Part shown: piece by piece, positions 1-64,000 of the stretch
Position numbering within the stretch: position 1 is the first letter of the stretch
Layout of the letters: the number at the start of each line of letters is the position of its first letter
DNA from: Orenia marismortui DSM 5156
GTDB taxonomy: Bacteria > Bacillota > Halanaerobiia > Halobacteroidales > Halobacteroidaceae
Direction: 5' to 3'
Assembly: GCF_000379025.1 (NCBI RefSeq)
Contig: NZ_KB900617.1
Span: 586,316 to 650,315, forward strand
DNA: 64,000 nucleotides
Position numbers and translations under genes: made by a program
The notes under the pieces: model-generated
The model's database searches: none
What the model was told of the DNA's origin: nothing
The model's input: only the letters and a program-made list of their open reading frames with translations

Positions 1-515
<515 letters not shown>

Positions 516-601
516 AAGATTTATTTAAATGTGAAAAACACATTTAATTACAAGTTTGATTAGCTCATTTTGTTACGACTAGTTGAAAACTTACATTGTT
601 T

Positions 602-615
602 AGTTTTCAAAGACC
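602..615 (-). promoter_or_regulatory. boxA-like antitermination element in the rRNA leader
   Basis: The minus strand reads GGTCTTTGAAAACT, close to the boxA-type element (TCTTTGAAAACT) usual in Firmicutes rRNA leaders. It lies between the promoters and the 16S gene. The role in Nus-factor antitermination is inferred from family knowledge. Confidence 0.6.
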
Positions 616-644
616 AAATGTCTTTTTGTCATGCGACAAGAAAT

Positions 645-673
645 ATTGTATCAATTTCAAACAATGTTGTCAA
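645..673 (-). promoter_or_regulatory. rRNA promoter, proximal (TTGACA-17-TACAAT)
   Basis: On the minus strand TTGACA (668-673) and TACAAT (645-650) are separated by 17 bp. Five bases after the -10 comes TTGTCGC, a heptamer also present downstream of two of the upstream promoters. It is the nearest of four tandem promoters to the 16S gene. Confidence 0.8.
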
Positions 674-739
674 TAATTTTTCAAAATTATTTTTCAATAA
701 CTTTTAAAAACAAAAGATTTCTTAGCGACAACATCAATA

Positions 740-768
740 AGTTTAACATTTGAATCAAGACTTGTCAA
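740..768 (-). promoter_or_regulatory. rRNA promoter, second (TTGACA-17-TAAACT)
   Basis: TTGACA (763-768) and TAAACT (740-745) on the minus strand with a 17-bp spacer. The TTGTCGC heptamer follows 8 bases after the -10. Confidence 0.75.
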
Positions 769-818
769 TAAAAACTTTAAAAAGCAAATTTAAAGTTTTT
801 TTGCAAGCGACAAGAATT

Positions 819-847
819 AGTATAGCAAAATAACAAAGTATAGTCAA
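819..847 (-). promoter_or_regulatory. rRNA promoter, third (TTGACT-17-TATACT)
   Basis: TTGACT (842-847) and TATACT (819-824) on the minus strand with a 17-bp spacer. TTGTCGC follows 5 bases after the -10. Confidence 0.75.
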
Positions 848-938
848 TACCTATTAATATTTTTATAAAAATATTAATAATAATGAAATATTGCTAAATT
901 CACAAGAAAACAATTAATTTCCCCAAACAACATTTAAT

Positions 939-967
939 ATACTAACACTTATTAATATAATTGTCAA
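939..967 (-). promoter_or_regulatory. rRNA promoter, distal (TTGACA-17-TAGTAT)
   Basis: TTGACA (962-967) and TAGTAT (939-944) on the minus strand with a 17-bp spacer. The -35 lies just beyond the stop codon of the upstream methyltransferase gene. The downstream heptamer of the other three promoters is not conserved here. Confidence 0.6.
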
Positions 968-972
968 CAAAA

Positions 973-1518
973 TTATATTTTTTTATAAGCAATAAATAAA
1001 GGACCATCTTTTCTATATACTCCTACTATGCTTTTAGAAAAAGAAAGTTCATCAACTTTTTTAAATCTTTCTGATAAAATCATATCATCAAGTTCTTGCT
1101 GATAATATGCAGTTACACATCTATCAGGAGTATTTTTTGTTCTTTTTCTAACTTCAACTAACAAATAGCCACTTCTTTTTAAATTTAAATAAGTGTTTCT
1201 TATATACTCTTTTCTAGCATAATCCTTTTTTATAATGTTTAATACATAATTTGATATTATAAGATCAAAAGCCAACCTATAATTAACTAAAAATTTTTCA
1301 TCTATTGTACAATATAATTCTTCTGATTTTTTTAGCGATCTAATTTTATTTATCTGGTCTGTAATATCACAGGCATAAACTTTAAAACCTAATTCACTTA
1401 AATAAATAGAGTTTCTCAATTTACCCGCACCATAATCAAGAATATAAGAAATACCATCCTTCTTATATGAACTTATAAACCATCTTATACTATCACAGGA
1501 TCGATAAAAAATAATCAT
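973..1518 (-). CDS. Class I SAM-dependent methyltransferase, substrate unknown
   Basis: A 181-residue protein with a Rossmann-type methyltransferase core. Motif I (ILDYGAGKLRNS) is at residues 26-37, the acidic residue after strand 2 is Asp51 (VYACDIT), and a motif IV-like segment (DLIISNYVLN) is at 85-94. This resembles the TehB/UbiE-like group of small soluble methyltransferases, but nothing shows the substrate. The Shine-Dalgarno AAGGGG directly abuts the ATG, which is unusually close. An in-frame TAA upstream rules out an earlier start, and an ATT codon 6 bases after the SD is an alternative. It stands alone between the rRNA promoters and the iron-sulfur operon terminator. Confidence 0.75.
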   Translation of the reverse strand: MIIFYRSCDSIRWFISSYKKDGISYILDYGAGKLRNSIYLSELGFKVYACDITDQINKIRSLKKSEELYCTIDEKFLVNYRLAFDLIISNYVLNIIKKDYARKEYIRNTYLNLKRSGYLLVEVRKRTKNTPDRCVTAYYQQELDDMILSERFKKVDELSFSKSIVGVYRKDGPLFIAYKKI

Positions 1519-1673
1519 CCCCTTTTATTTTATATATTGTTTTAAAATTTATTATCCTCATCCAAAACTAAAGATTATTATATAAGTTTATCATCTATTA
1601 TTCTAAATAAATAAAAAAATTATTCCTATCGCCAGAAGATAAATAATATCAAACTCACTCAATAACATCTCTT

Positions 1674-1713
1674 AAAAGTAAAAACAGATGGATATCCATC
1701 TGTTTTTACTTTT
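1674..1713 (-). terminator. Intrinsic terminator of the iscR-nifS-nifU operon
   Basis: A perfect 40-bp palindrome with 20-bp arms, A-rich at one end and T-rich at the other, lies 84 bp beyond the nifU stop codon. Because it is symmetric it could terminate in both directions. Confidence 0.85.
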
Positions 1714-1797
1714 AGATTATAAATTCAATCTAAAAACATAAGTATCAAATTTTAAATAAACTCAATAAACAATATTTAATTTATTTTATTATTCATC

Positions 1798-2199
1798 TTA
1801 TTCATGATGGTGATGATCATGATCATCATATTCTCTTTCAATTCCTAAATAATCATCAATAGCTTTATTTAAAGCATCAGCAGCTAAATTAGAACAATGC
1901 ATTTTAACTGGTGGTAAACCATCCAAAGATTCTGCAACTGCATTATTAGTAATTTTTCTTGCTTCTTCTATAGTCTTTCCTTTAGCTAACTCTGTTGCCA
2001 TACTACTAGTTGAAATAGCTGCACCACAACCAAAAGTTTTAAACTTAATATCTGTAATCACATCATCTTCCACCTTAATATACATTTGCATAATATCTCC
2101 ACATTTTGGATTACCAACTCTTCCTACTCCATCAGCATCAGGTATTTCTCCTACATTTCTAGGGTTTTGAAAATGATCCATAACTTTATCTGAATACAT
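1798..2199 (-). CDS. nifU: Iron-sulfur cluster scaffold protein, NifU/IscU type
   Basis: A 133-residue protein spanning the IscU-like N-terminal domain of NifU. It assembles [2Fe-2S]/[4Fe-4S] clusters from sulfur delivered by the desulfurase for transfer to apoproteins in the cytoplasm. The three cluster ligands Cys33 (KCGD, with the conserved Asp35), Cys58 (GCGAA) and Cys102 (MHCSN) are all present. There is no C-terminal thioredoxin-like NifU domain. An unusual feature is the C-terminal tail YDDHDHHHHE, rich in His and Asp, which could bind metal. It is the last gene of the iscR-nifS-nifU operon, about 50 bp after nifS. Confidence 0.93.
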   Translation of the reverse strand: MYSDKVMDHFQNPRNVGEIPDADGVGRVGNPKCGDIMQMYIKVEDDVITDIKFKTFGCGAAISTSSMATELAKGKTIEEARKITNNAVAESLDGLPPVKMHCSNLAADALNKAIDDYLGIEREYDDHDHHHHE

Positions 2200-2249
2200 A
2201 ATATATCATCACACTCCTTAACATTCTCTAATCTAATTTTATATTAATA

Positions 2250-3422
2250 TTAAAATTCAGCATTATAAATTGGAGACATAGCCCTTAAATCAGCTACAAC
2301 TTTCGGTAAAACTTCTAATACTTTATCAACTTCTTCTTCAGTATTGTATTTTCCTAAAGTTAATCTTAAAGAACCATGAGCTACTTCATGAGACAATCCC
2401 ATAGCAAGTAATACATGAGAAGGATCTAAAGATCCAGAAGTACAAGCAGAACCACTAGAAGCAGCAATTCCCTCTAAATCTAATTTCATTAAGATAGACT
2501 CACCTTCAATATATTTAAGACTAAAATTAACATTACCAGGTAGACGTTTAGTTCTATGTCCATTCAATTTTACATGATCAATCTTTTCTTCAATACCATT
2601 TATTAACCTATCTCTCATCTTCTCTAGCTTTTTAGCTTTTTGATCCATATTGTTTAAAGCTATTTCAGCTGCTTTACCTAGACCTACAATGCCTGGAACA
2701 TTTTCGGTAGTAGCTCGTCTATTTCTTTCTTGAGCACCACCATGCATAAATTTATCAATTCTTGTCCCTTTTCTAATATATAAAGCACCTACTCCTTTAG
2801 GAGCATTAAACTTATGACCTGACAAAGATAATAAATCAACATTTAATTGATTAACATCTACAGTTATAGTACCTACTGCCTGAACTGCATCAGTATGAAA
2901 GATCACTCCTGCTTCCTTTGTTATCTCTCCAATTTCAGCAATCGGTTGTATACTTCCAACTTCATTATTAGCTAACATAATGGTCACTAAAATGGTATCT
3001 TCTCTAATAGCATCCTTCACTGCTTGAGGATCAACCATCCCATCTTCATCAACTGATAAATAAGTTACTTCAAAACCACGCTTTTTCTCTAAATATTTAC
3101 AAGTATGTAGTACAGCATGATGTTCTACTGCAGAAGTAATAATATGCTTTCCCTTTCTTTCTAAAGCAGATGCTACACCTTTAATAGCATAGTTATCAGC
3201 TTCTGTTCCTCCACTAGTAAAGATAATTTCTGTCGAATTATCAGCAGAAATTAATGATGCTACTTTATCTCTAGCTTCAGTAACTGCATTTCTAGCCTCT
3301 CTACCAAAAGAATGAAAGCTAGATGCATTTCCAAATATATCAGTAAAATAGGGTCTCATAGCTTCTAAAACTTCAACATCTGTTTGAGTTGTTGCTCCAT
3401 TATCCATATATATTCTTTTCAC
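2250..3422 (-). CDS. nifS: Cysteine desulfurase NifS/IscS
   Basis: A 390-residue fold-type I PLP enzyme that converts cysteine to alanine and passes persulfide sulfur to the scaffold NifU. The PLP lysine is Lys204 in SLSGHKFNAPKG. The catalytic cysteine is Cys327 in ASSGSACTSGS, on the long mobile loop typical of class I (IscS/NifS) desulfurases. HGGAQE and the RATTEN motif are also present. Its position between the Rrf2 regulator and the NifU scaffold supports a housekeeping iron-sulfur assembly role. Family length is about 390-400, so it looks complete. Confidence 0.96.
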   Translation of the reverse strand: MKRIYMDNGATTQTDVEVLEAMRPYFTDIFGNASSFHSFGREARNAVTEARDKVASLISADNSTEIIFTSGGTEADNYAIKGVASALERKGKHIITSAVEHHAVLHTCKYLEKKRGFEVTYLSVDEDGMVDPQAVKDAIREDTILVTIMLANNEVGSIQPIAEIGEITKEAGVIFHTDAVQAVGTITVDVNQLNVDLLSLSGHKFNAPKGVGALYIRKGTRIDKFMHGGAQERNRRATTENVPGIVGLGKAAEIALNNMDQKAKKLEKMRDRLINGIEEKIDHVKLNGHRTKRLPGNVNFSLKYIEGESILMKLDLEGIAASSGSACTSGSLDPSHVLLAMGLSHEVAHGSLRLTLGKYNTEEEVDKVLEVLPKVVADLRAMSPIYNAEF

Positions 3423-3488
3423 TTTATTTCCTCCTCTTCACCTAAAAAGTCACTTAATTATTTATATCATAATTAACTATACATTTAC

Positions 3489-3947
3489 TTAAATATGATA
3501 CATATAACCATGTCTATGACCAGTCTGTTGTGCGTTAATAGCTTCTTGTCTAAGGTCTTCTAATGTGATTGAATCTAAAACTTCATCAATGCTATCTTTA
3601 ACCTTTTTCCAAATCATTTTAACAACACAATCAGGGCTATTTCCACATTCACCTTTTACTTCATCAGATACACAATCTGCAGGAGCAATTGGCCCTTCTA
3701 AAGCTCTAATAATATTACCTATAGTTATATCCTGAGGTTCTTTAGCCAATAAATATCCTCCATGAGCTCCGCGAACACTATTTACTATTCCCGCTTTTCT
3801 TAAAACAGCAATTAATTGTTCTAAATAATGCTCTGATATATCTTGTCTTTCAGCAATACTCCTGAGTGGAATAGGACCATCACCTTGATGTAATGCTAAA
3901 TCAAACATTGCTCTTACACCATAGCGCCCCTTAGTTGATAATTTCAT
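3489..3947 (-). CDS. iscR: Rrf2 family transcriptional regulator, IscR-like
   Basis: A 152-residue winged-helix regulator of the Rrf2 family, probably sensing iron-sulfur status. The start MKLSTKGRYG was chosen because AGGAGGCGC precedes it; the longer frame would begin inside the -35 box. The helix-turn-helix is at about residues 26-60. Cys92, Cys101 and Cys107 (C-x8-C-x5-C) match the cluster-ligand region of IscR. The C-terminus carries a His-containing tail (HRHGYMYH). It is first in the operon, followed by nifS and nifU, so autoregulation of the operon is likely by analogy with IscR. Confidence 0.9.
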   Translation of the reverse strand: MKLSTKGRYGVRAMFDLALHQGDGPIPLRSIAERQDISEHYLEQLIAVLRKAGIVNSVRGAHGGYLLAKEPQDITIGNIIRALEGPIAPADCVSDEVKGECGNSPDCVVKMIWKKVKDSIDEVLDSITLEDLRQEAINAQQTGHRHGYMYHI

Positions 3948-3996
3948 AAAAGCGCCTCCTTTAATCCCGAGTTTTCTTGTTGGTTTTCTTAAATTA

Positions 3997-4025
3997 ATAA
4001 TACCATAACACTTGGTTACTGTCAA
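3997..4025 (-). promoter_or_regulatory. Promoter of the iscR-nifS-nifU operon (TTGACA-17-TATTAT)
   Basis: TTGACA (4020-4025) and TATTAT (3997-4002) on the minus strand, 17-bp spacer, about 50 bp upstream of the iscR start. I could not recognise a clear Rrf2 operator by eye. Confidence 0.8.
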
Positions 4026-4149
4026 TTGAATTAATAAAAAATATAAGAAGATATCTTGTATTCAACCTTATCTATAATTATTTGTATTCCCTACTAAAAT
4101 TATGTGTTTTGTAGGATTGATTTTTAACACTAGCACTTATAAATACTAA

Positions 4150-4247
4150 AATCTAAAATAAAACTTAATGGGTGTATTGCAATATTTTTTTGGTGTTAGA
4201 CTCTAAGGATTTTGGATTAACTATCTCCTAATCCCGAAACTGTTGTT
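4150..4247. repeat. Decayed copy of the dispersed intergenic repeat
   Basis: Read on the minus strand this stretch keeps ACAGTTTCGG at one end and CCATTAAG at the other. These are the same landmarks that bound the full copies near 29.1 and 52.6 kb, but the middle has diverged and lost most of the 7-bp periodicity. It fills much of the iscR-yczE gap (4026-4290), in which I see no gene. Confidence 0.45.
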
Positions 4248-4290
4248 TAATGTACCATAAAAATATATTGACGTTTATTTTTAGAGTCAT

Positions 4291-4917
4291 TTATCTATAT
4301 ATATTCTTACTAATAGTTGATTTAAAGTTTTTATCAGATAATCTATTAATCAACTTGAAAAAATTACTTACCACAGGTCCAACACCAAGGGCAATAACAA
4401 TGGTACCAATACCAACTGGACCCCCTAATAAATAACCAATACTCAATGCAATTAGTTCCATAGAAATTTTTATCCAACTAATATCGCAACTTAGTTTATT
4501 CTTTAGCGTCATCATCAAACTATCTCTAGGTCCAGTACCACACTGAGCAGAAATATAAATCCCCATCCCTATTCCCCAGATGACAACTCCTATCCCTAAA
4601 CATGATAGCTGTATAAATAAAGTATTTGGATCAGGTATAACCGCTTTCATAATATCAATCATAAATCCAACTAATATTATATTTATTATTGTACCCACAG
4701 TAGGTTTTACTTTGGCAAGCATAAAACTAAGTAATACAACAAATATTCCTGTTATTTGTCCAGCTTGACCTATACTTATATTAAAATATCTAGTTAAACC
4801 AATATGAAAAACATCCCATGGTGCTACTCCTAAATCAGCCTTAATAGTTAATACTATGCCAATGCTCACAATTGCTAAACCTAATGAAAATCTAAGCCAT
4901 CCCTTTATAAACTTCAT
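4291..4917 (-). CDS. YczE/YitT-like integral membrane protein
   Basis: A 208-residue polytopic membrane protein with about five hydrophobic segments. The N-terminal block has LGIAIVSIG-type glycine-rich helices followed by KADLGVAPWDVFHIGL, a conserved signature of the YczE/YyaS group. A second block, GTGPRDSLMMTL, is also typical. The function of the family is not established; a transport role is a guess. The ATG overlaps the stop of the upstream yigZ gene by one base (TAATG), so translational coupling is likely. Confidence 0.8.
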   Translation of the reverse strand: MKFIKGWLRFSLGLAIVSIGIVLTIKADLGVAPWDVFHIGLTRYFNISIGQAGQITGIFVVLLSFMLAKVKPTVGTIINIILVGFMIDIMKAVIPDPNTLFIQLSCLGIGVVIWGIGMGIYISAQCGTGPRDSLMMTLKNKLSCDISWIKISMELIALSIGYLLGGPVGIGTIVIALGVGPVVSNFFKLINRLSDKNFKSTISKNIYR

Positions 4918-5543
4918 TATCTAAATTCCTCTCCTTTTTCTTCAAATACAGCTTGGCCTCTTGTAGCATCTATAATCCTATCTTTAAAAGCATTAATATA
5001 AGTAGGTTTCATAACCGATATAATTTCAACTCCATTATTCATATAGTTAACATTTTTAACTTCTCCTTGATGACCTTCTAAGTCATTAATAACTTCCCCC
5101 ATTTGGTCATAAGGAATAGAAATACCTAGCTTTATATACCTGACTTTATTTATTAATCCCGCTTCTCTAATAGCCTTTCTAACACTACCCCCATAAGCTC
5201 TAATCAAGCCACCAACTCCATGCTTAATACCACCAAAATAACGAGTTACAACTACTGCAACATTAGTTACCCCTTCACCTTCAATAGCTTGTAATGCAGG
5301 CGGACCAGATGATCCAGCCGGTTCACCGTCATCACTAGATCTCTGTATAGCATCATCCCCAACACCTACTTTAAATGCATATACATTGTGTCGAGCATCA
5401 TAAAATTCTTCAGAAATATCAGCAATGAACTTTTCAGCTTCTTCTACAGTATTAACACTCTTAACAGAGGTGATAAACTTACATTTTTTTATCTTCGCTG
5501 TTACTCTAATATCTTTAGCAACTGTACTATAACTATCTAACAT
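4917..5543 (-). CDS. yigZ: YigZ/IMPACT family protein
   Basis: A 208-residue protein of the IMPACT/YigZ family (UPF0029 N-terminal domain plus DUF1949 C-terminal domain). The core motif DARHNVYAFKVG and the DDGEPAGSSGPP and VTRYFGGIKHGVGGLIRAYG motifs are intact. The start MLDSYSTVAK was chosen because GAGGAGA lies in the proper place; the longer frame adds 11 residues without support. Eukaryotic IMPACT acts on translational control through GCN1; the bacterial role is unclear. It overlaps yczE downstream and follows rarA by 43 bp. Confidence 0.9.
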   Translation of the reverse strand: MLDSYSTVAKDIRVTAKIKKCKFITSVKSVNTVEEAEKFIADISEEFYDARHNVYAFKVGVGDDAIQRSSDDGEPAGSSGPPALQAIEGEGVTNVAVVVTRYFGGIKHGVGGLIRAYGGSVRKAIREAGLINKVRYIKLGISIPYDQMGEVINDLEGHQGEVKNVNYMNNGVEIISVMKPTYINAFKDRIIDATRGQAVFEEKGEEFR

Positions 5544-5586
5544 TTTAACCTCTCCTCTTATCTTGAATACTAACAAATAATCTAAA

Positions 5587-6900
5587 TTACTTTAAATTCT
5601 CCAGAAAAGACTTAATTTTATCTTCATAGCCATTTTTAGTAGGCTGATAAAATCTTGTACCCACTAAGTCATTAGGCAAATATTGTTGCTTCACATAATT
5701 ATCAGAATAATCATGGGGATATTTATATCCCTTACCATATTCCAACTCTTTAGACCCACTATAATGAGCATCTTTTAAATGCTTAGGAACTCCCGCATCT
5801 GGTCTTGATTTAACAATATTCAAAGCACCATCTATAGCCTTAATAGTAGCATTACTTTTTGGTGCAGAAGCTATGTAAATAGCAGCCTGAGCCAATGGGA
5901 TCCTAGCTTCAGGCATCCCAACATATTCTAATGCTTGAGCTGCTGAAACAGCAAGCATTAATGAATGGGGATTGGCATTACCTACATCTTCTGCTGCATG
6001 AACAATCATTCTTCTAGCTATAAATCTAGGATCTTCCCCCGCCTCAATCATCTTTGCTAACCAAAAAATAGCAGCATCAGGATCTGATCCCCTTAAACTT
6101 TTTACAAAAGCTGAAGTTATATCATAATGATTATCACCAGATTTATCATAATTGATAGCTTTCTGTTGAATACTCTCTTCAGCTACTTTTAGGTTTATTC
6201 TCCTAACACCATCTTCTTCATGGGTTGTTAATACTGCTAACTCAAGAGCATTTAAGGCTCTTCTAGCATCACCATTAGCAACTTCAGCTAGATGACTTAA
6301 AGCTTCTGAAGTTATATCTACACTATACTCTCCTAAACCACGCTCTTTATCTTCTAAAGCTCTCATTAATATCTTTCTGATTGAATCTGAAGATAATTTC
6401 TCTAATTTAAATATCCTAGATCTTGATATCAAGGGTGAATTAACTTCAAAATATGGATTTTCCGTCGTTGCACCAATCAAAATTAAGATTCCATCTTCTA
6501 CCGATGGTAATAATGCATCTTGTTGACTTTTATTAAACCTATGTATTTCATCAATAAATAGCACCGTTTTTTTGGAATACATTCCCCTTCTCTCTTTAGC
6601 CCGTTTAATTACTTCTCGTAAGTCTCTTACCCCTGAAGTAACTGCATTTAACTTTTCAAAATCAGCCTTAGTAGTATTAGCTATAATCTGAGCCAATGTT
6701 GTCTTACCTGTCCCAGGAGGTCCATAAAATATAGCTGATTGCAAACGATCAACTTGGATAGCTCTCCTCAATAACCTACCCTCTCCTACAATTTGATCTT
6801 GCCCTATAAATTCATCCAAATTACAAGGCCTCATCCTCACTGCTAAAGGCTTATTTTGAATATTATCCTCATTATAAATATTTTGATTGAACAAATCCAT
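5587..6900 (-). CDS. rarA: Replication-associated recombination protein A (RarA/MgsA), AAA+ ATPase
   Basis: A 437-residue clamp-loader-like AAA+ ATPase acting at stalled replication forks. Walker A GPPGTGKT is at 60-67, Walker [10 protein letters not shown] at 114-122, sensor 1 GATTENP at 143-149, with the MgsA C-terminal tetramerisation region (KSLRGSDPDAAIFWLAKMIEAGEDP) after about residue 265. Length matches the family (about 420-450). It heads the rarA-yigZ-yczE run. Confidence 0.95.
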   Translation of the reverse strand: MDLFNQNIYNEDNIQNKPLAVRMRPCNLDEFIGQDQIVGEGRLLRRAIQVDRLQSAIFYGPPGTGKTTLAQIIANTTKADFEKLNAVTSGVRDLREVIKRAKERRGMYSKKTVLFIDEIHRFNKSQQDALLPSVEDGILILIGATTENPYFEVNSPLISRSRIFKLEKLSSDSIRKILMRALEDKERGLGEYSVDITSEALSHLAEVANGDARRALNALELAVLTTHEEDGVRRINLKVAEESIQQKAINYDKSGDNHYDITSAFVKSLRGSDPDAAIFWLAKMIEAGEDPRFIARRMIVHAAEDVGNANPHSLMLAVSAAQALEYVGMPEARIPLAQAAIYIASAPKSNATIKAIDGALNIVKSRPDAGVPKHLKDAHYSGSKELEYGKGYKYPHDYSDNYVKQQYLPNDLVGTRFYQPTKNGYEDKIKSFLENLK

Positions 6901-7044
6901 CTTATCACCTCATTATATTATCTGAATAATGTATTTTTTAATGGGATAAAAAAGATATTACAAATAATTTATATAGTCTAAAACTCCATTAACCCTAAAT
7001 TGTAAAATTAAATATATTTTTATTATTTATTATAACATAAATAT

Positions 7045-7068
7045 AACGCCGGAACTAATCCGACGCTA
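7045..7068 (-). terminator. GC-rich hairpin between the HAD gene and rarA
   Basis: On the minus strand a 9-bp stem (AGCGTCGGA with TTCCGGCGT, two G-U pairs) closes a short loop. It is the only GC-rich stretch in the gap, but only a mixed A/T tail follows, so termination is plausible rather than certain. Confidence 0.4.
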
Positions 7069-7096
7069 TATAATTTATAATTAAGTTTTATATGTA

Positions 7097-7130
7097 AAAA
7101 TAAGAAGAATCCTGATTTCCTTAAATCAAG
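7097..7130 (-). terminator. Terminator of the HAD-phosphatase gene
   Basis: Immediately after the stop codon an 8-bp stem (CTTGATTT with AAATCAGG around AAGG) is followed by a U-rich run on the minus strand. Confidence 0.55.
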
Positions 7131-7131
7131 T

Positions 7132-7920
7132 TCAATCCTTTAAAAACTTTTCTAAAGCATAAGCAACTCCATCTTCTTGATTACTTTTAGTAACAAAATC
7201 AGCTACCTCTTTGACACCTTCTGGAGAATTACCCATTGCAACAGCTAAACCAGCCTCTTCAAACATAGCAACATCATTAAAATTGTTACCAATTGCTATA
7301 ACTTCTTCTGAAGCAATATTCATTCTTTTAATCATATATTTTAAAGCCTTCCCTTTAGAAACCTCTAGATTCATAGTTTCTACACATCTCTCATCAGATC
7401 TAGTAATATATAAACCTCCTTCATATTTATCAGCTAATTGAGCAAATGCTTTATCAATATCTTCTGGATCAGCAAAAAAGACAATCTTAGTTGGCCCTTC
7501 CTCTAGCTGATATTTTGTGATAATAGTTGGATCTATTCCCTCTAATTCACGGTGAACCTTAGCAACTTCTTCATGAGAAGTAATAACTTCATCTTCAAAA
7601 TAAAGACTTACCCCATAACCTTTACTATAACCATAATCTAATATTTCTTTAGCCAAACCTAGAGGCATACTTGAGTTTGTATAAACCGATTCCGTTAATG
7701 GACATTTAACAATAGAACCATTAGAAGTTACTAGTGGTAAATATACCTCTAATTCTTTAGTATAAGGATATAAAGCTTGATAAGGCCTTCCACTAGCTAA
7801 TACAAAATTAACTCCTTGATTAGCATATTTAGTAATAATCTCACGATTTTTATCAGAAACTTTATGATCATCATTTAATAAAGTACCATCCATATCAATT
7901 GCTACTAATTTAAATTTCAC
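7132..7920 (-). CDS. Cof-type HAD superfamily phosphatase
   Basis: A 262-residue haloacid-dehalogenase phosphatase of the Cof/IIB subfamily, cytoplasmic, acting on sugar phosphates or similar small phosphoesters; the real substrate cannot be read. Motif I is AIDMDGTLL (nucleophile Asp9, acid Asp11). Motif II is VLASGRP. Motif IV is GNNFNDVAMFEEAG, followed by the usual AMGNS. The start is a GTG preceded by GGGGTGAT; the 26 residues encoded further upstream do not resemble the family. Confidence 0.9.
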   Translation of the reverse strand: MKFKLVAIDMDGTLLNDDHKVSDKNREIITKYANQGVNFVLASGRPYQALYPYTKELEVYLPLVTSNGSIVKCPLTESVYTNSSMPLGLAKEILDYGYSKGYGVSLYFEDEVITSHEEVAKVHRELEGIDPTIITKYQLEEGPTKIVFFADPEDIDKAFAQLADKYEGGLYITRSDERCVETMNLEVSKGKALKYMIKRMNIASEEVIAIGNNFNDVAMFEEAGLAVAMGNSPEGVKEVADFVTKSNQEDGVAYALEKFLKD

Positions 7921-8016
7921 TATATCACCCCACAATAAGTATAAATCTTCTGTTTCTAATTCTTCATTATATAATAGATTCCTTGTTAAAATTATCATAA
8001 ATCAAATTAACATATT

Positions 8017-8595
8017 TTAAGAACTACAGACTATAACCTGTTCTTCACTAATTATCTTATCCATTTTAATATCATGATTATCAAAGACAACATTCGCAAT
8101 AATTTGAAAATCAAAGCAGATAGCTATCTTAGTAAGATTAGAATTCTTAGCTAATAATTTATCATAATATCCTCCACCATATCCTAAGCGGTTACCTCTT
8201 TTATCAAAGGCCAACCCTGGCAAAACCACTAAATCAACCTCAGATAAATCAACAATTCTTATGTAATTACTTTCAGGTTCTAAAATACCATAGCTTCCTT
8301 GAGTTAATTCAAGGTCATAATCTTTCAACTCTGATAAATATAGTTCTCTATTATCTATATCTGTTACAGGTACTATGACTTTCTTTCCCATATCCAAACA
8401 ATCTTTAATCATAGTTTCAGTTCTAACTTCATTTCTAAAAGCAACATAAAGCATTATACTTTGAGCAGAATCAAACTCTTCTAAAGCAAACAACTTATTC
8501 TTAACTTCTATACTTTTCTCTTCTATATCCTTATTATACATATTTTTTCGCAAAAATAATATTCTATCACGCTGTTCTTTTTTAGATATCTTCAT
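8017..8595 (-). CDS. 5-formyltetrahydrofolate cyclo-ligase
   Basis: A 192-residue enzyme that converts 5-formyl-THF plus ATP to 5,10-methenyl-THF in one-carbon metabolism. The C-terminal motif RLGYGGGYYDKLL and the VPGLAFDKRGNRLGYG-type region are diagnostic (here VLPGLAFDKRGNRLG). The N-terminal basic helix KKEQRDRILFLRKNM is also typical. The gene lies directly downstream of 6S RNA on the same strand, an arrangement known from proteobacteria (ssrS-ygfA). Confidence 0.95.
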   Translation of the reverse strand: MKISKKEQRDRILFLRKNMYNKDIEEKSIEVKNKLFALEEFDSAQSIMLYVAFRNEVRTETMIKDCLDMGKKVIVPVTDIDNRELYLSELKDYDLELTQGSYGILEPESNYIRIVDLSEVDLVVLPGLAFDKRGNRLGYGGGYYDKLLAKNSNLTKIAICFDFQIIANVVFDNHDIKMDKIISEEQVIVCSS

Positions 8596-8688
8596 GATTA
8601 AATCACCTAATTTTTGAATTAATTAAATTAGCAAAACTATATCACCCTACCTCAAGCTTGCATCCACTTCAAAATATTTAGATATAAT

Positions 8689-8716
8689 AAAAATCTAGCC
8701 CAATAGGCTAGATTTT
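8689..8716 (-). terminator. Terminator downstream of 6S RNA
   Basis: On the minus strand an 11-bp stem, AAAATCTAGCC with GGCTAGATTTT, closes a 5-base loop and is followed by TTATTATA. It separates 6S RNA from the folate enzyme gene, so read-through would be needed for co-transcription. Confidence 0.8.
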
Positions 8717-8723
8717 AAAAAAA

Positions 8724-8929
8724 TTGTTCCGCAATGCCGTACTAGACTTTTTATTTTGCTCTCTCTCTACAAAGTGGGTGCCCTCCCATTTGATTTGTAC
8801 TTCCACTCTTAGGAGGCTTGTACGCCACAAACGAAGCTAGGCTCCCTTTTAATATGGTGTTGGGCAAAATATAAATCCGATCACGAACATCGCAGAACAA
8901 CTATATATTTTTCTCTCTTCCTTAACTAT
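8724..8929 (-). ncRNA. ssrS: 6S RNA
   Basis: About 200 nucleotides on the minus strand show the layout of bacterial 6S RNA, which binds the sigma-A RNA polymerase holoenzyme. The closing stem pairs TTGTTC near 8900 with GAACAA near 8728. The conserved TTTTGCCCAACACC and GGGAGCCTAG blocks, then GTACAAGCCTCC, and GGGCACCCACTTTG on the 3' side fit the central bubble and its flanks in Firmicutes 6S RNAs. A strong promoter lies just upstream and a terminator downstream. The ends are estimates. Confidence 0.85.
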
Positions 8930-8935
8930 ATTAAA

Positions 8936-8964
8936 ATAATATCATATTTCTAAATTTATCTCAA
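8936..8964 (-). promoter_or_regulatory. 6S RNA promoter (TTGAGA-17-TATTAT)
   Basis: TTGAGA (8959-8964) and TATTAT (8936-8941) on the minus strand with a 17-bp spacer place the transcript start near 8929. Confidence 0.7.
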
Positions 8965-9021
8965 GAAAAATTCCATTAACAATTTATGGATAGTAATATC
9001 CTTAATCAAATCTTAACTTAA

Positions 9022-10809
9022 TTAATCTAACTCAATAGAATCATAATCCACTTCTATCCTTAATTCTTCCAACTGATCTTCAGCTACTATAGATGGAGCT
9101 TCTGTTAATAAGCAAGTTGCTTTTTGAGTTTTAGGGAAAGCAATTACATCACGAATAGAATCTAATCTTCCTAATAACATTACTAATCTATCAAGTCCAA
9201 AAGCAATTCCTCCATGAGGTGGTACTCCATATTGGAAAGCTTCTAATAAGAAACCAAATTTCTCTTCAATCTCTTCTTCATTCATATTCAATAAATTAAA
9301 TATCTTCTCTTGTAATTCACTGTTATTAATCCTAATACTTCCCCCACCAAGCTCGATACCATTTAATACTAGATCATAAGCTTGAGAAAGTGCTTGATCA
9401 GCATCATCTTCATTTAATAACTCAATATCATCTTCTTGAGGCATTGTAAATGGATGATGTAAAGAAACATATCTTTTAGCATCTTCATCCCATTCTAATA
9501 ATGGGAAATCAGTAACCCATAAAAATTTAAATTCATTTTCATCGATTAAACCTAAGGATTTTCCTAGTTTTAATCTTAAATTACCTAAAGAAGCAGCTAC
9601 AACTTTAGGATTATCAGCCACAAATAATAATAAATCTCCAGTTTCTGCTCCCATAATATTTAAGATAGAATCTAATTCTTCTTCAGATAAGAACTTAGCA
9701 ATTGGAGATTGTACTTTATCTTCTTTAATCTTCATCCAAGCTAAACCTTTTGCTCCATAGATTCCAGCATAATCAGTTAAATCATCAATGTCTTTACGAG
9801 AAAAATCTTCTGCAGCATCCTTAACATTAATTCCTTTAACCTGTCCACCTTTAGCTATAGTACCACTAAACACTTTAAATTCTGCATCTTTAACAGCTTC
9901 AGATACATCAATTAACTCTAATCCAAAACGAATATCTGGTCTATCTGATCCAAAGCGATCCATTGCTTCCTGATAACTCATATGTGGAAACTCATCTGGA
10001 ACTTCAGCTCCAATAGTTTCAAAGATTTCTTGAATCATACCTTCTACTAATTCCATAATCTCATCTTGGCTCATAAAAGACATTTCCATATCAATTTGAG
10101 TAAACTCAGGCTGACGATCTGCTCTTAAATCCTCATCTCTAAAACAACGAGTAATCTGATAATATCTTTCCATTCCAGATACCATCAATAATTGTTTAAA
10201 TAGTTGTGGTGACTGTGGCAAAGCAAAAAATTGCCCCTTATTAACACGACTTGGCACTAAAAAGTCTCTTGCTCCCTCTGGAGTACTTTTAGTCAAGATT
10301 GGTGTTTCAATATCTAAAAAGTCTTTATTATCTAAATAATTTCTTACTGCTTGCTTTACTTTATGTCTCAAGATAATATTTTCTTGCATAGGTTTTCTTC
10401 TTAAATCTAAATATCTATATTTTAATCTTAATTCTTCTCCTGCATTGATATCATCTTCAACTTGGATTGGAGGTGTTTCTGCTTTATCTAAGATATGTAG
10501 CTCTTCAGCATAGATTTCTATTTCTCCAGTCTTTAAATCATTATTAATCATTCCTTCTGGACGAGCTTTAACTTCACCCTTAATAGCAATAACAAACTCT
10601 TTTCTTAACTCATTAGCTAAATCAAACATATCTTGAGATACTTCTGGACTAAATACTACCTGTACCATCCCAAATCTATCTCTTAAATCAACAAAGATTA
10701 CTCCTCCATGGTCTCTTCTACGTTGTACCCAACCCATTAATGTTAATTTATCTCCTACATGCTCACTTCTTACTTCACTACAATAACAACTTCTCTTTAA
10801 TCCCTTCAT
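9022..10809 (-). CDS. aspS: Aspartyl-tRNA synthetase
   Basis: A 595-residue class IIb synthetase of the long bacterial type. The N-terminal OB fold ([20 protein letters not shown]) binds the anticodon. Motif 2 is [18 protein letters not shown], the GAD insertion domain occupies about residues 290-420, and motif 3 is [13 protein letters not shown] near the C-terminus. Whether it is discriminating (Asp only) or also charges tRNA-Asn cannot be decided by eye. It follows hisS by 17 bp and forms the usual hisS-aspS pair of clostridia-like genomes. Confidence 0.97.
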
Positions 10810-10826
10810 TCTATTTACCTCCTAAA

Positions 10827-12089
10827 TTAATCTATACGCTTTTTCATCTCTTCTACTAGATTCTCTAGTTTAATCTCTATTTGTTCTCCAGATGTCATAT
10901 TTCTTATTGTCGCTACACCTTTTTCCAACTCATCTTCACCTAAAATAATACTATAATTAGCATTATTACGATCTGCAGCTTTCATCTGACTTTTAACACT
11001 TCTACCCAAATAATCCATTTCAACCTTTAAACCAGCCTTGCGTAATTTATGCAAATATTTAAAAGCTTCTTTATTGGCTTTTTCACCAATAGTAGTAATA
11101 AATAAATCAATACTATTATCAATTGGCAACTCAATACCTTGCTCTTCTAAAGTAAGTAAGATTCTTTCCATTCCCATAGCAAATCCAATCCCAGGAATAT
11201 CACGACCACCAACTTCTTCAGCTAATCCATCATAACGTCCTCCACCAAAGATAGTATCTTGAGCACCCAAACCTTTGTAAATAACTTCAAAAGCAGTCTT
11301 AGTATAATAATCTAATCCACGAACTAAGTTAGCATCAAGAATATAATCTATATCTAATAAGTCCAAAAATTCTTTAACTTGATCAAAATCATCTTCACAT
11401 TCTTCACATAATTCCTCATAGATTTTAGGTGCATTATTCATAAACTCTTTACCTCTATCTACTTTACAATCTAAAATTCTTAGTGGATTTCTATCATATC
11501 TATCTTGGCAATCAGAACATAGTTCTTCTAAATAAGGTTTGAAATAATTAATCAGCTTTTCTCTATATTCCGCTCTACATTTTGGACAACCAACACTATT
11601 TAAATGCAACTCTAAATTATCCAAACCTAATTCCTCTAATAATTGTAATCCTAAAGCTATAATCTCAGCATCTATAGCTGGATTATCACTTCCTAAAACC
11701 TCTACTCCCAACTGGTGAAATTCTCTATAACGACCCGCTTGTGGCCGCTCATACCTAAACATAGATCCTATGTAAAAATACTTAGTTGGCTGTGCTTGAC
11801 CATAAATTTTATTTTCTAAAAATGATCTGACAACTGAAGCAGTACCTTCAGGACGTAAAGTAATACTTCTGCCACCTTTATCTTCAAAAGTATACATCTC
11901 TTTTTCTACGATATCTGTTGCCTCACCAATTCCTCTTTGAAAGAGTTCAGTTGCTTCAAATAATGGTGTTCGTATCTCCTTAAAATTATAGCTACTAAAT
12001 ATTTTTCGGGTTATATTTTCAAGATACTGCCATTTAGCAGTATCTTCAGGTAATATATCCTTAGTCCCTCTCGGGGCTGTAATATTCAT
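10827..12089 (-). CDS. hisS: Histidyl-tRNA synthetase
   Basis: A 420-residue class IIa synthetase. Motif 2 FRYERPQAGRYREFHQLG, the histidine-specific block LVRGLDYYTKTAFEV and motif 3 GIGFAMGMERIL are intact, with the anticodon-binding domain after about residue 325. The start MNITAPRGTKD is chosen for its GGAGGG Shine-Dalgarno. A C-x2-C, C-x2-C cluster (CPKC, CSDC, CEEC) lies in the insertion region around residues 180-240. There is no T-box in front; a 26-bp palindrome lies in the short gap to the upstream gene. Confidence 0.96.
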   Translation of the reverse strand: MNITAPRGTKDILPEDTAKWQYLENITRKIFSSYNFKEIRTPLFEATELFQRGIGEATDIVEKEMYTFEDKGGRSITLRPEGTASVVRSFLENKIYGQAQPTKYFYIGSMFRYERPQAGRYREFHQLGVEVLGSDNPAIDAEIIALGLQLLEELGLDNLELHLNSVGCPKCRAEYREKLINYFKPYLEELCSDCQDRYDRNPLRILDCKVDRGKEFMNNAPKIYEELCEECEDDFDQVKEFLDLLDIDYILDANLVRGLDYYTKTAFEVIYKGLGAQDTIFGGGRYDGLAEEVGGRDIPGIGFAMGMERILLTLEEQGIELPIDNSIDLFITTIGEKANKEAFKYLHKLRKAGLKVEMDYLGRSVKSQMKAADRNNANYSIILGEDELEKGVATIRNMTSGEQIEIKLENLVEEMKKRID

Positions 12090-12137
12090 TTTATCCCTCC
12101 TAAAGATTTGCAAAAATACTGCTACATATACTTATTA

Positions 12138-12163
12138 GTAGGGGCGTATATATACGCCCCTAC
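12138..12163. repeat. 26-bp perfect GC-flanked palindrome (REP-like hairpin)
   Basis: GTAGGGGCGTATA and its exact reverse complement are joined without a spacer. The hairpin follows the PPIase-TPR gene and precedes hisS. It has no T tract on either side, so it looks more like an intergenic palindromic repeat or an mRNA stabiliser than a terminator. Confidence 0.6.
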
Positions 12164-12176
12164 ATTAATTCCTTAT

Positions 12177-13745
12177 CTAATTCTTTTCAGTTTTAGTTTC
12201 TTCTACTTTATTTTCTTCTTCACGTTCTTCTTTAACTTGTTCTTGTTTCTTCTTTTGAATTTCTTTCAATTTTTCCATTTCTGCTTTAGATTTATCTTCT
12301 AGACCCATTTGGCTATAAACTCTTGCCAATCTATAATGAGCCATTAGATTATCTCCAGATAATTTAGAGAATTTTTCATACTCTACAACTGCTTCATCAG
12401 TTTTATCTTGAGCTCTGTATAAGTCACCTAAACCTAAGTGTAACTCAGCATTATCTTGATTATTAGTTAATCCTTGTTCATAAACTTCAACAGCTTTATC
12501 AAATTTCTCTTCTTTTTGATAAATATTTGCTAAACTCATATAGAAGTCTACTTGCTCTGGATACTTATTAATTGCTTCTTGGTAAGTTGAAATAACATCT
12601 TCTTGATTACCATTTCTTTGATAAGCATCTGCTAAATTGTGATATAGATAATATGAACCAGAGTTAGCTTTAATGGCAGCTTTGTAATCCTTGATTGCTG
12701 TTTTAAGGTCACCTTCTTGAGCAGCAGTAAAGGCATTAATTTCTTTATCCTTAATTATTACTTTAGAATCATCTCTAGTTTCTTCTATCCATTGATTAAT
12801 AGCTTCACTTTCCTTTTGAGATAATAGTTTCTTTCTTATCTCTTCTTTTTTACTATTAAACTCTTCCCCACTAGCTACTTTCTTATCAGTAACCTTAATA
12901 ATATGATAACCAAATTCTGTCTTAACTAGATCACTAACTTCTCCTACTTTCATAGCAAAAGCAGCCTTTTCAAAAGCTGGAACCATCTTTCCATGCCCAA
13001 AAGAACCTAGTTCTCCACCGCGAGAAGCAGATGGTCCTTCTGAGTATTCTTTAGCTAATTCAGTAAAATCATTACCTGCTTTTGCTAACTTTAATACCTT
13101 TTCAGCTTTTTCTTTAGCTTCTTTATCATCTTTATCATCTTTATCATCAGTTTTAATTAAAATATGGCTTGCAGTTACTTCTTCATATTCTTTAGCAATC
13201 TCTTCTTCTGTTATCTTTACATCAGCCTTAACCTTAGCTAACATTCCTTCAATACGTTTTTGCATAGTCATACTATTTTTAATAGTATTTTTAACATCTT
13301 CTATAGTTTGTCCATTTTTCTTAATTATCTTTTCAAATTCTTCTTTAGATGAAGCATATTTATTAATAGCTTGGTCTAATTGTTCTTGAATAGTTTCTTC
13401 AGAAATCTCTGGATTAATACCGTTCTTTTCAGCCGCCTGTAAAATTAATTCTTGATTAATCAGGTTATTTAATACTCGAGATTTTAATCCAACTACTTGA
13501 TTGGAACTAATTTGATTTTGATATTGTCTTAAATAACCATTTAATTGATACGAATATTCTTGATAAGAAATTTCTTCACCATTAACAGTTGCTACAGGTC
13601 TATCAGATCTTTGAGCATAAGCTTCTTGCTGACTATTCCCACCTCTTGGTCCTCTTAAATAAACCAAAGCTCCTGTTGCTACAAAAGCAACTACAATCAC
13701 ATAGATTATAGTCTTCATTCTTTTTCTTAAAGCATCCATTATCAT
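12177..13745 (-). CDS. Membrane-anchored parvulin-type peptidyl-prolyl isomerase with C-terminal TPR repeats
   Basis: A 522-residue extracytoplasmic folding factor. A basic N-terminus and one membrane segment (about 11-30, no lipobox) anchor it. Residues about 45-185 are a SurA/PpiD-like N-terminal domain, and 188-287 the parvulin domain (ASHILIK, FTELAKEYSEGPSA, GGELGSFG, FGYHIIKV). About four TPR repeats (335-490) and a Lys/Glu-rich tail follow. PrsA and PpiD proteins usually lack the TPR part. Inside the parvulin domain a DNA triplication gives DDKDDKDDK. The first ATG is chosen for GGGAGGAAA 8 bases upstream. Confidence 0.88.
   Translation of the reverse strand: MIMDALRKRMKTIIYVIVVAFVATGALVYLRGPRGGNSQQEAYAQRSDRPVATVNGEEISYQEYSYQLNGYLRQYQNQISSNQVVGLKSRVLNNLINQELILQAAEKNGINPEISEETIQEQLDQAINKYASSKEEFEKIIKKNGQTIEDVKNTIKNSMTMQKRIEGMLAKVKADVKITEEEIAKEYEEVTASHILIKTDDKDDKDDKEAKEKAEKVLKLAKAGNDFTELAKEYSEGPSASRGGELGSFGHGKMVPAFEKAAFAMKVGEVSDLVKTEFGYHIIKVTDKKVASGEEFNSKKEEIRKKLLSQKESEAINQWIEETRDDSKVIIKDKEINAFTAAQEGDLKTAIKDYKAAIKANSGSYYLYHNLADAYQRNGNQEDVISTYQEAINKYPEQVDFYMSLANIYQKEEKFDKAVEVYEQGLTNNQDNAELHLGLGDLYRAQDKTDEAVVEYEKFSKLSGDNLMAHYRLARVYSQMGLEDKSKAEMEKLKEIQKKKQEQVKEEREEENKVEETKTEKN
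13122..13148. repeat. Three tandem copies of a 9-bp unit inside a coding sequence
   Basis: TTTATCATC occurs three times in a row on the plus strand, encoding three Asp-Asp-Lys units after the first strand of the parvulin domain. Such repeats are prone to slippage in steps of three residues without a frameshift. Confidence 0.85.
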
Positions 13746-14016
13746 TCTAATTTCCTCCCTTTAAGATATAAAGTAAAATTAGCTAATCAGAGACTCCCAT
13801 AAATCTATTAAAATAAAGATAATTTCATGATAACACTCCTGTAATATATTACCATAAAAAAGAAAATCTATGCAAATTATGAAACTCTCTGAAATATTCA
13901 GCTAAATAATATTGTAACGTATCAGATTAAAGATGTCAATTTAAGCTAATTAATAATAAACAGAATTTTATTCAACTTAAAGAAGAACTATAATATATCA
14001 AAATATGATTAATAAA

Positions 14017-15513
14017 TTATTTATAAAACAATTCATTAATTTTAGATATTTTCTCATTAGTACGTTCTTTAATCTCTTCAATATACTGTTTGGGAAACTT
14101 AGGATTAACTAACCTTTCTAAGCTATAATCTTGAGTATTAATTAATTTAGTTATTGAACCTCCGCCTAATCCAATTACAGTTTCTCTCTCCTCCATCATC
14201 AAAATATTATAAATAGACTCTTTCCCCGCTTTTGCATACCCTATATTTTCTAAGTTACCTAAGATATTCTTCTGTCTATACATATAATAAGGAATTAGAT
14301 CTAATTCCTTAGTCATTTTTTTGGTATACTTCAACATTTCTGATACTTCTCTATCTGATGGTAGATTATTATCCTCTAAACTTCTTTTTAACCTTGAAGC
14401 GCGTTTGATAGCCATAGTGTGGACTGTCAAACTATCAGGATTTAAATCTTTAATTCTTAGTAAAGTTCTTTTTACATCATCTATACCTTCTCCTGGCAGT
14501 CCAATAATCATATCCATATTAATATTTTCAAATCCAATTTCTCTAGCCAAAGAAAAAGACTTCGTCACTTCATCCACACTATGTTTTCGTCCTATTACCT
14601 CTAGAGTTTTTAAATTCATAGTTTGCGGATTAATACTAATTCTTTTAATACCCTGTCTCTTTAAAACCTCTAATTTAGCTTTACTAATAGTATCTGCTCT
14701 ACCAGCTTCTACAGTAAAGTCACGGAGTTGAGAAAGAGAAAGGTATTTTTTTAAGTTATTTAATACTCTATCTAATTCAGTACTAGATAGAACTGTTGGG
14801 GTACCGCCACCAATATAAATAGTATCAACAACTAAGCCTAAATCTTGAACTACTTTAGATACTTCCCTAATTTCATAATCTAAAGCTTCTAAAAAATTCG
14901 GCAGATATTTCTGATACTTAGCTATAGGATAAGCAGCAAAAGAACAATAATTACATCTTGTTGGACAGAAAGGAATTCCTAAATATATACTGACTTTATT
15001 TTTTGCCTCTTCTGGAGTAGGAAAATAACTACGCTCCAACTTAATAATATTTAATAATAAATCTCTTTTTTCCTTTGCTACACCATAAACATTCTCTAAT
15101 AAACTATCAACTTTTTGATAATCAAAGCCTCTTTCTAATAGAAAATGGGCTAACTTAGTAGGTCTAACACCTGTTAAAATTCCCCAAGGACTTAAGTCCT
15201 CTCCTAAATAGTCACATAACAATCTATAAATGCTCAATTTCAAGCGCTCTTTACATCGTTTATCAAAATCATTACTATTATAAGAATTAGATAAAATCTC
15301 TTTATCCTCTATTTCATTGTTTAAATTATTTTGGCCTGCAAAAAAGCTTCTAACTTTAATCCCTGCTGAAGTATCTAACTTAACTATAATATTTAATTCT
15401 GCCTCTACATCTTCATCTATATTATGTATCTCTACTTCAGGCAATAATACATTTAATGTACCTTTAACTGAATTATAATAACTTGAATTCATAGTTAAAT
15501 TTACCGTAACCAT
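14017..15513 (-). CDS. hemZ: Oxygen-independent coproporphyrinogen III oxidase-like radical SAM protein HemZ
   Basis: A 498-residue radical SAM protein of the HemZ group, related to HemN, which oxidatively decarboxylates coproporphyrinogen III without oxygen. The cluster motif is Cys183-x3-Cys187-x2-Cys190 (PFCPTRCNYCSF), followed by IYIGGGTPT and the HemN-type C-terminal region. The 160-residue N-terminal extension is characteristic of HemZ and absent from HemN/HemW. The substrate in strict anaerobes is not certain. It lies in the conserved relA-dtd-MBL-hemZ string. Confidence 0.92.
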   Translation of the reverse strand: MVTVNLTMNSSYYNSVKGTLNVLLPEVEIHNIDEDVEAELNIIVKLDTSAGIKVRSFFAGQNNLNNEIEDKEILSNSYNSNDFDKRCKERLKLSIYRLLCDYLGEDLSPWGILTGVRPTKLAHFLLERGFDYQKVDSLLENVYGVAKEKRDLLLNIIKLERSYFPTPEEAKNKVSIYLGIPFCPTRCNYCSFAAYPIAKYQKYLPNFLEALDYEIREVSKVVQDLGLVVDTIYIGGGTPTVLSSTELDRVLNNLKKYLSLSQLRDFTVEAGRADTISKAKLEVLKRQGIKRISINPQTMNLKTLEVIGRKHSVDEVTKSFSLAREIGFENINMDMIIGLPGEGIDDVKRTLLRIKDLNPDSLTVHTMAIKRASRLKRSLEDNNLPSDREVSEMLKYTKKMTKELDLIPYYMYRQKNILGNLENIGYAKAGKESIYNILMMEERETVIGLGGGSITKLINTQDYSLERLVNPKFPKQYIEEIKERTNEKISKINELFYK

Positions 15514-15525
15514 ATAAACCCTCTC

Positions 15526-16146
15526 TTATAAATATGAATTTTCTTTTCTTGCTCTATTTAGAGTAGTTTCTGCTCCATGACCTGGACATATTTTTAAATC
15601 TTCTTCAAATTCTAAAATTTTGGTAATTGACTCTCTTAAACTCTGATATGACCCTTTAGGAAAATCAGTTCTTCCTACACCAGTAGCAAAAATAGTATCA
15701 CCTGTAAATAATATATTTCCTAATTTCATACAGATACTACCTGGAGTATGACCTGGAGTATGGATTACTTTAAACTCTAAATCTCCAATTTCTATAGTAT
15801 CTCCATCTTCTAATAGTCTATCAGCATTAGGACATTTTAATTCTTGACCCATTTCCCCTATAAAAAATGATAGATTTAACTCTGGGTTCTGTAAAAATTC
15901 TGAGTCCTGACTATGAATTAACAATTCAGCTCCGGTAGATTCTAACAGTTTAGGATTAGCTGCGATATGATCATTATGACCATGAGTATTAATGATGTAT
16001 TTAACATTAAGGTCATGTTCATTAATTATTTTTAAAATATCTTCTGCTTGTGATCCTGGGTCAATTATCACTGCTTCTTTCTTCTCATTAGCAACTATAT
16101 AACAATTAACCGCTAAAGAACCTACTGATAACCTTTTTATAAACAT
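15526..16146 (-). CDS. MBL-fold metallo-hydrolase, glyoxalase II-like
   Basis: A 206-residue metallo-beta-lactamase-fold hydrolase with the metal motif THGHNDH (His55, His57, Asp59, His60), HTPGHTPGS and the ICPGHG motif. This is the YcbL/GloB-like subgroup; the substrate may be a thioester such as S-lactoylglutathione-type compounds, but that is not shown. It sits 18 bp after dtd and 12 bp before hemZ, a frequent neighbourhood in clostridia-like genomes. Confidence 0.9.
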   Translation of the reverse strand: MFIKRLSVGSLAVNCYIVANEKKEAVIIDPGSQAEDILKIINEHDLNVKYIINTHGHNDHIAANPKLLESTGAELLIHSQDSEFLQNPELNLSFFIGEMGQELKCPNADRLLEDGDTIEIGDLEFKVIHTPGHTPGSICMKLGNILFTGDTIFATGVGRTDFPKGSYQSLRESITKILEFEEDLKICPGHGAETTLNRARKENSYL

Positions 16147-16164
16147 CTACTTCCTCCTTAAAAA

Positions 16165-16614
16165 TTAAAAATCTCTTTTACTGTCCAGTAATATAGTTAC
16201 TGGACCTTCATTAACTAAACTAACCTTCATCTCTGTTTTAAATTCACCGGTTTCTACTTTCAATTCATATTTATTAATATAAGAGATAAATTCTTCATAT
16301 AACTCTTCTGCTTTATTAGCAGAGGCTGCATCAGCAAAACTTGGCCTTCTTCCTTGACGACAATCCCCATATAAAGTAAATTGAGATACTATTAATAATT
16401 CTGCATCTACATCTAGTGCTGATAGATTCATCTTTCCAGATTGATCAGAGAATACTCTTAAATCAACTATTTTATCTGCCAAATATTTCATATCTTCTAT
16501 AGTATCATTTTCTCCAATTCCAAGTAAGATTAATAAACCAGTTTTAATTTTTCCAACTTCTCTATTTCCTACCTCAACAGAACTTGAACTTACTCTTTGC
16601 AAAACAGCTCTCAT
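16165..16614 (-). CDS. dtd: D-aminoacyl-tRNA deacylase
   Basis: A 149-residue enzyme that removes D-amino acids (and glycine from tRNA-Ala) from mischarged tRNAs. The two active-site signatures, SQFTLYGDCRQGRRPSF and the cis Gly-Pro motif NEGPVTILLD, are intact, and the length is standard. It is co-oriented with relA, 15 bp after it. Confidence 0.96.
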   Translation of the reverse strand: MRAVLQRVSSSSVEVGNREVGKIKTGLLILLGIGENDTIEDMKYLADKIVDLRVFSDQSGKMNLSALDVDAELLIVSQFTLYGDCRQGRRPSFADAASANKAEELYEEFISYINKYELKVETGEFKTEMKVSLVNEGPVTILLDSKRDF

Positions 16615-16629
16615 CTTTCTCCTCCTTAA

Positions 16630-18786
16630 TTAAGCAGGATTAGCACGTTGTACATTAAGTACTCCTTCAATAGCTTCTAATTTATTGATAATATCCTTCA
16701 TATGTTCTAAGCTACTAATTTCTAAAGAAAGGTTAATCGTAGCTGATATATCCTTTTTAATCCGAGCATTGATAGATGTTATATTCACCTTAGCTTCAGA
16801 AATAACAGTAGTAACATCATTTAATAATGATCTTTTATTTAATGCTTCAATTTTTAATTCTACTTCATAAGAAGTTTGTTGATCTACATACCATTCTACA
16901 TCAATAATACGTTCTTGCTCAGTTTCTTCTAAGTTGTGTAGGTTAGGACAATCTTCTCTATGAACTGAAACACCTCGCCCACGAGTAATATAGCCTATGA
17001 TCTTATCACCAGGTACAGGATTACAACATTTGGAAATTCTAACTAATAGTCCATCAATTCCTTTGACTTTGATCCCTTTATTCTGTGGATTCCTTCTAAT
17101 ATTTCGCTTTTTCTTAAGCTTATTTAATTCATATTTAGGACAATCTTTCTTCTCCTCTGGTATTAACTTTCTAACTATTTGACTGACCGAAAATTTATTA
17201 TAAGAAATGGCAGCATAAAGGCCTTCAATATTAGCAACACCTAGTCCTTTGGCTATTTCTTCTAATTTTTTATTCTTTTCAGATTCTTTTAAATTTATAT
17301 GTTCTTTTTTTAATCTCGATTCTAACATTTCTTTACCTTTGACACTAGCCTCTTCTTTACGTTGCTCTTTGAACCAATGCTTAATCTTACTTTTAGCTCG
17401 TGAAGTCTTAACAAAGTTAAGCCAATCTCGACTAGGACCACTGTTGGTAGAAGTTAAAATTTCAACAATATCACCATTCTTAAGTCTATATTCTAAAGAA
17501 ACAATCTTCCCATTAACTTTAGCTCCCACACAAGTATGACCAATATCAGTATGAATATTATAAGCAAAGTCAACTGGGCTAGCTCCTTGAGGTAAAGAAA
17601 TTACATCTCCTTTAGGTGTAAAAACAAAAACTTCATCTTCAAAAAGATCAATTTTTAAGTTTTCCATAAACTCTTTAGCATCACTTAGATCTTTTTGCCA
17701 TTCTAACAATTGTCTTAACCAAGAAATTTTTCTTTCAAAGTCTTCATCCTTACGATTTCCTTCTTTATATCGCCAGTGAGCAGCAATACCATATTCAGCT
17801 GTACGATGCATCTCCCATGTTCTAATCTGTATCTCTAAGGGTTCACCTTTAGAACCAATTACTGTTGTATGCAAGGATTGATACATGTTTGATTTAGGCA
17901 TTGCTACATAATCCTTAATTCTACCTGGCATAGGACTCCACAACTCATGAATTATACCCAAAACCTGATAACATTCCTTGACCGAACTTACAATGACACG
18001 TAAGGCTGTTAAATCATAAATCTCATTAAACTCTTTTCCACCTTTTATCATCTTTTGATAGATACTATATAAGTGCTTTGGCCTACCATAAATATCAGCT
18101 TCAATATCTACTTCAGTTAGTTTAGTATTCAGTCTTTTAATTGCTTCTTCTATATATGCTTCTCTTTCAGCTCGATTTTTTGCTATCTTCTTAGCTACTT
18201 CATAATATCTATCAGGTTCTAAGTATCTAAAGCTTAGATCCTCCAATTCCCATTTTAATGTAGATATTCCAAGTCTATGAGCCAAAGGAGCATAAATTTC
18301 AAGAGTCTCTGTTGCTTTTCTAATCTGTTTTTCTCTAGGTAAGTATTGTAAAGTTCTCATATTATGCAATCTATCAGCTAATTTAATTAAAATAACTCTA
18401 ATATCCTTAGCCATAGCTAAAAACATTTTGCGTAAACTTTCTGCTTGGTGTTCCTCTCGCGATTTGAAATCTATTTTACTTAATTTAGTAACACCATTAA
18501 CGAGCAATTCAATCTCTGGTCCAAACTTTTCTCTTAGCTCTTCTGTAGTCACTTCAGTATCCTCTACCACATCATGTAATAAAGCAGCAGAGATTGAAAT
18601 AATATCCAACTCTAGTTCAGCCATTATTTGCGCTACTTGTACTGGATGACTAACAAAAGGTTCTCCAGAAACTCTATACTGCCCTTCATGGGATTCTTTT
18701 GCCAAATAATAGGCTTCTTTTACTAAGCCTATGTTAGCTTCTTCAGTATATGATTTTATTGTGGCTAATAGTTTGTCTAAAGACAT
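16630..18786 (-). CDS. relA: Bifunctional (p)ppGpp synthetase/hydrolase, RelA/SpoT (Rsh)
   Basis: A 718-residue long RSH protein governing the stringent response. The N-terminal HD hydrolase is apparently active (His47, His71-Asp72 in LLHDVVEDT). The synthetase domain follows (YDLTALRVIV, YQSLHTTVIG). TGS is at about 395-455 (VFTPKGDVISLPQGASPVDFAYNIH), then the conserved-cysteine/zinc-finger segment (CCNPVPGD, REDCPN), and an ACT domain at the end. Both catalytic halves keep their motifs, so it is called bifunctional. It lies between apt and dtd. Confidence 0.96.
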   Translation of the reverse strand: MSLDKLLATIKSYTEEANIGLVKEAYYLAKESHEGQYRVSGEPFVSHPVQVAQIMAELELDIISISAALLHDVVEDTEVTTEELREKFGPEIELLVNGVTKLSKIDFKSREEHQAESLRKMFLAMAKDIRVILIKLADRLHNMRTLQYLPREKQIRKATETLEIYAPLAHRLGISTLKWELEDLSFRYLEPDRYYEVAKKIAKNRAEREAYIEEAIKRLNTKLTEVDIEADIYGRPKHLYSIYQKMIKGGKEFNEIYDLTALRVIVSSVKECYQVLGIIHELWSPMPGRIKDYVAMPKSNMYQSLHTTVIGSKGEPLEIQIRTWEMHRTAEYGIAAHWRYKEGNRKDEDFERKISWLRQLLEWQKDLSDAKEFMENLKIDLFEDEVFVFTPKGDVISLPQGASPVDFAYNIHTDIGHTCVGAKVNGKIVSLEYRLKNGDIVEILTSTNSGPSRDWLNFVKTSRAKSKIKHWFKEQRKEEASVKGKEMLESRLKKEHINLKESEKNKKLEEIAKGLGVANIEGLYAAISYNKFSVSQIVRKLIPEEKKDCPKYELNKLKKKRNIRRNPQNKGIKVKGIDGLLVRISKCCNPVPGDKIIGYITRGRGVSVHREDCPNLHNLEETEQERIIDVEWYVDQQTSYEVELKIEALNKRSLLNDVTTVISEAKVNITSINARIKKDISATINLSLEISSLEHMKDIINKLEAIEGVLNVQRANPA

Positions 18787-18877
18787 AGCATAATACCCCT
18801 TTACTAAATTTTAGATCCTTTTTGTAAATATTCAAATTAATTCTACCTAAAAAAACAATTATCTTTTGAATAAATAA

Positions 18878-19390
18878 TTAATCTATAATTAAAGAAAAGA
18901 CCTCATAGTCAGTTAATTTTTCTCTTCCATCTAAAAATCCTAACTCCATTAAAAAGGCAATCTCAACAATTTCTCCACCAAGCTCTTCAACTAAATCAGC
19001 TGTGGCTTTTACAGTTCCTCCTGTTGCTAATAAATCATCAACAATCAAAACTTTGTCTCCTTTTTCAATAGCATCCTTATGTATTTCCAGTATGTTGCTT
19101 CCATACTCTAAATCATACTCAGTCTTTAAAATTTCTCCAGGAAGTTTACCCTCTTTTCTTACTGGTACAAAACCTTTATTTAATTTTAATGCTAGAGGAG
19201 CACCAATTAAAAAACCTCTTGCTTCTACTCCTAATACTAGATCAATATCTTTATCTTTATATCTTTCAGCAATTTGATCTATAGCTTCTTCATAAGCATT
19301 TGGGTCTTTTAATAAGGTTGTAATATCCTTAAAAGCAATGCCCTCCTTTGGAAAATCTGGAATAGTTCTAATCTTATCTGATAAATTCAA
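18878..19390 (-). CDS. apt: Adenine phosphoribosyltransferase
   Basis: A 170-residue purine-salvage enzyme making AMP from adenine and PRPP. The PRPP motif [13 protein letters not shown] and the N-terminal [12 protein letters not shown] signature are present. The start is TTG, preceded by GGGGAGA, and overlaps the 3' end of the recJ-recQ fusion by 17 bp. The order recJ-apt-relA is conserved in this lineage. Confidence 0.96.
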
Positions 19391-22300
19391 CTTTATTCTC
19401 CCCTTTCAACTCTATAAATCTTTTTGGATAAATTGGTTGGTTAATTAGATTTAATAGTTTTTGTGAATTTTCTTCAAGTGCAAACTTCTTAAATTCTACA
19501 AAAGCTTGCTTATCTTCAACACCTTCATTATATCTTATTGATGTTGTTAAGTCTAGTTTTACATCAGGTTTAGGACTTAATTTAATTATTCTACTACTTT
19601 CTTTTAAGCGAGTTAACAATTTCAACTCTTCCAAAATCCCTAATCCTGCTGATATAGTACTTGCTTGTACTTTTTTTCCAACTTTATTACCTACCTGATC
19701 AGCTAATTCTTGATTAGTCATAATAACTTCTCTATTATTATCTTTTAGCTTTGTTAAAATAATATACAATTGTGCTAAAACATCTCTATCAGGAGCCATG
19801 ATTTCTAAAATAAATTCATTTATCCTAGCATCCTGTTCACCATACAATAAATGAATATAAGACTCCCGACCATCACGCCCAGCTCTACCACTTTGTTGAT
19901 TAAATTCAGTGCGATTAAAATTCAAATGGTACAAAATAATATGTTTAATGTCAGGAATATCAATTCCTTCACCAAAAGCGCTTGTAGAAACAACCACTTT
20001 TATTTCTCCATTTCTAAACTTATCTTCAACTAGGCTTCTTTCTTGATTGGTCAATCCTGCATTATAAAAGACAATTTCTTGAGCCAAAAAAGGATTCCTA
20101 TCTCTAAGAGCTGATGCTATTTCGATACTTTTCTCTCGACTATTGACATAAACAATCGTCTTTTCTCCTTTTTTAACTACCTGATCTATATAATTCTCTT
20201 TATTGGAAGAGTTACGCTTATCTATTAAGTTTAAATTTTCTCTAATATGAGTATCGATTACAAGATTTTCAATGCTTAAACAATCTACAATTTCTTGGGT
20301 TACTTGATCATTTGCAGTAGCAGTTACCGCTAAGACTAAAGGATCTCCCAATTCAGATAATATTTGTGGTATTCTCTTATAGGTAGGTCTAAATTGATTT
20401 GAGGCTAAACCAATATGATGACTTTCATCAACTACAAAAAAGCCTATCTTATCTTTAATTTTGCTAAATCTATCTAAATTATATTCAATAAATTCAGGGG
20501 TAGTTAGTAAAACATCTACAGCAGCAGAATTAAGAGCTTCATTCAATTCTTCTCTTTCTTTAACAGTTAAAGCACCATTTCCTTTATACACTCTAATTCC
20601 TAACGGAGATAATTTCTCCTTTAAAGAATGGAATTGATCATTAACTAAAGCTCTAAGTGGATAAATAATTATTGTCATCTGATTATATTTTATAGCTTGA
20701 AAAGTAGCAAAACTTTGGAACACTGCAGATTTTCCTCGTCCAGTACCAAAAATAGCTAAGGTGTTCTGTTCTTTAAATAAACTATCAATCGCTTCTGCTT
20801 GTTTAGGTCTAAAACTATAATCCCCAATTAATGAATTTCTAATCTCATCTAAAACTTGATTGTCAGTTTTAGTTGCTAATTTGGAACGAATTAACTTAGT
20901 CTCATAGTCTGCTTTCTGATCTGAAGTAATCTTGGCTTTTTCGATAAACAGATTAACACCTAGACTCTGTTTATTATCTATTCCTCCTGTTACTTCTGAA
21001 ACTATAGCCTTATATTCAATTCCATTATCTAAATAAGGTGCTAAATATTTTGATAAATCAGCCTTTAAAAAACCAATCTGTTTCTGGTTTTTGCTTACTA
21101 CTTGTATCGCATTTTTATCATATTGATTATCAGGATCTCGTACTAAAAAAACTAAATCCCCTTTATTAACATAATCTTTGATTATATCCTGGCGGCCTTC
21201 AAAAGTAACGCCCACTACTTTAGTGTAAAAAGAATCATTCTCTGCAATACCTCGATAAAAATCATCTTCTAATATTTCTTTACTTTTAGCAAAAAGTTGG
21301 TCTACAAAAGATAATTCCGGGAATTTGATATCTTTGATTGTTAAGCTCACAGTCTCTGTTCCACCAAAATCATTAATATCCATAGTAAATGCTAAATCTA
21401 TCTCTTCATTTTGAACTAAAAGTTTCTTTCTTAATTCAGCCATATTCCAAGCAATAGATTCTACAGTTCTACCTCCACTATCAAAATAAATCTTAATATG
21501 ATCCTCTTCTTTACCAAATAGACTAAAGTTATTAATAGCTAAATCTTTTAAAGCAAATTTAGGTCTAGGATTGCCACAACCATATGGTTCTAGTTTAGAT
21601 AATTCTCTGACTAAACCTTTAGAAGCATCTTCTATATCAATAACTTGTTCCAATTTAATTCTATCTATTAAATCTTCCTCTGCTAAGACTTGATCAGCAT
21701 ATCCATTAATCATCTTACGAAACTTATTAATATTCTCAGCCTTTAAAGAACATCCTGCCGCTTCTTTATGTCCTCCAAAGCCTTCGAAGCATTCTTCACA
21801 ATATTTAAAAGCTTCATACAAATTAAAATTTCTAATACTCCTAGCTGAACCTAGTATTCTACCATCTTCAGCATAAGTCAGTAAAACAATTGGACGATAA
21901 TACTTCTCTTGAAGTTTAGAAGCAGCATTACCAATCACCCCTGGATGGCCTTCCTCTAAAGTAATTACTAATACCTTTTCTTCTTCTAAATCTATATTTT
22001 GAGCTATATACTTCTCAGCCTGAGCTAAGATTTGACTGGTTATATCCTGCCTTCCAACATTCATCTCACGCAATTGATCAGCTAAGTTATTAGCAGTTAC
22101 AATATCTTCTTCAGTAAGCATCTGTACCCCTAAATGAGCCTGCCCTAATCGTCCAGTAGCATTAATACAAGGAGCTAGATAATAGCCTATAGCCCCAGCA
22201 GTAATATCCTTGCTCTTATAACCTACTTTTCCTTTTAAGATTCCAATATTAAAATCTCCAGAACCAAGAAAGCTATTAATTCTTTTTAATCCATATTTAA

Positions 22301-23045
22301 CTATAATTCTATTCTCTCCAACGAGAGGAACTATATCAGCAACTGTTCCTACAGTTACTATACTCATATATTTAATTAATTGATCAAGGCTATCTAACTT
22401 ACCTAGTTTAAGTAACAAAGCATGTACTAATTTAAAAGCAACTCCTACCCCCGCTAACTTCTTAAAAGGATAAGAACAATCTTTTTGCTTAGGATTAAGT
22501 ATAGCTAATGCCTGGGGTAAGTTATCTGGGACTGTATGATGATCAGTAATAATCACATCAATCCCAAGTTCATTAGCTAAATTTACCTCCTCGATTCCTG
22601 AAATCCCACAATCAACAGTTATAATTAAATCTGTATCTTGCTGAGATAAATTACTAATTGCATCTTTATTCAACCCATATCCTTCTTTCAATCGATTAGG
22701 TATATAATAATCAATATTAGCATTTAAATCTTCTAAAACAGTTATTAATAAAGATGTACTGGTAATACCGTCTGCATCATAGTCACCATAAATAACAATC
22801 TTCTCTTGCTTATTAATTGCCTGCTCAATTCTAGAAGAAGCTTCTTCCATATCTTTTAGAAGAAAGGGATCATTTAAATCCTCTAGACTAAAATCTAAAA
22901 ACTCCTCTACTTCTTGAGGAGTTTTTAAACCTCTATTAGCTAAAATCTGAGCCATAATCGGGCTTATATTTAAATTATCAACTAATTCATCTATGGTTTC
23001 TTGATCAGCGCCTTGTATGTTCCATATTTTTTCCTGATCTAGCAT
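19374..23045 (-). CDS. recJ: RecJ exonuclease - HIRAN - RecQ-like helicase fusion protein
   Basis: A single 1223-residue frame. The RecJ DHH domain carries YGDYDADG at 86-93, VDCG at 144-147 and TDHH at 167-170. DHHA1 is at about 365-450 ([21 protein letters not shown]), and the RecJ OB domain at about 460-575. A HIRAN domain follows at about 605-690 ([26 protein letters not shown]). A superfamily 2 RecQ-like helicase covers about 735-1085 (Walker [14 protein letters not shown] box, [22 protein letters not shown]), then a winged-helix-like region. RecJ is normally 560-800 residues. RecJ and RecQ cooperate in bacteria as separate proteins in 5' end resection; here they are joined. There is no frame break at the joins. 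Confidence 0.93.
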
Positions 23046-23172
23046 TATTATCCCCCATTTGTTTGCAAATTATACAATTGTACCACTCTTATATCTTCTT
23101 CATTAAGATGAGTTTTCCTTCTTAGATTAATAATTTAGTTTTATCAATAATAATAAAATTTATGTATTTAAA

Positions 23173-24822
23173 TTAAAATCTACCTGATTTGAGAATGGAA
23201 AAAACCAACCACATCCCCAAAATAGCAGCTATCAAAAATCCAGAAACACCTAAAATAGGATAACCTAAAAAGGATGGCCCTTTATCTATCAACATAATTA
23301 AAGATGATCCAATAATTAAAGCAGAAATAATTAATGAAATAGATAATCTGTTGGTTATTATATCCATCTTGGAAATTAATGGATCTAATCCTATATGATT
23401 AAATTTAATCTCTAAATCCTCTTCTTGAATTAAACTAAAGAAATTATGTATCTCTTTAGGTAAATCTGATAAATACTTTGTTATCTCTTGTAATTTTTCT
23501 GTTGTCTCTTTGGCTAATCGTTTTGGACTTAATCTTTCTTTTATAATCTGTTTAGCAAAAGGTCTTGCTACAGTTAATATATCAAATTCTGGATCGACCT
23601 TAGCTACGACTCCCTCAACAGTTACCAAAGACTTTACTAATAAGATAAATTCTACAGGTAGCTTAATTTTATATTTGAAAGATAAATCTAATAGTCTATT
23701 CATAATAGTTGATAAATCAATCTCTTCAAGTGCTACTCCATGATATTCATCCACAAGTCTATAAAAATCACGCCTTAATGATCTCATATCAATTTCTTTA
23801 GTTACCATTCCAAGATCTAATAATTGTTCAATAAATTTATCTATATCCTTTCTTAATAGATAAATAAATAAGTTGGCAATCCTTTCACGATCTTCTTTAC
23901 TTAACTGTCCAACCAATCCAAAATCAAGTAATACTACCTTATAATCATCAGTAATAATTAAGTTCCCAGGATGTGGATCTCCATGAAAAAATCCATCTAT
24001 CATTATTTGTTTCATAAAAGACTCACTAATTATCTGTGGAATATCATGATTCTTTAACCTTTTATTTGACTTATTAATTTTGAAACCTTTAATAAATTCC
24101 ATTGTAAATACTTTTTTTGTAGTTAAATCACCAATTACTTTAGGAATAATAACATCTTCTTCATCATTGAAATTCTTTTGGAATTTTTTACTATTCCTAG
24201 CCTCTATACAATAATCTAATTCTTCTTTGATCATTTTAGAGAAGTTATCCACTATTTCTACGGGATCAATAATATTATCTGTGAAAACTTTATTCTTTAA
24301 GAGATTAGCCAGATTAGACATGATATCCAAATCAGTCTCTATTGTCTTTTGAATATCTTTGCGCTGTACCTTAACTACAACTTCTTCCCCTGTATTTAAG
24401 ATAGCTTTATGAACTTGTCCAATAGAAGCACTAGCTAAAGGAGTATTAGATAGCTCACTGAAATAATCCCCATATTCTCCTTCTAATTCACTATTAATCT
24501 GTTCAACTACATCTTTAAATTCCATAGGTGGAACTTGATCTTGAAGTTTTTCAAATTCATCTATGTAATTTCTAGGGATTAAATCAGGACGAGTACTAAG
24601 TAACTGACCTAATTTGATATAAGTCGGACCTAGTTCTTCTAAAACCTTTCTAACCCTAGTTGCTCTACAATCTTGAGGAGGTTTTTTAGCCTCTAATGCC
24701 TTGATCCTCTTTCTTAGTGGTACAAACTGACGCAAATCCATCACTTCAATTAAATAACCAAAGCCATGCTTAATAAAAACCTCTACTATTTTTCGATATC
24801 TTTTTATATTTCTATAGCGCAT
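23173..24822 (-). CDS. ubiB: ABC1/UbiB (AarF) family atypical kinase, membrane-anchored
   Basis: A 549-residue UbiB-family protein. The kinase-like core has ASIGQVHKA (the Ala-rich loop replacement), VVVKVQRKDI, the catalytic block HGDPHPGNLII and LLDFGLVGQL. Two hydrophobic helices lie at the C-terminus. Family members act as ATPases in isoprenoid-lipid (quinone) biosynthesis; an anaerobe's lipid target is unknown. The start MRYRNIKRY is preferred because AAAGGA precedes it; seven more residues are possible. It is last in an operon with the phasin-like and DUF456 genes. Confidence 0.92.
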   Translation of the reverse strand: MRYRNIKRYRKIVEVFIKHGFGYLIEVMDLRQFVPLRKRIKALEAKKPPQDCRATRVRKVLEELGPTYIKLGQLLSTRPDLIPRNYIDEFEKLQDQVPPMEFKDVVEQINSELEGEYGDYFSELSNTPLASASIGQVHKAILNTGEEVVVKVQRKDIQKTIETDLDIMSNLANLLKNKVFTDNIIDPVEIVDNFSKMIKEELDYCIEARNSKKFQKNFNDEEDVIIPKVIGDLTTKKVFTMEFIKGFKINKSNKRLKNHDIPQIISESFMKQIMIDGFFHGDPHPGNLIITDDYKVVLLDFGLVGQLSKEDRERIANLFIYLLRKDIDKFIEQLLDLGMVTKEIDMRSLRRDFYRLVDEYHGVALEEIDLSTIMNRLLDLSFKYKIKLPVEFILLVKSLVTVEGVVAKVDPEFDILTVARPFAKQIIKERLSPKRLAKETTEKLQEITKYLSDLPKEIHNFFSLIQEEDLEIKFNHIGLDPLISKMDIITNRLSISLIISALIIGSSLIMLIDKGPSFLGYPILGVSGFLIAAILGMWLVFSILKSGRF

Positions 24823-24878
24823 ATTAATTCCTTTAAAGATCATTATAAGCCACCATCCTGATAGTTGATAGTGTTAAA

Positions 24879-25352
24879 TTAAAAAATTCTTCTAAGTAAT
24901 AAAGCAGTCATAATCACTGAAATAATAAAAGACAGAAGAGAACCACCAAACTTGCCTACTATAGTTCCTATTCCTACTTTAATAGCCTCTTTCACATTTT
25001 TCCCCATTATTAATTCTATGCCTATAGAGCCTAATAGTGGACCTATTAAGATACCAATTGGACCTAATAAAATCAAAGCCAAGATACCACCAATAATTGC
25101 CCCAATCAATCCATATTTGCTAGCTCCAAAATATTTTGCCCCTAAGACACTAGCAAAATAATCTAGCCCTTCTGCAACTAAACTCATTAAAACTAAAGAT
25201 ATAATAAAGCCCCATCCAATTACTGTGAATTTAGTTGCTATAGCATAAATTAAAGCTGCTAATAAAATTAAAGGGGTGCCAGGAACCATAGGCACCAGTG
25301 TTCCCAAAACCCCTAAGCTAGATAATATAACTGAAATAATTTTAAAGCTCAT
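24879..25352 (-). CDS. DUF456 family membrane protein
   Basis: A 157-residue, almost wholly hydrophobic protein with about four membrane segments. Glycine-rich motifs (GTLVPMVPGTPLILLAALIYA, GAIIGGILALILLGPIGILIGPLLGS) match DUF456. The function is not known. Its start overlaps the end of the phasin-like gene by 11 bp and ubiB follows 56 bp later, so the three proteins may act together at the membrane. Confidence 0.85.
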   Translation of the reverse strand: MSFKIISVILSSLGVLGTLVPMVPGTPLILLAALIYAIATKFTVIGWGFIISLVLMSLVAEGLDYFASVLGAKYFGASKYGLIGAIIGGILALILLGPIGILIGPLLGSIGIELIMGKNVKEAIKVGIGTIVGKFGGSLLSFIISVIMTALLLRRIF

Positions 25353-25698
25353 CTTCTACTACCTCTATTTTATTCTCCTTTAAAGCTTCTATCTCCCGCT
25401 CTAAGGATTCTATATGCAACTGAAGTTTATTAATTTGACTATTTAACTTATCTACTTCTTCTTTTTTTACCAAACCTGCTTTATTTAAATTATTTTCAAC
25501 TTCTTTTATGATTCTTTCCTTCATATTCTCTCGTTGTTCTTTTGCCTTTTGAACCATATCATTAACCAAATCATTAGCTTCTTCACGACTCACTTTTCCT
25601 TCTGCTACTAACTGTTGAACCATTTCTTCAACCTTGTCTTTAGTGAAAAATACAGCACCTAAACCAGTAACCATCATCTCTTTAACAAAGTTTAGCAC
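25342..25698 (-). CDS. Phasin-like coiled-coil protein
   Basis: A 118-residue helical protein beginning with GLGAVFFTKDKVEEMVQQLV, then a long coiled coil (about 50-112). This is the pattern of the phasin/PHA-granule-associated superfamily found in Firmicutes beside ubiB-like genes. No polyhydroxyalkanoate genes are visible here, so a link to storage granules is unproven. The start is GTG, with GGAGGTG six bases before it, in preference to the ATG that lies within the ribosome-binding site. Confidence 0.7.
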   Translation of the reverse strand: MLNFVKEMMVTGLGAVFFTKDKVEEMVQQLVAEGKVSREEANDLVNDMVQKAKEQRENMKERIIKEVENNLNKAGLVKKEEVDKLNSQINKLQLHIESLEREIEALKENKIEVVEDEL

Positions 25699-25725
25699 TC
25701 TAAACACCTCCATAGGTTGTTAATA

Positions 25726-25755
25726 ATTATATCACAACTCTTATATTTTTTCCAA
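25726..25755 (-). promoter_or_regulatory. Promoter of the phasin-like/DUF456/ubiB operon (TTGGAA-18-TATAAT)
   Basis: TTGGAA (25750-25755) and TATAAT (25726-25731) on the minus strand with an 18-bp spacer, about 25 bp before the GTG start. Confidence 0.65.
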
Positions 25756-25835
25756 ATAATCCAAAATTGATACTACTATACTGTTATCTATTTTATTTAT
25801 AATAAATATATACTAAAAATATTAACAACTTAAAT

Positions 25836-25873
25836 AAAAAACCTCTTGGCTTTTAAAAGCCAAGAGGTTTTTT
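25836..25873 (-). terminator. Terminator of secDF
   Basis: A perfect 38-bp palindrome whose arms run A6-CCTCTTGGCTTTT and its complement, ending in T6 on the minus strand, just after the secF stop codon. It is symmetric and so potentially bidirectional. Confidence 0.9.
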
Positions 25874-25883
25874 AGGTAAGTTA

Positions 25884-26741
25884 TTATCTTTTGATATTCT
25901 TTCTTTGATCCCACTCTACTAAAATAGGACTAGCTACAAAGATAGAAGAATAGGTTCCTGATAACATACCAATTAATAGAGCTATCATAAAGTTTTGAAT
26001 AGTTGTACCACCCAAGAATATAATAGCTAAAATAGGCAATAAAGTAGTTAAAGAAGTATTAATTGAACGTGGCAAAGTATCTAAAATAGCTTCATTAGTT
26101 AACTCACCAAAAGTTTCTTTTTTAGATAACTTCATCTTCTCTCTAATTCTATCGAAAATAACTATCGTATCATTAATAGAATAACCAACAATAGTTAATA
26201 ATGCTGCCACAAAAGGACTATTAATCTCTATTCTTAATAATGAGAAAATCCCTAAAACAATTAACACATCATGTAATAACGCTAAAATAGCAGCAAAAGC
26301 AAATCTAAACTCAAATCTCATACTAATATAAGCTACAATAGCTAGGGCAGCCAATAATAAAGCCAATAAAGCCTTTGTTCTTAATTCTTTACCAATTGTA
26401 GCTCCTACTGCTTCAGTTCTTAACATCTTTGCAGAAGAAAATTTGCTGGTTATATTATTCTCTAACTCAGCAGTCTTTGAAGAATCTAGTTTTTCTGTTC
26501 TAATTAAAACACTATTGTTTTCAGTCTGTTGAACTACACTCTTCTTATCTAAATTCATTTCCTTTAATATATCTCTAATCTGAGTATTAGAAATATTTTT
26601 ATCAAAAGTAAATTCCATAATTGTTCCACCTGAAAAATCAATACCTGGATTCATACCCTGGAATAAAATTGATACAAGTCCAACTAAGATTATTATTCCT
26701 GAAATTGACATCCAAAGTCTTCTTTTACCGATAATATCCAC
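25884..26741 (-). CDS. secF: Protein translocase subunit SecF
   Basis: A 285-residue RND-type membrane protein that works with SecD to drive late steps of Sec export using ion flow. The membrane segment at the N-terminus is followed by PGIDFSGGTIMEF, then five C-terminal segments with GYSINDTIVIFDRIRE. The start is GTG with AAGGAGG eight bases upstream; an in-frame ATG seven codons earlier overlaps secD and has no ribosome-binding site of its own. Confidence 0.95.
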   Translation of the reverse strand: MDIIGKRRLWMSISGIIILVGLVSILFQGMNPGIDFSGGTIMEFTFDKNISNTQIRDILKEMNLDKKSVVQQTENNSVLIRTEKLDSSKTAELENNITSKFSSAKMLRTEAVGATIGKELRTKALLALLLAALAIVAYISMRFEFRFAFAAILALLHDVLIVLGIFSLLRIEINSPFVAALLTIVGYSINDTIVIFDRIREKMKLSKKETFGELTNEAILDTLPRSINTSLTTLLPILAIIFLGGTTIQNFMIALLIGMLSGTYSSIFVASPILVEWDQRKNIKR

Positions 26742-26746
26742 AAAAG

Positions 26747-27967
26747 TTACCTCCTTGCCCAACCAAAAGCTTTTGGTTTATTTACTAAGCCAGTATTTAA
26801 TAATAAGTTGATTAGCATTCTAGTAACTACAATTGCTGTAAACATACTTACTAAAATACCTACACTTAATGTAATTGCAAATCCTCTAACAGTTCCAGTT
26901 CCAAAATAACCCAATATTGCAGCAGTAATTAAAGTTGTTATATTGGAATCTAAAATAGTTGTAAAAGCTCTTTTGAATCCAGCATTTACTGCAGCCTTCA
27001 CAGTCTTACCTTGTCGATATTCATACTTAATTCTTTCAAAAATAATTACATTAGCATCTACTGCCATACCAATAGATAAGATTAAACCAGCAATTCCTGG
27101 TAAAGTCAAAGTAGCATTTAATCCTGCTAAAACTCCTAATACAATCACACTATAGAAGCCTAAAGCAACTGCTGCCACTAAACCTGACATCCAATAAACT
27201 AAAGCCATAAAGACTATAATCAAAGACAAACCAATAATTCCCGCTTTAATACTTCTATCAATAGAAATCTTACCTAATGTTGGCCCCACAGTTCTATTCT
27301 CAATTACATCAACTGGAATAGGTAACGCACCAGCTCTAAGTAATAAAGCATTTTCTTGAGCATCTTCTATAGACTCATAACCTGTAATCTGTGCTTTTCC
27401 TCCTGTAATAGTTTCGTTAACACGAGGATTAGTTAATAAGTCTTCATCTAAATAAATACCTACCCTTTTTCCTTGGTTATTTCTTGTTATCTCAGCAAAC
27501 TTTTTCGCACCTTCTCTATTAAATTCAATAGAAACAATAGGTTGGTTAAACTGAGATTCAAATCCAGCCTGTGCATCTACTAAATATTCTCCAGTCATAA
27601 GAACTTCGCCAGCTTCATTTTTAAATATCAATTGGGCTGTTTGTCCAATTGTTTGAATAGCTTGGTTAGGATCATCAATTCCTGGTAGTTCTACAATAAT
27701 TCTTCTTGCTCCTTGTCTTTGTACAAGTGGTTCTGTTAATCCTAGTTCATTAACTCTTCTTTTAATAACATTCATTACTCTATTCATAGCATCATCGTTC
27801 ACCTGTGCTGTTTCAGTATCTTTCGCTTCTAAAACAACATGTGTTCCTCCACGTAAGTCTAATCCCAATTCAATACTCTCATCTAAGGGATATAAAAAAT
27901 ATGCTGCTAATGCTAATAATGCTAATACCATAATAAAGCTAAACATTCTTTTTTGTTTCCAATTCAT
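26747..27967 (-). CDS. secD: Protein translocase subunit SecD
   Basis: A 406-residue RND-type subunit of the Sec accessory complex. An N-terminal membrane helix is followed by LGLDLRGGTHVVLE, the extracytoplasmic P1 region, and six membrane segments with GMAVDANVIIFERIK and a conserved C-terminal block. Start MNWKQKRMF is chosen for GGGAGA upstream. secD and secF are separate genes five bases apart, so translation is probably coupled. Confidence 0.95.
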   Translation of the reverse strand: MNWKQKRMFSFIMVLALLALAAYFLYPLDESIELGLDLRGGTHVVLEAKDTETAQVNDDAMNRVMNVIKRRVNELGLTEPLVQRQGARRIIVELPGIDDPNQAIQTIGQTAQLIFKNEAGEVLMTGEYLVDAQAGFESQFNQPIVSIEFNREGAKKFAEITRNNQGKRVGIYLDEDLLTNPRVNETITGGKAQITGYESIEDAQENALLLRAGALPIPVDVIENRTVGPTLGKISIDRSIKAGIIGLSLIIVFMALVYWMSGLVAAVALGFYSVIVLGVLAGLNATLTLPGIAGLILSIGMAVDANVIIFERIKYEYRQGKTVKAAVNAGFKRAFTTILDSNITTLITAAILGYFGTGTVRGFAITLSVGILVSMFTAIVVTRMLINLLLNTGLVNKPKAFGWARR

Positions 27968-28247
27968 AATTCTGTCTCCCTTCCCCCTTAATAATAACAT
28001 TTATCACTTGCTTAAATAAAATTTATTCACCAATATAATATTTCTAGGTTTTTGTTTAGATTCCTTTTATAGAAATACTATATCCTGAATACAAGGCTAA
28101 TTATTATTAATTATATCTACTATTTATCTTTCTTATATTCTTATATATAATTATTGACACACTATTATAACTTCTAAAACCATAAATATTATAACACAAC
28201 ATATTTATTATATCCTGTAAAAAAGAGGTTGTCAATTAATCAAAATC

Positions 28248-28916
28248 TTATAATAACTTACTTTGATTTATTATTAATTCAAAGTCACATTCTAAATATT
28301 GGGCAGCTTTTCTAGACATCAACATTCTTGTTAGAAAAATTTCGAAATATTCTATAACTGAAATAACCTCTAAATCAATTTCTAACCTCAAAGTAATAGT
28401 CTTACTTTCTCTATTTACATCTATAAATGATTTTTTAGCAGCATAATTTACACGATCATGAATATCAAAAGTAGCAAATTCCTTATTTCTCACTCTTGTA
28501 TAATGAACATCAGATTTGTCAGCTATAATCAATGCTGCTGAAATTGGGTTAACTGGCTCACCAAAATTTTCATCATGATTACCTACTGCTCCAATAATCA
28601 TTGCTATCTCTTCATAATCCATTCCTAAATTACTAAGTAATCTTTCTGTTATTAATGCCGAATGTTGATCATGATCATGGCGATTAATAACATTTCCTAT
28701 ATCGTGAATATAACCTGCAATTTGACCTAGCTCTACTATTCGTCTTGAATAATCTAATTCAGTTAAAATATTACTAACCAGATTAGATATTAATCCAGCA
28801 TGCCTAAATCCATGTTCAGTAAATCCAATCTCTCCTAAATGTTCATTTGCTGTTTTAATATATGCCTTTACAACTTCATTCTTCTTAATATCCTCTACAG
28901 TGACTAGATCTGACAT
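28248..28916 (-). CDS. HD-domain phosphohydrolase-like protein
   Basis: A 222-residue protein with a metal-dependent HD domain: His of HGFRHAGLISNLV, then GYIHDIGNVINRHDHDQHS, a later GNHDEN and ADKSDVHYTR. The set of His and Asp residues is complete, so hydrolysis of a phosphoester (perhaps a nucleotide) is likely; the substrate is unknown. The start MSDLVTVED is preceded by AGGGGGAAA. It stands alone after secD. Confidence 0.8.
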   Translation of the reverse strand: MSDLVTVEDIKKNEVVKAYIKTANEHLGEIGFTEHGFRHAGLISNLVSNILTELDYSRRIVELGQIAGYIHDIGNVINRHDHDQHSALITERLLSNLGMDYEEIAMIIGAVGNHDENFGEPVNPISAALIIADKSDVHYTRVRNKEFATFDIHDRVNYAAKKSFIDVNRESKTITLRLEIDLEVISVIEYFEIFLTRMLMSRKAAQYLECDFELIINQSKLL

Positions 28917-29019
28917 CTGACTTTCCCCCTTAGTACTTATTAACATAATTTTATATAATAATAAAAAGTTAGATATAATCTATTTTTAATATAAACAACC
29001 TTAGAATGAAATTTTAATA

Positions 29020-29170
29020 TGTCTTATAGAAAAAAATTGCGACAGTTTCGGAGTTAGGCGTTAGGAAGTGGTAGGTAGGAAGACCTTACTAACTCCTATA
29101 ACCTATGACCTATCACCTAAAAGTGTCACACTATATCCATTAAATTTCACTTTAGACTTGGATATCTATA
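29020..29170. repeat. Dispersed inverted-repeat element with 7-bp periodic arms (copy 1)
   Basis: This intergenic element begins GCGACAGTTTCGG and ends GTGTCAC...CCATTAA. Its left arm is a run of degenerate heptads (GGAGTTA, GGCGTTA, GGAAGTG) and its right arm the complementary run (AACTCCT, ATAACCT, ATGACCT, ATCACCT). A second copy in opposite orientation lies near 52.6 kb and matches it over more than 100 bp, including the flanks. It encodes nothing. Confidence 0.85.
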
Positions 29171-29367
29171 AAATATAACTAAAGCAACTTAGAAATAGTA
29201 TTGAAATAAATCCATAACTCAAAATAAGTCCACTTAATTTAGTATGGATTGATTTAAACAATATATTCATCGCCTAGCTGAGTCAAAATCTACCTTTAAT
29301 AATTATAAATAATCTTCTAAATATAATTCTTCTTATCTCTGGAGGCTATCTTTTTTTGATTTTATCC
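29171..29367. other. AT-rich intergenic stretch upstream of the ABC transporter
   Basis: No gene or recognisable riboswitch is seen. The only features of the HD-gene to transporter gap are the repeat to its left and the promoter to its right. Confidence 0.5.
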
Positions 29368-29396
29368 TTTACTTTGTTAAAGTAATAAATTATAAT
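29368..29396 (+). promoter_or_regulatory. Promoter with an operator-like dyad, amino-acid ABC transporter
   Basis: TTTACT (29368-29373) and TATAAT (29391-29396) with a 17-bp spacer. A perfect inverted repeat, TTACTTT-gtt-AAAGTAA (29369-29385), covers the -35 and half of the spacer. It is a candidate repressor site; the regulator is not known. Confidence 0.6.
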
Positions 29397-29434
29397 ATAT
29401 TCAGAGAATAAATATACATAGGGGGCTAGAATTT

Positions 29435-30247
29435 ATGAAAAAAAATATGATAATTTTAATTGTGTTACTTATGTCAGTGTCTTTAATTATTTCTGGGTGT
29501 GGTGGAAATAAATCAGCTACAACTACTAAAAATTCACTTGAAGAGATAAAAGAACAAGGTTATTTTGTAGTAGGGCTTGATGATAACTTCCCACCAATGG
29601 GCTTTAGAAGCGAATCTGGAGAGATAGTTGGTTTTGATATAGATTTAGCAAAAGAAGCCGCTAAAAGACTAGGTGTTGACGTTAAATTTAAACCTGTTGA
29701 TTGGGATGGAGTTATCTTAAGCCTTAAAAACGGTAATATAGATGTTATCTGGAATGGATTAACAGTAACTGAAAAAAGAAAAGAACAAATAGCTTTTTCT
29801 AATGTCTATGTTGCTAATAGACAGGCAATAATCGTAAGAAAAGATTCAGATATTAAAACTACTGAAGATTTAGCTGAATCAGTAGTAGGGCTTCAAATGG
29901 GTAGTAGTAGTGAGCAAGCTCTAAAATCAAATCAAGAATTATCTAAATCATTAAAAAATATTAGAAAATACTCAAATAACGTTGAAGCTTTATTAGATTT
30001 AAGGGCAGGACGAATTGATGCGGTAATTATAGACGAAATAGTTGGTAGATATTATATTACAAAGAAAAAAGCAGACTATAAAGTTCTTGATCAATATTTA
30101 GCAGAAGAAGATTATGCAGTTGGAATTAGAAAAGAAGATAATGAATTTAGAGAAGAATTAAATAAAGTACTTGATGAGATGAAAGAAGATGGTACAGCAG
30201 CCAAAATTTCGGAGAAATGGTTTAGTGAAGATATTCTTGTCAAGTAA
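29435..30247 (+). CDS. Polar amino-acid ABC transporter, substrate-binding lipoprotein
   Basis: A 270-residue extracytoplasmic solute-binding protein of family 3. The lipoprotein signal peptide ends in the lipobox LIISGC with Cys22 as the lipid anchor. The family signature GFDIDLAKEAAKRLG is at about residues 67-81. It captures a polar amino acid (family members bind Gln, Glu, Arg, His or cystine); the residues seen do not fix which one. It is first of three co-oriented genes with a GGGGG ribosome-binding site. Confidence 0.93.
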   Translation: MKKNMIILIVLLMSVSLIISGCGGNKSATTTKNSLEEIKEQGYFVVGLDDNFPPMGFRSESGEIVGFDIDLAKEAAKRLGVDVKFKPVDWDGVILSLKNGNIDVIWNGLTVTEKRKEQIAFSNVYVANRQAIIVRKDSDIKTTEDLAESVVGLQMGSSSEQALKSNQELSKSLKNIRKYSNNVEALLDLRAGRIDAVIIDEIVGRYYITKKKADYKVLDQYLAEEDYAVGIRKEDNEFREELNKVLDEMKEDGTAAKISEKWFSEDILVK

Positions 30248-30272
30248 AAAATAAAGTAAGGGGATATTTAAA

Positions 30273-30920
30273 ATGTCGTATATCTTAGATATTACAAAAT
30301 TCATATTAGGTGGTCTTACAGTAACTTTAAAGTTATATATAGTAACAGCTATATTCTGTCTTCCTCTAGGAATTATATTAGCACTAGCTAAATCATCAAA
30401 ATTTAAGGTGTTAAACAGAATATTAGGGATATATACTTGGATCTTTAGGGGGACTCCTTTATTACTTCAGCTATTCTTTATTTATTATGGCTTACCTATT
30501 ATTTTTGAAAGTCTTACACTTACACCATTTTTGGCAGCATCAATTACCTTTGTTATTAATTATTCTGCCTATTTAACTGAAATATTCAGAGCAGGAATTG
30601 GATCTATAAATGATGGACAATATGAAGCAGCACATGCTTTAGGAATGAATTATAGACAGACAATGACCAGAATAATCATTCCTCAAGCCATTAGAAGAGT
30701 TATACCTCCAATTTGTAATGAAGCAATAAATCTAGTTAAAGATACAGCATTAGTTGTAACTATTGGAATGGGAGACTTATTAAGATCTGCTAAAGAAGTT
30801 GTTACAAGGGACTTTACAATAACTCCTTTTATTGTAGCTGCTATATTTTATTTACTAATAAGTTCTATTATCGTAAGTGTCTTTAAGAGAATAGAAGATA
30901 AATACTGTATATCTGAATAG
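30273..30920 (+). CDS. Polar amino-acid ABC transporter, permease
   Basis: A 215-residue HisM-type permease with about five membrane segments. The first part carries the family [18 protein letters not shown] block. [18 protein letters not shown] and the ATPase-contact [24 protein letters not shown] (EAA loop) are intact. It lies between the binding protein (25 bp) and the ATPase (11 bp). With a single permease gene it probably forms a homodimer. Confidence 0.95.
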
Positions 30921-30931
30921 AGGGGATTTAT

Positions 30932-31636
30932 ATGATAGAAGTAAAAAAGATAAGCAAAAAATTTAAAGATTTAGAAGTACTAAAAGATGTATCACTAGAA
31001 GTAAGCAAAGGGGAAATAATCTCTATTATTGGTCCATCAGGTTCTGGAAAGAGTACCCTCTTAAGATGTTTGAATAAGTTAGAAGATATTCAATCTGGGA
31101 CCATTAAAATTGAAGGGGAATTATTAAATAGGAATAATTGTAAAAAACTAGGAATGGTCTTTCAAGGATTTAACCTATTCCCCCATAAAACTGTATTAGA
31201 AAATATAATAGAAGCTCCTATAATAGTTAAAAAGATGAGTAAAGATAAAGCTATAAAGTTAGCTGATGACCTTCTTAAAAAAGTAGGGTTGCTAGATAAG
31301 AAGGATAGTTATCCTTCACAACTTTCTGGAGGACAAAAGCAGAGAATTGCTATAGCTAGAGCCCTAGCAATGAATCCACATATCATGTTATTTGATGAAC
31401 CAACTTCCGCCTTAGATCCTGAACTTGTAGGCGATGTTTTAAGTGTAATCAAAGAACTCGCTAAAGAGCATATGACAATGCTTGTAGTAACTCATCAGAT
31501 GCAGTTTGCTAAAGAAGTATCTGACAGAGTAATCTTCATGGATCAAGGAAAGATTATTGAAGATGGATCACCTACAGAGATATTTGAAAATCCTAGTCAT
31601 GATAGATTACGACAATTCTTAAGTAGTATTATCTAA
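30932..31636 (+). CDS. Polar amino-acid ABC transporter, ATP-binding protein
   Basis: A 234-residue ABC ATPase of the GlnQ/HisP type. Walker [11 protein letters not shown]-loop [12 protein letters not shown], signature [15 protein letters not shown], Walker [15 protein letters not shown] and the H-switch VVTHQ are all intact. It is the last gene of the operon, and a strong palindromic terminator follows 15 bp later. Confidence 0.96.
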
Positions 31637-31651
31637 AATGTTTTTTAAGAC

Positions 31652-31699
31652 TTAAATATAAAAGCTCTGATCAAATTTGATCAGAGCTTTTATATTTAA
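31652..31699 (+). terminator. Terminator of the amino-acid ABC transporter operon
   Basis: A perfect 48-bp palindrome (24-bp arms containing AAAGCTCTGATCAAA). Because it faces the ferritin-like gene coming from the other side, it may serve both convergent transcripts. Confidence 0.9.
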
Positions 31700-31771
31700 A
31701 CTACAATTTTAATTCATTATTTTTTTATTACAACTTATCTACCTAAGTACCCCAAAGATCATAAGTTAATT

Positions 31772-32254
31772 TTATAATCCTTCTTTTATCTGTATAAGCT
31801 TTACTAGATGCTTCTTTTCTTCTTTGATTAACTGATCGATAGTTTTTTTATGCTTATCACTCATAACCTTCCTAAATTCATTAAAGGCTATAATAGAATC
31901 CTTTTCAAATCTAATAGCTAATTCAATTACCTTTCTTTCTTGAAGATTATCTTTTATTTTTTCAATTAATGGATCTAAATCATTTATTACATGAGTATTA
32001 ATTAATGATTTAATATAATCTTCATATTCTCCATCATAGCTTTCATGTTTGTCTATAGTAGCTAATTCTTTCCCCATCTCTTTAAACTTAGATTTATGAA
32101 CTTTCTCTTCTGAAGCTAAAAAATCAAATAACTTCTGAACATCTTTTAAGCTCACTAAATTAGCTAAATTTTTGTAAAATCCATACCCCTCTTCTTCTAA
32201 CTTTACTGCAACATCAATTAACTCTCGAGCATCAAAGTTGAACGTCTTATACAT
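31772..32254 (-). CDS. Ferritin-like (rubrerythrin-type) diiron protein
   Basis: A 160-residue four-helix protein. Glu and Glu-x2-His motifs recur in the right places (VKLEEEGYGFY, ASEEKVHKSKF, RFEKDSIIAF, KEEKKHLVKL), as in the diiron core of the rubrerythrin/ferritin-like superfamily. There is no C-terminal rubredoxin domain. Such proteins often detoxify peroxide or store iron in anaerobes; the exact role here is inferred. It is a single gene, with AGGAGGG before the ATG. Confidence 0.8.
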   Translation of the reverse strand: MYKTFNFDARELIDVAVKLEEEGYGFYKNLANLVSLKDVQKLFDFLASEEKVHKSKFKEMGKELATIDKHESYDGEYEDYIKSLINTHVINDLDPLIEKIKDNLQERKVIELAIRFEKDSIIAFNEFRKVMSDKHKKTIDQLIKEEKKHLVKLIQIKEGL

Positions 32255-32575
32255 GCTTAGCCCTCCTTTTATTGAAATTACTATGCTAACTCTAAAAAAG
32301 TTGTCTATCCTTGATCTTTTATGATACGAACTGAAATTTTTAAGTATTTAACTAAAAATCTTTTTTGCTACAGATATTCACTGATTTAAAGGTCTTAACA
32401 GGTTAAAGAAAATCAAGCAATTTAATTACTCCAATAAAAAATTATCAAATTTAATTTAACAAATCTAAATCTTCCATCATAATAGTTCTAATCATTATTT
32501 AATTTCTAAATTAATATTTTATCCGTGTTTATCTGTGACTAAAAATTATTTTTTAGATAATTAATCAATAGCAAA
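32255..32575. other. AT-rich gap between the ferritin-like gene and hcp
   Basis: No gene seen. Around 32515-32540 it contains ATCCGTGTTTATCTGTGAC, a wording common in intergenic repeats of many bacteria, with a possible degenerate complement near 32370. The match is too weak to call an element. Confidence 0.4.
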
Positions 32576-32613
32576 AATTGGGGCATTAAGAATATTATTC
32601 TCAATGCCCCAAT
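32576..32613 (-). terminator. Terminator of the ferredoxin-hcp operon
   Basis: On the minus strand ATTGGGGCATT pairs with AATGCCCCAAT around an AT-rich inner stem, followed by TTTTTGC. It lies about 35 bp past the hcp stop codon. Confidence 0.85.
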
Positions 32614-32647
32614 GCAAAGTAGCTTTATAGTTTATAATTTATTCAAA

Positions 32648-34297
32648 TTATGCTTCTAAGAACATTTCAATATCTTCTTCTACTTCACCAATTCCTGCGA
32701 TACCAAACTTCTCAACCAATACATTAGCTACATTGGCAGATAAGAATGCTGGTAATGTAGGTCCTAAGTGAATATTCTTAACTCCTAGATATAATAGAGC
32801 TAATAGTACGATTACAGCTTTCTGCTCATACCAAGCAATATTATAGGAGATAGGTAATTCATTGATATCTTCTAATTCAAATACCTCTTGAAGTTTCATT
32901 GCAATTACTGCTAGAGAGTAAGAGTCATTACATTGACCTGCATCTAATACTCTTGGAATTCCTCCAATATCACCTAAATCAAGTTTATTATATCTATATT
33001 TAGCACATCCTGCTGTTAAGATTACTGTATCCTCTGGTAGCTCTTGGGCAAACTTAGTATAGTAATCTCTACCTTTCATTCTACCATCACAACCAGCCAT
33101 TACGAAGAACTGTTTGATAGCTCCACCTTTTACAGCCTCTACTACCTTATCAGCTAAGGCTAATACCTGATTATGAGCAAATCCTCCTACAATTGTTCCA
33201 TTTTCAATCTCTTGAGGAACATCACATTTCTTAGCCAATTCAATGATTTCACTGAAATCTTTCTTTCCATTCTCATCAGCTTCAATATGTGTAGCACCAT
33301 CTAGCCCAGCAGCTCCAGTTGTAAAGATTCTATCTTTATAGCTTGCATTTGCTTTTGGTGGTACAATACAGTTAGTTGTAAATAGAATTGGACCATTAAA
33401 ACTTTCAAACTCTTCTCTCTGCTTCCACCATGCATTACCATAGTTTCCAACAAAGTGGTCATACTTCTTGAATGCTGGATAATAATTTGCTGGTAACATC
33501 TCACTATGAGTATAAACATCTACTCCAGTTCCTTCAGTCTGCTCTAATAATTGTTCCATATCCTTTAAATCATGACCACTGATTAAAATTGCTGGGTTAT
33601 CTTTTGTTCCAATATTTACTTCTGTAATCTCTGGATTACCATAAGTCTCTGTATTTGCTTTATCTAATTGAGCCATTGCATTTACACCAAATTTACCTGT
33701 TTCTAATGTTAATGCTACTAATTCATCATCTGTTAAAGTATCATCTGTTGTCTTAACTAATGCTTCTTGCATAAAGTCATAAAGTTCTTGATCTTCATAA
33801 TCTAAATTATAAGAATGCTCCATATATGCTGCTAAACCTTTAATACCATAAGTAATAAGCTCTCTTAATGATCTTACATCTTCATTTTCAGTCTGTAATA
33901 CTCCTACTTCTTCTGCTTTAGCCATAAATTCTTCTTTAGTATCAGCAGTCCAAGTAGCTCCTTCAAATAGATCAATAAACTCTGCTCCAGCTTCTTCCGC
34001 CTTAGCCTTAACTTCTCCTCTTAGCGCTAAACCTTCTTTAATCTGCTCTACAAAAGCATCATTATCAAAATTGGCATTAGTAATAGTCATAAACAAGCTC
34101 TCCATTACAAAGAAGTCTACCTTAGGAGTTTCAACACCTAACTCTTTGGCTTTTGTACTATAAGTAGAAATTCCTTTTAATACATAAATTAATAAATCTT
34201 GAAGATTTGCTGTAGTATCTTGCTTGCCACAGACACCTCTTACTGTACATCCCTTTCCACCTGCTGCTTCTTGACATTGATAACAGAACATTGACAT
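32648..34297 (-). CDS. hcp: Hydroxylamine reductase (hybrid cluster protein, prismane)
   Basis: A 549-residue cytoplasmic iron-sulfur protein reducing hydroxylamine or nitric oxide. The N-terminal cysteines Cys5-x2-Cys8-x8-Cys17-x5-Cys23 ligate a [4Fe-4S] cluster and mark the class found in strict anaerobes. The hybrid-cluster ligands lie in [28 protein letters not shown] and DAGQCNDSY. It is preceded by a small ferredoxin gene 31 bp away, a likely electron donor. The operon carries a Crp/Fnr-type site, in line with regulation by HcpR-like factors. Confidence 0.97.
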
Positions 34298-34328
34298 TCT
34301 ATATCTCCTCCTCTTAATATAATGAAAT

Positions 34329-34514
34329 TTAGTCTTCTAACTCAATACATGAAACAGGACAATTAGCTACACATGCCCCACACTCAATACAACTTTCTGG
34401 ATTAACCACTTTAGAAACATCTTCAATTTCAAATACATTTGGATCAGCTGGACAAACACTTTGACAAACACCACAAGCAATACACTCGGATTCATCAACT
34501 ACAGGATAAGACAT
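34329..34514 (-). CDS. 2[4Fe-4S] ferredoxin
   Basis: A 61-residue bacterial-type ferredoxin. The two cluster motifs are [12 protein letters not shown] and [12 protein letters not shown], each C-x2-C-x2-C-x3-C, with an extra residue run ([10 protein letters not shown]) after the first. It is co-transcribed with hcp and probably passes electrons to it. A small ferredoxin next to hcp is a known pairing in anaerobes. The ATG is preceded by AAGGAGGAGA. Confidence 0.95.
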
Positions 34515-34599
34515 CTTATCTCCTCCTTATGTAGCTAGTAATTAATTTTTCTTCTTAGCCCTTAATCGGTTTTAAGTAATTTTTACTCTTCTTAACTAA

Positions 34600-34605
34600 A
34601 TTATA
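34600..34605 (-). promoter_or_regulatory. -10 element of the ferredoxin-hcp promoter (TATAAT, no good -35)
   Basis: TATAAT on the minus strand has no recognisable -35 at 16-18 bp, which is typical of an activator-dependent promoter. It predicts a start near 34593. Confidence 0.55.
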
Positions 34606-34626
34606 AAGCAATCTTAATAGAACTTA

Positions 34627-34642
34627 TATGAGTTATCTCACA
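34627..34642 (-). promoter_or_regulatory. Crp/Fnr-family binding site (TGTGA-N6-TCATA) of the ferredoxin-hcp operon
   Basis: The minus strand reads TGTGAGATAACTCATA, one base from the ideal TGTGA-N6-TCACA palindrome. Its centre is 41.5 bp from the start predicted from the TATAAT box, the place used by class II Crp/Fnr activators. HcpR, a Crp/Fnr-family regulator, is known to control hcp and an associated ferredoxin in anaerobes; assignment to HcpR is inference. Confidence 0.6.
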
Positions 34643-34663
34643 TTACTAAAAAAATTTTAGTAA
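34643..34663. promoter_or_regulatory. A/T inverted repeat adjacent to the Crp/Fnr site
   Basis: TTACTAAAA-AAA-TTTTAGTAA, a perfect 9-bp inverted repeat around three bases, begins directly beside the Crp/Fnr-like palindrome. It could be a second operator or an UP-like A-tract; it may also be chance in AT-rich DNA. Confidence 0.35.
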
Positions 34664-34707
34664 ATATTACTATGTTTAAAAAGCTCTAACTAGATATATT
34701 TATGAGT

Positions 34708-34799
34708 ATAAAGCGACAGTAACGAGTGACGAGTAACAGGTGACAAATTAAGATATTTACTGCTTACTGCTCACTTGTCACTAGTTACTGAAGTGTTAG
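34708..34799. repeat. Dispersed inverted-repeat element with 7-bp periodic arms (copy 3, variant)
   Basis: It starts TAAAGCGACAG and ends AAGTGTTAG, the same ends as the 52.6-kb copy, but the arms use different heptads: AGTAACG, AGTGACG, AGTAACA, GGTGACA on one side and CTTACTG, CTCACTT, GTCACTA, GTTACTG on the other. It lies between the divergent ferredoxin and DUF1576 genes. Confidence 0.75.
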
Positions 34800-34858
34800 A
34801 ATTTCTTTCTAATATTCAATTCCTCTACTAATATAAGATATAGAATTAAAAATATAAC

Positions 34859-34888
34859 TTTCAATTATAATATCTTATATGTTATAAT
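34859..34888 (+). promoter_or_regulatory. Promoter of the DUF1576 gene (TATAAT)
   Basis: TATAAT at 34883-34888 with a weak -35 (TTTCAA, 18-bp spacer) predicts a start near 34895. That excludes the upstream in-frame TTG as translational start. Confidence 0.5.
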
Positions 34889-34928
34889 CATCTTGTTTGT
34901 CAATCTAAATAAATTTTGTAGAAGGGAG

Positions 34929-36191
34929 ATGAATATTATTAAAATAGAATTTACAAAGAAAAGAATATCTGAAGATTTAAAATTTAGATTATTACTTATT
35001 TATCCTATATCCTTAATACTTATAGCTTTTATTCTTGATAATCCTCAAAATATTACTCAAGGTTTAAAAAATATTATATTGTCAAGTGATCTTCTAATTA
35101 CAGATTATCTAGGAATCGGTGGTCTAAGTGCTACTCTTCTTAATTCAGGCATATTAGGTTTAACCTCTCTATTACTACTAAAGTCCAAAAAAGTACGATT
35201 AACAGGAATAAGTATAGCAGCTATATTTACTGTTATGGGCTTCTCCATGTTTGGAAAGAACCTCTTAAATGTAATACCTATAATTCTAGGAGTAAAGCTC
35301 TACTCAATCTATCAAAAAGAACCCTTGCGAAAATTTTTAATTATAGCTTTATTCAGTACTGCTTTAGCGCCTTTAGTTAGCCAAACTATCTTTATTTTAG
35401 GTTTTACAGTTAAGGGGCTGTTCTTAGCAACTTTTATTGGAGTGGTTACTGGATTTATAACCCCACCTCTTGCCTCACATTTATTAAGTAGTCATCAAGG
35501 CTTTAATCTATATAATTTAGGATTTACAGCAGGGTTAATAGGAACTTTATTAATGTCACTTTTTAGATCTTATGGAATAGAATATAATCAAAATTTAATC
35601 TGGACAACTAAATATACTGGGGTACTTGGAATTATTTTAACCTTTCATTTCTTATCACTAATTTTAGTTGGATATTTACTAAATAATCAATCTTTTAGAC
35701 GATTGAAAAAATTATGGAAACGATCAGGAAGAATAGTAACAGATTTTGTAACCCTTGATACCTTTCCAGTAACTATAATTAATATGGGATTAATGGGTTT
35801 ATTCTACACATTACTATTATTTCTAATTGGTAGCCCTTTAAATGGCCCTACAGTCGGTGGATTATTTACTATTGTGGGTTTCTCAGCTTTTGGTAAACAT
35901 CCCTTTAATACATTTCCTATTATTGTTGGAGTCTTGATTGGAAGTGTAACAAAAATTTGGGGGATTAATAATCCCGGGCTTATATTAGCATTACTATTTT
36001 CTACAACCTTAGCACCTATTAGTGGTGTGTTTGGAAGATTAAGTGGAGTCATTGCAGGATTTTTGCACCTCTCAGTAGTAATGAATATAGGATATCTCCA
36101 TGGAGGATTAAACCTTTATAACAATGGGTTTGCTGGAGGGTTAGTAGCTATAATCTTATTTCCAATACTAGATTCAATAAAAAAGGAGTGA
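34929..36191 (+). CDS. DUF1576 family multi-pass membrane protein
   Basis: A 420-residue integral membrane protein with about ten or more hydrophobic segments. It is internally duplicated. The block around TVMGFSMFGKNLLNVIPIILGV in the first half recurs as TIVGFSAFGKHPFNTFPIIVGV in the second, and both halves contain a LYNLGFTAGL/LYNNGFAGGL motif. This is the pattern of DUF1576, whose function is unknown; a transporter is a reasonable guess. The Shine-Dalgarno AAGGGAG directly abuts the ATG. Its 3' neighbour starts seven bases after the stop. Confidence 0.85.
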   Translation: MNIIKIEFTKKRISEDLKFRLLLIYPISLILIAFILDNPQNITQGLKNIILSSDLLITDYLGIGGLSATLLNSGILGLTSLLLLKSKKVRLTGISIAAIFTVMGFSMFGKNLLNVIPIILGVKLYSIYQKEPLRKFLIIALFSTALAPLVSQTIFILGFTVKGLFLATFIGVVTGFITPPLASHLLSSHQGFNLYNLGFTAGLIGTLLMSLFRSYGIEYNQNLIWTTKYTGVLGIILTFHFLSLILVGYLLNNQSFRRLKKLWKRSGRIVTDFVTLDTFPVTIINMGLMGLFYTLLLFLIGSPLNGPTVGGLFTIVGFSAFGKHPFNTFPIIVGVLIGSVTKIWGINNPGLILALLFSTTLAPISGVFGRLSGVIAGFLHLSVVMNIGYLHGGLNLYNNGFAGGLVAIILFPILDSIKKE

Positions 36192-36198
36192 ATATTTT

Positions 36199-36549
36199 AT
36201 GAAACATGAGAAAATGAAGATAATTAAGATTCTTGATGAAATCTTATCCTTCTCTTTTAATAATAAAGCTAATGACATTGATATCAATATCAAAATAAAA
36301 GATCAACAAACTATAATTACCTTCAAGGATAACTCCAAAAATCTCAATCAAAATAAACTTGAGGAGATAGAAGAGATGCTAAATATAGATAAACAGCCTG
36401 AGATAGAAGAATATTATTGGGAATTAATTGGACAGAATGATTATTGTGATGAATTATCAGTAGTGGGATTGATGATAGATAAAGCCACAATTAACTATCA
36501 ACCTAATGAAGGAATTGAAATAACTTTATATAGAAAAAATAGGATATAA
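36199..36549 (+). CDS. Small soluble protein, possibly a degenerate GHKL-ATPase-like fold
   Basis: A 116-residue protein that I do not firmly recognise. The order of elements (helix LDEILSFSFNNKA, strand pair with ITFKDNSKN, a Glu-rich helix, then SVVGLMIDKATINYQPNEGIEITLYRK) recalls a minimal histidine-kinase-type ATP-binding fold. FKDNSKN would stand for the DNG box and GLMIDKA for the second glycine box, but the glycines are largely missing. It is seven bases from the DUF1576 gene and surely co-transcribed, so it may be its cytoplasmic partner. Confidence 0.55.
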   Translation: MKHEKMKIIKILDEILSFSFNNKANDIDINIKIKDQQTIITFKDNSKNLNQNKLEEIEEMLNIDKQPEIEEYYWELIGQNDYCDELSVVGLMIDKATINYQPNEGIEITLYRKNRI

Positions 36550-36712
36550 AAACCAACTATTACTAGCGATGATGAAACTCTTTAACTACTGGATATTAGC
36601 GCTTATTATAATAACAAATAAATAGAGGATAATAGTTGACTCTAGCACTTTATATTGAAATTAAATTTTTATATTAGTGTACAATTAAATAAGTATAAAC
36701 ATCCCCCTAATA

Positions 36713-36739
36713 TAAACTTTTAATATTTATCTTAGGGGG
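36713..36739. terminator. Hairpin between convergent DUF1576 operon and sleB
   Basis: CCCCCTAA and TTAGGGGG pair around an AT-rich loop that can extend the stem. The flanks are only moderately T-rich. Its position between two convergent stop codons suggests a shared terminator. Confidence 0.55.
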
Positions 36740-36758
36740 AATTATTAATTTCTTTTAA

Positions 36759-37445
36759 TTATGATGCAAAATAATGGCGTCCAATACGAGTAATTATTGG
36801 ACGTGTATAAATCCAATGAGAAGTTACTTTAGCTGGATTATAATAAAAGACTGCTCCTCGACTAGGATCCCATCCCTTTAATGCAGCCTCTATTGCTTTA
36901 AGCACTTTAGGATCTGGCTCTAACCAAAATTGACCATCATGAACTGCTGTAAATGCCCACGGTTGAAAAATAACTCCTTTAATTGTATTTGGAAAGCGAT
37001 CATCCAACACTCTATTTATCAATACTGATGCAACAGCTACTTGCCCTGCAAAGTTCTCTCCTCTTGCCTCAGAATAAACTGTTCTTAACAACAAATTCAT
37101 TTCCTCTTTACTTACATTTAATCTATAATTTGAATTGTTAGTATTTGACATATACTTCTTTTTCAATTTATTAATAGTTTGATTTCCTGCAAAGCCATCA
37201 ATTCTTAAACTATATTTCTTTTGAAATTCAATTACAGCCTTTTCAGTTATTGGACCATAATACCCAGTAGAGTTAGCATTGAAGTATCCTTTATCAGCTA
37301 AGACATCTTGTAATAATTCAACATCTTTTCCTCGACTACCAAAGAATAAAGTTCTACTACCTAAAGCAGCAGCTTCACCAACTGAAGTTAACAAGATCAT
37401 TACAGCCATAATAATAACAAAATTAATTGTAAATTTCTTTTTCAT
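36759..37445 (-). CDS. sleB: Spore cortex-lytic enzyme SleB (PG-binding + cell wall hydrolase)
   Basis: A 228-residue exported lytic transglycosylase that degrades spore cortex during germination. The signal peptide (about 1-26) is followed by a PG_binding_1 domain (about 30-92: RGKDVELLQDVLADKGYF, ITEKAVIEFQKKY) and a Hydrolase_2 domain (about 105-228) with the catalytic Glu in TVYSEARGE and INRVLDDRFPNTIKGVIFQPWAFTAV. The start MKKKFTINF has GGAGGTG upstream. It is divergent from a shorter paralogue on the other strand. A partner such as YpeB is not seen here. Confidence 0.9.
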   Translation of the reverse strand: MKKKFTINFVIIMAVMILLTSVGEAAALGSRTLFFGSRGKDVELLQDVLADKGYFNANSTGYYGPITEKAVIEFQKKYSLRIDGFAGNQTINKLKKKYMSNTNNSNYRLNVSKEEMNLLLRTVYSEARGENFAGQVAVASVLINRVLDDRFPNTIKGVIFQPWAFTAVHDGQFWLEPDPKVLKAIEAALKGWDPSRGAVFYYNPAKVTSHWIYTRPIITRIGRHYFAS

Positions 37446-37479
37446 TTTTTTCACCTCCAAAGTTTGATTAGCGAATCTA

Positions 37480-37508
37480 ATTATATAGAGATAAAAGTAA
37501 GGATTCAA
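37480..37508 (-). promoter_or_regulatory. sleB promoter (TTGAAT-17-TATAAT)
   Basis: TTGAAT (37503-37508) and TATAAT (37480-37485) on the minus strand with a 17-bp spacer. This looks like sigma-A rather than the forespore sigma-G consensus expected for sleB. Confidence 0.55.
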
Positions 37509-37707
37509 AGGTATTTATTGTAAATTAATTGGGAATAAAATAAATTTATTACATAACTTTGATATAGTTGTTGTATATGTTTATTAAATAAGATAATAAT
37601 AATATATAAATAATTTTATTTTTCACTATTTCATCGTTAGATTAAATACAGTCTACTTTTCAAATAAAAGAACAAGAAGCTTCTTAGCAATAAAAATATT
37701 ATTGTAC

Positions 37708-37737
37708 TTGATATAAAAACGATAATAATCGTATAAA
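37708..37737 (+). promoter_or_regulatory. Promoter with a dyad, second SleB-type gene (TTGATA-18-TATAAA)
   Basis: TTGATA (37708-37713) and TATAAA (37732-37737) with an 18-bp spacer. ACGAT-aata-ATCGT inside the spacer is a perfect short inverted repeat and a candidate operator. Confidence 0.5.
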
Positions 37738-37785
37738 CTATATATTAATATCAACTTTGAAATTTCACAAAAGAAAGGGGATAAA

Positions 37786-38256
37786 ATGAAGAGAAAAATA
37801 CTAGTTCTAATATCAGTATTACTTATTGGAATGTTCATTAGTTATAGCTACTATAATCTAACTATAGCACAAGCACAAACACCATCATGGTTTTGGAGTT
37901 TATCACCAACTACCAGATTAATGATTAGAACTGTTCATGCTGAATCCAAAGGAGAACCATATTTGGCTAAGGTTGCAGTAGCAGCAGTAATGATGAATCG
38001 TGTAAGAGATAAAAGGTTTCCTAACACAATTGCAGGCGTAATCTATCAGCCTTGGGCCTTTACACCAGTAGCTCACGGTCTTATCTGGCATCAAAGACCT
38101 AGTGAAGATTCAATCAAAGCAACTCTTGCAGCTATGAGGGGTTGGGATCCTACATATGGATGTGTTTATTTCTATAATCCAGCCACCTCTACATCTAGAT
38201 GGATCTATTCCAGAAGAACTGTTCGTAAAATTGGAAAACATATCTTTGCTAAATAA
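37786..38256 (+). CDS. SleB-type cell wall hydrolase without PG-binding domain
   Basis: A 156-residue exported hydrolase: signal peptide (about 1-30, ending near AQAQ) directly followed by the Hydrolase_2 domain, with catalytic Glu in TVHAESKGE, MNRVRDKRFPNTIAGVIYQPWAF and the C-terminal SRWIYSRRTVRKIGKH. It is clearly a paralogue of the neighbouring sleB but lacks the N-terminal PG-binding domain, like CwlJ in domain make-up while closer to SleB in sequence. CwlJ has no signal peptide, so I do not use that name. The two genes are transcribed divergently from a 340-bp gap. Confidence 0.85.
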   Translation: MKRKILVLISVLLIGMFISYSYYNLTIAQAQTPSWFWSLSPTTRLMIRTVHAESKGEPYLAKVAVAAVMMNRVRDKRFPNTIAGVIYQPWAFTPVAHGLIWHQRPSEDSIKATLAAMRGWDPTYGCVYFYNPATSTSRWIYSRRTVRKIGKHIFAK

Positions 38257-38258
38257 AG

Positions 38259-38293
38259 TAAAAGCCCCTATTAGGATTTTAATAGGGGTTTTT
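38259..38293 (+). terminator. Terminator of the second SleB-type gene
   Basis: AAAAGCCCCTATT pairs with AATAGGGG around an 8-base loop, followed by T5, directly after the stop codon. Confidence 0.9.
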
Positions 38294-38431
38294 ATATTTG
38301 AATACTTTTTTATTATCTAATAACTAAATTGACTGTTTTAAATTTAACGATAAGAATGCAGTTACCAGATAGCAATGAAGTACTACAAGTCTTAGCAAAA
38401 GGTTAAAATTTAATCACAGATTAAAAATAAC

Positions 38432-38460
38432 AGTCCCAGGTTATTGAATAACCTGGGACT
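38432..38460 (-). terminator. Terminator-like hairpin after the 500-residue protein gene
   Basis: AGTCCCAGGTTATT and its perfect complement flank a single base. On the minus strand TGTTATTTTTAA follows. It lies about 110 bp past the stop codon. Confidence 0.65.
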
Positions 38461-38568
38461 TATAAGTTAGCTGTCGGCTCTTAATTAATATTAACAATTA
38501 ATCTGTATTACTTAAAATTTGTAAAATTTTCACCTTAATCTTAGTGAAAATATTCCTTCATTATACAA

Positions 38569-40071
38569 CTATGGCCTCTTCTTTTTGCTAAATAAAATAG
38601 CACGACCCCAGATAATATCAAAATGAGCTGGAGCAACTTTTGTTTCCTGGTTGACATAAACCCTAATGATTATGAAAGCATCTTCATTGTTGTCAACTCC
38701 ATATGCTGATCCTTGAGGGTTACCTGTACTATAAGGTATAATAACTTCATTGTCTTCTTTACACTTTCTTGCCATTTTTATTACATAATATTCATTATCA
38801 TTTGTATAACATTTAGGAAAATATTCATCGGCGGGATACTGCTGTCCATTGGTAACGATGGCTGCCCCAACGCCATTCCAAAGCTCTGCACCATAAAAAC
38901 TAGCGTTGAAATAGGTTGCAAATCCAGTTTGTATGTGGTTGATACCATATATTATTACAAAATCATCATCGGATGCCAACTGAAAATCTTCCGTTTTAAG
39001 ATAAACTGCATCTCTGTTATCTATCCACACGTTAACATCCTGTAATATCCCCTCATAGTTATCAGATATCGCTAGATTTAAATCCAAATCCACAATATCA
39101 TATTCTGGATTATCGTATTTGCAAATAATTTGATTTCTCAGATAATCTAGCGTATCCCTTGCATTAGGAACAACCTGGAATTCAGTAGTACCTGTTTCTC
39201 TTTTTTTAAGTGCTGGAATAGGCCAAGGTTCTGTTATAGGATAAGGTTTTTTAGGGGTTATGCGTAACACCGTAAAATATCTTTCAAGATTATAAATATA
39301 ATCCCAGCCAATATCAGGATTTTCAAACTTTGCTGCCCGCATGGTAAATAAAAAGGTATCTTTCCCCCTTTCCAAGCCCATATTCACAAGATTTTGAGGA
39401 ATATTATCATTATTCATAATACCAGGGTCAAATCCTGCTTTAACAAGAGCATCACGCATTTGCTTATTTATACCTCTATCGGCAGTAGTAATAATAATTG
39501 TGGAACCATTAAAAGGATTTCCTGGTCTTCCATAAGGGGTACTATCAGTCCAAATGTTACTTTTACTTATTTGATCACCCATACTGGCACCGATAAAGTG
39601 GTAAAAACCCGTATTCTCATCCCCTGCTGTAATAGTATCACTATAATCTTTATCCGGTTTATTTTCAATAAAGCCTAGATAACTTCTAAAACTAAAGTAA
39701 ACTGCTGGAGGAGGTGTCTTTCCAATTAATACAATTGCTTCATCAGGACGGAGTTTATAGTTAAACCCTGGTGCTACATATTCAATATTGGCTGGGTAGT
39801 TATCAGGATCTCCAGGTTCATAGCATTTTGGAGGTCTTTGTCCAGGTGATGGTTCTTGTTTAGGTGCTGGTGGAAGGAGATAGGTCGCATAGGGTACACC
39901 GACATTATTACCGAAGGCTGTATCAACTTTACATTCACTTGCTAGCTTTAATATATCTATATATCTTAATTTGCCTTTCTGAACAATAAAGCCTCCTTCT
40001 TCTAGTCTTGAGATAAACCCCCTTATACTTCCGCAACTATTAGAAGCTCTTCTAAATAAATTATTCTGCAT
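38569..40071 (-). CDS. Unrecognised 500-residue protein
   Basis: I do not recognise this protein. It starts ATG with GGAGGTGA upstream and has no signal peptide or membrane segment. Residues about 1-65 (RRASNSCGSIRGFISRL) form a distinct N-terminal block. A Pro-rich linker follows (PPAPKQEPSPGQRPPKCYEPGD). A long folded part then carries VLIGKTPPPAVYFSFRSYLG, FYHFIGASMGDQI, IIITTADRGINKQMRDALV, and a C-terminal third with FATYFNASFYGAELWNGVGAA and IIWGRAILFSKKK. No catalytic motif is obvious. Its base composition looks somewhat richer in G+C than its neighbours by eye, and it is monocistronic, so acquisition by transfer is possible. Confidence 0.7.
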   Translation of the reverse strand: MQNNLFRRASNSCGSIRGFISRLEEGGFIVQKGKLRYIDILKLASECKVDTAFGNNVGVPYATYLLPPAPKQEPSPGQRPPKCYEPGDPDNYPANIEYVAPGFNYKLRPDEAIVLIGKTPPPAVYFSFRSYLGFIENKPDKDYSDTITAGDENTGFYHFIGASMGDQISKSNIWTDSTPYGRPGNPFNGSTIIITTADRGINKQMRDALVKAGFDPGIMNNDNIPQNLVNMGLERGKDTFLFTMRAAKFENPDIGWDYIYNLERYFTVLRITPKKPYPITEPWPIPALKKRETGTTEFQVVPNARDTLDYLRNQIICKYDNPEYDIVDLDLNLAISDNYEGILQDVNVWIDNRDAVYLKTEDFQLASDDDFVIIYGINHIQTGFATYFNASFYGAELWNGVGAAIVTNGQQYPADEYFPKCYTNDNEYYVIKMARKCKEDNEVIIPYSTGNPQGSAYGVDNNEDAFIIIRVYVNQETKVAPAHFDIIWGRAILFSKKKRP

Positions 40072-40166
40072 CAATTCACCTCCTTAAATATTGTCTATGA
40101 TATTAATATATGAAAACAACTTTATTTTTGTGTAGCATAATCAACTTTAGAATAAAACCAAGATAA

Positions 40167-40227
40167 GAGTAATGAGTAAGTAGCAACTAACAGACTTATT
40201 TGCTACTTACTCATTACCTCACTCTTT
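40167..40227. repeat. Dispersed inverted-repeat element with 7-bp periodic arms (variant)
   Basis: AGAGTAATGAGTAAGTAGCA is followed after about 18 bases by TGCTACTTACTCATTAC and CTCACTCT. The arms again step in sevens (AGAGTAA, TGAGTAA, GTAGCAA / TACTTAC, TCATTAC, CTCACTC). It lies between the 500-residue protein gene and the peroxiredoxin. Confidence 0.65.
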
Positions 40228-40311
40228 AATTATTACTAAAAATAGATAAGCTCAAAAAATTAATCTATAATTTATAAATTTTATTATTAATCCGTGAAAA
40301 AATATATATTC

Positions 40312-40341
40312 TTGACAAAAAAACTCCTTCAAAGCTAGTAT
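40312..40341 (+). promoter_or_regulatory. Orphan promoter-like sequence facing the peroxiredoxin 3' end
   Basis: TTGACA (40312-40317) and TAGTAT (40336-40341) with an 18-bp spacer on the plus strand. No plus-strand gene follows; a transcript would run into the convergent peroxiredoxin terminator. Confidence 0.4.
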
Positions 40342-40375
40342 TATAAAAAGTTGAATCTTAAATAAATTTCAAAAA

Positions 40376-40403
40376 TAAAAAAGATACACCTTTATGGTGT
40401 ACC
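40376..40403 (-). terminator. Peroxiredoxin terminator
   Basis: On the minus strand GGTACACC pairs with GGTGTATC around ATAAA, followed by T6. Confidence 0.85.
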
Positions 40404-40422
40404 TTAAAATAAATCTATTCGA

Positions 40423-41121
40423 TTACCTTCTTTTTTCCGGTAAATCCCGATAACAAAAGTACCAATCTTTACAATTATAACCTTGTTTCAACCTATCTTC
40501 AGCCTCTTTTACTGTTTTAGGTGGTGGCACAATTACTGGATCACCAGGACACCAATTGGCTGGTGTAGCTACATTATATTTATCAGCTGTCTGCAAAGCC
40601 TCAATTAACCTTAATAATTCATTAGTATTTCTACCTACCTGTGGTGGATAGTAGACTATAGCCCTAATTATCTGCTCAGGATCAATAATAAATACCGCTC
40701 TAACAGTACTAGTTTCACTTACTCCTGGCTGAATCATACCATACTTATTAGCTACCTTAAAACCTAGATCATCAATTATTGGAAAAGGTATCTTTACTCC
40801 AAATAATTCTTCTATATTTCTAACCCAAGCAATATGAGAGTAAACACTATCAATACTCAAACCAATTAATGATGTGTTAAGAGCTCTAAAACGATCATAA
40901 TTTTCTGCAAAAGAAACAAACTCTGTAGTGCAGACTGGTGTGAAATCAGAAGGATGAGAAAATAACATAACCCATCTTCCACGATAATCTGATAAAGATA
41001 TCTCTCCTTGTGTAGTAATAGCAGTAAAATCAGGAGCAGGCTCATTAATTCTAGGAATATCGCCTGTTTCTTGAACTGAATCTTTAGAGAAAGTACGACT
41101 CCCTTTTAAAATAGAAGACAC
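40423..41121 (-). CDS. Peroxiredoxin, archaeal-type Prx6 (1-Cys group with extra C-terminal cysteines)
   Basis: A 232-residue thiol peroxidase reducing hydrogen peroxide and alkyl hydroperoxides. The peroxidatic Cys is in HPSDFTPVCTTE. The long C-terminal arm (NWCPGDPVIVPPP, NCKDWYFCYRDLPEKRR) with further cysteines matches the Prx6 type frequent in archaea and thermophilic or anaerobic bacteria. The start is GTG with AAGGAG nine bases upstream; the TTG that abuts the ribosome-binding site is rejected. A long inverted repeat lies immediately upstream. Confidence 0.93.
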   Translation of the reverse strand: MSSILKGSRTFSKDSVQETGDIPRINEPAPDFTAITTQGEISLSDYRGRWVMLFSHPSDFTPVCTTEFVSFAENYDRFRALNTSLIGLSIDSVYSHIAWVRNIEELFGVKIPFPIIDDLGFKVANKYGMIQPGVSETSTVRAVFIIDPEQIIRAIVYYPPQVGRNTNELLRLIEALQTADKYNVATPANWCPGDPVIVPPPKTVKEAEDRLKQGYNCKDWYFCYRDLPEKRR

Positions 41122-41138
41122 ATTATTCAACTCCTTAT

Positions 41139-41201
41139 AGATAACATTTATTAAAACTTATTCATTATTGTAATCAATTATTTTAGAAATAAATGTTATC
41201 T
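41139..41201 (-). promoter_or_regulatory. 14-bp perfect inverted repeat around a 35-bp core, upstream of the peroxiredoxin
   Basis: AGATAACATTTATT (41139-41152) and its exact complement (41188-41201) flank 35 AT-rich bases that contain a possible TTGATT-17-TTAATA promoter. The inner arm ends a few bases from the AAGGAG ribosome-binding site. It is either a pair of operator sites or a leader hairpin next to the ribosome-binding site. Confidence 0.6.
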
Positions 41202-41313
41202 AACCTTACTACTTTAAAACAAGAAGAAGAGGATAGGGGATTAGGTGTTTTTTATATTAATAAACAAGTATTAAAAGTTATCCATAAGCTCTAAAAATGT
41301 ATAAGTTCATTAA

Positions 41314-41347
41314 ATAAAAAAGAGGCAGATTAAAATCTGCCCCTTTT
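41314..41347 (-). terminator. lepB terminator
   Basis: On the minus strand GGGGCAGATTTT pairs with AATCTGCCTC, followed by TTTTTTATTTAA, directly after the stop codon. Confidence 0.85.
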
Positions 41348-41360
41348 ACTGAAAAATTTA

Positions 41361-41966
41361 TTAAGTCAAATCTGGATATCTTGCATGATCTAGCACTCTT
41401 ATTCTAGTCAAAGGCCAATAAACCCAAAAAGCTTTACCACTAATATCTTCATAAGGAATGTAACCTACTATATCTAATCTTCTACTATCTAAACTATTAT
41501 TACGATTATCTCCCATGGCAAAGACATGTTCTTTAGGAACATAAAATGGTCCTGCCGTACTATGAATCTCATCACCCATCATATCTCCATTAGTATCAAT
41601 AGAATAAAGATTCTCTCTAATATAAGATTCATTAATATAATTCTCTTCAACCATCTTATCATTTATAAATAAAGTACCATCTTTAATTTCTATCTTATCA
41701 CCAGCTAATCCAATAACCCTTTTAATATATTTCCGTTTAGGATCACCTTTTGGTGTTAAGACAATTATATCCCCACGCTTAGGTGAGTGAAAATTATATA
41801 TAAACTTATTTACAAATAACCTTTCTCCATCATGTAATGTAGGATCCATAGAATGGCCTTGAACTACAAAAGACTGAACAACAAAAGTAATTATAAAGAA
41901 TGCTAAAACTCCTGCTATCAATACAGATTCAAGTAATTCTTTGATTTCATCTTTAATAGCTAACAT
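41361..41966 (-). CDS. lepB: Signal peptidase I
   Basis: A 201-residue membrane-bound serine protease that removes signal peptides from Sec-exported proteins. A single N-terminal membrane segment (about 14-34) is followed by box B QGHSMDPTL with catalytic Ser39, box D KRKYIKRVIG with the general base Lys82, and box E GDNRNNSLDSRR. Length is typical of Gram-positive SipS-like enzymes. It follows yajC by 15 bp, consistent with an export-related operon. Confidence 0.95.
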   Translation of the reverse strand: MLAIKDEIKELLESVLIAGVLAFFIITFVVQSFVVQGHSMDPTLHDGERLFVNKFIYNFHSPKRGDIIVLTPKGDPKRKYIKRVIGLAGDKIEIKDGTLFINDKMVEENYINESYIRENLYSIDTNGDMMGDEIHSTAGPFYVPKEHVFAMGDNRNNSLDSRRLDIVGYIPYEDISGKAFWVYWPLTRIRVLDHARYPDLT

Positions 41967-41981
41967 AATGCTCCTCCAATC

Positions 41982-42269
41982 TTATTTGTCTGTAGCTGTA
42001 ACTTCATCTTCATCCATCTCTACTCTACCTACAGCCAGCCTAGTAATCTTCACTTCTAATTCAGGAGCAATTTCTAAACTTAATTCATCATCTGCTATAT
42101 TAGTAATAGTACCTTTAATTCCACCTATAGTAACTATCTTTGTTCCTTCCTCTAAACTATCTAACATACTTTGACGTTCCTGTTGTCTTTTCTTCTGTGG
42201 CTTAATGATTAATAACCAAAAAATTAATATCATTACCACAAAAGGCAATAAACTTCCTAAAACTTGCAT
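41982..42269 (-). CDS. yajC: Preprotein translocase accessory subunit YajC
   Basis: A 95-residue protein with one N-terminal membrane helix (about 5-22), the signature FWLLIIKPQKKRQQERQ and a small beta domain with VTIGGIKGTI. YajC associates with SecDF. Its place after tgt and before lepB follows the common queA-tgt-yajC order. Confidence 0.93.
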   Translation of the reverse strand: MQVLGSLLPFVVMILIFWLLIIKPQKKRQQERQSMLDSLEEGTKIVTIGGIKGTITNIADDELSLEIAPELEVKITRLAVGRVEMDEDEVTATDK

Positions 42270-42445
42270 CCTAATTCCTCCTTATAATTTTAGAGAGCTT
42301 TTGAAACAAATTAAAATTATCCCTCACATTTTTTACACTACCTGTTTATATTCTCGATTTAACTGCTAAATCCTCTATTAAACTTTTTTTGACTTTAATT
42401 TCTTTTTTATCAATTATTTAAAAATTAATTGCTATGAATTTTTTA

Positions 42446-43668
<1,223 letters not shown>

Positions 43669-43673
<5 letters not shown>

Positions 43674-44694
43674 TAATAAGCATCCCATCTCCAAAACTAT
43701 AGAATCTATATTCTTCCTCTACTGCTTGCTGATATGCTCTCATAGTTAAATCCTTACCTGCAAAAGCACTGACTAGCATTACTAAGGTAGACTGAGGTAA
43801 GTGAAAGTTTGTGATTAAAGCATCTACTAGCTTAAATTCATATCCTGGATAGATAAAGATATCAGTCCAACCTTTACTAGCTTTAACTTTACCATTTTCA
43901 TCAGCTACTGTTTCTAGAGTTCTAGTTGAAGTTGTTCCTACTGAAAAGACTTTATTTCCCCGCTTTTTAGTCTCATTAATTATCTGAGCTGTTTCTTCTG
44001 ATATTTCATAATATTCCGAATGCATATCATGCTCTTCTATGGTATCAACCTTAACTGGTCTAAAGGTTCCTAATCCAACATGTAAAGTAACATCTACGAT
44101 ATTAACCCCTTTATCCTTTATTTGAGCTAATAAGTTATCAGTAAAGTGAAGTCCTGCTGTTGGAGCAGCAGCAGCTCCTCTTTTTTTAGCATAAACTGTT
44201 TGATATTTATCGGCATCATCCAACTCTTTAGTGATATATGGTGGTAAAGGCATATTACCTAGTTGATCTAGTATCTCTTCAAAAACGCCATCATATTCAA
44301 ACTCAACTACCCTACCTCCAAAGTCAGTCATATCTTTAACCTCAGCTACTAACTCTTCATTACCAAATACAATTCTTGTTCCTATCTTAACCTTACCATT
44401 CGCTCTAACTAATGTCTCCCACCTATCAAGTTTAACTTGATTTAATAGCAAAATCTCTACTTTGCCACCAGTCTTTTCTTTATGACCAAATAAACGGGCA
44501 GGAATTACTTTAGTATTATTTCTAACTAAAGTATCTCCAGGATCAAAATAATCAACAATTTCTTTAAAAATCTTATCTTCTATCTTATCTTCTATTTTAT
44601 TAATCACCATTAATCGTGATTCATCTCTTGGCTCCATCGGTTCTTGAGCAATTAATTTTTCTGGTAATTCAAAATCAAAATCTTTAACCTTCAT
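43669..44694 (-). CDS. queA: S-adenosylmethionine:tRNA ribosyltransferase-isomerase
   Basis: A 341-residue enzyme that transfers the ribosyl part of SAM to preQ1-34 of tRNA to make epoxyqueuosine. The N-terminal [32 protein letters not shown] and [16 protein letters not shown] blocks are all diagnostic. ATG is chosen for GGAGG eight bases before it, lying within the end of the spoIID-like gene three bases upstream. Confidence 0.97.
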
Positions 44695-44697
44695 CAA

Positions 44698-45912
44698 CTA
44701 TTCCTCCAACTCCATTTTTGTAATCCTAATTCCATGATAATAATGTTTTAATATCTCTTGATAACTATAACCTTCTTTAGACATTTTATAAGCACCCCAT
44801 TGGCTCATTCCTACTCCATGCCCCCAACCATAACCTGAAAATACATAGCTATCATTTTGATCTTTTAGCTTAATCTTATTATCTACTCCTAATCTTTCTA
44901 TATCAAAAGAAAATCTACTTTTATTCCTGCTTAATCTGAGACTCTTATTTTTTACTATAGTAAATCTAGTACTTCTTAACCCTAACCAAAATCTAAAACG
45001 CGAGCTATCAATATCATAATATTTATTATTTATATCATGAATCCTAACCAGACTTGGTCTTCCAGAAGGACCTATATTTTCTAAAGTTATTTCTTGTAGA
45101 TCTTTTATTACAATATTTTTAGTTACTAATATCTTTTCTATCTCCCTTTTAGAATATTCCCTTTTCCAACTATAATGTGGAGATAAATCATCAGGTGAAG
45201 ATACACTTTGTAAATAAGGTGTTTCACTACCCCAAATAGTTGATCCTTGAGCAGTTTGTCCTCCTGCGCTAGAATGATATACTGAAGCAATCAATTCACC
45301 TTGATATGTAGCAACTTCATTTTTAGTCTCCCTTACTGCTTTTAAAGTTCTTGGGTGTTCAAAAGCAACACCTTTGTAAGCTTGAGATCTAACAGTAGCA
45401 GATAGATTATAGCCTTTACTTAAGTGAGAGGCTATATTTCTTAAAGCATAGGTTCTAGCTACAACTGTCTGTGCTTTTAAAGATTCTAATGGCCAATTAG
45501 CATTAATCTCACTACCTACTACACTGGCTAAATAATGATCAAATTTAATATTATTAATAACTGTTAAGCCTTGATCAGTATTTAGAATTTCTAAAAACCC
45601 TCTGTATTTTCTACCATTAACACTTAACAAGTCTTCTGATTTCAAAGGATAAACTATATATCTATCTTCTTGAAAGACATTTTGGCCAAATAAAACAAGA
45701 TCATTCTGACTAATGAAATTATATGCTTTATCTAAATTTAGGCTTAATTCTAGACCATTATCTAGTACAACTCTAATCCCATTATCTGCTTTAATCAAAA
45801 CATCATCAACATTATCTAATAAACCAACCTTAACTCTTCTAGATTGGGCCTCACTAACAGGAGTTAATAAGATTAATATAGTTAAAGTTACTACTATTAT
45901 TTTTAATTTCAT
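44698..45912 (-). CDS. SpoIID/LytB-domain protein
   Basis: A 404-residue exported protein: signal peptide (about 1-22, cleavage after SEA), a domain with the KYRGFLEI motif, then the SpoIID core from about residue 125 (YLASVVGSEINANWPLESLKAQTVVARTYAL, YHSSAGGQT, GYGWGHGVGMSQWGAYKM). SpoIID is a lytic transglycosylase acting on glycan strands without stem peptides during engulfment. The glutamate of SEINANWP corresponds to the catalytic residue. This gene lies in the ruvAB-queA cluster rather than with spoIIR/spoIIQ, so it may be a paralogue. Confidence 0.88.
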   Translation of the reverse strand: MKLKIIVVTLTILILLTPVSEAQSRRVKVGLLDNVDDVLIKADNGIRVVLDNGLELSLNLDKAYNFISQNDLVLFGQNVFQEDRYIVYPLKSEDLLSVNGRKYRGFLEILNTDQGLTVINNIKFDHYLASVVGSEINANWPLESLKAQTVVARTYALRNIASHLSKGYNLSATVRSQAYKGVAFEHPRTLKAVRETKNEVATYQGELIASVYHSSAGGQTAQGSTIWGSETPYLQSVSSPDDLSPHYSWKREYSKREIEKILVTKNIVIKDLQEITLENIGPSGRPSLVRIHDINNKYYDIDSSRFRFWLGLRSTRFTIVKNKSLRLSRNKSRFSFDIERLGVDNKIKLKDQNDSYVFSGYGWGHGVGMSQWGAYKMSKEGYSYQEILKHYYHGIRITKMELEE

Positions 45913-45963
45913 CTTATTTTATCATGCCTTTCTTAAACAGATTTTTACTTAAATTAAAAAAAT

Positions 45964-46167
45964 TCATCTAAATAATTTTAAAATAAATGAAATAATAAGA
46001 CTAAGTAATATACTTGTTGTCAAGGGAAAATAAAAACTAAAATTTTCACCTTTAATATTAATATCCCCTGGCAAACGTCCAATTGGAAATCCTAATTTTA
46101 TAGCTATCCCTAAAAAAACTAGAATTATTCCAATTAAAATAACATGTCCACCTATTATATCTCTCAT
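45964..46167 (-). CDS. DUF2905 family small membrane protein
   Basis: A 67-residue protein with two hydrophobic segments separated by GFPIGRLPGDINIKGENFSFYFPL, the DUF2905 signature. The function is unknown. Its start immediately follows the ruvB stop, a widespread arrangement in Firmicutes. Confidence 0.88.
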   Translation of the reverse strand: MRDIIGGHVILIGIILVFLGIAIKLGFPIGRLPGDINIKGENFSFYFPLTTSILLSLIISFILKLFR

Positions 46168-47160
46168 TTATTTATCAACCTCGATATTAAAATGATTATA
46201 AGCCATCTTAGTTACCTTTCTACCTCTAGGTGTTCGATTTAAGTATCCCAGTTGTAACAGATAAGGTTCATAAACATCTTCAATAGTTTCCTCTTCTTCA
46301 TTAATAGATGCTGCTAGGGTAGATAGTCCAACTGGACCACCATCAAAGTTATCAATTATAGTCATTAATATCTTTCTATCGATTCTATCTAATCCTAATT
46401 GATCTACATTTAATCTTTCTAAAGAGCTTTGGGCTAAATTAGCAGTGATGATGCCATCACCCTCTATTTGAGCAAAATCTCTAACCCTCTTCAAAAAACG
46501 ATTAGCTATTCTAGGAGTGCCTCTAGAACGTAAAGCAATCTCCTTAGCACCAGCCTTTTCAATCCCTACCTGCAATACCTTTGCTGCCCTCATAATAATC
46601 TTCGTTAATTCATCTTCATTATAAAATTGCAAACGATTAATAACCCCAAAACGATCTCTTAAAGGAGAAGTTAAGCTACCAGCTTTGGTTGTAGCACCAA
46701 CTAGAGTAAATTCTGGCAAGTCCAATCTAATTGATCGTGCCTGTGGTCCACTACCAATCACAATATCTAAAGAAAAATCCTCCATAGCCGGATATAAAAT
46801 CTCTTCTATCACCCTACTTAGACGATGAATTTCATCAATAAATAAAATATCATTTGGTTGTAGTTTTGTTAAAATAGCAGCTAAGTCACCAGGTTTTTCT
46901 ATAGCAGGACCTGATGTTGTTTTAATATTTACTCCCATTTCATTGGCAATAATATTGGCTAAAGTAGTCTTACCTAATCCTGGAGGGCCATATAATAAAA
47001 CATGATCTAAAGACTCTCCTCTTTCTAAAGCAGCTTGAATAAAAACTCTAAGATTTTTTTTGATCTGCTCTTGTCCGATATAATTTTCTAAGCTACTAGG
47101 ACGTAAATTAAGATCTATATCTTCTCTTTTTTCTACAGGTGAAACAAATCTATCTCTCAT
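46168..47160 (-). CDS. ruvB: Holliday junction branch migration helicase RuvB
   Basis: A 330-residue AAA+ motor of branch migration. Walker A is [11 protein letters not shown], Walker [10 protein letters not shown], sensor 1 [18 protein letters not shown], and the C-terminal winged helix contains [10 protein letters not shown]-like [13 protein letters not shown]. It is 20 bp downstream of ruvA. Confidence 0.97.
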
Positions 47161-47180
47161 AATTATGCTATCCTCCTATA

Positions 47181-47768
47181 CTAACTCAGATGAGCTAAGG
47201 ACCTTTTAATAATTTCTTCTACACTTATATCCTTATCTTCTTTGCATATCTCTACTACTATTTTATATACATCACTTTGTTTATACCCTAAACTAACTAA
47301 GGCTTCTATAGCATCATTAGTTCTAGTATCTACTATCTTTGAAGAAGTATCATCTAATATATTATCAAGCTCTATCTTCTCTTGCAACTCTAAAATCAAG
47401 CGCTTAGCTGTCTTATTTCCAATTCCTTTAATCTCTTTTAAAGTATTTATCTCATTATTAATAATTGCTAATTTGAAATCCCTAGTTGGCATAGTTGCTA
47501 AAATATTCAAAGCCACTTTAGGACCTATTTTTGATACATTTAACAATTGTTCAAAAAGTTCTAAATCACTTACTGAAGAAAATCCATACAATGAAATATT
47601 ATCTTCTCTGACATAATGATGAGTATGTATTTCTAATTCTTCACCTATTGTTGGTAAATCTTGCTGTAAACTATCTGGTATATATACCTTGTAACCTACC
47701 CCATTTACTTCCACAACAATATATTCTAAATTATTCCTAATTAAATTACCTTTTATATATGCAATCAT
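47181..47768 (-). CDS. ruvA: Holliday junction DNA-binding protein RuvA
   Basis: A 195-residue protein with the OB domain MIAYIKGNL...VEVNGVGYKV, two helix-hairpin-helix motifs (VSKIGPKVALNIL, IKGIGNKTAKRLI) and a C-terminal RuvB-contact domain. No ruvC gene lies in front of it, unlike the usual yebC-ruvC-ruvA-ruvB order. Confidence 0.96.
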   Translation of the reverse strand: MIAYIKGNLIRNNLEYIVVEVNGVGYKVYIPDSLQQDLPTIGEELEIHTHHYVREDNISLYGFSSVSDLELFEQLLNVSKIGPKVALNILATMPTRDFKLAIINNEINTLKEIKGIGNKTAKRLILELQEKIELDNILDDTSSKIVDTRTNDAIEALVSLGYKQSDVYKIVVEICKEDKDISVEEIIKRSLAHLS

Positions 47769-47820
47769 CTTCTTACCTCCCTCCTTTTAACTTCAATAAT
47801 AATTGATAAATTCCTGTATT

Positions 47821-47851
47821 AAAAACAAAAAACAGCCTAGTAAAGACTGCT
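47821..47851 (-). terminator. Terminator of the BofC-like gene
   Basis: On the minus strand AGCAGTC pairs with GGCTGTT (two G-U pairs) around a 7-base loop, followed by TTTTTGTTTTTAA. Confidence 0.65.
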
Positions 47852-47905
47852 TAGATTAGGAAATTTATAGGTATCTGTAAAAGATAATTATACTAAGATT
47901 ATTAT

Positions 47906-48709
47906 TTATCCTTCATCAGCACTTCTAAAGCCTTCCAAGATACTTAATAATTCTTCTTGACTATCTACCTCTATACCTTTAATCAGGTCTTTTTTATCTT
48001 TATCAGATAAATTCTTTACTGCTATATCTTTTTTTATCTCCTCTAATTCATTTTCTTCTAAACTCTCACCTCTATAAACTGCTACATATCCATCTTTAAC
48101 TCCTAAAAATATTTTATTTTTTATTTCTTTTTTCTTATCTTCTTGATTAACATCCTTCTTAGTTTCTACTTCTATGGATCCCATTTCAAGATCATCTATA
48201 ACCTCTTTCTTCTGCTTAACATCTATATCCTTCTCTTTACTCTTTGGTAAATTATCTTCTTTTACTTCAATAATTATTTTCTTAGAGTCTAAAGGGGCTT
48301 TAGTTTGCTGATTAAAATTCAACTTTCCCTCACTAAAATCAAACAAAGATTCTATTAGCAAAGAAGTATCTTTTTTTTCTTCTATTTCCTGATTAAGATC
48401 ATTAAATATGAATTCAAATCCTTCTAATAGCTTTTTATTATTGATCTTGTCCAAACTTCGATTAATCTTCTTTTCCTCTTTCTTAATTATATCTACTATA
48501 TTATTATTAGCAGTTCTCATCTTCTCTTTTATCTTAGAGTTGTCTTTATCGCTATCTTCATTCTTATAATTCTTTTCTGTAGGGGGACTTGTCTCTAATT
48601 GTTTTAATTTATCTGAATTTAAAGATGAATCTAAGCTAATATAAGTTAATCCAGCAATCAATCCGATAACAATAGGAATTACCCATAACTTGAATAAACT
48701 CTTCATCAA
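47906..48709 (-). CDS. BofC C-terminal domain-containing protein
   Basis: A 267-residue protein with an N-terminal membrane segment (about 8-26) and a long Lys/Glu-rich, low-complexity middle. The C-terminal domain (about 203-264: IFLGVKDGYVAVYRGE, IKGIEVDSQEELLSILEGF) matches the BofC C-terminal fold. BofC in Bacillus restrains the SpoIVB checkpoint protease. Such proteins near yebC/ruvAB occur in spore-formers, so a sporulation role is plausible but not shown. It sits where ruvC is often found. Confidence 0.7.
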   Translation of the reverse strand: MMKSLFKLWVIPIVIGLIAGLTYISLDSSLNSDKLKQLETSPPTEKNYKNEDSDKDNSKIKEKMRTANNNIVDIIKKEEKKINRSLDKINNKKLLEGFEFIFNDLNQEIEEKKDTSLLIESLFDFSEGKLNFNQQTKAPLDSKKIIIEVKEDNLPKSKEKDIDVKQKKEVIDDLEMGSIEVETKKDVNQEDKKKEIKNKIFLGVKDGYVAVYRGESLEENELEEIKKDIAVKNLSDKDKKDLIKGIEVDSQEELLSILEGFRSADEG

Positions 48710-48824
48710 ACCCCTCCTGTAGTAAATAACATTAAATAAAAGTTAATATTATTTTTGTTACTATTATCTCCAACTTAATTATTATTATGAAGATAATCGT
48801 TAAAAGAGTATATTCAAAATAAAA

Positions 48825-48855
48825 TAACACTCAAATGTATGATACACTTGAGTGT
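48825..48855 (-). terminator. yebC terminator
   Basis: AACACTCAA and TTGAGTGTT pair with an inner TGTAT/ATACA stem. The minus strand continues ATTTTATTTTG. Confidence 0.8.
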
Positions 48856-48863
48856 TGAAAAGA

Positions 48864-49628
48864 TTAAATTTCATCTTCAATTTCTTCCATAACTTCATCT
48901 GGAATATTAAAGTTAGCATAAACCTCTTGTACATCATCATGATCTTCTAAAGCATCTATCAACTTCAATACCTTCTTAGCTTCACTTGGATCTGTTACAT
49001 CAAGTATATTCTCAGGAATCATAGCAACATCTCCGGAAGAAAATTTATATCCTGCTTCTTCCATTGCTGTTCTAACCTCTTTTAAAGCTCCTGCTTCAGT
49101 TATTATTTCTACACTATCTTCTTCAATATTAATGTCCTCTGCTCCAGCTTCTAAAGCAGACATCATAATCTCATCTTCATCAATCTCTTGTTCAATACGA
49201 TCAATAATTAATTGACCCTTTCTTTCAAACATCCATGAAACACAACCATTTTCACCTAGGTTTCCACCATTTTTAGATAGAACATGCCTTACCTCTGAAG
49301 CAGCACGATTTCTGTTATCCGTCATAATTTCCATATATAAAGCAACTCCAGCAGGAGCATAGCCTTCATATACAAATTCTTCGTACTCAACACCTTCTAA
49401 TTCTCCAGTACCTCTTTTAATAGCTCTTTCAATATTATCTTTAGGCATATTAGCATCCTTAGCTTTCTGAATAGCTAAAGCCAAATCATTATTGGTTTCC
49501 GGATCTCCACCGCCATTTCTAGCAGCAACAGTAATCTTTTTAACTAATTTAGAGAATAACTTCCCTCTTCTTTTATCTTCTTTTGCTTTCTTATGTTTTA
49601 TATTGGCCCATTTAGAATGTCCAGCCAT
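48864..49628 (-). CDS. yebC: YebC/PmpR family protein
   Basis: A 254-residue cytoplasmic protein with the invariant N-terminus MAGHSKWANIKHKKAKED and the PKDNIERAIKRGTGE and YAPAGVALYMEIMTDNRNR blocks. The family was described as transcriptional regulators; more recent work links members to relief of ribosome stalling at proline stretches. Length is standard (about 240-255). Confidence 0.96.
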   Translation of the reverse strand: MAGHSKWANIKHKKAKEDKRRGKLFSKLVKKITVAARNGGGDPETNNDLALAIQKAKDANMPKDNIERAIKRGTGELEGVEYEEFVYEGYAPAGVALYMEIMTDNRNRAASEVRHVLSKNGGNLGENGCVSWMFERKGQLIIDRIEQEIDEDEIMMSALEAGAEDINIEEDSVEIITEAGALKEVRTAMEEAGYKFSSGDVAMIPENILDVTDPSEAKKVLKLIDALEDHDDVQEVYANFNIPDEVMEEIEDEI

Positions 49629-49707
49629 TGTAATACCCCCTTCGATACAATTTCACCTAACTATTTTAACATAGATTTATCCAATTTTCAATTTTAGATA
49701 GATCAAA

Positions 49708-50553
49708 TCAACTTACACTGTAGTCATCTATCACCATTGATTTAGGATAAGAACCTAATAACTTGTACCAAGAAGCCTTATAATTAACTAAATCAAGAGC
49801 ATCTTCAAGCATTTTTTCTTGATAGTGACCTTCAAAATCTATAAAAAATATATAATCACCTAATAACTTCTTAGCCGGTCTAGATTCAATTCTAGTTAAG
49901 TTAATTCCTCTAATAGCAAACTCATGTAATATATCATATAGAGCTCCTGGGTGGTCCTGTCCTAAAGAACAAATAATTGAAGTCTTATCATTAGCAGTTG
50001 CTGAAACTTCTTCTTGTGATAAAACAACAAACCTGGTCCAATTTTCTTCATTATCTTGAATTCCCTTTCTTAAGATTTCCAAGTTATAATGTTTAGCAGC
50101 TTCACTATTTCCAATAACAGCCCAACTATCATCCAAATCATGTAGCTTTTCTGCTCCCTCGACTGTGCTATTGGTAAAATGAACCTGATAATCCACTAAA
50201 TTATCTTCCAAAAATGAACGACATTGTGCTAAAGCTTGAGATATAGACATAACATGTTTAATCTTATCTAATTCTACTGTCTTTCTAGTTAATAAACTAT
50301 GTTTAACGGGAATAATAACTTCACTAATAATCTTTACATCATGCTCTACCAACAAATCCAAAGTCAAGGTTACTCCACCTTGAATTGAATTCTCAATTGG
50401 CACAATAACTTTGTCCACTTCTCCTCTGCTAACTGCATTAATCAATGCTTTAATGTCTCCATAGGGAATATACTCATCTATTCTCCGAGCATATGTCTTT
50501 GCAGCTATTTCTGTAAAAGTTCCTTGTGGCCCTAAAAATCCTAATCTACTCAC
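49708..50553 (-). CDS. pheA: Prephenate dehydratase
   Basis: A 281-residue monofunctional enzyme converting prephenate to phenylpyruvate in phenylalanine synthesis. The dehydratase domain begins RLGFLGPQGTFTEIAA and contains the catalytic Thr motif NWTRFVVLS. A C-terminal ACT domain (DHPGALYDILHEFAIRGINL, ESRP motif) gives feedback inhibition by phenylalanine. There is no chorismate mutase domain. The start is GTG, with AGGAG eight bases upstream; the longer TTG frame lacks support. Confidence 0.95.
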   Translation of the reverse strand: MSRLGFLGPQGTFTEIAAKTYARRIDEYIPYGDIKALINAVSRGEVDKVIVPIENSIQGGVTLTLDLLVEHDVKIISEVIIPVKHSLLTRKTVELDKIKHVMSISQALAQCRSFLEDNLVDYQVHFTNSTVEGAEKLHDLDDSWAVIGNSEAAKHYNLEILRKGIQDNEENWTRFVVLSQEEVSATANDKTSIICSLGQDHPGALYDILHEFAIRGINLTRIESRPAKKLLGDYIFFIDFEGHYQEKMLEDALDLVNYKASWYKLLGSYPKSMVIDDYSVS

Positions 50554-50703
50554 TACTCTCACTCCTAACAAATAATATTTTAATAATTTGATAATACAAC
50601 TATTTTAAATATTTAACAGTTAATATTATAAAAAGCACTTTAACATAAAATTCTAAACTACATATTATATAGTAAAACAACTATATATAAGGAGGTGTAA
50701 GAT

Positions 50704-50883
50704 ATGCTCAAATTATTTAACGGAAAAGAAAATGATCCTAAAGAAAAACCCAAAGAGAAAAAAGACTTGTATGACCCTTATACTTTATTTTTAATTCTAA
50801 TCCTCTTAATTTTATCAGATCCAGAAACCTATTCATTAGGCCTACTCAAGTCTTTTAAAAATAAATCTAAAGTTTCCTCCTAA
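50704..50883 (+). CDS. Small 59-residue protein with one membrane segment, function unknown
   Basis: A short ORF starting ATG with a perfect AAGGAGGTG Shine-Dalgarno. The N-terminal third is strongly charged (GKENDPKEKPKEKKD). A hydrophobic stretch follows (YTLFLILILLILS, about residues 26-38), then a basic C-terminus (KSFKNKSKVSS). A TATTAT box with a weak TTTAAC -35 lies upstream and a perfect 22-bp palindrome follows the stop. I do not recognise a family; spore-formers have many such small membrane proteins, but nothing here shows that role. Confidence 0.7.
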   Translation: MLKLFNGKENDPKEKPKEKKDLYDPYTLFLILILLILSDPETYSLGLLKSFKNKSKVSS

Positions 50884-50892
50884 ATATTGTTT

Positions 50893-50914
50893 AGACACCT
50901 GTTAACAGGTGTCT
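50893..50914 (+). terminator. Palindrome after the 59-residue ORF
   Basis: AGACACCTGTT and its exact complement without spacer. The downstream tail (ATTATCTG) is only weakly T-rich. Confidence 0.55.
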
Positions 50915-51206
50915 ATTATCTGATAAAATAAGAACAATACCTATTCTTTTATAATTAATTAGTATTCAATTTTATCTAACTTATCCTATTCTCGCCTATT
51001 AAATCTAATATCTATTTTTGAAATCTTTTTTTATAAAACTTTTCCTTTATCTAAGCTTTTTTAATCTTTATTTACTTCTTCTTTTAGATCTCCTGCTCAC
51101 TATTATTAATATTATATATTTAGATATCCTTTTCCACAAATTATATAGCTATTATTTTTTACATTATATAAATAAGCTTTACTTTTACTATGTATAAACA
51201 AAGATA
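50915..51206. other. AT-rich gap between the small ORF and RNase P RNA
   Basis: Both strands were read; no gene, repeat or RNA element could be recognised. Confidence 0.5.
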
Positions 51207-51232
51207 TAAAAAAACACCACTTTAAGTGGTGT
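51207..51232 (-). terminator. Terminator of the RNase P RNA gene
   Basis: On the minus strand ACACCACTT pairs with AAGTGGTGT, followed by T7, about 25 bp beyond the mature 3' end. Confidence 0.85.
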
Positions 51233-51256
51233 AAGAAATTTTATATAAGAACAAAT

Positions 51257-51632
<376 letters not shown>

Positions 51633-51638
51633 TTTAAG

Positions 51639-51667
51639 ATTATAACACCTTTATTTTGGATTGTCAA
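51639..51667 (-). promoter_or_regulatory. rnpB promoter (TTGACA-17-TATAAT)
   Basis: A full-consensus sigma-A promoter on the minus strand: TTGACA (51662-51667), 17-bp spacer, TATAAT (51639-51644). Confidence 0.9.
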
Positions 51668-51773
51668 TAAAATAATTTTCAATTTTATCGCCCAACCACA
51701 ACAAATATAATAACAATTAATTCAGTATAAGTCAATAAATTCAGCAATACATTTTATTCCAATTATAATAATT

Positions 51774-52505
51774 CTATAAATTATCAATATTTTTTTTCTT
51801 AGCATAAAGTATTCTGCCACAATTTTCACAGAAACTTATATTATCATTACTTTCAACTTGATCAATTAAATTAACAGGCAAAGACATTCTACAGCCCATA
51901 CAATATCCATCATTCATCTCTACTACAACAACCCCTTTTTTTCTACTATATAAATTATTATATTTTTCCCACAGCTCTTTGCCTAGCTTCTCTTTTAACT
52001 CTTCTTTAACTTCTTCTATTTTATTCAACTCTAATTTTAATTCTTTTTCAATATTTAAATGGTCATTTTTTAGTTGAGAGATCCTTTGACGTTTTGTCTT
52101 TATATCATCTTTCAAGACTGATACTATTTCTTCTTTTTCATCTAATTCCATCATTAATTCTAATAATTCCTCTTCTAACTCTGCTTTACTCTCTAAAGTA
52201 TGATTTAATTTTTCTTGTAATTTTTCTAATTCTTTAGGATTAGAGTTATTGCCACTATACAGCTGTTCTTCATAATCATCTTCTTGCCTTAATAATCGAG
52301 CATCTTGAAATTCTTCTTCCTTTATCTTATCTTTTAATAAATTCAACTCTTCTTCTTTAGTTACTAAATCTTCTTCCTTAGTATTTAAACTTTCCTTTAA
52401 TCTCTGTATTTCTATCTCAATCTCTTCTTTCTCATTATTTTTATCGATCTCTTTCTTCTGATTATCTAATTCTTGTAATTGATATAATAATGTTAAATCA
52501 CTCAT
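51774..52505 (-). CDS. Coiled-coil protein with C4-type zinc ribbon
   Basis: A 243-residue protein. Residues about 5-195 are a long charged coiled coil, and the C-terminus carries a zinc ribbon (CMGCRMSLP, then CENCGRILY). This is the DUF164/C4 zinc-ribbon family, often encoded beside the NIF3-like gene, as here. A role in nucleic-acid binding has been suggested for relatives, but the function is not established. Confidence 0.9.
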   Translation of the reverse strand: MSDLTLLYQLQELDNQKKEIDKNNEKEEIEIEIQRLKESLNTKEEDLVTKEEELNLLKDKIKEEEFQDARLLRQEDDYEEQLYSGNNSNPKELEKLQEKLNHTLESKAELEEELLELMMELDEKEEIVSVLKDDIKTKRQRISQLKNDHLNIEKELKLELNKIEEVKEELKEKLGKELWEKYNNLYSRKKGVVVVEMNDGYCMGCRMSLPVNLIDQVESNDNISFCENCGRILYAKKKNIDNL

Positions 52506-52547
52506 AATCTATGCCCCCTTAAGTTAATATCCTTTTATATAAATCGG

Positions 52548-52706
52548 CCTAATATGGTTATCCAAGTTTAAGGTAAAGCTTAATGGATATAAAGTGACAC
52601 TTTTAGGTGCTAGGTGATAGGTCATAGGAGTTAGTAAGATCTTTCTATGTCCTAACTCCTAACGCCTAACTCCGAAACTGTCGCTTTATTTATCTATAAC
52701 CTCACA
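52548..52706. repeat. Dispersed inverted-repeat element with 7-bp periodic arms (copy 2)
   Basis: This is the reverse complement of the element near 29.1 kb. It runs from CCATTA/GTGTCAC at its start to CCGAAACTGTCGC at its end. Arm heptads are TAGGTGC, TAGGTGA, TAGGTCA, TAGGAGT and TAACTCC, TAACGCC, TAACTCC. Both flanks (ACTTGGATA and TTATAGA) also match the other copy. Confidence 0.85.
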
Positions 52707-52763
52707 TTTATATTTTATTCTACATTCACAAACCTATATCAAAGTTAAAATATACATAGAAAA

Positions 52764-52790
52764 AAGCAGGCCATAATATGACCTACTCAA
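52764..52790 (-). terminator. Terminator of the NIF3-like gene
   Basis: On the minus strand AGTAGGTCAT pairs with ATGGCCTGCT around ATT, followed by T6. It begins at the stop codon. Confidence 0.8.
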
Positions 52791-53905
52791 ATTATTTGAA
52801 AAGGATTAGTATTAATTTCTGATCTTAATACACCTACCTTTAAATTATTCTTCTTTATTTTTTCTAATAAATATTCCACCATAGCATCTTTCATAATCTT
52901 CTCAGTACCATAATGACCAACATCGATTAAAGAAATCCCTTTTTCCTCTGCTAGTTGGGCATCATGATATTTAATATCTCCAGTTACTAATAAGTCTGCA
53001 CCTTTAAATGATGCTGTTTTAATAAAATCAGCACCACTCCCACTACAAATAGCAACTTTATGAATTTGACTATGAATATCCCCTACCAATTTAAGATTTT
53101 CTAGCTCTAATTTTTCTTTAACTAATTTAATATATTCTTCTAAAACTATCGCTTCCTTTAAGTATCCTATTCGTCCTATACCAGATTTTTGTCCTTGATT
53201 ATCTAAAGGATAAATATCATAGGCAACTTCTTCATAAGGATGTGCTTTAAGCATTTTATTAATGACTTTATGTAATATTTTACTTGGAACTATAGTTTCC
53301 AAGCGATATTCTTCTACCTGATTAATTTCACCTTTAGAGCCTAGGTAAGGATTGCTATCTGCTAAGGGCTTAAAACTACCAACACCTTCTTGCTCAAAAA
53401 AACAGTTACTGTAATTGCCAATCCAGTCTGCTCCTGCTTTACCCATAGCTTCCTTAACTTGATTTATTGCATTCACAGGTACAAAAACAACTAGCTTTTT
53501 TAAACTTTCTGACTTAGTCACCTGTAAAATATCTGTATTAGTTAATTGTAATTTTTTAGCTAAAATATCATTCAATCCACCTTCAGCAATATCATAATTG
53601 GTATGTGCTACATAGATAGAAATATTATTCTTAATAGCTTTTTGAATTAATTTACCAAGTGGTGTATTAAATCTCAGATTAGAAATACCTTTAAAAATAA
53701 CAGGATGATGAGCAACTATTAAATCAACATCTTTTTCAATCGCCTCTTCTAATACTTGTTGATTTACATCTAGAGTAACTAAAACTTTATCTACTTCTTG
53801 ATTATAATCACCTATTTGCAATCCAATATTATCCCACTCATAGGCTAAATTCTTAGGTGCTAACTTGTTTATTAAATTTGTAACTTGCTGTAACTTAACA
53901 GACAT
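52787..53905 (-). CDS. NIF3-like (YqfO) dinuclear metal-binding protein
   Basis: A 372-residue protein of the NIF3/DUF34 family. Metal ligands are seen in VAHHPVIFKG near the N-terminus and DVGHYGTE near the C-terminus. The central insertion (about 130-245) is the PII-like domain (HPYEEVAYDIYPL) found in the longer bacterial members. Often annotated GTP cyclohydrolase I type 2, but that activity is doubtful. It follows trmK by 46 bp, a conserved pair in Firmicutes. Confidence 0.93.
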   Translation of the reverse strand: MSVKLQQVTNLINKLAPKNLAYEWDNIGLQIGDYNQEVDKVLVTLDVNQQVLEEAIEKDVDLIVAHHPVIFKGISNLRFNTPLGKLIQKAIKNNISIYVAHTNYDIAEGGLNDILAKKLQLTNTDILQVTKSESLKKLVVFVPVNAINQVKEAMGKAGADWIGNYSNCFFEQEGVGSFKPLADSNPYLGSKGEINQVEEYRLETIVPSKILHKVINKMLKAHPYEEVAYDIYPLDNQGQKSGIGRIGYLKEAIVLEEYIKLVKEKLELENLKLVGDIHSQIHKVAICSGSGADFIKTASFKGADLLVTGDIKYHDAQLAEEKGISLIDVGHYGTEKIMKDAMVEYLLEKIKKNNLKVGVLRSEINTNPFQII

Positions 53906-53951
53906 CCAATAACCTCCTTACTCATACCAAGACTACAACATATTTCTATAG

Positions 53952-54641
53952 CTATATCTTCAATTCAGATCTAAGTTCTGCTAAATTTCTAATTTTAGTC
54001 TTTAAATAATTAATCTTTGGATTTTCAGCATCATTTTCTGAAATTTTATCAATAACCTCTTGCCATTTTTTCTCTAACTCATTAAAATAATAATTTAATA
54101 AGCTATCTCTATTTTCTAATAATTTTGGCCCTAACTCTAATATGAACTCATTATTTATTTCCATATTTCCAGGTCTAGCAGCTATAATTTGATATAACCT
54201 ATCATCTTCTCTTACTAAGGATTCATCTACAATCTTAAAATTATTATTAGCCAACCATTTACGCAAAGACCCTGCCCCAGCCATAGGTTGTAAAACTAAC
54301 TTTTCTAGACCTTGAGCTAAATTATAATCATCTTCTAATATATTTATTATAGTTCTACTTCCCATTCCAGCAATAATAACTTGGGTAACCTCATTTCGAT
54401 CTAATACTGATAACCCAGAACCTTGCCTTACTTCAACACGATCTTCAATACCAGCTTGATGAATATGTTTTGATGCTGCCTGACAAGGTTGTTTATTATA
54501 ATCACTAGCAATTAACTTAGAACAATCAGTATTGTTAGCTAAATATATTGGTACATAGGCATGGTCAGTACCAATATCTGCGGTATTAGCTGGTAAATCT
54601 AACAGTTCTATTACTTTTTTCAATCTAGGTGATAAATTCAT
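53952..54641 (-). CDS. trmK: tRNA (adenine(22)-N(1))-methyltransferase TrmK
   Basis: A 229-residue class I methyltransferase that makes m1A22 in tRNA. Motif I is ADIGTDHAYVPIYL, then ASDYNKQPCQAASKHI and VIIAGMGSRTI, with a C-terminal coiled-coil region. The start MNLSPRLKK is chosen for AGGAGAG upstream; nine further residues are possible. In many Firmicutes trmK lies right after rpoD; here tRNA-Asn and a terminator intervene. Confidence 0.95.
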   Translation of the reverse strand: MNLSPRLKKVIELLDLPANTADIGTDHAYVPIYLANNTDCSKLIASDYNKQPCQAASKHIHQAGIEDRVEVRQGSGLSVLDRNEVTQVIIAGMGSRTIINILEDDYNLAQGLEKLVLQPMAGAGSLRKWLANNNFKIVDESLVREDDRLYQIIAARPGNMEINNEFILELGPKLLENRDSLLNYYFNELEKKWQEVIDKISENDAENPKINYLKTKIRNLAELRSELKI

Positions 54642-54698
54642 AATACTCTCCTTATGTAATATATTCATTATTTTAAGTAAAAATCCTTTTAATTATTA

Positions 54699-54734
54699 AA
54701 AAACCTTAGTGTATGATCATACACTAAGGTTTTT
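54699..54734 (-). terminator. Terminator downstream of tRNA-Asn and the structured region
   Basis: A perfect 36-bp palindrome with A-rich and T-rich ends (core ACCTTAGTGTATGATC), upstream of trmK. Confidence 0.85.
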
Positions 54735-54783
54735 ATCCTTTATTTATCATTTAAATATGATTATATTTAAATTAAATTTTTAA

Positions 54784-54857
54784 TTGCTACTCCCAAAGCA
54801 AAGCTATATTAGTAAGATAAAAATCTTATATACTAAGCTGCTAGAAGATGGGAGCTA
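54784..54857 (-). other. Long imperfect hairpin, possible structured RNA
   Basis: On the minus strand TTAGCTCCCA pairs with TGGGAGTAGCAA about 60 bases on, and inside these AGCAGCTTAGTATATAAGAT pairs imperfectly with ATCTTACTAATATAGCTTTGCT. It lies between tRNA-Asn and the following terminator and would be on the same transcript. A smaller perfect hairpin (ATAAACAATTT with its complement, 54873-54898) sits between it and the tRNA. No family recognised. Confidence 0.45.
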
Positions 54858-54908
54858 AACATAAAGCAGCTTATAAACAATTTATGTAAATTGTTTATTA
54901 AAAAATAA

Positions 54909-54984
54909 TGGCTCCCCGAGCAGGACTCGAACCTGCGACAAAGTGGTTAACAGCCACTCGCTCTACCAACTGAGCTATCGGGGA
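54909..54984 (-). tRNA. tRNA-Asn (GTT)
   Basis: A 76-nt cloverleaf on the minus strand: acceptor TCCCCGA with TCGGGGA, D arm GCTCAGTTGGTAGAGC, anticodon loop CTGTTAA with anticodon GTT, T arm GCAGGTTCGAGTCCTGC, discriminator G and an encoded CCA. Confidence 0.97.
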
Positions 54985-54999
54985 ACATCAACAATTAAA

Positions 55000-55028
55000 A
55001 TTATATATTAACTAAATTTAAATTTCAA
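55000..55028 (-). promoter_or_regulatory. tRNA-Asn promoter (TTGAAA-17-TATAAT)
   Basis: TTGAAA (55023-55028) and TATAAT (55000-55005) on the minus strand, 17-bp spacer, predicted start about 9 nt before the mature tRNA. Confidence 0.7.
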
Positions 55029-55043
55029 CTTCATGTTCTAATT

Positions 55044-55098
55044 AAAAAAGGCGATAATATTTAAATATCATATTTTTTCAAGCATAATCTCGCCTTTT
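55044..55098 (-). terminator. rpoD terminator
   Basis: On the minus strand AAAAGGCGA pairs with TCGCCTTTTTT across an AT-rich inner region that can itself fold, directly after the rpoD stop. Confidence 0.75.
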
Positions 55099-55103
55099 CT
55101 ATT

Positions 55104-56207
55104 TTATGTTAAATAATCTTTTAATTTTTTACTTCTACTTGGATGTCTTAATTTTCTTAAGGCCTTAGCTTCAATCTGTCTAATTCTTTCTCTTGTTACT
55201 CCAAACTCTTTTCCTACTTCTTCTAAAGTTCTAGATCGGCCATCTTCAATTCCAAATCTCAATTCTAAGACTCTTTTCTCACGATCTGTTAATGTATCAA
55301 GCACTCCATCTAACTGTTCCTGTAATAACATAAATGAAGCAGCTACAGAAGGTTCTGGAGCATCTTCATCCTCAATAAAGTCTCCTAAATAGCTATCTTC
55401 CTCTTCACCAATTGGAGTCTCTAATGATACAGGCTCTTGTGCAATCTTTTTGATCTCTCTAACCTTTTCTTCGGTTATATCCATTTCATTTGCAATTTCT
55501 TCTACAGTAGGCTCTCTACCTAACTCCTGCACTAAATGGCGTGAAACTCTAATCAACTTATTGATTGTTTCTACCATATGTACAGGCACCCTGATTGTTC
55601 TAGCCTGATCAGCAATAGAACGAGTAATTGCTTGCCTAATCCACCAAGTAGCATAAGTACTAAATTTGTACCCCTTTGTATAATCGAACTTCTCTACGGC
55701 TTTAATTAAACCTAAATTACCTTCTTGGATTAAATCTAAAAATAACATTCCTCTACCAACATATTTTTTAGCAATACTTACTACCAATCTTAAGTTAGCA
55801 GCTGCAAGCATCTGTTTTGCTTCTTCATCGCCCTCTTCCATTCTCTTTGCTAAAGTCTTTTCTTCGTCAGCAGTCAGCAAGGAAACTTTACCAATTTCTT
55901 TTAAATACATCTTAACTGGGTCATCAATCCCTACCCCGCTTGCTACACTCAAATCTAGAGCAGAAGGACCAAATTTTCCATCATCTGAAGAACTATCATC
56001 ATCACCTTCTCCATCATCTTGGTCATCATCTTTTACTTCAATGCCCATAGCTGAAAAACTCTCATAAATCTCTTCAATTTGATCTGTATCTAAATCTATT
56101 TCAGATAAAGCATCTATTATCTCTTGGTAACTTATTTCTCCTTCTTTCTTACCTTTAGAGATCAAACTTTTTACTTTCTTCTCGATAAGTTTTCTATCTT
56201 CAGACAT
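55104..56207 (-). CDS. rpoD: RNA polymerase primary sigma factor SigA (RpoD)
   Basis: A 367-residue sigma-70. An N-terminal region 1.1 and an Asp-rich segment are followed by region 1.2 ([21 protein letters not shown]), region 2 ([26 protein letters not shown]), region 3, and region 4.2 ([30 protein letters not shown]). Its ATG overlaps the dnaG stop by one base with GGAGGTAAATT before it. It is the sigma factor that should read the TTGACA/TATAAT promoters seen in this window. Confidence 0.98.
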
Positions 56208-58042
56208 TAATTTACCTCCTTTCTTAACAACTCTAGATATTCCATTTGTAATTTGGTTACTCTGTCATCTTCTCCATTTGATTCCGCTTTTCTTATTTCT
56301 GTTTCTAAATGCTGTTTCCTCATTGCAACTTGATACTCCTTTATTCGTTTAATATAATTATCATCACACACCATATCTTCAGTATAACTTAGCATATCAT
56401 CATCTTTAACAGATAATTTAAGTAATAAATCTTTAGTTTCTTTATCATCAATCTTATTTAATAAGCTATTAATATCTAGTTCATTATTTTTATCATAAAA
56501 ATCATAGATTAACTTAACAAGTTCTTTATATTCCTTTTGTATAAAATCCTTTGGTCTCAAACTACCTTTTAACTTATTAATAATTTCAGGATTTCTTATA
56601 ACATGTCGTAGTAATTCATTGATAGCTTTTAAGTGCAAAATTAATTCAGAATCATTTAATTTTTCTTTAAGATTAGACATTTTTTTATTATTAATATTAT
56701 TCCTATAATTAAGCTTTCTATCCTGACCTTGCTTTTTAAATCTATATTTTTTTATCTCATTTTTCAGTACACTCAGCTCTATATTTAATCTTGATGAAAC
56801 CATCTTACAATATTCAGCTAATTCTATTTCATTATTTATTTCTAGCAAGACAGGTATTACTCCTTTTACTGCTTTAACCTTATTGTCTACATTTGAAAAA
56901 TCCTGATTATCCAAAATGCTATTTATCTTAAACTCTATTAATGATTGTGCTTTTTGTTGCAAACTTATAAAGCCATCTCTTTGTTCTTCCTTTATAAACT
57001 GATCTGGATCCTGATCTTGAGGCAAAGTAATAACTTTAACTATTAGTCCTTCTTCTTTTAAAATATCCAATCCCCTAAGTGTAGCTTTAGCTCCTGCAGT
57101 ATCAGAATCGTAAGCTATATATACAGTATTTGCATATCTTTTTAATAATTTAGCCTGATTACTTGTTAGAGCTGTTCCTAAAGAAGCTACAGTATTTTTT
57201 ATATTAAATTGATTTGCAGTAATAACATCTGTATAGCCTTCAACTATTATAGCTTCATTAGTATTTTGAATATGCCTTTTAGCTACATTTAGACCATATA
57301 AATTTTTACTTTTATCAAAGATTATTGTATCAGGAGAGTTTAAATATTTAGGTTGATTTACCTCTTCTATAATCCTCCCCCCAAAACCAATAACTTGTCC
57401 ACGATGATTATATATTGTAAAAATAACTCTATTTCTAAATCTATCATAATACCCACTACTATTTTTTCGCGGAATAATTAAGCCTGATTTAGCTAATATT
57501 TGATCTGAATATCCTTTATTTTTCAAGAAGTTATATAAACCTTGCCAACGATTAGGAGCAAACCCTAAATTAAATTTCTCGATAATTTCATTATCAAAAC
57601 CTCTATTGTTCAAATAAGCCTTAGCTTCTTTTCCTAAATCAGAACTTGTTAAAAGATAATTATAAAATCGAGCAGATAACTGATGAATTTGGAGTAGTTT
57701 CTTCTTTTCATCCATTTTCTGTTTCATCTGTGGACTTTGCGACTGATTAGGTAAAGGGATATTTGCTTTATCAGCTAAAACTTTAACAGCTTCTACAAAA
57801 TTAACTCCTTCTATATCCATGATAAATTTAAATATATCTCCTCCTGCTCCACAACCAAAGCAATAATATAATTGCTGATCAGAGTTAACATTGAAAGAAG
57901 GAGTATTCTCATCATGAAAAGGACATAACCCTTTATAACTCTTGCCTGACTTTTCTAAATTAGTATAATCCGATACTATATCAACCATATCATTATTAAA
58001 GCGGACTTGGTCAATAAATTCTTCACTATAAGAATAGCTCAA
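56207..58042 (-). CDS. dnaG: DNA primase
   Basis: A 611-residue primase that makes RNA primers at the replication fork. The N-terminal zinc finger (Cys40, His43, Cys61, Cys64) is followed by the RNA polymerase core and Toprim domain ([29 protein letters not shown]) and a C-terminal DnaB-binding region. It forms an operon with yaiI upstream and rpoD downstream, the classic macromolecular-synthesis arrangement. Confidence 0.97.
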
Positions 58043-58057
58043 AATCTTTCACCCTTT

Positions 58058-58507
58058 TTAAATATTATCTAATAATTTAACTATCAATTCTGTTAAAGCA
58101 AGTCTAAATACTTCCTTATCTTCTTTAGTGTACTTACTAGGTTTGGATAAATACTTTCCCTGCCTTCTCATCTTAGCAGCAAAATGGCGTCTAGACAGTA
58201 GATAATCTATCCTATCTTTTTTAAAAATTTTACCCTTTGCCGAGATTGAATATGCCTCTTTAGCCAAAACTAATGCAGCTAAACCATAATCATTAGTAAT
58301 CACTATATCACCTGGTGATACTTGGTTAATCAACTTCATATCTACCTCTTGATAATTACTATCAACAGTTATATATTCTACATCTTCCTGATTTTTTGCC
58401 CAGTGGGCAGTACTAATAAAAACTAATACTTTTACACCATATTCTTTTCCAATGTTACAAATAATATCTTTAACGGGGCATGAATCCCCATCAACTAAAA
58501 TCTTCAT
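58058..58507 (-). CDS. YaiI/YqxD family (DUF188) protein
   Basis: A 149-residue protein with the N-terminal VDGDSCPVKDI motif, VITNDYGLAALVLAKEA and the C-terminal RHFAAKMRRQGK block typical of DUF188. The Asp pattern suggests a PIN-like nuclease fold, but the function is not established. It is first in the yaiI-dnaG-rpoD run, 15 bp from dnaG. Confidence 0.9.
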   Translation of the reverse strand: MKILVDGDSCPVKDIICNIGKEYGVKVLVFISTAHWAKNQEDVEYITVDSNYQEVDMKLINQVSPGDIVITNDYGLAALVLAKEAYSISAKGKIFKKDRIDYLLSRRHFAAKMRRQGKYLSKPSKYTKEDKEVFRLALTELIVKLLDNI

Positions 58508-58629
58508 ATTTTCTCCCTACAAATATAATTAACAGCAATTACAACTTTTCGACACCAGAATACAAAACCCTTCTTTAAATTAAAAAAAGTCAATATCAAA
58601 AGGTTAAAAGAATCATAATAAAACCAGAT

Positions 58630-58658
58630 ATTATATCATTAAAAAGATGATATTTCAA
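58630..58658 (-). promoter_or_regulatory. Promoter of the yaiI-dnaG-rpoD operon (TTGAAA-17-TATAAT) with a spacer dyad
   Basis: TTGAAA (58653-58658) and TATAAT (58630-58635) on the minus strand with a 17-bp spacer. ATATCAT-N7-ATGATAT (58633-58653) is a perfect inverted repeat filling the spacer and a possible operator. Confidence 0.65.
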
Positions 58659-58725
58659 GCAAATAGCAGAGATTATTATTCCACTAAAGATATTAATTAT
58701 TCTACAAATAAATAATAGTAAGGAT

Positions 58726-59307
58726 TTATCCCCTTTTTATTAATCTAGCTACACGTTTACCCAAAATACTTGCACGATCCTGAGCAGCTTCATCTGAAAT
58801 AGTTGGCTTTTGTCCACAAGCACCTTGATGACCAGCGTCAGTATCTTCAGAACCATCACCTACTATAATCATCCCTTGTATTAGCATCATATCTTGTAAA
58901 GTACTTATAGTGGTTTCTTGTCCACCATATCTAGAAGCACCTACTGTAATAGTTGCTCCAATTTTATTTAATAAAGCTTTATTAGTTCTTAAGTCTCTAG
59001 TCATATCCCAAAATGCTTTTAGCTGAGCAGTAACAGTTCCAAAATAAACAGGACTTCCCATAATAATTCCATCTGCTTTAGCTAATAATTTATAATAATC
59101 TTCTAGTAATGTTCCCTCATAACATGCTTTACTACAAGGACTAGAACATTGCCTACAAAATGGAACCTTTAACTTTGACAATGCCTTATTAACATGAATT
59201 AATTTTGTTTCTACACCTTCCTCATTAGCCGCTTCTAATGCTTTATTTAATAACACAGCAGTATTTCCATCTGGATTTGGACTCCCATTAATCCCCAATA
59301 TCCTCAT
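58726..59307 (-). CDS. NADPH-dependent FMN reductase / iron-sulfur flavoprotein-like protein
   Basis: A 193-residue flavodoxin-fold protein. The FMN phosphate loop is GSPNPDGNTAVLL, followed by CRQCSSPCSKACYEG (possible cluster or disulfide cysteines), GSPVYFGTVTAQLKAFWDMT and a VGASRYGGQE loop. This fits the iron-sulfur flavoprotein/NAD(P)H-dependent oxidoreductase group. The cysteine spacing (C-x2-C-x3-C-x3-C) resembles but does not exactly match the compact ISF motif, so a cluster is uncertain. Single gene. Confidence 0.85.
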   Translation of the reverse strand: MRILGINGSPNPDGNTAVLLNKALEAANEEGVETKLIHVNKALSKLKVPFCRQCSSPCSKACYEGTLLEDYYKLLAKADGIIMGSPVYFGTVTAQLKAFWDMTRDLRTNKALLNKIGATITVGASRYGGQETTISTLQDMMLIQGMIIVGDGSEDTDAGHQGACGQKPTISDEAAQDRASILGKRVARLIKRG

Positions 59308-59496
59308 CTTAGTATGCCTCCCTAGTCTTTAACATATATTAATATTACACTATAATAAATAAAAATCCTTCATTTTAAAATTTAATTTTATAAGTTTAAC
59401 TTAAGAAATTAAGTTTTAAAATGATTAAAAAAATAATAATTACTACAGTTCTAATAGGATTAGTCTAAAAGCTTATCACTCAACAACATATTAAGG

Positions 59497-59551
59497 TTAT
59501 AAAATAAAAATCTCTTTTGGGATTATCCCAAAAGAGATTTTTATTTTATAA
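59497..59551 (-). terminator. glyQS terminator, 27-bp perfect arms
   Basis: A 55-bp perfect inverted repeat around a single base (core ATCTCTTTTGGGAT) begins four bases after the glyS stop. It is the longest palindrome in the window. Confidence 0.9.
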
Positions 59552-59554
59552 TAA

Positions 59555-61624
59555 TTAATCTACTACAACCTTTGTCAAATCAGCAATTCTAGATAATAGA
59601 TCAGAAATTAGATTTAATAAACCTAATCTATTCTGTTTAACTTCTTCATTCTTTGCCATTACCATTACAGAGTCAAAGAATTCATCAATTGCCCCTTTAA
59701 GTGTAGCAACTTCTTTGAGGGCTTCTATATAAGACCTATCTGTTACTAAAAGATCTACTTTCTCTTTAATCAATTTATAATCTTGATATAATTTACCTTC
59801 GCTATCATCTTCAAATAATTCAGATTTAACTGTAGAATTATCACTTTTACTTGCCAAATTACTCACACGATTAAATGCAATTATTAATTCTTCAAAATCA
59901 TCTTCTTCTCTAAACTCCATTAGCGCAGTTGCTCTAAGAAGAGTATCATTGATATTAGAATAATTTGTAGATAATATAGCATCAACTACATCATACCTAA
60001 TTCCTGCTTCTTCTAATAGATTTTCTAATCTCAGCTTAAAAAATTCCAATACCTCAGCTTTTACTTCTGATCTACTTCTTTCTAACTTACCTTGTTCTTC
60101 AAGAATATCTAAAGCTTGCTCAATTAAATAATCTAATTCTAATTCTAAACCTGTATCAACTATAATCTTAACAACCCCTTGGGCTTGTCTTCTTAATGCA
60201 TAGGGATCTTGAGAACCTGTTGGAATAATACCTACACTAAAGAACCCAACGATACTATCAATCTTATCAGCAATGCTAACTATAATCCCTGTTTCTGTAC
60301 TTGGTAAAATATCATCGGAATAGCGTGGTAAATAATGCTCAAATATAGCATCAGCTACCTCTTCATTCTCTCCATCATTTAAAGCATAATATCTTCCCAT
60401 AACCCCTTGTAATTTAGAAAATTCATCTACCATACCTGTTACTAAATCTAGTTTAGATAATTTAGCAGCTCTTTTTGCTTGTTCCACCTTTTCTGCTGAT
60501 AAATCTACCTTAGCAGAAAATTGAGCTGATAAAGCAATTATTCTTTCTACCTTCTCATAGATAGTTCCTAGATCCTCTTGGAAGATAACATTCTTTAACT
60601 TATCTATCTTACTTTCTAAAGAGGTTTCTTGATCTTCCTCATAGAAGAAGATTGCATCAGATAATCTAGCCTGTAATACCTTCTCATTTCCAGCTCTAAC
60701 AACATCAATATGATCTTCATTACCATTTCTAACTGTTACAAAATGATTCAAAAGATTAGCATCTTTATCTTCAACTGGGAAATACCTTTGATGCTCTCTC
60801 ATAGAAGTAATCAATACTTCTGAAGGTAAGTCTAAGAAATTTTCGGAAAAACTGCCACATAAAGCAGTTGGATATTCCACTAAAAAATTAACCTCAGTTA
60901 ATAACCCTTCATCGATCTTAACTACTACATCTTTCTCTTTAGCAATGTTTTCAATTTGTTCTAAAATCATAGCTCTACGTCGATTATGATCTACAATTAC
61001 AAACTCTTCTTCTAGCTTAGTAAAGTATTCTGTCGTATTGCTAATTTCTATATTACCTTCACTTAAGAATCTATGACCTCTACTCCAATTAGAAGATTTA
61101 ACTCCTGCTATAGAAAAATCTATCTTTTCTTCGCCATAAAGACTTAAAATCCATTTAATTGGACGAACAAATCTCATAGTTTCATCAGCCCAACGCATAG
61201 ACTTAGGAAAGTTCAATCTATTAATAATCTCTGTTAATAGCCCTGCTAATAATTCATCAGTATCCTTTCCAATCTCTTTAGTACAAGCATAAACATATTC
61301 ATCTCTTACATCTAGCTCTTCTGGTGTAATACCTTGTCCACGAGCAAAACCTGCACCAGCCTTACTTGGATTACCTTCTTCATCAAAAGCAATTCTTACT
61401 GCTGGACCTCTAACCTCTTTTTCTAAATCACTCTGCTTTTCAGCTACATCTTTAATAGATAATACCAACCTTCTTGGAGTACCCGTAGCTTCTACTTCTC
61501 CGATTTCAATCCTGTTATCAGCAAAGATCTCTTGGGACAAATCTCTTAATTGTCTAAAGGTGTAATTCATAAAACCAGCTGGAATCTCTTCTGTTCCAAT
61601 CTCTAATAATAAATCTTTACTCAT
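59555..61624 (-). CDS. glyS: Glycyl-tRNA synthetase beta subunit
   Basis: A 689-residue beta subunit of the bacterial alpha2beta2 glycyl-tRNA synthetase. The N-terminus [37 protein letters not shown] and [11 protein letters not shown] are diagnostic, with HD-like and anticodon-binding regions in the C-terminal half. ATG is chosen with AAGGAGG nine bases upstream; it overlaps the end of glyQ by 8 bp. Confidence 0.97.
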
Positions 61625-62501
61625 TATCCTCAACCTCCTTTAACAATGGATAGCCTAATTCTTCTCTTTGCTTAACATAGTTTTCAGCACACTTTTTAGC
61701 TAAAGTACGTACTCTGGCAATATAACTAGTTCTTTCTGTTACTGAAACAGCACCACGAGCATCTAACATATTGAAAGTGTGAGAACACTTCAATACATAA
61801 TCAAAAGCTGGCAAAACAAGTCCTTCTTTAGCAATTCTAGTAGCTTCTTTCTCATATAAATTAAATAATGTTAACAAAGTTTCTACATCAGCAATCTCAA
61901 AGTTATATGTAGAGTGCTCTACTTCTCCTTGGTGGTGAACATCTCCATAACTTACTCCATCAACCCACTCAATATCAAATACACTATCTACCTCTTGTAA
62001 GTACATAGCAAGACGCTCTAAACCATAGGTAATTTCTACAGATACAGGTTTGCATTCTAAACCACCTACCTGTTGAAAATATGTAAATTGGGTTATTTCC
62101 ATTCCATCTAGCCATACTTCCCATCCAAGACCCCAAGCTCCTGTAGTTGGGTTCTCCCAGTTGTCCTCTACAAAACGAATATCATGCATCTTAGGATCAA
62201 CACCTAAAGCCTCTAAACTTTCTAAATATATCTCTTGAATATTATCTGGAGATGGTTTCATAATAACTTGATATTGATAATAATGCTGTAATCTATTAGG
62301 ATTTTCCCCATAGCGTCCATCTGCAGGCCTACGGCAAGGTTCTACATAAGCTACATTCCATGGCTCAGGACCTAAGGATCTTAAAAAAGTTGATGGATTC
62401 ATAGTTCCAGCACCAACTTCTATATCATATGGTTGTCTGACAACACATTTCTGATCAGACCAAAATTGATTTAAAGTATTTATCATTTCTTGAAATTGCA
62501 T
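61617..62501 (-). CDS. glyQ: Glycyl-tRNA synthetase alpha subunit
   Basis: A 294-residue class II catalytic subunit. [37 protein letters not shown]-type signatures (seen as [17 protein letters not shown] and [14 protein letters not shown]) and [18 protein letters not shown] are intact. It is translated just before glyS and controlled by a glycine T-box leader. Confidence 0.97.
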
Positions 62502-62539
62502 ATAAAGTCCCCCTTTTTTTAATTCAATAATATTTAAAA

Positions 62540-62727
62540 CTCAGACCTCACCCTAGCCCCTACGAGTTCATTAGTTGAACTCTTCGTACAGAACCAGTCT
62601 CTCCTCATCTGAGGAAATGTTTTTTATTGCGAAGTAGTCGATATATCCGGAGAGATGGAAGAAGTTCTAATTTTTCAGTTCCCCTTCTCCTTAGTTAAGG
62701 GGAAGAGGTTAGGGAATAGGGTCTGTT
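62540..62727. repeat. Composite intergenic palindromic element between the T-box and glyQ
   Basis: Outer arms CTCAGACC...CCCTAGCCCC and TAGGG...GGTCTG pair. Inside, TACGAGTTCA pairs with TGAACTCTTCGTA, and CTCTCC with GGAGAG. The wording (CTCACCCTAGCCCC; CCCCTTCTCCTTAGTTAAGGGG) resembles palindromic intergenic repeats common in other bacteria. It lies within the leader of glyQS, downstream of the T-box terminator. Confidence 0.6.
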
Positions 62728-62810
62728 CTTTAGATTTATTGTTAAAAATAAGCTCAATATAAAAATTATTTATCCTTTAAGTTCTTAACTCTAAATTCTC
62801 AATTTTAATG

Positions 62811-63026
62811 AAAAAACCCCCTCCCTAATAGTATCTCTACTATCAGGGACGAGGTTACCCGCGGTTCCACCCTGTTTAATCCTATTTACTAGGATCCACT
62901 TTATTATCAGTTACTCCCAAGTGCCCTTCATTAGTTTTTATACTAGGCTTACACCATCCCTAGCTCGCTATAAAACTACTAACTAATTACTCTTCTTGTT
63001 CATCATAACTATATTTCTTGAATTTT
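62811..63026 (-). promoter_or_regulatory. Glycine T-box riboswitch of glyQS
   Basis: A tRNA-sensing leader on the minus strand. The specifier loop reads GAAGGGCAC with the Gly codon GGC at 62923-62925. The T-box sequence AGGGTGGAACCGCGG is at 62859-62873. The terminator (TCCCTGATAGTA with TACTATTAGGGA, then T6) ends at 62811. Uncharged tRNA-Gly should pair with both sites and favour the antiterminator, raising glyQS expression. Confidence 0.95.
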
Positions 63027-63032
63027 GCTTTA

Positions 63033-63061
63033 AATATATCAGAATTCATCCTGATTGTCAA
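63033..63061 (-). promoter_or_regulatory. glyQS promoter (TTGACA-17-TATATT)
   Basis: TTGACA (63056-63061) and TATATT (63033-63038) on the minus strand, 17-bp spacer. The -35 lies inside the 3' end of the DUF4342 gene, whose stop codon is in the spacer. Confidence 0.8.
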
Positions 63062-63458
63062 TATTATTGTTTAAATTATTAGCTGATTTCTTAGCTCTTT
63101 CTACTTCAATAGTTGCCTTACTTAAAAGTGCTGTTGTAGCTCCTAACAAAGCTAAAGGAGGAGAGAGAACAGCACCAACTACACCAACATTTACTGGAAT
63201 ATCTAATAATACTTTATCATCTTTCTTTACTTTAATTCTTGTTACATTACCTTCTTTAATTAATTCCTTAAATTTATTCAAAATCTGCTCGCCTCGAACT
63301 TGAAACTCTTCCTTTCTATACTTATTTTGCTCTTCCTTTTCTAATTTAACAATGGCTTCTAAAACATCACCATCTACTGCTCTTAATGCTTCTAATGCCT
63401 GTTCATAGCTTACCCCTGTTCTTTCTCTAATAACATCTACTTTCTCTAATTCTTCCAT
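63039..63458 (-). CDS. DUF4342 domain protein with N-terminal UBA/TS-N-like motif
   Basis: A 139-residue protein. Residues about 1-40 (VIRERTGVSYEQALEALRAVDGDVLEAIVKLE) form a UBA/TS-N-like three-helix motif. Residues about 50-125 match DUF4342, with VTRIKVKKDDKVLLDIPVN and a hydrophobic hairpin (VGVVGAVLSPPLALLGATTALL). The function is unknown. It lies 12 bp after recO and is probably co-transcribed with it. Confidence 0.85.
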   Translation of the reverse strand: MEELEKVDVIRERTGVSYEQALEALRAVDGDVLEAIVKLEKEEQNKYRKEEFQVRGEQILNKFKELIKEGNVTRIKVKKDDKVLLDIPVNVGVVGAVLSPPLALLGATTALLSKATIEVERAKKSANNLNNNIDNQDEF

Positions 63459-63470
63459 AAATATTCCTCC

Positions 63471-64000
63471 TTAGCTCATATCTTTTAAACTTTCTATAAA
63501 AGATATTGACTTTAGCTTTTTATGAATTAAATATTGGATGTAATAAGGCATAATATCAAATAATTCATCTCTTGCATACTGAGGTATTTTCATCTCTAAC
63601 AACTTCTTATAATCTAATCTTAATATTTGTTTCATATACTTAATAGTTCCCAAACTAATCTTTTTAGCCCATTTTGCTGAACAAGAACATACTGTTCCCC
63701 CAACTTCTCCATCAAATCTAATATTCTTTCCTAACTCTTTTCCACATTCTACACAACTATCTAAATAAGGTTCATAACCTAATAATTTAAGTAATTTCAA
63801 TTCAAAAACCCTTGTAATTAATTCAAGATCATCTAAGCGATCAACCAACCTTAAAGTTAATAATAATAAACTAAAGACTAGTTGATTATCTTCCTTATCA
63901 ATTGTTAATTCATCAATTAATTCTACTATGTAAGATGCATAAGCCATCTTATAAATATCTCCTCTTATTTTATTAAAAGGCTCTTTAATCTCACATTGAC
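63471..64000 (-). CDS. recO: DNA repair protein RecO, C-terminal part (cut by window edge)
   Basis: The frame stays open to the right edge of the window (residues QCEIKEPFNKIRGDIYK precede the first internal Met), so the N-terminal OB domain is outside. Present is the helical domain (MAYASYIVELIDELT) and the zinc site with CVECGKELG and VCSC, as in RecO proteins. RecO loads RecA onto SSB-coated gaps in the RecFOR pathway, the same pathway in which RecJ and RecQ act. Confidence 0.9.
   Translation of the reverse strand, partial: QCEIKEPFNKIRGDIYKMAYASYIVELIDELTIDKEDNQLVFSLLLLTLRLVDRLDDLELITRVFELKLLKLLGYEPYLDSCVECGKELGKNIRFDGEVGGTVCSCSAKWAKKISLGTIKYMKQILRLDYKKLLEMKIPQYARDELFDIMPYYIQYLIHKKLKSISFIESLKDMS

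Follow-up and report, generated by a model that had tools for sequence, protein, structure and literature searches.

A RecJ-HIRAN-RecQ-like helicase fusion in Orenia marismortui and related C-terminal domains in other Bacillota RecJs

In the RecFOR pathway, unwinding by RecQ and digestion of the 5' strand by RecJ are normally the work of separate proteins. RecQ carries an aromatic-rich loop, with an expected Trp, that couples DNA binding to ATPase. The nuclease of WRN is unrelated to RecJ and has 3'-5' polarity; WRN has no HIRAN domain, and its zinc site and RQC domain are present. One paper (PMC4666394) gives the HIRAN domain of HLTF a function in fork remodelling and says that bacterial HIRAN domains occur fused to phosphoesterases or nucleases, so the domain combination described here may already be listed somewhere. 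Among the matches listed by a search of the open-licence PMC literature, none was a paper on a RecJ-helicase fusion or on PF10141 as a helicase relic. A second paper (PMC4846377) states that the tail of Deinococcus/Thermus RecJ binds the SSB tail and, in its section 10, that Deinococcus RecJ alone cannot process 3'-overhang DNA and is assisted by SSB and RecQ.

The window analysed here is a stretch of 64,000 nucleotides from Orenia marismortui. We consider it quite probable that a fusion gene in this window encodes a one-chain resection enzyme, in which the RecJ of the cell is joined to a complete HIRAN domain and RecQ-like helicase, and that the helicase joined RecJ early in the Bacillota, its motor later dying and shrinking in many lineages to leave the RecA2 lobe, winged helix and tail that make up PF10141.

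The fusion gene and its domains

The fusion gene occupies 19374..23045 on the minus strand, as do all features given below, and is read in one frame, encoding 1223 residues, from 23045 to 19374. It starts with ATG, with a GGGGGA stretch directly upstream. A reading made from the sequence alone had described a single uninterrupted frame of this length, without naming its strand; the frame is present, and every motif quoted in that reading was found in it, including those at residues 767-773 and 1050-1060 and DESHH. At its 3' end the gene overlaps a putative apt homologue (18878..19390) if the latter begins at the TTG given in the list of open reading frames, and a putative relA/spoT homologue (16630..18786) serves as a synteny marker. 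A missed stop between the two halves had been a concern, and the frame proved whole in two genomes of the same genus at 75-77% identity, with dN/dS in the C half of 0.117 (window versus L007) and 0.075 (L007 versus L008). Since further genomes, spread over the phylum, have the same frame and dN/dS is low in each half, an assembly join or missed stop is ruled out, and a sequencing or assembly artefact fusing two genes, for which we found no evidence, is extremely improbable.

The RecJ nuclease core spans residues 1-575 (21321..23045). It matches TIGR00644 over residues 28-573 with 578 bits (curated cut-off 396.9), and the model of the fusion aligns with solved RecJ 5f55 over 521 residues (Z 53.4). 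The RecJ catalytic motifs are all present, as are the DHH (residues 82-212, 22410..22802; PF01368, 105.8 bits), DHHA1 (residues 356-449, 21699..21980; PF02272, 69.8 bits) and OB (RecJ_OB, residues 468-572, 21330..21644; PF17768, 91.6 bits) domains. By analogy with known RecJs, the fusion would be a 5'-3' single-strand DNA exonuclease. The HIRAN domain follows at residues 605-687 (20985..21233; PF08797, 59.8 bits against a curated cut-off of 24.7). A phmmer search matched it to five HLTF HIRAN sequences from solved structures (E 3e-9 to 4e-9), a likeness (3e-9) that covers the RDPxNxYDKNAI stretch.

The helicase comprises a RecA1 lobe (DEAD, residues 746-915, 20301..20810; PF00270, 86.5 bits) and a RecA2 lobe (Helicase_C, residues 949-1059, 19869..20201; PF00271, 92.7 bits). 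The first holds the Walker A sequence GTGRGKS (motif I, residues 767-773, 20727..20747) and motif II (DESHH, residues 873-877, 20415..20429); a further helicase motif lies at residues 1050-1060 (19866..19898). At residues about 1085-1212 (19410..19793) comes a winged-helix-like domain with a KLDLxxSIRYNE tail, shared with relic C-terminal domains; the label is our reading of a helix-helix-helix-strand-strand order in the predicted model. All six Pfam domains score above cut-off. The HIRAN and helicase assignments of the sequence-only reading are thus upheld by the domain and profile searches, and the model agrees with them, although the domain arrangement in the full-length model is unreliable at a pTM of 0.59.

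The helicase compared with RecQ

SF2 motifs 0 to VI are all present in the fusion helicase. A predicted model of residues 576-1223 (pLDDT 87.2) has the RecQ family as its top structural matches: WRN 8yle (Z 29.3, 368 residues aligned, rmsd 5.3), DrRecQ 4q48 (Z 29.0) and BLM 7aud (Z 28.5). RecQ-family chains lead both structural lists for the motor lobes, and in the list headed by WRN 8yle the DEAD-box proteins, from rank 13 with Z 26.8, trail them closely. Curated RecQ scores fall below cut-off (TIGR00614, 206.2 bits against 219.8; TIGR01389, 206.9 against 640.2). The four-cysteine zinc site of RecQ is absent, there being a single Cys (residue 922) after residue 701, and no RQC or HRDC domain appears among Pfam matches up to E 1, but in this part of the chain the model shows a region resembling a winged helix, and a helical tail. 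The earlier description of the helicase as RecQ-like therefore stands for fold and SF2 motifs and fails for the curated scores and the zinc site.

We compared the window's protein with its intact relatives (41 rows including the window; a row counted as intact if it had motifs I, II and VI), three of which, L065, L109 and L117, have GKT in motif I. Motifs Ia, Ib and III played no part in this choice, and every one of the 41 rows has them. At the RecQ-loop position the fusion has no Trp, one F and one Y, and many relatives have a single Tyr only; the loop is not conserved among the intact rows, in agreement with the suspicion that it was unusual. Because the zinc site and the aromatic-rich loop are missing, unwinding may differ from that of RecQ. 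DESH had also been taken for an altered DEAH box. This did not hold: motif II reads DE[S/A/C]HH in the intact rows, with A, S and C all occupying the position, and DESH is ruled out as a sign of changed chemistry.

Intact, dead and relic RecJ tails in the Bacillota

The fusion is the sole RecJ of the Orenia genome. As to free copies, about which the sequence-only reading had wondered, there is no second RecJ, and the genome has its own RecQ, two separate RecQ-like helicases being encoded. We surveyed 299 sampled genomes of the phylum Bacillota and found the HIRAN-helicase in 26, with 25 of 27 matches in fusion-sized frames; restriction of the architecture to the Halanaerobiales, where a survey had been suggested, is ruled out by this phylum-wide search. 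RecQ at E up to 1e-100 occurs in 84 of the 299 genomes. Ten of the 26 carriers, Orenia among them, also hold it, so a role of the fused motor as a RecQ substitute is unsupported. For AddAB, the matches listed cover 298 of 299 genomes at E up to 0.001, of which 167 pass the cut-off; we draw no conclusion from this on a link between the fusion and loss of AddAB.

Homologues of apt, relA, secD or secF flank 96 of the 99 related loci with enough flanking sequence. PADLOC returned PsyrT and DpdF helicase matches from models without cut-offs, and a defence role for the fusion was rejected because its gene occupies the recJ locus. Free intact HIRAN-helicases also exist (L020, of 648 residues, and L061/L062); L020 lies among mobile-looking genes and might serve in defence. 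Some rows come from MAGs, and L055 lies on a contig truncated at the 5' end.

The RecJs found at this locus can be ordered by stages of decay: intact helicase, full-length but motif-dead, RecA1 deleted, RecA2 and winged helix only, and none. In a tree set of 126 RecJs, chosen to span lengths and not at random, 69 are either fusions with dead motifs or RecJs in which a relic was recognised (11 class D, 54 class R, 2 class W and 2 of 9 class C rows). The set excludes duplicates, cut frames except L056 and L059, weak core matches, and L035, L036, L066 and L075-L102. The series is found close to the window: of the 13 members of a starred clade in its own order, 7 are intact, 5 dead and 1 a relic, and the genus of the window has as its sister L016, a relic without RecA1 (SH-aLRT 100).

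What remains as a relic in other RecJs is the RecA2 lobe together with the sequence after it. Among the RecJs that lack the helicase, 63 have a tail of 150-470 residues. A profile of RecA2 and winged helix, built from 34 intact rows with duplicates included (L008 and L036 are identical), scores at least 15 bits in 56 of these and less in the other seven; this full count is fairer than that of an initial 55-tail set (length 700-1035, complete frames, score at least 7.5). In the control, 330 shuffled or reversed tails peaked at 8.6 bits. Profile score is what defines classes W and S, which are therefore not an independent control; within class C, L140 and L181 reach 92 and 84 bits. Of 11 tails under 150 residues, two exceed 15 bits (L169 and L171; 101 and 106 residues) and nine do not, eight of these having at most 21 residues.

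A profile made only of tails, 54 of the 55 with L034 excluded (A4), found SF2 RecA2 lobes, with vasa best (1e-10) and RecQ 4tmu at 7.8e-8; in a set of 54 tails, 20 match PF10141 and nine match Helicase_C at E up to 0.01. The 19 most divergent tails (A6) matched the fusion family alignment (A3) at 99.7% in hhalign, with A6 controls at most 0.6%. A3 has 37 rows, including dead fusions L069 and L073, whose good HIRAN start is partly due to retrieval, since they were fetched by the pattern FYTKVVGV. Against the PDB, A6 found vasa at only 0.0049, behind a lectin at 4.3e-5 that we take for chance, and 8y30 was not listed; a profile of 13 tails (A2) found no significant solved structure (best E 0.13). 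The strict tail motif occurs in only part of each class. By these sequence comparisons the PF10141 C-terminal domain of RecJ is homologous to the RecA2, winged-helix and tail part of the intact helicase, and many Bacillota RecJs retain, dead or shortened, the domain whose intact form is this helicase.

S. aureus RecJ 8y30 aligned with the fusion model over 733 of 756 residues, its entire tail included, at an rmsd of 24.2, which makes the alignment a piecewise one; Foldseek's own alignment has 562 columns, about the nuclease core. Whole-chain comparison found no alignment linking Deinococcus/Thermus RecJ tails to the fusion helicase, those of 5f54, 5f55, 5f56, 6lrd, 2zxo and 2zxr ending at residue 532-535.

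Six intact pairs have dN/dS of 0.068-0.130 in the C half versus 0.053-0.179 in the core (dN ratio 0.67-1.33); high dS, 0.52-1.27 for the intact pairs, makes dN/dS values rough. Five dead or relic pairs have a dN ratio of 1.32-2.87, of which one relic pair (1.32) is within the intact range, and dN/dS is 0.27-0.36 in the three where dS was measurable. Judged by these rates, constraint on the helicase equals that on the nuclease where the helicase is intact, and is mostly weaker in relics.

These data bear on the age of the fusion. It is quite unlikely that the intact form is recent, a HIRAN-helicase having repeatedly joined or replaced the RecJ tail and the relics having come from another source. 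The free intact copies would suit such a history, and so would the midpoint-rooted tree, on which intact status takes 11 events if only gains are allowed and 24 if only losses are. However, core and helicase distances agree across the 41 intact rows (r 0.87, 0 of 2000 permutations), the presence of any tail takes 3 losses versus 12 gains, and the dead intermediates and relics match the fusion helicase in order over RecA2, winged helix and tail. In a tree rooted by the window's RecQs, moreover, the free copies fall within the fused family, with support of 88 (L020) and 82 (L061/L062), both unstarred; each of the two trees comes from a quick search, with SH-aLRT as its sole support measure. Event counts by themselves fall short of proving an intact ancestral state, and it is relic homology that carries the argument. 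The Bacillota RecJ was probably, in its ancestral form, a single-chain HIRAN-RecQ-like helicase-nuclease. Its ordinary tail, that of S. aureus included, would be half of a dead helicase, retained for a different task such as, perhaps, contact with SSB or DNA, and Orenia and scattered relatives would retain the original coupled machine.

A proposed mechanism and its relation to known systems

The fusion likely serves single-chain unwinding and 5'-strand digestion at ends or gaps. HIRAN would hold the 3' single-strand end, as suggested by HLTF; the motor, if its polarity is that of RecQ, would move 3'-5' on that strand and displace the 5'-ended strand; and RecJ, with its known polarity, would digest the displaced strand, so that RecA finds a 3' tail. 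The analysis shows the domains and intact motifs, purifying selection on both halves and their correlated divergence, the decay series and the homology of the relic; we infer that the protein unwinds DNA, that motor and nuclease are coupled and that 3' ends are captured, as well as the cellular role and the age of the fusion. The self-contained end-resection machine envisaged by the sequence-only reading would be compatible with the polarities and with the constraint on both halves.

Two other functions deserve consideration. HIRAN and motor might regress a stalled fork at the nascent 3' end while RecJ trims the nascent 5' end, a case of fork remodelling and not break resection. Among solved structures the HIRAN domain is nearest by sequence to that of HLTF, which is used in fork remodelling according to PMC4666394, but the fusion motor is RecQ-like and not SWI/SNF-like, and we hold this role to be somewhat unlikely. 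The locus itself offers nothing to separate fork remodelling from resection. It is unlikely, too, that the helicase part, while binding ATP and DNA, acts chiefly as a platform that tethers RecJ or regulates it allosterically, with strong unwinding no part of its task. A non-motor role does seem to exist, since many relatives without ATPase motifs keep the domain with dN/dS below 1, and the lack of a conserved RecQ loop would fit a platform as well; yet a pure scaffold would not need the whole motif set, which intact rows keep down to Ia, Ib and III, nor does it sit easily with the low dN/dS of the six intact pairs.

A coupled resection enzyme would place RecQ and RecJ, the textbook separate partners, in one chain, so that point mutants of one enzyme could be used to test how unwinding is coupled to 5'-strand digestion. 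The findings also suggest where a RecJ domain of hitherto unexplained descent came from, since related bacteria have its intact, dead and relic versions at one locus. If a motor did decay step by step into a scaffold, solved structures and the deletion or exchange of tails can test this.

The fusion helicase shares its fold and SF2 motifs with RecQ, WRN, BLM and RECQL5, and differs from that family in its scores below the curated cut-offs, its missing zinc cysteines, its unconserved RecQ loop and its fusion to RecJ. WRN likewise joins a nuclease and a RecQ helicase in one chain. HLTF, according to PMC4666394, has a SWI/SNF motor and a RING domain, unlike the fusion. The ordinary RecJs of S. 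aureus (8y30) and D. radiodurans (5f54/5f55; TIGR00644) share the nuclease core, OB domain and motifs, and the S. aureus tail aligns piecewise with the RecA2, winged-helix and tail part, whereas neither has a HIRAN domain or a working helicase. In resection by RecQ, RecJ and SSB the proposed division of labour is alike; there the proteins are separate, whereas in the fusion motor and nuclease form one chain with HIRAN between them.

One frame for nuclease, HIRAN and helicase

The frame at window positions 19374-23045 (minus strand) encodes 1223 amino acids, with a GGGGGA stretch immediately 5' of its ATG. Its domain order is DHH, DHHA1, RecJ_OB, HIRAN, DEAD and Helicase_C, every one above its curated Pfam cut-off, and the TIGR00644 recJ model scores 578 bits (cut-off 396.9). 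The frame is full-length in two genomes of the same genus, at 75-77% identity. In one of them the protein is identical to the Orenia metallireducens one (order Halanaerobiales at NCBI), which makes an Orenia the very probable source of the window. The sequence-only reading had proposed that RecJ, HIRAN and a RecQ-like helicase share a single frame, and the data bear this out: the fusion is real and conserved, a single chain under selection that carries two motif-complete enzymes and a HIRAN domain.

The helicase is RecQ-like in fold, but not in family score or zinc site. The top structural neighbours of an AlphaFold model of residues 576-1223 (37 sequences; pLDDT 87.2, pTM 0.77) belong to the RecQ family: WRN (8yle; Z 29.3, 368 residues aligned, rmsd 5.3), D. 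radiodurans RecQ (4q48; Z 29.0) and BLM (7aud; Z 28.5). E. coli RecQ (1oyw) has Z 25.1, and DEAD-box proteins enter the list at rank 13 (Z 26.8). RecQ models score 206-207 bits, short of their cut-offs of 219.8 and 640.2, and the zinc site present in RecQ is absent from the fusion helicase, which has a single cysteine beyond residue 701. The HIRAN region alone matches five HLTF HIRAN sequences (3e-9 to 4e-9). For residues 12-1211 the model reaches pLDDT 86.3 but a pTM of just 0.59, so domain positions were not taken as evidence.

From their translations, we take the neighbouring genes to be a UbiB-type kinase gene and secDF upstream, and apt and relA downstream. Among 99 tree rows where one flank extends to 1200 bases or more, 96 have an apt, relA, secD or secF homologue near recJ, regardless of helicase state, and the RecJs therefore share one conserved locus. 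Rfam placed three RNAs elsewhere in the window, all on the minus strand: 6S RNA (8722-8901), RNase P RNA (51252-51610) and a T-box leader (62842-63012).

Whether the genome holds a free recQ or recJ had been raised as a check: there is no second RecJ at E up to 0.001, and there are two other RecQ-like helicases, one above the RecQ cut-off. RecQ also occurs in 10 of the 26 genomes that carry the HIRAN-helicase (E up to 1e-100). Because RecQ is kept, the fused motor probably has a task of its own.

Distribution, constraint and descent

Of 299 genomes sampled from the phylum, 26 match a profile of the intact HIRAN-helicase (E up to 1e-80). Among the 27 matches listed, 25 fall in frames of 1168-1272 aa; another is free-standing (657 aa), and the last is a motif-dead 1091-aa fusion from the genome that also has the free frame. 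GTDB r220 contigs yielded 39 loci, among them Orenia metallireducens, Candidatus Frackibacter, Thermincola, Peptococcaceae and Anaerospora; a few are in records labelled as other phyla. Matches to HIRAN only were seen at L072:5001-5279 and L074:1657-1917, loci with no frame at 100 bits to either fusion half.

The free gene (L020:6343-8289, the same gene as L078) is a motif-intact HIRAN-helicase. It looks mobile, given the genes around it: one actin-like, one for SSB and one for a PAPS reductase that we read as DndC-like. The fused RecJ helicase of the same genome, L019, has dead motifs.

In six intact pairs the dN ratio of the C half to the nuclease core is 0.67-1.33 and C-half dN/dS is 0.068-0.130; the C half evolves like the core, so the constraint on intact motors looks as tight as that on the nuclease. 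In five pairs with dead motifs or a shortened helicase relic the C half is faster (dN ratio 1.32, 1.44, 2.44, 2.51 and 2.87, the lowest within the intact range), and dN/dS is 0.27-0.36 in the three of the five with measurable dS, all dN/dS values being rough because dS is high throughout. The relics are thus still constrained, mostly less so.

Core and helicase distances are correlated over the 41 rows defined as intact by motifs I, II and VI (r 0.87; 0 of 2000 permutations). On the RecJ-core tree (126 rows) the intact state takes 10 changes, at least 7 of them forced by starred branches; with midpoint rooting it takes 11 events by gains only or 24 by losses only, and for having a tail at all the count is 3 losses or 12 gains. 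We read these counts as a single old fusion followed by many inactivations, with part of the patchiness perhaps due to whole-gene transfer. When the window's two RecQs root a helicase tree, the free copies are nested in the fused family, though the support values at their own forks (88 and 82) are unstarred.

Decay of the helicase and the RecJ tail

The helicase is intact in the window's genus (three genomes) and in four of five genomes of a sister family of the same order. Four related proteins (L013, L014, L015 and L018; 1168-1201 aa) are near full length with Walker A, DExH and motif VI gone, and L017 (1101 aa) has RecA1 without the motif II part. L019 and L021 are without HIRAN and without motifs I and VI. 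L016, which shares 61% identity with the window's protein in the RecJ core, retains RecA2, winged helix and tail, with HIRAN and RecA1 gone. Other RecJs either carry a tail (740-1032 aa in all) or have little to no tail (568-663 aa). Two of 663 aa (L169, L171) retain about 100 residues matching the winged helix and tail, which seem to be all that is left of the lost helicase.

Among 63 helicase-less RecJs whose tails span 150-470 aa, 56 reach 15 bits or more with an HMM of RecA2, winged helix and tail that was built from 34 intact rows; the maximum among 330 shuffled or reversed tails is 8.6 bits. Two of 11 shorter-tailed RecJs exceed 15 bits (L169:2122-4113, 54 bits; L171:248-2239, 29 bits) and nine do not, eight of those having tails of at most 21 aa. 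An independent profile, made from 54 tails of RecJs that have no intact helicase, retrieves helicase RecA2 lobes from the PDB (vasa 1e-10, Hera 4e-10, RecQ 7.8e-8, WRN 6e-7). Individually, 20 of the 54 match PF10141, the Pfam RecJ C-terminal domain, and nine match Helicase_C (both at E up to 0.01). Smaller tail profiles performed worse: A2 (13 tails) gave no significant match and A6 (19 of the most divergent) found vasa at 0.0049. In profile comparison the fusion family (37 rows, two dead among them) matches the 54-tail profile at 100% and 19 of the most divergent tails at 99.7% over 223 columns. Controls stay at or below 0.6%, whether reversed, permuted or pairing the HIRAN-RecA1 half with the divergent tails; that half against the 54 tails gives 14.8%.

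The full-length model can be aligned with S. aureus RecJ (8y30) along 733 of that chain's 756 residues, tail included (chain 12-756, model 1-1194), piecewise given the rmsd of 24.2; Foldseek's own alignment has 562 columns, roughly the core. Alignments of Deinococcus and Thermus RecJ end at residue 532-535. A 2015 paper (PMC4663267) gives the Deinococcus-Thermus tail no defined homologue by HHpred, and the idea of the RecJ tail as a helicase relic was not found among the open-licence PMC papers listed. The main value of the fusion is that it appears to account for a RecJ domain whose origin was unknown.

Predicted activity beside known RecJ and RecQ

The fusion is probably a working helicase-nuclease. 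In the proposed mechanism HIRAN would grip the 3' end, the motor would travel 3'-5', and RecJ would degrade the displaced 5' strand. Rival readings make it a fork-remodelling enzyme, or make the helicase an ATP-gated scaffold. In two RecJ fusions fetched by their HIRAN motif (L069, 475-3993; L073, 3285-6788) the helicase motifs are destroyed beside a well-kept HIRAN start, a sign that HIRAN may be of use to RecJ even when there is no motor.

The helicase-nuclease reading joins in one chain two activities that RecQ and RecJ normally supply as separate proteins. According to PMC4846377, D. radiodurans RecJ by itself leaves 3'-overhang DNA unprocessed, SSB or RecQ singly enhances it, and the two jointly stimulate it strongly; the B. 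subtilis SSB-tail interactome (PMC3000357) includes both RecJ and RecQ.

Follow-up and report, generated by a model that had tools for sequence, protein, structure and literature searches.

The window analysed here, a 64-kb stretch of the 3.46-Mb genome of Orenia marismortui (G000; C1:586316-650315), carries an inverted pair of repeats (29024-29170 and 52553-52699, 147 nt, 84% complementary), and at that threshold no second comparable repeat is found within the 64 kb. A preliminary description of this DNA had seen in the pair a dispersed element with arms made of strings of heptads, and so it is: the arms of the window copies read GGAGTTA GGCGTTA ... facing ...ACCTATGACCTATCACCTA. The sequences that were taken to be its fixed ends, however (GCGACAG... 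and GTGTCAC...CCATTAA), are internal and belong to the core arms. The full unit is an imperfect palindrome of 182-186 bp that ends in TATAG...CTATA (28986-29170 and 52553-52738), and since full copies are conserved out to these ends, the element must be taken as 28986-29170, not 29020-29170.

The element is layered (Table 1). Outermost is what will be called frame 1, a pair of inverted 26-bp terminal repeats (TATAGATATCCAACTYTAAARTGAAA) with TATA at the extreme ends. Next inward are the core arms, in which ATAGATAGATAAAGCGACAGTTT pairs with AAAAGTGTCNCTTTATACCCATTAA; a modest degree of covariation is seen where AAA meets TTT (z 3.0 and 2.4). Innermost is the insert, which in the window copies is a 70-nt run of heptads in which TAGGNNN units are opposed by NNNCCTA units. 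More generally, the core stem (GATAAAGCGACA...TGTCGCTTTATACCC) holds exchangeable hairpin inserts, most often a degenerate-heptad fold-back. Elsewhere in the window, an abutting 32-bp inverted repeat (25823-25886, 91%) lies next to a SecF-like ORF and is probably an ordinary terminator hairpin.

Table 1. Copies of the element and their parts within the window (positions counted from its first nucleotide)
Feature	Position	Strand	Basis or genome location
Copy 1, whole element (frame-1 MITE, 185 bp)	28986..29170	+	Terminal-repeat PWM pair C1:615301-615485; full-copy consensus
Copy 1, left terminal inverted repeat, decayed, TTAATATAAACAACCTTAGAATGAAA	28986..29011	+	PWM score 14.9
Copy 1, core left arm ATAGAAAAAAATTGCGACAGTTT	29026..29048	+	PWM
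Copy 1, 70-nt heptad fold-back (GG)AGTTAGGCGTTAGG... / ...CCTATAACCTATGACCTATCACCT	29049..29118	+	
Copy 1, core right arm AAAAGTGTCACACTATATCCATTAA	29119..29143	+	PWM
Copy 1, right terminal inverted repeat TATAGATATCCAAGTCTAAAGTGAAA (on - strand)	29145..29170	-	PWM score 34.6; genome pattern match, 1 mismatch
Copy 2, whole element (186 bp)	52553..52738	-	
Copy 2, heptad fold-back	52605..52674	-	
Third copy, decayed (162 bp), frame-1 ends, shortened TAGG-type interior	4138..4299	-	C1:590453-590614
Fragment of a core arm whose heptad fold-back is of another kind (AGTAACG AGTGACG ... CACTAGTTACTG)	34699..34797	-	C1:621014

The preliminary description had staked its case on the existence of further copies, and there are many. 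A search of the organism's own genome with the element yields at least 40 matches, each with E <= 3e-28 (121 first-look candidates). Counting fragments, 41 places were located in 850 kb of C1, and 1.65 Mb, about half of the genome, contains 55 short core elements, which extrapolates to approximately 115 per genome. Scans with the PWMs of the core arms (threshold 11) give 51 and 47 matches in 850 kb of real sequence, against 2 and 4 once that sequence is Markov-shuffled. All 55 core elements are intergenic, none lying mostly inside an ORF of at least 80 amino acids, and 79-84% of the sequence is coding. The elements range in size from 51 to 370 bp and have no coding capacity. Eighteen are on the same strand as their genes and 27 on the opposite strand; neither strand nor the context of gene orientation is clearly biased.

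Across three species of the genus, the 26-bp terminal repeats enclose many different interiors, none of them coding. Their pattern, with up to 3 mismatches allowed, is matched 34, 24, and 23 times in the three genomes, and the reversed pattern is matched in none of them. In the sister species G001, frame 1 occurs with no insert at all, as a 51-bp element, and other copies of the frame contain TAGCTNN heptads, AGTAACG heptads, ATTCGTG decads, or hairpins of the CCCTCACCC type. The core, for its part, also turns up inside a second frame, inside frame 1 in inverted form, and frameless: a recognised frame is absent from 12 of 54 core elements, so the IS630 frame (see below) cannot account for all copies. 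Frame-1 MITEs of the sister species (loci L157, L163, and L170 of G001/G002, among others) bear 'CACGAAGAGTCTATAAGACTCGTAGGAAG' and AGTAACAAGTGATG modules, and chimeric modules like these appear also in inserts of O. marismortui (C1:79713 and C1:225501), which makes the inserts mosaics of recurring modules. Three near-identical inserts of 472 nt, also non-coding, lie between the same core arms (C1:801523-802042, C1:803112-803631, and C1:942805-943324) and terminate in a GTTACTTTTTT...AAAAGTA stretch, with related ends in G001 (L075 and L077). The two of them near C1:801500-803700 had been considered as an autonomous transposon, a candidacy dropped because they do not code.

Polymorphism in presence, which the preliminary description had called for between strains, is found between species, whose proteins are about 75% identical. 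Of the 13 syntenic gaps in which G000 or G001 has an element, 12 are occupied in only one of the two species. The lengths of the gaps differ in step with the presence of the element, and for element-free gaps the median difference is 0. The gap containing window copy 2 is 281 bp long in O. marismortui versus 52 bp, element-free, in G001, with a recognisable terminator common to both. Also in G001, the 51-bp insert-free element lies inside a hairpin resembling a terminator (GCCACAAGT...ACCTGTGGC), whose arms it separates.

These gaps bear on the idea that the element is not mobile but rather an old structure in RNA or DNA (a terminator, processing site, or sRNA) maintained by selection at many gene borders. 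One might point to the intergenic position of every copy and to the modest covariation at two or three pairs of the stem (z about 3). Presence in one species and absence from the other in nearly every gap compared is, however, not what such a structure would lead one to expect, nor are exact terminal inverted repeats common to unrelated interiors, nor the lack of a clear strand bias with respect to genes. The RNA fold, whose prediction had been proposed at the outset, proved hardly better than those of shuffled sequences (z -1.4 and -1.8), and an Rfam search of window positions 28000-54000 returned RNase P only, with no match to the element. The reading as a structured RNA was rejected on the fold scores and Rfam, and an immobile structure of any kind seems very improbable.

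A probable source of mobility is found in G001, where an intact transposon of the IS630 family (L532:1383-2608) is present twice in identical form, 1226 bp long, and again in partial copies. It matches DDE_3 (E 2.6e-28) and the NCBIfam IS630 equivalog (106.6 bits, cut-off 100), with the matches lying in two frames, an arrangement common for IS630. Its left end (TATAGATTTGTGAATCTAAAATGAAATTTA) is identical at 24 of 30 positions to the MITE repeat consensus and scores 19.4 on the MITE PWM, a value attained by only 51 of the 7328 26-mers starting with TATAG in the G000 sample; its right end is weak on the same PWM (6.1). Over its terminal 31 nt the transposon is 87% identical to MITE ends of G000 and 94% to those of G002. 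Copies of the transposon, internal-deletion derivatives, and MITEs are found end to end with one TA in common (L532, L534, L537, and L170). Nearly all ends read TATA, and the set includes no clean empty site. A target duplication beyond the TA inside TATA was sought and not detected, so the case for a target-site duplication comes from the abutting pairs only. At three of the G001 loci (L532, L534, and L537), an IS630 copy has gone in precisely at the terminal TA of a frame-1 MITE, which suggests that MITE ends are preferred targets of IS630.

The 24 identities in the left end, the single TA shared by abutting pairs, and the polymorphism of the syntenic gaps together argue that the element is probably a non-autonomous MITE of the IS630 type, with the heptad hairpin in its middle as a second layer. 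Of the earlier alternatives, "MITE or REP-like", the first is thereby retained and the second set aside. Insertion would have been at TA, judging from the TATA ends and the shared TA, and the elements would have been moved in trans by an IS630 transposase now absent from the genome. No DDE_3 match, IS630 gene, or full-length copy of the IS was found in G000 or G002, so the MITE family looks orphaned in the species of the window; for a MITE of this type, an autonomous partner in its own genome is usual but not indispensable. Similarly, no autonomous element with frame-1 ends was found in the sampled 1.65 Mb; pairs of terminal inverted repeats more than 900 bp apart were considered and rejected, as all looked like chance pairings.

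The interior behaves differently from its frame. In one subfamily, the length of the insert is 56, 63, 70, 77, or 98 nt, i.e., it changes in steps of 7 nt, and a few other lengths are found as well. Unit similarity is 0.67 within an arm, 0.55 across arms, and 0.29 across genomes (cross-phylum set), and the excess within arms fits expansion inside each arm, in keeping with the earlier proposal that the arms are maintained by heptad expansion. Each arm gains and loses 7-nt units of its own, presumably through polymerase slippage, which PMC4679880 gives as a proposed cause of heptad repeats. Outside any frame there are also direct heptad arrays (C1:270929-271033, C1:451908-452006, C1:238511-238559, and C1:530087-530134), with the units TAGGATA, ACTTGTC, ATTCTCA (seven times), and TCAATTA (seven times).

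Conservation declines from the inside out. Among copies with 70-nt inserts, mean pairwise identity is 0.88 in the heptads, 0.82-0.84 in the core arms, and 0.42-0.47 in the outer flanks (0.67 and 0.60 if the comparison is limited to frame-1 copies), and exactly identical 70-mers are located in differing frames. Since the interior is much the better conserved of the two and recurs unchanged in different frames, its spread, its conversion, or a constraint on it must be separate from what happens to the frame. Copying or homogenisation has probably carried it from frame to frame since those frames last moved, for example by break-induced gene conversion at extruded hairpins, or selection on the insert may have produced the same gradient.

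Perhaps, then, the real mobile unit is the core with its heptad hairpin, inserting into the middle of palindromic frames already in place, with the IS630 frame no more than a favoured landing place. That would accord with the gradient, with the occurrence of identical 70-nt interiors in frame 1, in inverted frame 1, and at unframed sites, and with the existence of frame 1 without the heptad insert (51 bp) or with other interiors. We nonetheless think it rather unlikely. Unframed copies have ragged boundaries; even where the heptads are identical, the core arms vary from copy to copy, a result more in line with conversion than with insertion; and a search for an autonomous partner bearing core ends found none. 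A Y1/REP transposase was rejected as the driver, the Y1 transposase loci having no core arms, and an inverted pair of core arms 7.6 kb in extent in G001 was rejected as a single element, since it consists of two independent short elements around housekeeping genes.

As a MITE of the IS630 type the element has familiar relatives, and its interior recalls several other kinds of repeat. The BOX elements of pneumococcus are modular, with a constant outer stem and a variable middle in which a longer unit is directly repeated; the likeness drawn here is to that layout. The STRR heptads of cyanobacteria are direct repeats with neither fold-back nor a frame of terminal inverted repeats, so that they share with Orenia the 7-nt intergenic units, but only in Orenia do arms face each other. 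REP and REPIN sequences (palindromes of 20-40 bp tagged with GTAG or CGTC and partnered by TnpA-REP) are unlike the 185-bp element, whose ends are different. RUP, again of pneumococcus, is an example of an IS630/Tc1-type MITE. With MITEs of that type (PMC10969869) the element has in common its short length, lack of coding capacity, inverted terminal repeats shared with IS630, TA-type ends, and dispersed intergenic location; it differs in that its interiors are interchangeable hairpins of heptad, decad, or triplex type and in that no partner IS was found in its host genome.

Closer to the interior is the BrickBuilt MITE of Porphyromonas gingivalis (PMC4596501), likewise a MITE with a tandem-repeat minisatellite inside and always intergenic, but its 23-nt units (19 copies) run in one direction, while the 7-nt units of Orenia fold back and several unrelated interiors occupy one frame. 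The interior of sister copies such as L182 and L575 (CCCTCACCC...GGGTGAGGG) resembles the TMECO/PIT triplex motifs of E. coli, as do CCCTCTCCC hairpins; the E. coli motifs are not tied to mobile elements, whereas in Orenia this type is one of several MITE interiors (PMC4666352). The folded arrangement of heptads, unrecognised in the preliminary description, has a published precedent in Xanthomonas: the excerpted text of PMC4692102, which also mentions heptanucleotides of Calothrix, describes about 70 convergent inverted pairs of heptads, (GGGAATC)n, close to genes. Like those of Orenia, these are degenerate convergent pairs in one gap near gene ends, variable among relatives; the Orenia unit is TAGGNNN rather than GGGAATC, and a transposon frame in Xanthomonas is not reported in that excerpt. 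Within our partial coverage of the literature, no report was found of a MITE frame of the IS630 type combined with a heptad fold-back interior. The MITE itself is of a known kind, of which the exchangeable heptad fold-back interior makes it a variant.

Such fold-backs are not confined to the genus. The pattern TAGG(N3)TAGG(N3)TAGG-N4..34-CCTA(N3)CCTA(N3)CCTA is matched by at least 118 stretches (211 distinct sequences) from named genomes spread over many phyla, where composition-naive chance expectation is far below one, and the matches checked are genuine heptad fold-backs. Of the stretches that could be placed, 86 of 101 lie outside ORFs (by simple ORF calling), and the first TAG is often the stop codon of the preceding gene. 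The period is strict. In a 2.05-Mb sample of the genus, fold-backs of any 4-mer repeated three times number 38 at period 7 and none at periods 5, 6, 8, or 9, and in viral contigs of IMG/VR, TAGG fold-backs number 36 stretches at period 7, none at 6, and 3 at 8. So is the polarity: in IMG/VR, TAGG comes first in 36 cases and CCTA in 1, and GTGA comes first in 78 and TCAC in 5 (ATGG fold-backs number 6, and direct TAGG arrays 113). With this polarity, translation coming from either side runs into TAG or TGA every 7 nt and so meets a stop whatever its frame; the same counts would be expected if purines were simply preferred first. At what appear to be orthologous gene borders in different Mesorhizobium genomes (L199, L244, and L267; L202 and L240), the fold-backs differ in number of units and offer a natural series for how the arms evolve.

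The fold-back might accordingly be slippage-prone junk that grows at the gene ends of any bacterium and resides in a MITE only incidentally. Its occurrence across phyla, often beginning at a stop codon, the greater likeness of units within arms than across them, and the rank of heptads as the commonest class of 5-11 nt repeats in repeat-rich bacteria (Mrazek et al. 2007, as cited in PMC4679880) all lean that way, and the notion is a possible one, if somewhat on the doubtful side. Slippage alone, however, leaves unexplained both the inverted layout and the polarity just described. Tentatively, and with more doubt than belief, one might go further and regard heptad fold-backs as a general class of intergenic sequence across phyla, distinguished by the exact period of 7, the fixed polarity, and all-frame stops from either side, which in Orenia has become exchangeable cargo of IS630-type MITE frames and passes between them by a means of copying that is its own.

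The more surprising part of these findings is the polar, period-7 fold-back that crosses phyla, its strict period and single orientation holding in unrelated bacteria. One modular element ties together heptad repeats, intergenic triplex/PIT hairpins, and MITEs, and it makes testable now why repeats of seven bases dominate in bacteria and why they pair head to head. A repeat of ordinary appearance thus opens a view on an unexplained and widespread process.
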